NCBI GenBank assembly: GCA_022705125.1
Contig: JAKJFB010000103.1
Location: 1 to 8,600 of the forward strand
Reading direction: 5' to 3'
Length of the DNA: 8,600 nucleotides
From: Pseudomonadota bacterium
Lineage (GTDB): Bacteria > Pseudomonadota > Gammaproteobacteria > Pseudomonadales > UBA5518
The position numbers were made by a program, and so were the translations under genes. The notes under the pieces were generated by a model. It saw nothing but the letters and a program-made list of their open reading frames with translations, did not search any database and had not been told where the DNA came from. Below are positions 1 to 8,600 of this stretch, in pieces. How positions within the stretch are numbered: position 1 is the stretch's first letter; each line of letters opens with the position of its first letter.

Positions 1-120
1 TGGTGCCGGCGCAACATGGCGAACTACAAGGTGCCGCGCAGCGTCGCCTTCGTCGATGCGCTGCCGCTCAACGCCGCGGGCAAGGTGCTGAAGACCGCGC
101 TGCGCGAGCGCACGGGCTGA
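1..120 (+). CDS. C-terminal end of an AMP-forming acyl-CoA synthetase (partial; possibly HIP-CoA ligase, FadD3/ScdA type)
   Basis: Only the last 39 codons and the TGA (118-120) are in the window; the start lies to the left. The frame reads ...ANYKVPR..., then a short hydrophobic stretch, then [17 protein letters not shown]. This is the typical end of the AMP-binding C-terminal subdomain of acyl-CoA synthetases; the lysine of the GKVLK motif is the conserved one that contacts the acyl-adenylate in the first half-reaction. The substrate cannot be read from this tail. The neighbours are steroid ring C/D genes, so the best guess is the ligase that activates the hexahydroindane propionate intermediate (FadD3 in mycobacteria, ScdA in Comamonas). 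That assignment is inference; membership of the family is seen directly. The following regulator gene starts 5 bases after the stop, which suggests one transcript. Confidence 0.85.
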
Positions 121-125
121 GGCCG

Positions 126-641
126 ATGGCCACGGCGCCGGTGCCGGCAACCGCGACCGAGCGGGAGGCGCGCCTCGGCCAGATGGCGGGGCTCGACGAG
201 ATCGATCGCCGCCTGATCGAGTTGCTGCGCGGCGATGGCCGCATGGCGTTCCGCGCGCTGGCCGACACGCTGGGCGTCACCGAGTCGGCGGTGCGGGCGC
301 GGGTGCGCCAGCTCGAGACTTCCGGCGCGATGAAGGTCGTCGCGGTCGCCGACGCCGAAGCGGTCGGCTACGAGTTGCTGCTCGCGGTCGGCGTCGAGGT
401 CGACGGGCGGCCCGCGCTCGCGGTGGCCGAGGCGCTGGCCGGCATTCCCGAGGTGTTCTCGGTGAGCCTGGTCGTGGGCACGCACGATATCGAGTTGCTG
501 ATGGTGGCGCGCGACCACGAGCACCTCGCCGAACTGGTCACGGACCGGCTGGTGAACATCCCGGGGGTGCGCCGCCTTCTCACCGGGCTCGCCGTCGACG
601 TGCTCAAGAACCAGCCCGACTGGGTGCCCTTCGATGACTAA
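126..641 (+). CDS. Lrp/AsnC-family transcriptional regulator (first of a tandem pair)
   Basis: A 171-residue protein. An N-terminal winged helix-turn-helix occupies about residues 24-70 (DEIDRRLIELL, then ALADTLGVTESAVRARVRQLE as turn and recognition helix). An alpha/beta ligand-sensing domain (RAM/AsnC_trans_reg) covers about 85-165, with VVGTHDIELLM marking the effector-binding loop. This family binds DNA as dimers to octamers and usually responds to a small metabolite, often an amino acid. The ligand here is unknown. The start is uncertain. ATG 126 follows the ligase stop by 5 bases and its first 19 codons have the same GC-rich third positions as the rest. ATG 183 gives a 152-residue protein closer to the usual family length, with the helix-turn-helix near the N-terminus; neither start has a well-spaced Shine-Dalgarno. 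The gene overlaps the next regulator by 8 bases. Regulation of the steroid genes is inferred from position only. Confidence 0.88.
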   Translation: MATAPVPATATEREARLGQMAGLDEIDRRLIELLRGDGRMAFRALADTLGVTESAVRARVRQLETSGAMKVVAVADAEAVGYELLLAVGVEVDGRPALAVAEALAGIPEVFSVSLVVGTHDIELLMVARDHEHLAELVTDRLVNIPGVRRLLTGLAVDVLKNQPDWVPFDD

Positions 642-1137
642 ACGGCGTTTCGACGAGATCGACCAGCGCATCCTCGATTACCTCTCGCGTGACGCGCGCA
701 CCAGCAACCGGCGCATCGCCGACGAACTGCGCGTCACCGAGGGCACCGTGCGCGCGCGCATCAAGCGCATGGAGGACGAGGGGCAGATCCGCATCACCGC
801 GATCACCAATATCCGCAAGCTCGCCAATCCGGCGCTCGCCTTCGTCTGGATCGAGGTCGATCGCGGTAGCCAGGGCCGCGAGGTTGCCGCCGCGCTGGCG
901 CGCCATCCGCAGATCGGCTTTGTCGGCATCATGGTGGGGCGTTTCGACATCCTGGCGATCACCATGGTGCAGTCGGCCGAGCAGCTGAGCGAGTTCCTGC
1001 ACAGCACGGTGCACTCGATACCGGGCGTGCGCCACACCGAGTGCTCGCTGGGCGCGCGTTTCGTGAAGCACGACTACCGCCTCAGCCGCATCGTGACGCA
1101 GCCGCGCACGTACGAGGCTGAAAGTGAAAATGCGTAG
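634..1137 (+). CDS. Lrp/AsnC-family transcriptional regulator (second of a tandem pair)
   Basis: A 167-residue protein. The helix-turn-helix lies at about residues 6-50 (FDEIDQRILDYL, RRIADELRVTEGTVRARIKRME) and the sensing domain at about 66-150 (IMVGRFDILAITM, HSIPGVRHTE). Its first half is clearly related to the preceding regulator: both carry D-E-I-D-x-R, a VTE..VRAR recognition helix and an IEVD or VEVD strand, so the two probably arose by tandem duplication. The ATG lies inside the end of the upstream gene (ATGACTAA, 634-641) without a strong Shine-Dalgarno, which points to translational coupling and similar production of both proteins; mixed oligomers are possible. About 15 residues follow the sensing domain, ending in an acidic tail. 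The gene faces the ipdA promoter region 146 bases downstream. Family assignment is firm; target and ligand are unknown. Confidence 0.9.
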   Translation: MTKRRFDEIDQRILDYLSRDARTSNRRIADELRVTEGTVRARIKRMEDEGQIRITAITNIRKLANPALAFVWIEVDRGSQGREVAAALARHPQIGFVGIMVGRFDILAITMVQSAEQLSEFLHSTVHSIPGVRHTECSLGARFVKHDYRLSRIVTQPRTYEAESENA

Positions 1138-1239
1138 CAGACTGGATTCCAGCGCGGGAATTCCGGACTTGTCGGCTTGATATGAATCATTATGCGTAGA
1201 ATTCGGCCAGATATTTTACTGTTTTCGGTTGAATGAGTT

Positions 1240-1245
1240 TATACT
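1240..1245 (+). promoter_or_regulatory. Candidate -10 box upstream of ipdA
   Basis: TATACT matches the sigma-70 -10 consensus at five of six positions. It would place transcription start near 1252, about 32 bases before the ipdA ATG. No good -35 element is found 15-19 bases upstream (the best is TTACTG at 1216-1221 with 18-base spacing), and there is no extended -10 TG. If real, the promoter would need an activator. Confidence 0.3.
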
Positions 1246-1269
1246 GCCGGCCCGGTGATCGGCCAAGGC

Positions 1270-1274
1270 GAGGA
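1270..1274 (+). promoter_or_regulatory. Shine-Dalgarno that fixes the ipdA start
   Basis: GAGGA lies 9 bases before ATG 1284. An in-frame ATG at 1233 would add 17 residues, but it has no such site, overlaps the candidate -10 box and adds residues not expected in the family. Confidence 0.65.
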
Positions 1275-1283
1275 AGCTTCACG

Positions 1284-2162
<879 letters not shown>

Positions 2163-2179
2163 GCAAGAGGTCACCGACG

Positions 2180-2977
2180 ATGGCACAGGAATACACTCTG
2201 GCGGAACTGATGATCTGCGCGGCCTCCGAGGCCTGGCGCAACGACGGCGAGGTGCTCGCCACCGGCATCGGCACGCTGCCGCGGCTTGCCGCTTCGCTGA
2301 GCATGCTGAGCACGAACCCCGACCTGATGATGACGGACTCGGAAGCCTTCCTGCTGTCGGCGCCGAACCCCATCGGTCCGCGCGCGGCGGATTTCAAGCC
2401 GGCCTACGAGACCTGGATGGGCTTCTCGCGCATCTTCGACAACGTCTGGGGCGGCAAGCGCCACGCGATGGTCGGGCCGACGCAGATCGATCGCTTCGGC
2501 CAGGCCAACATCTCGTGCATCGGCGACTACGCCAGGCCCAAGGCGATGATGCTGGGCGTGCGCGGCTTCCCGGGCAACTCGATCAGCCACGCCAATTCCT
2601 TCTTCGTGCCCGGTCACAACACGCGCGTGTTCAAGGATGGCGAGTGCGACGTGGTGGCCTCGATCGGCTACAACCCGGCGCGCCTGGCCAAGGGCTACAG
2701 CCTCGACGAGGTCGACATCCGCCTGGTGATCACCGATCTGTGCGTGATGGACTTCGGCGGCCCCGGGCACCAGATCCGGCTGCGCTCGCTGCACCCCGGC
2801 ATCACGGTGGAGCAGGTGCAGCAGAACACCGGCTTCCCCGTGTTCGTGCCCGAGGACGTGATCACCACGCCGGCGCCCACCGCGGAGCAGCTCGAGATCA
2901 TCCGCCGCATGGATCCGCACAACCTGCGTGCGCGCGAGCTCAAGGACAACCCGCCCGGCGATCGCACCGCGCGCTGA
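2180..2977 (+). CDS. ipdB: Steroid ring-C hydrolase, beta subunit (IpdB / ScdL2-like)
   Basis: A 265-residue protein, the CoA-transferase family I beta type. It carries TDSEAFLL at residues 52-59, GFSRIFDNVWGGKRHAMVG at 81-99, TQIDRFGQANIS at 101-112, GVRGFPGNS at 126-134, and DFGGPGHQIRLRSLHPG at 191-207. These patterns follow mycobacterial IpdB (Rv3552) as I remember it. It pairs with IpdA to form the ring-C opening hydrolase. True class I transferases have an SENG glutamate near this N-terminal position; here the segment reads SEAF, so Glu55 is kept but its Asn-Gly context is lost. This suits a hydrolase rather than a transferase, although the meaning is inferred. The start ATG 2180 has AAGAGG (2165-2170) 9 bases upstream. 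ipdC follows after 16 bases. Confidence 0.92.
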   Translation: MAQEYTLAELMICAASEAWRNDGEVLATGIGTLPRLAASLSMLSTNPDLMMTDSEAFLLSAPNPIGPRAADFKPAYETWMGFSRIFDNVWGGKRHAMVGPTQIDRFGQANISCIGDYARPKAMMLGVRGFPGNSISHANSFFVPGHNTRVFKDGECDVVASIGYNPARLAKGYSLDEVDIRLVITDLCVMDFGGPGHQIRLRSLHPGITVEQVQQNTGFPVFVPEDVITTPAPTAEQLEIIRRMDPHNLRARELKDNPPGDRTAR

Positions 2978-2993
2978 ACCAGGACCCGCGATC

Positions 2994-4061
2994 ATGCTGC
3001 AAACCCGCCTCACCGAGCTGCTCGGCTGCCGCTACCCCGTGGTGCAGACCGCGATGGGCTGGGTAGCCGACCCGAAGCTGGTCGCCGCGACCTGCAACGC
3101 GGGCGGCTTCGGTTTCCTCGCCGGTGCCACGATCCCGGCCGAGCAGATGGAGCGCGACATCCTGCGCACGAAGGAGCTTACGCAGCAGCCCTTCGGCGTG
3201 AACTTCCACATGTACCAGCCGAACGCGGCGGACATCGTCGGGCTCGTGGTGAAACACGGCGTGCGCGCCGTGAGCTACAGCCGCTCGCCGGGCAAGGAGT
3301 TCATCCGCAAGCTGAAGGATGCCGGGGTGGTGTGCATGCCGACGGTGGGCGCGGTGAAGCACGCGGTGAAGGCCGTGGAACTCGGCGCCGACGTGGTGAC
3401 CGTGCAGGGCGGCGAAGGCGGGGGCCACACCGGCTCGGTGCCCACCACGCTGCTGCTGCCCGAGGTGGTGCGCGGCGTGAAGGTGCCGGTGGTCGCTGCG
3501 GGTGGATTCAAGGACGGCCGCGGTCTGGTCGCGGCCATGGCCTGGGGTGCCGAGGGCATCGCGATGGGCACGCGCTTCCTGATGACCGCCGACAGCCCGG
3601 TGCCTCAGGCGACCAAGGAACGCTACCTCGCGTGCAGGAACCCGGCCGACATCATTGTCTCGACCGCGATGGACGGGATGCCGCAGCGCATGGTCATGAA
3701 CGAGATTCTCGCCGAGCTCGAGCGCGCCGGGCCGCTGAAGAAGCTGCTGATCGCGCTGCGCAACGGGCTGGCCTTCCGCAAGCACAGCGGTGCGACGATT
3801 TCGCAGTTGCTGCAATCCGCGATCGCGATGCAGCGCGAGGACGGGCTGACCCCCGCGCAGGCGATCATGTCGGCCAATGCGCCGATGATCATCCAGCGCG
3901 CGATGGTCGAGGGCAGGCCCGCCGAGGGCGTGCTGCCGAGCGGGCAGGTGGCCGGCGTGATCGACGATCTGCCGAGCTGCGCCGAGCTGATAGCACGTAT
4001 CGCCGCCGAGGCCGAGGAGTGCCTGGCTGCGCTGGCGAAGCGGGCGGGCCCGGCGGCTTGA
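2994..4061 (+). CDS. ipdC: Nitronate monooxygenase-like flavoprotein of steroid ring C/D breakdown (IpdC / ScdK-like)
   Basis: A 355-residue TIM-barrel flavoprotein of the nitronate monooxygenase/2-nitropropane dioxygenase superfamily. FMN-binding signatures are PVVQTAMGWVAD near the N-terminus (15-26), VQGGEGGGHTGS at 137-148, AAGGFKDGRG at 168-177 and GAEGIAMGTRF at 185-195. The region after 250 (LRNGLAFRK, then SGQVAGVIDDLPSC at 316-329) matches IpdC (Rv3553) as I remember it, including the Q-V-A-G-I/V-I/L-D-D-L-P-S-C end. In mycobacteria IpdC is reported to act as a dehydrogenase that places the ring double bond in the bicyclic CoA ester before EchA20 and IpdAB open the rings. The start is ATG 2994, with AGGA at 2981-2984; in-frame codons upstream run into ipdB. 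It ends the first operon block, before a 498-base gap. A generic nitronate monooxygenase is the fallback reading. Confidence 0.9.
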   Translation: MLQTRLTELLGCRYPVVQTAMGWVADPKLVAATCNAGGFGFLAGATIPAEQMERDILRTKELTQQPFGVNFHMYQPNAADIVGLVVKHGVRAVSYSRSPGKEFIRKLKDAGVVCMPTVGAVKHAVKAVELGADVVTVQGGEGGGHTGSVPTTLLLPEVVRGVKVPVVAAGGFKDGRGLVAAMAWGAEGIAMGTRFLMTADSPVPQATKERYLACRNPADIIVSTAMDGMPQRMVMNEILAELERAGPLKKLLIALRNGLAFRKHSGATISQLLQSAIAMQREDGLTPAQAIMSANAPMIIQRAMVEGRPAEGVLPSGQVAGVIDDLPSCAELIARIAAEAEECLAALAKRAGPAA

Positions 4062-4120
4062 ATTGTTCGTTCGCACCCGTTGCGTTGCAAGGCGTGTGGC
4101 ATCGGCGCTGAGGGAGCGTG

Positions 4121-4230
4121 GGCGCGGGAGCGTTTATGTCTGCTGGGACACGCCGTGAATACGTCCCTGTAGGCTCGACTGCGGCATCCCTGCCGCAGAC
4201 GGTCCCCGCAGCCACAAACGCTCCCGCGCC
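4121..4230 (+). repeat. REP-like hairpin element, copy A
   Basis: A 110-nt unit that folds on itself. The outer arms are 4121-4138 and 4213-4230; they are complementary at 17 of 18 positions (the one mismatch faces A4136 with C4215). Inside lies a 62-nt core, 4145-4206, which starts GGGAC and ends GTCCC. The core contains the tetranucleotide GTAG (4169-4172), then a perfect hairpin CTGCGGCA-TCCC-TGCCGCAG (4179-4198), lengthened by a CG/CG pair beyond an A-A mismatch. A GTAG head followed by an imperfect hairpin is the layout of REP sequences mobilised by RAYT transposases. The core recurs in opposite orientation at 4418-4479. No T-run follows, so it is not an ordinary terminator. Confidence 0.85.
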
Positions 4231-4394
4231 TCGGAGACGCAGTGCCAGTTGCAGGCATCCAGAGGCACAAGGCCTGACTGGTATGTCGAAGTTGATGTGA
4301 TCGCATTCCCGTCCCGGTGGGTCGATGTGTTCGGGCCGCGACGACTTTTGGAACGAGGAATTGAATTGGTGCCGGGTGCCACCGGCGTCGAGGT

Positions 4395-4502
4395 CGGAGA
4401 AGGGGGTGCAGTGTGACGGGACCGTCTGTCGCATGGATGCGACAGTCGAGCCTACAGGGATGTATTCACGTCGTGTCCCGACACACTGCACCCCCTTCTC
4501 CG
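4395..4502 (-). repeat. REP-like hairpin element, copy B (inverted relative to copy A)
   Basis: A 108-nt unit. The outer arms, 4395-4415 and 4482-4502, are perfectly complementary over 21 bases, and after one A-A mismatch six more pairs follow (CGGGAC with GTCCCG). The 62-nt core, 4418-4479, read on the minus strand, matches the core of copy A at 55 of 62 positions. Its inner hairpin is CTGTCGCA-TCCA-TGCGACAG on the minus strand (4426-4445). The outer arms share no sequence with those of copy A. The unit ends 57 bases before the echA20 start. Confidence 0.86.
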
Positions 4503-4559
4503 GCCGCATCAGGCCCGCCGCACTAGCAAGCGGCGAACGATCACCGCAGGAGAAATGCA

Positions 4560-5318
4560 ATGAGCAAACCATTCAAGACCACGATCAGCGAGGGCATCGC
4601 GGAGCTGGTGTTCGACCACCCGCCGGTGAATGCGTTCGACAGCGCGGGCTGGGCGGCGATCGCGGCGGAGATCGAGGCGCTGGGCGGCAACGACGACGTC
4701 AACGTCATCATCATCGCGGCCGAGGGGCGCGGCTTCTGCGCGGGCGTGGACATCAAGGAGCTCGCGGCCGATCGCAACCTGATCGTGAAGGTGAACAAGG
4801 GCAACTACGACACCTTCAAGGCGGTGCACCTGAATCCCAAGCCGGTGATCGTCGCCGTGCACGGCTTCGTGCTGGGTGGCGGCATCGGCATCAGCGGCGC
4901 GGCGGACATCGTGGTTGCATCCGAATGCGCACGCTTCGGCGTACCCGAGGTGGACCGCGGCGCGATGGGTGGTGGCGCGCACCTGCAGCGGCTGTTCCCG
5001 GTGCAGAAGGTGCGCTACATGTACTTCACCGGCGAGATGATCGACGCGCAGGAGGCGTACCGTCTCGGCGCCATCGAGCGCGTGGTGCCGCGCGATCAGC
5101 TGCGCGCCACGGCGCGCGATATCGCCGCGAAGATCGCCGCGAAGAGCCCGGCGATGATCCGGCTCGCGAAGGAAGCGCTGAACGGCATCGAGGACGGCAA
5201 CCTCGAGGACAAGTACCGCAGCGAACAGGGCTTCACGCTGGAGGCGTACACGACCAAGGACTCGCAGGAAGCGCGCGATGCCTTCGTGCAGAAGCGCGAC
5301 GCGAAGTTCGAAGGCTGA
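4560..5318 (+). CDS. echA20: Steroid ring-D hydrolase of the crotonase family (EchA20 / ScdY-like)
   Basis: A 252-residue crotonase-fold protein. It has HPPVNAFDSAGW at residues 20-31, the oxyanion-hole segments GRGFCAGVDIKE (56-67) and HGFVLGGGIGISGAADIVVAS (101-121), FGVPEVDRGAMGG at 127-138 and a late SEQGFTLE at 221-228. The pattern agrees with mycobacterial EchA20 (Rv3550) as remembered. That enzyme is reported to open ring D by hydrolysing a beta-diketone, a retro-Claisen type reaction. Of the two catalytic glutamates of true enoyl-CoA hydratases, the first (in GGGxE) is absent here, where the sequence reads GGGIG; the second is kept as Glu130 in PE. This supports a hydrolase rather than a hydratase. 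The start ATG 4560 has AGGAG 7 bases upstream. It is first gene of the second block; the dehydrogenase follows after 27 bases. A hydratase of unknown substrate is the alternative. Confidence 0.9.
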   Translation: MSKPFKTTISEGIAELVFDHPPVNAFDSAGWAAIAAEIEALGGNDDVNVIIIAAEGRGFCAGVDIKELAADRNLIVKVNKGNYDTFKAVHLNPKPVIVAVHGFVLGGGIGISGAADIVVASECARFGVPEVDRGAMGGGAHLQRLFPVQKVRYMYFTGEMIDAQEAYRLGAIERVVPRDQLRATARDIAAKIAAKSPAMIRLAKEALNGIEDGNLEDKYRSEQGFTLEAYTTKDSQEARDAFVQKRDAKFEG

Positions 5319-5345
5319 AACGCAAAACCCGGAGAATCGAGCATC

Positions 5346-6512
5346 ATGGACCTGGCATATACCGAAGAGCAGAAGGCCTTCCGGCGCGAGGTGCGCGAAT
5401 GGCTGGCCGCCAACGTGCCGCCCGAGCCGCTTGCGAGCTTCGACACGGCCGAGGGCTTTCGCCAGCACCGCGCATGGGAAGCGAAGCTGAACAGCGGCCG
5501 CTGGGGCATGGTGACCTGGCCCGCGGAACTCGGCGGGCGCGGCTGCGACCTCGTCGAGTGGCTGATCTTCGAGGAAGAGTACTGGCGCGCGGGCGCTCCG
5601 TTGCGCGTGAACCAGAACGGCATCTTCCTGCTCGGCCCCACGCTGATGGAATACGGCACGGCGGAGCAGAAGAAGCGCTTCCTGCCGAAGATGGCGACCG
5701 GCGAGGAGGTGTGGTGCCAGGGCTGGTCCGAGCCGGGCGCCGGCTCCGACATGGTAGCGATCCGCGCGCGCGCCGAGCGCCAGGGCGACCACTACGTGAT
5801 CAACGGCCAGAAGACCTGGTCGACGCGCGCGGTGTGGGCCGACTGGTGCTTCGGCATGTTCCGCACCGATCCCGCCTCCGAGCGCCACCACGGCCTCACG
5901 TTCATCCTGGTGCCGCTGAACCTCGAGGGCATCACGGTGCGCCCGATCCCGCAGCTCGACGGCCTGCCCGGTTTCGCGGAGATCTTCTTCGACAACGTGA
6001 AGGTGCCGGTGGACTGCCGCCTCGGCGACGAGGGCAAGGGCTGGAAGGTGGCGATGGCCACCGCCGGCTTCGAGCGCGGCCTGATGCTGCGCAGCCCGGC
6101 GCGATTCCAGCAGACCGCCGCGCGCCTGGTGCAGCTCTACAAGGCCAACCGTGCCAGCGCCGACCGCGACCCCACGGTGCGTGACGCGGTGCTGCGCGCG
6201 TGGATGGATGCCGAGGCCTATTGCCTCACGACCTACCAGACCGCGAGCCGCCTGAACGCCGGCGGCAGGATCGGCGAGGAGTCGAGCACCAACAAGATCT
6301 TCTGGTCCGAGCTCGACCAGCGCATGCACGAGACCGCGCTCAGCATCCTCGGCGCGCGTGCCGAGCTGCTGCCGCACGCGCCGGATGCGGGCGGCGTGGG
6401 TAACTGGCTCGACGGTTTCCTGTTCGCGCAGTCGGGCAGCATCTACGCCGGCACCAACGAGATCCAGCGCAACATCATTGCCCAGCGCATGCTCGGCATG
6501 CCGCGCGCGTAA
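5346..6512 (+). CDS. fadE31: Acyl-CoA dehydrogenase, catalytic (alpha) chain, FadE31-like
   Basis: A 388-residue acyl-CoA dehydrogenase. The N-terminal helical domain runs to about residue 120. The beta domain carries WCQGWSEPGAGSD (123-135) and INGQKTWSTRA (152-162). The C-terminal helical domain ends in IYAGTNEIQRNIIAQRMLG (366-384). The glutamate of medium-chain enzymes (YEGT) is an alanine here; Glu243 in GFERGLML sits where isovaleryl- and long-chain dehydrogenases carry the catalytic base and is the likely replacement. The segment SERHHGLTF (178-186) and the start MDL..., with GFRQHRAWE, resemble mycobacterial FadE31 as I recall it. It would desaturate a CoA thioester from the opened steroid rings, using FAD and electron-transfer flavoprotein. 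The next gene looks like its beta chain, 11 bases away. Which FadE (30, 31 or an equivalent such as ScdC/ScdM) is its nearest relative needs a tree; the family itself is certain. Confidence 0.85.
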   Translation: MDLAYTEEQKAFRREVREWLAANVPPEPLASFDTAEGFRQHRAWEAKLNSGRWGMVTWPAELGGRGCDLVEWLIFEEEYWRAGAPLRVNQNGIFLLGPTLMEYGTAEQKKRFLPKMATGEEVWCQGWSEPGAGSDMVAIRARAERQGDHYVINGQKTWSTRAVWADWCFGMFRTDPASERHHGLTFILVPLNLEGITVRPIPQLDGLPGFAEIFFDNVKVPVDCRLGDEGKGWKVAMATAGFERGLMLRSPARFQQTAARLVQLYKANRASADRDPTVRDAVLRAWMDAEAYCLTTYQTASRLNAGGRIGEESSTNKIFWSELDQRMHETALSILGARAELLPHAPDAGGVGNWLDGFLFAQSGSIYAGTNEIQRNIIAQRMLGMPRA

Positions 6513-6523
6513 GGGGAACGAAC

Positions 6524-7573
6524 ATGGATTTCCGCTTCAGCGACGACCAGAAACTGTTCCAGCAGACGGTGCGCGAGTTCCTCGTGGCCGAGATCACGCC
6601 CGAGCGCATCCGCGCGTCATGGCAAACGGACACCGGGCGCTCGGATGCCCTGTGGGCGCAGCTCGCCGAGCTCGGACTCACCGGCATCACGGTGCCCGAG
6701 GCGCACGGCGGCCTCGGCATGAACGAGCTCGACTTCGTGCTGCTCGCCGAGGAGATCGGCTACGTGGCGCTGCCCGAGCCGTTGATCGACACCGTGCTGG
6801 TGGGCGTGCCCTGCCTGCGCGACTGCGGCAACGAGCAGCTTGCCGCCGAGTGGCTGCCGAAGATCGCCGCCGGCGAGGCGAAGCTCGCGATCGGCCTCGA
6901 CTGCAACCCGCTGGTGGCCGACGCGCACGTGGCCGGGCTGCTGCTGCTCGCGCACGGCGATGAGCTGCACGCGGTGCCGCGCGCCGACGTCACGCTGACC
7001 GCCAACGAGTGTCTCGATCCCTCGCGCCGGCTGTTCCGCGTCGACTGGACGCCCTCGGCCGTCACGCGGCTCGCCGGCGGCGCCGCCGGCCGCACGCTGA
7101 TCGACGCCGCGCTGAACCGCGCGGCGCTCGGCGCCGCGGCGCAGTGTCTCGGGCTCGCGCAGCGCATGATCGAGATCTCGGTGGCCTACACGCGCGATCG
7201 CCAGCAGTTCGGCCAGGCGATCGGCACCTTCCAGGCGGTACAGCACCTGATGGCGAACGTGGCCGTGAAGCTCGAGTACGCCAGGGCGCCGGTGCACCGC
7301 GCCGCCTACGACATCGCGCACGGCAACCCCCGCGCCAGCGTGTCGGTCTCGCACGCGAAGATCGCCGCGACCGAGGCCGCGCTGCTCGGCGCGCGCAACA
7401 GCATCCAGGTGCACGGGGCGATGGGCTACACGTGGGAGGTGGACCTGCACCTCTTCGCCAAGCGCGCGTGGACGCTGGACAGCGCCTGGGGCGATCGAGC
7501 CTTCCACAAGCAGCGCGTGGCGGATTTCGTGCTCGCCGACAATGCCGCGATCGGCGCCGGCGCAACATTCTGA
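6524..7573 (+). CDS. fadE32: Acyl-CoA dehydrogenase-like non-catalytic (beta) chain, FadE32/FadE33-like
   Basis: A 349-residue acyl-CoA dehydrogenase homologue, shorter than the usual 380 or so. The N-terminal helices (MDFRFSDDQKLFQQTVREFL; GITVPEAHGGLG at 54-65; LLAEEIGY at 73-80) and the C-terminal FAD-contact motif YTRDRQQFGQAIG (222-234) are clear, as is VHGAMGYTWEVDLHLFAKR (296-314). The middle beta domain is worn down: the usual TEPxAGSD segment is missing, replaced by about 50 residues of unremarkable sequence (122-175). No catalytic glutamate is visible at either usual place. Such chains pair with a complete dehydrogenase encoded next door to form alpha2beta2 enzymes, as described for several cholesterol FadE pairs in M. 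tuberculosis, including FadE31 with FadE32. The start ATG 6524 has an AAGGGGAA site just upstream. The thiolase gene follows after 15 bases. FadE33 would be an equally good name. Confidence 0.83.
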   Translation: MDFRFSDDQKLFQQTVREFLVAEITPERIRASWQTDTGRSDALWAQLAELGLTGITVPEAHGGLGMNELDFVLLAEEIGYVALPEPLIDTVLVGVPCLRDCGNEQLAAEWLPKIAAGEAKLAIGLDCNPLVADAHVAGLLLLAHGDELHAVPRADVTLTANECLDPSRRLFRVDWTPSAVTRLAGGAAGRTLIDAALNRAALGAAAQCLGLAQRMIEISVAYTRDRQQFGQAIGTFQAVQHLMANVAVKLEYARAPVHRAAYDIAHGNPRASVSVSHAKIAATEAALLGARNSIQVHGAMGYTWEVDLHLFAKRAWTLDSAWGDRAFHKQRVADFVLADNAAIGAGATF

Positions 7574-7588
7574 ACGGAGGATCTGACC

Positions 7589-8600
7589 ATGGCTGAAGCC
7601 TATATCGTCGACGCGCTGCGCTCGCCCACCGGCAAGCGCAAGGGCTCGCTGGCCGCCGTGCACGGCGCCGATCTCGGGGCGCACGTGATCAGGGCCATCG
7701 TGGAGCGCAACGCGATCCCGGCCGAGGACTACGACGACGTGATCTTCGGCTGCGTGGACACGATCGGCGCTCTGGCCGGCGACATCGCGCGCACCGCGTG
7801 GCTCGCCGCCGGCATGCCGCTGCACGTGCCCGGCACCACGGTCGATCGCCAGTGCGGCAGCTCGCAGCAGGCGGTGCATTTCGCGGCGCAGGCCGTGATG
7901 AGCGGCACCCAGGACGTGGTGCTCGCCGGCGGCGTGCAGACGATGAGCAGCATCCCGATTTCCTCGGCCATGCTCGCCGGCCAGCCGCTCGGCTTCACCA
8001 CGCCCTTCGCCGAGAGCCTGGGCTGGCAGAAGCGCTTCGGCGATGCGCCGGTCAACCAGTTCTATGCCGCGCAGCGCATCGCCGATCACTGGGGCGCCAG
8101 CCGCGAGGCGATGGAAGTGTTCGCCAAGGAGAGCCACGACCGCGCGCTGAAGGCGATCGCCGAGGGGCGCTTCGACCGCGAGATCGTGCCCTACACGCTG
8201 CCCGACGGCACGGTGTTTCGCATGGACGAGACCGCGCGCCTGAGCACGCTGGAGAAAATGGCCACGCTGGCGCCCGTCGATCCGGCCTATCCGGGCATCA
8301 CGGCCGCGGTGTCGAGTTCGACCTGCGATGCCTCGGCCGCGCTGTTGGTGGTCTCGGAGACCGCGTTGAAGCGCTACGGCCTGAAGCCGCGCGCGCGCAT
8401 CCACCACCTCAGCGTGCGCGCCGACGACCCGATCTGGCACCTGACCGCGCCGATCCCGGCCACGGCCCACGCGCTGAAGAAGGCGGGCATGAAGATCGAG
8501 GACATCGACCGGGTCGAGATCAACGAGGCCTTCGCCTCTGTGGTCATGGCCTGGCTGAAGGAGACGGGCTATCCGCACGAGCGCACCAACGTCAACGGCG
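7589..8600 (+). CDS. fadA6: Thiolase of steroid ring C/D breakdown, FadA6/ScdF-like (C-terminus outside the window)
   Basis: The first 337 residues of a thiolase that runs off the right edge; about 50 more are expected. The N-terminus MAEAYIVDALRSPTGKRKG and the nucleophile segment TVDRQCGSSQQAV (Cys89) are typical; Asn312 lies in INEAF. The remaining catalytic motifs (GHP histidine and the second cysteine) must lie beyond 8600. Long stretches such as IPISSAM (122-128), SLEKM-like LSTLEKM (218-224), PRARIHHLS (267-275) and EINEAFASVVMAWLKE (310-325) agree with M. tuberculosis FadA6 (Rv3556c) as I remember it. FadA6 is reported to cleave the linear beta-keto diacyl-CoA made by IpdAB, releasing acetyl-CoA. 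A strong GGAGG (7576-7580) stands 8 bases before the ATG. At 245-250 the sequence reads TCDASA where thiolases usually have SDGAxA, a substitution near the active-site loop. A general acetyl-CoA acyltransferase is the fallback. Confidence 0.9.
   Translation, partial: MAEAYIVDALRSPTGKRKGSLAAVHGADLGAHVIRAIVERNAIPAEDYDDVIFGCVDTIGALAGDIARTAWLAAGMPLHVPGTTVDRQCGSSQQAVHFAAQAVMSGTQDVVLAGGVQTMSSIPISSAMLAGQPLGFTTPFAESLGWQKRFGDAPVNQFYAAQRIADHWGASREAMEVFAKESHDRALKAIAEGRFDREIVPYTLPDGTVFRMDETARLSTLEKMATLAPVDPAYPGITAAVSSSTCDASAALLVVSETALKRYGLKPRARIHHLSVRADDPIWHLTAPIPATAHALKKAGMKIEDIDRVEINEAFASVVMAWLKETGYPHERTNVNG

Follow-up and report, generated by a model that had tools for sequence, protein, structure and literature searches.

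Sponge sRNAs of the CsrB/RsmZ type capture CsrA/RsmA with several GGA hairpin loops and come from one or a few dedicated genes. For the individual site, researchers have given the Rsm/CsrA motif 5'CANGGANG3' and the SELEX consensus RUACARGGAUGU (PMC6849547, in part). A proposed CsrA-binding RNA, TwoAYGGAY (RF01731), which the part of PMC4333381 available to us reports from Clostridia, has two hairpins with GGA loops in a CsrA-like context and a poorly conserved external stem, and judged from that part it is the nearest idea in print to the element described here. Among DNA repeats, the GTAG REPs and REPINs and the RAYT or TIRYT repeats are intergenic, high in copy number and palindromic, carry GTAG on one strand and form inverted dimers; a REP is 20-40 bp long with GTAG at its foot, and in S. 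maltophilia self-complementary TIR repeats with a GGGGWSAS motif lie near some Y1 transposases (excerpts of PMC3733652).

The element analysed here shares features with each of these systems. It is an intergenic three-way junction of about 100-110 nt, in which a closing stem, P1, surrounds two hairpins, P2 and P3, with GGA loops. Unlike TwoAYGGAY, it is gammaproteobacterial, occurs in many copies per genome and has a linker, a bulge and a long P1 peculiar to it; unlike the CsrB/RsmZ type, it offers two GGA loops per copy in tens of copies, and the locus under study has no promoter or terminator match. It is also well beyond the REP size range, its GTAG lies inside P3, six nt from P2, rather than at the foot, the foldable strand is the one opposite to GTAG, the arms are copy-specific, and two hairpins sit within a closing stem. 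A relation to part of the TIR material in PMC3733652 is possible, the comparison being by description and with excerpts of that paper. At gathering score, no Rfam family matched over the element in 20 loci; the 16 matches with E<=10 in positions 3900-4700 all scored below that threshold (e.g. Ysr224 with 32.8 bits vs 70, and several miRNA precursors), did not include TwoAYGGAY and were taken as generic long-hairpin matches. In the portions of the open-licence literature that were covered, we recognised no publication describing the element.

The window, which is the whole analysed stretch of 8,600 nt, carries a plus-strand series of genes, and eight of its proteins were compared with family models. 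Matches were found to an Lrp/AsnC-type regulator, a CoA-transferase subunit, a FabK-like flavoprotein, an enoyl-CoA hydratase, a thiolase and two acyl-CoA dehydrogenases, one of them nearest to IpdE2, with only the hydratase and the thiolase passing the curated cut-off; the remaining protein had no family match. This gene set resembles the steroid C/D-ring degradation operon. The repeat pair sits in a 498-nt gap between a gene ending at 4061 and one starting at 4560, and 4062-4559 contains no match to a sigma-70-like promoter or terminator. Copy B, with its GGA strand on the operon strand, is located just 5' of the enoyl-CoA hydratase gene; the GGA strand of copy A is antisense. A repeat search aligned A with B over 69 nt at 86% complementarity, 211 nt apart. 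The earlier note had described two inverted cores matching at 55/62 positions, each between complementary arms (21/21 in copy B, 17/18 in copy A), and our recount gave the same figures. Compared with 200 dinucleotide shuffles, both copies form much better folds (z -6.8 and -10.1), and no shuffle does as well. As a separate observation, GGGACGUAUUCAC on the GGA strand (4152-4174 minus, 4450-4472 plus) is complementary, with a single bulge, to GUGAAUACGUUCCC of 16S rRNA, a stretch used for universal primers; at the variable Y a G-U pair would be retained, and the complementarity could be chance.

Searching relatives with the core, as the earlier note had proposed, gave 26 BLAST hits in the nearest genome, a sister species (G001), and at least 118 stretches of GTDB contigs, so the core is not confined to this locus. 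With the conserved block as the pattern and up to 4 mismatches, 168 copies were found, and the complementary flanks seen in the window proved to be the rule: a copy's own left and right arms pair (score at least 10) in 144/168 copies, against 25/840 combinations of arms from different copies, leaving 24/168 with weaker arms. Of the 168 copies, 70 were in register and had both arms and P2 well paired; removal of 20 with similar arms left alignment A1, with 50 non-redundant copies aligned gap-free over 98 columns on the strand with GAGCCTACAKGGA. Alignment A2 holds 33 matches in 30 genome loci that were picked by model R1 and aligned to it. The positions of the two window copies in this framework are listed in Table 1.

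Table 1 Parts of repeat copies A and B in the window
Feature	Position	Strand	Basis
Copy A, whole element	4127..4224	- (GGA strand)	Model R1, 98.8 bits, E 4.2e-22; not in R1 training set
Copy B, whole element	4400..4497	+ (GGA strand, same strand as flanking genes)	R1, 102.1 bits, E 6.7e-23; among 50 R1 training sequences
Copy A, P1 3' arm on GGA strand (plus-strand left arm)	4121..4149	-	Inverted repeat with 4202-4230 (90%); A1 columns 76-98 = 4149-4127
Copy A, P1 5' arm on GGA strand (plus-strand right arm)	4202..4230	-	Inverted repeat with 4121-4149; A1 columns 1-23 = 4224-4202
Copy A, hairpin P2, loop GGGA 4190-4187	4176..4201	-	Alignment A1, covariation, RNAalifold, R1
Copy A, hairpin P3 with UUCAC bulge, loop GGGA 4167-4164	4152..4174	-	Alignment A1, covariation, RNAalifold, R1
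Copy B, P1 5' arm	4392..4422	+	Inverted repeat with 4475-4505 (94%); A1 columns 1-23 = 4400-4422
Copy B, P1 3' arm	4475..4505	+	Inverted repeat with 4392-4422; A1 columns 76-98 = 4475-4497
Copy B, hairpin P2, loop UGGA 4434-4437	4423..4448	+	Alignment A1, covariation, RNAalifold, R1
Copy B, hairpin P3 with UUCAC bulge, loop GGGA 4457-4460	4450..4472	+	Alignment A1, covariation, RNAalifold, R1
Spacer between copies A and B	4231..4391	.	GGA strands of both copies point outward from the spacer

The structure and the strand that folds are well supported. In A1, P1 (columns 1-23/76-98) shows two-sided compensatory changes at 23/23 pairs with 95.5% of cells paired (pairing percentages in A1 are biased upward, as its copies were picked for well-paired arms and P2), and P2 (columns 27-34/39-46) shows two-sided changes at 7/8 pairs. 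RNAalifold extends P2 by 24-25/48-49, where two-sided changes also occur, and P3 by 51-53/71-73 around a conserved UUCAC bulge. P3 itself (columns 54-57/62-65) is nearly invariant in A1; its conservation there and in the 168 copies, unlike that of P2, is partly by construction because the block was the search pattern, and in A2 it has two-sided changes at 3/4 pairs. Over the whole structure, 94.1% of A1 cells are paired vs 56.4% in shuffles and two-sided cells number 644 vs 178, with 0/500 shuffles reaching either value; for A2 the figures are 96.7% vs 58.0% and 433 vs 115. The GGA-strand consensus is GAGCCUACAKGGAYGUAUUCACGGCGU. P1 is of fairly uniform length, its arms ending at a median distance of 28 nt from the block (10-90% range 23-32) in copies where they pair well; its pairing is kept and its sequence is mostly copy-specific. 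Among 40 copy pairs of the sister species with block identity of at least 26/27, median arm identity was 0.28, and it reached 0.6 or more in 3/40, whereas many Luteimonas and Methylotuvimicrobium copies have arms in common. Spreading of whole units followed by drift would be expected to give this pattern.

Going beyond the earlier note, we found that one strand is preferentially kept able to pair and that it bears the two GGA hairpin loops. On the GGA strand of the non-redundant set, mismatches in the arms were G.T 37 vs A.C 11, A.G 19 vs C.T 3 and G.G 12 vs C.C 0, in total 68 vs 14 (p about 1e-9 if independent), and the same contrast in the model-drawn A2 was 24 vs 3. The redundant set (3432 aligned arm positions, copies with well-paired arms), read on the block (GTAG) strand, gave A.C 125 vs G.T 18, C.C 30 vs G.G 0 and C.T 49 vs G.A 5, in total 204 vs 23. 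The seven outer P2 pairs agree with this bias (A.G 10 and G.T 6 vs A.C 2). At the loop edge of P2, the pair is A.C eight times, opposite to the bias, yet a C at that N fits the Rsm/CsrA motif. A one-strand mismatch bias of this kind marks the GGA strand as the one required to fold, whether in RNA or in single-stranded DNA, and we consider it very probable that the element is a structured, one-strand element kept by selection. The folded molecule is likely to be RNA, but taken as an orphan structure it could equally serve as single-stranded DNA.

Comparison with the sister species shows how this structure has behaved at a single locus. Both copies lie there between the same two genes, and the block-to-block distance is 298 in the window and 297 in G001, despite a diverged spacer. 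The copy-A core is 61/62 identical, the single change falling on the first N of the P2 loop, and the copy-B core is 56/62 identical over aligned positions plus one indel, compared with 264/342 (77%) at fourfold sites. At the level of sequence, this shows the copy-A core to be strongly conserved between the sister species at this locus. The 23 P1 pairs were compared for copy A, the register of copy B being spoiled by the indel: 18 were unchanged, 3 had changed and still paired, 1 was newly paired and 1 was still unpaired. The distal arm of copy B differs between the two species and is again self-complementary in each. The earlier note had offered two accounts of the unrelated arms. One was that they belong to the element and are remade with pairing kept, and it is supported both by the covariation across copies and by these changes at one locus; thus, the arms drift under a pairing constraint and resemble neither inherited palindromes nor shared baggage. 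The other was that the core inserts into pre-existing palindromes, which should then occur at orthologous sites without the core. In three congeners (G003, G004, G005) the same gene neighbours enclose neither copy, and no such palindrome was found in these gaps, which are too diverged to align or to define the element ends; the similar arm extent across copies also speaks against it. By eye, these gaps contain short REP-like palindromes beginning GTAGG, indicating that repeats of more than one family are drawn to this gap or tolerated in it. A wider version of the same account, in which the core inserts into palindromes or terminators, or strand-symmetric template switching equalises the arms, leaving a fold without a role, would explain why copies with near-identical blocks have wholly different arms and why the distal arm of copy B differs between the two species yet stays self-complementary. 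However, a symmetric process does not predict a one-strand mismatch bias, and together with the fairly uniform arm length, the scarcity of T-runs behind the arms and the three unoccupied sites this makes the account highly improbable. Intrinsic terminators were also considered and rejected, as TTTT within 12 nt after the arm occurs in 7/126 copies on the block strand and 5/126 on the GGA strand, and the window gap has no terminator match.

What the GGA strand presents is a pair of loops fixed as CA(NGGA)NG, with 20 nt between the GGAs. GGA is found in the P2 loop of 50/50 and the P3 loop of 49/50 A1 copies, and in 33/33 for both loops in A2. The full motif 5'-CANGGANG-3' occurs in 46/50 (P2, outside the search pattern) and 49/50 (P3, inside it) A1 copies, and in 32/33 for each hairpin in A2, where the only pair of each hairpin that never varies is the C-G of the motif. 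On the P2 side, CANGGANG lies within 45 nt in 116/168 copies vs 4 after shuffling, and CUACAKGGAYGU in P3 nearly spells the SELEX consensus RUACARGGAUGU. In a control with the family masked, GGA was found in 13/91 intergenic tetraloop hairpins, 9 of them in CA-NG context, and this control is not clean because, of nine such hairpins inspected, at least five are diverged family members. From this agreement with the motif, CsrA/RsmA is probably the partner of the predicted binding loops. A structured RNA with two GGA tetraloops could also act through another RNA-binding protein, in RNase protection, in stabilising mRNA 3' ends or in pairing with another RNA; the structural evidence as a whole fits such roles equally, the copies are intergenic and often near gene ends, and the loops nearly always have G or U as their first N, a preference which the motif does not explain, which is no CsrA signature and which we counted against CsrA. 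Nevertheless, the letters that do not vary in the two loops coincide with those of the Rsm motif and csrA is present in nearly all carriers, and we regard a role apart from CsrA as quite improbable.

The core had hits in 15/55 relatives, and the GTDB stretches come from Halopseudomonas, Marinobacter, Luteimonas, Methylotuvimicrobium, Microbulbifer, Stenotrophomonas, Rheinheimera and others. Model R1 found the element in 73/369 sampled Gammaproteobacteria genomes, in 17/55 relatives, with up to at least 72 matches per genome, and in 32/398 genomes drawn from the phylum, all 32 being Gammaproteobacteria in a draw whose share of other classes is not given. Because at most 11, 75 and 10 candidates were scored per genome in these three sets, respectively, the copy numbers are lower bounds. 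Among viral contigs, 38 stretches contained a 15-mer of the block, and none gave the block (up to 4 mismatches) with enough flank. A csrA gene (PF02599) was found in 67/73 carriers and in 16/17 carriers among relatives. The six carriers without a hit, of which only one (G256) is at least 90% complete and five, including G001, are incomplete, were counted against CsrA; the G001 genome is 88% complete, and its congener G003, also a carrier, has a hit. Among genomes at least 90% complete, a hand count found the element in 59/279 with a csrA hit vs 1/34 without (Fisher p 0.009, confounded by phylogeny), so the association is suggestive. By eye, copy number and csrA paralogue number showed no relation in the 17 carriers. 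The genome with the most matches (G020, 72 of the 75 candidates scored) has nine CsrA-family hits.

Copies often lie close together, and the 37 close neighbours comprise 26 inverted with the GGA strands outward, 2 inverted with them inward and 9 in tandem; at C1:94440-95636 of G048 (L184, L198, L209), six copies follow one another in tandem, repeating about every 227 nt. The preference for one inverted arrangement resembles that of REP dimers (PMC3733652, in the excerpts used), and the element may be considered a REPIN/TIR-like non-autonomous DNA element, whose folded single-stranded DNA is the substrate of an HUH (Y1/RAYT) or other transposase, whose inverted pair transposes, and whose loops and stem are kept as only recognisable copies spread. 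Dispersal between genes in high copy number, presence or absence between congeners, the whole units with common arms in Luteimonas and Methylotuvimicrobium, the GTAG on the block strand and GGGGAC-type ends, which fit the GGGGWSAS described for TIRs of some Y1 transposases in those excerpts, are all consistent with it. However, according to the part of PMC8266576 consulted, the strand bound by TnpAREP is the one with GTAG and not the complementary one, and here it is the complement that is kept foldable. The block search gave 0 in the first 30 of 50 Y1_Tnp loci from sampled genomes, and R1 over the Y1_Tnp loci gave one clear match (L211, in G020 with its at least 72 copies) and one weak match (L222), with none of the 50 flanked on both sides of the transposase gene. 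The carriers G059 and G062 (2/19 examined) and G045 have no Y1_Tnp match, and at a fixed locus the conservation of the core exceeds what would be expected from spreading alone. We therefore consider a REPIN/TIR-like DNA element the unlikely reading. Of the earlier wording that the element is mobile or structural, the second term is established by the fold, and the first is implied only by dispersal and by presence or absence between congeners. An autonomous element was looked for where cores lie 1.2-1.7 kb apart (L067, L113), but by eye the ORFs between them look like ordinary genes.

According to a crude gene caller that reproduces the window genes, 0/136 copies lie inside called genes. Within 100 nt after a same-sense gene, the block strand starts in 41/136 copies and the GGA strand in 12/136; because the GGA strand is thus often antisense to the adjacent gene, a simple 3'UTR-sponge picture is weakened, and the GGA strand might instead be transcribed independently or reached by read-through coming from the opposite side. 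We also observed by eye that a second unit is nested on the opposite strand at L101, L111, L119, L133 and L175 (P2 loop) and at L115 near 1301, consisting of two hairpins with GGA tetraloops, of GCCA-KGGA-YGGC and TGC-AGGA-GCA type. A different element of similar plan, with long closing arms, a CA-UGGA-UG hairpin and a GGA-rich hairpin, was seen in Luteimonas weifangensis (L121 near 7622).

Taken together, with a probability of roughly 0.6 we read the element, from sequence evidence, as a dispersed structured RNA and putative dual CsrA/RsmA-binding element whose copies spread and were then kept. The two GGA loops would form a dual site for one CsrA/RsmA dimer, and P1 would hold them in a stable and fixed geometry. 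Copies lying within transcripts, or transcribed alone, could recruit or titrate CsrA, so that the element may serve CsrA/RsmA as a landing site or decoy throughout the genome; after spreading, copies would have been kept and their arms would have drifted by compensatory change. More tentatively, a self-spreading RNA might have placed tens of dual CsrA/RsmA sites that host selection keeps, which would turn the genome into a distributed Csr sponge or wire new transcripts into the Csr network. The nested P2 unit and the Luteimonas variant, as related GGA-hairpin units, would then make this a class beyond one family. The one-strand mismatch test is a simple general means to find the functional strand of a palindromic repeat. 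If our reading is right, the palindromic-looking intergenic repeats of many Gammaproteobacteria include a conserved structured RNA with two predicted regulator sites in tens of copies per genome; Csr/Rsm titration would then have to be counted differently, genes would have a route to join the Csr network, and the old question of what keeps intergenic repeats would become directly testable.
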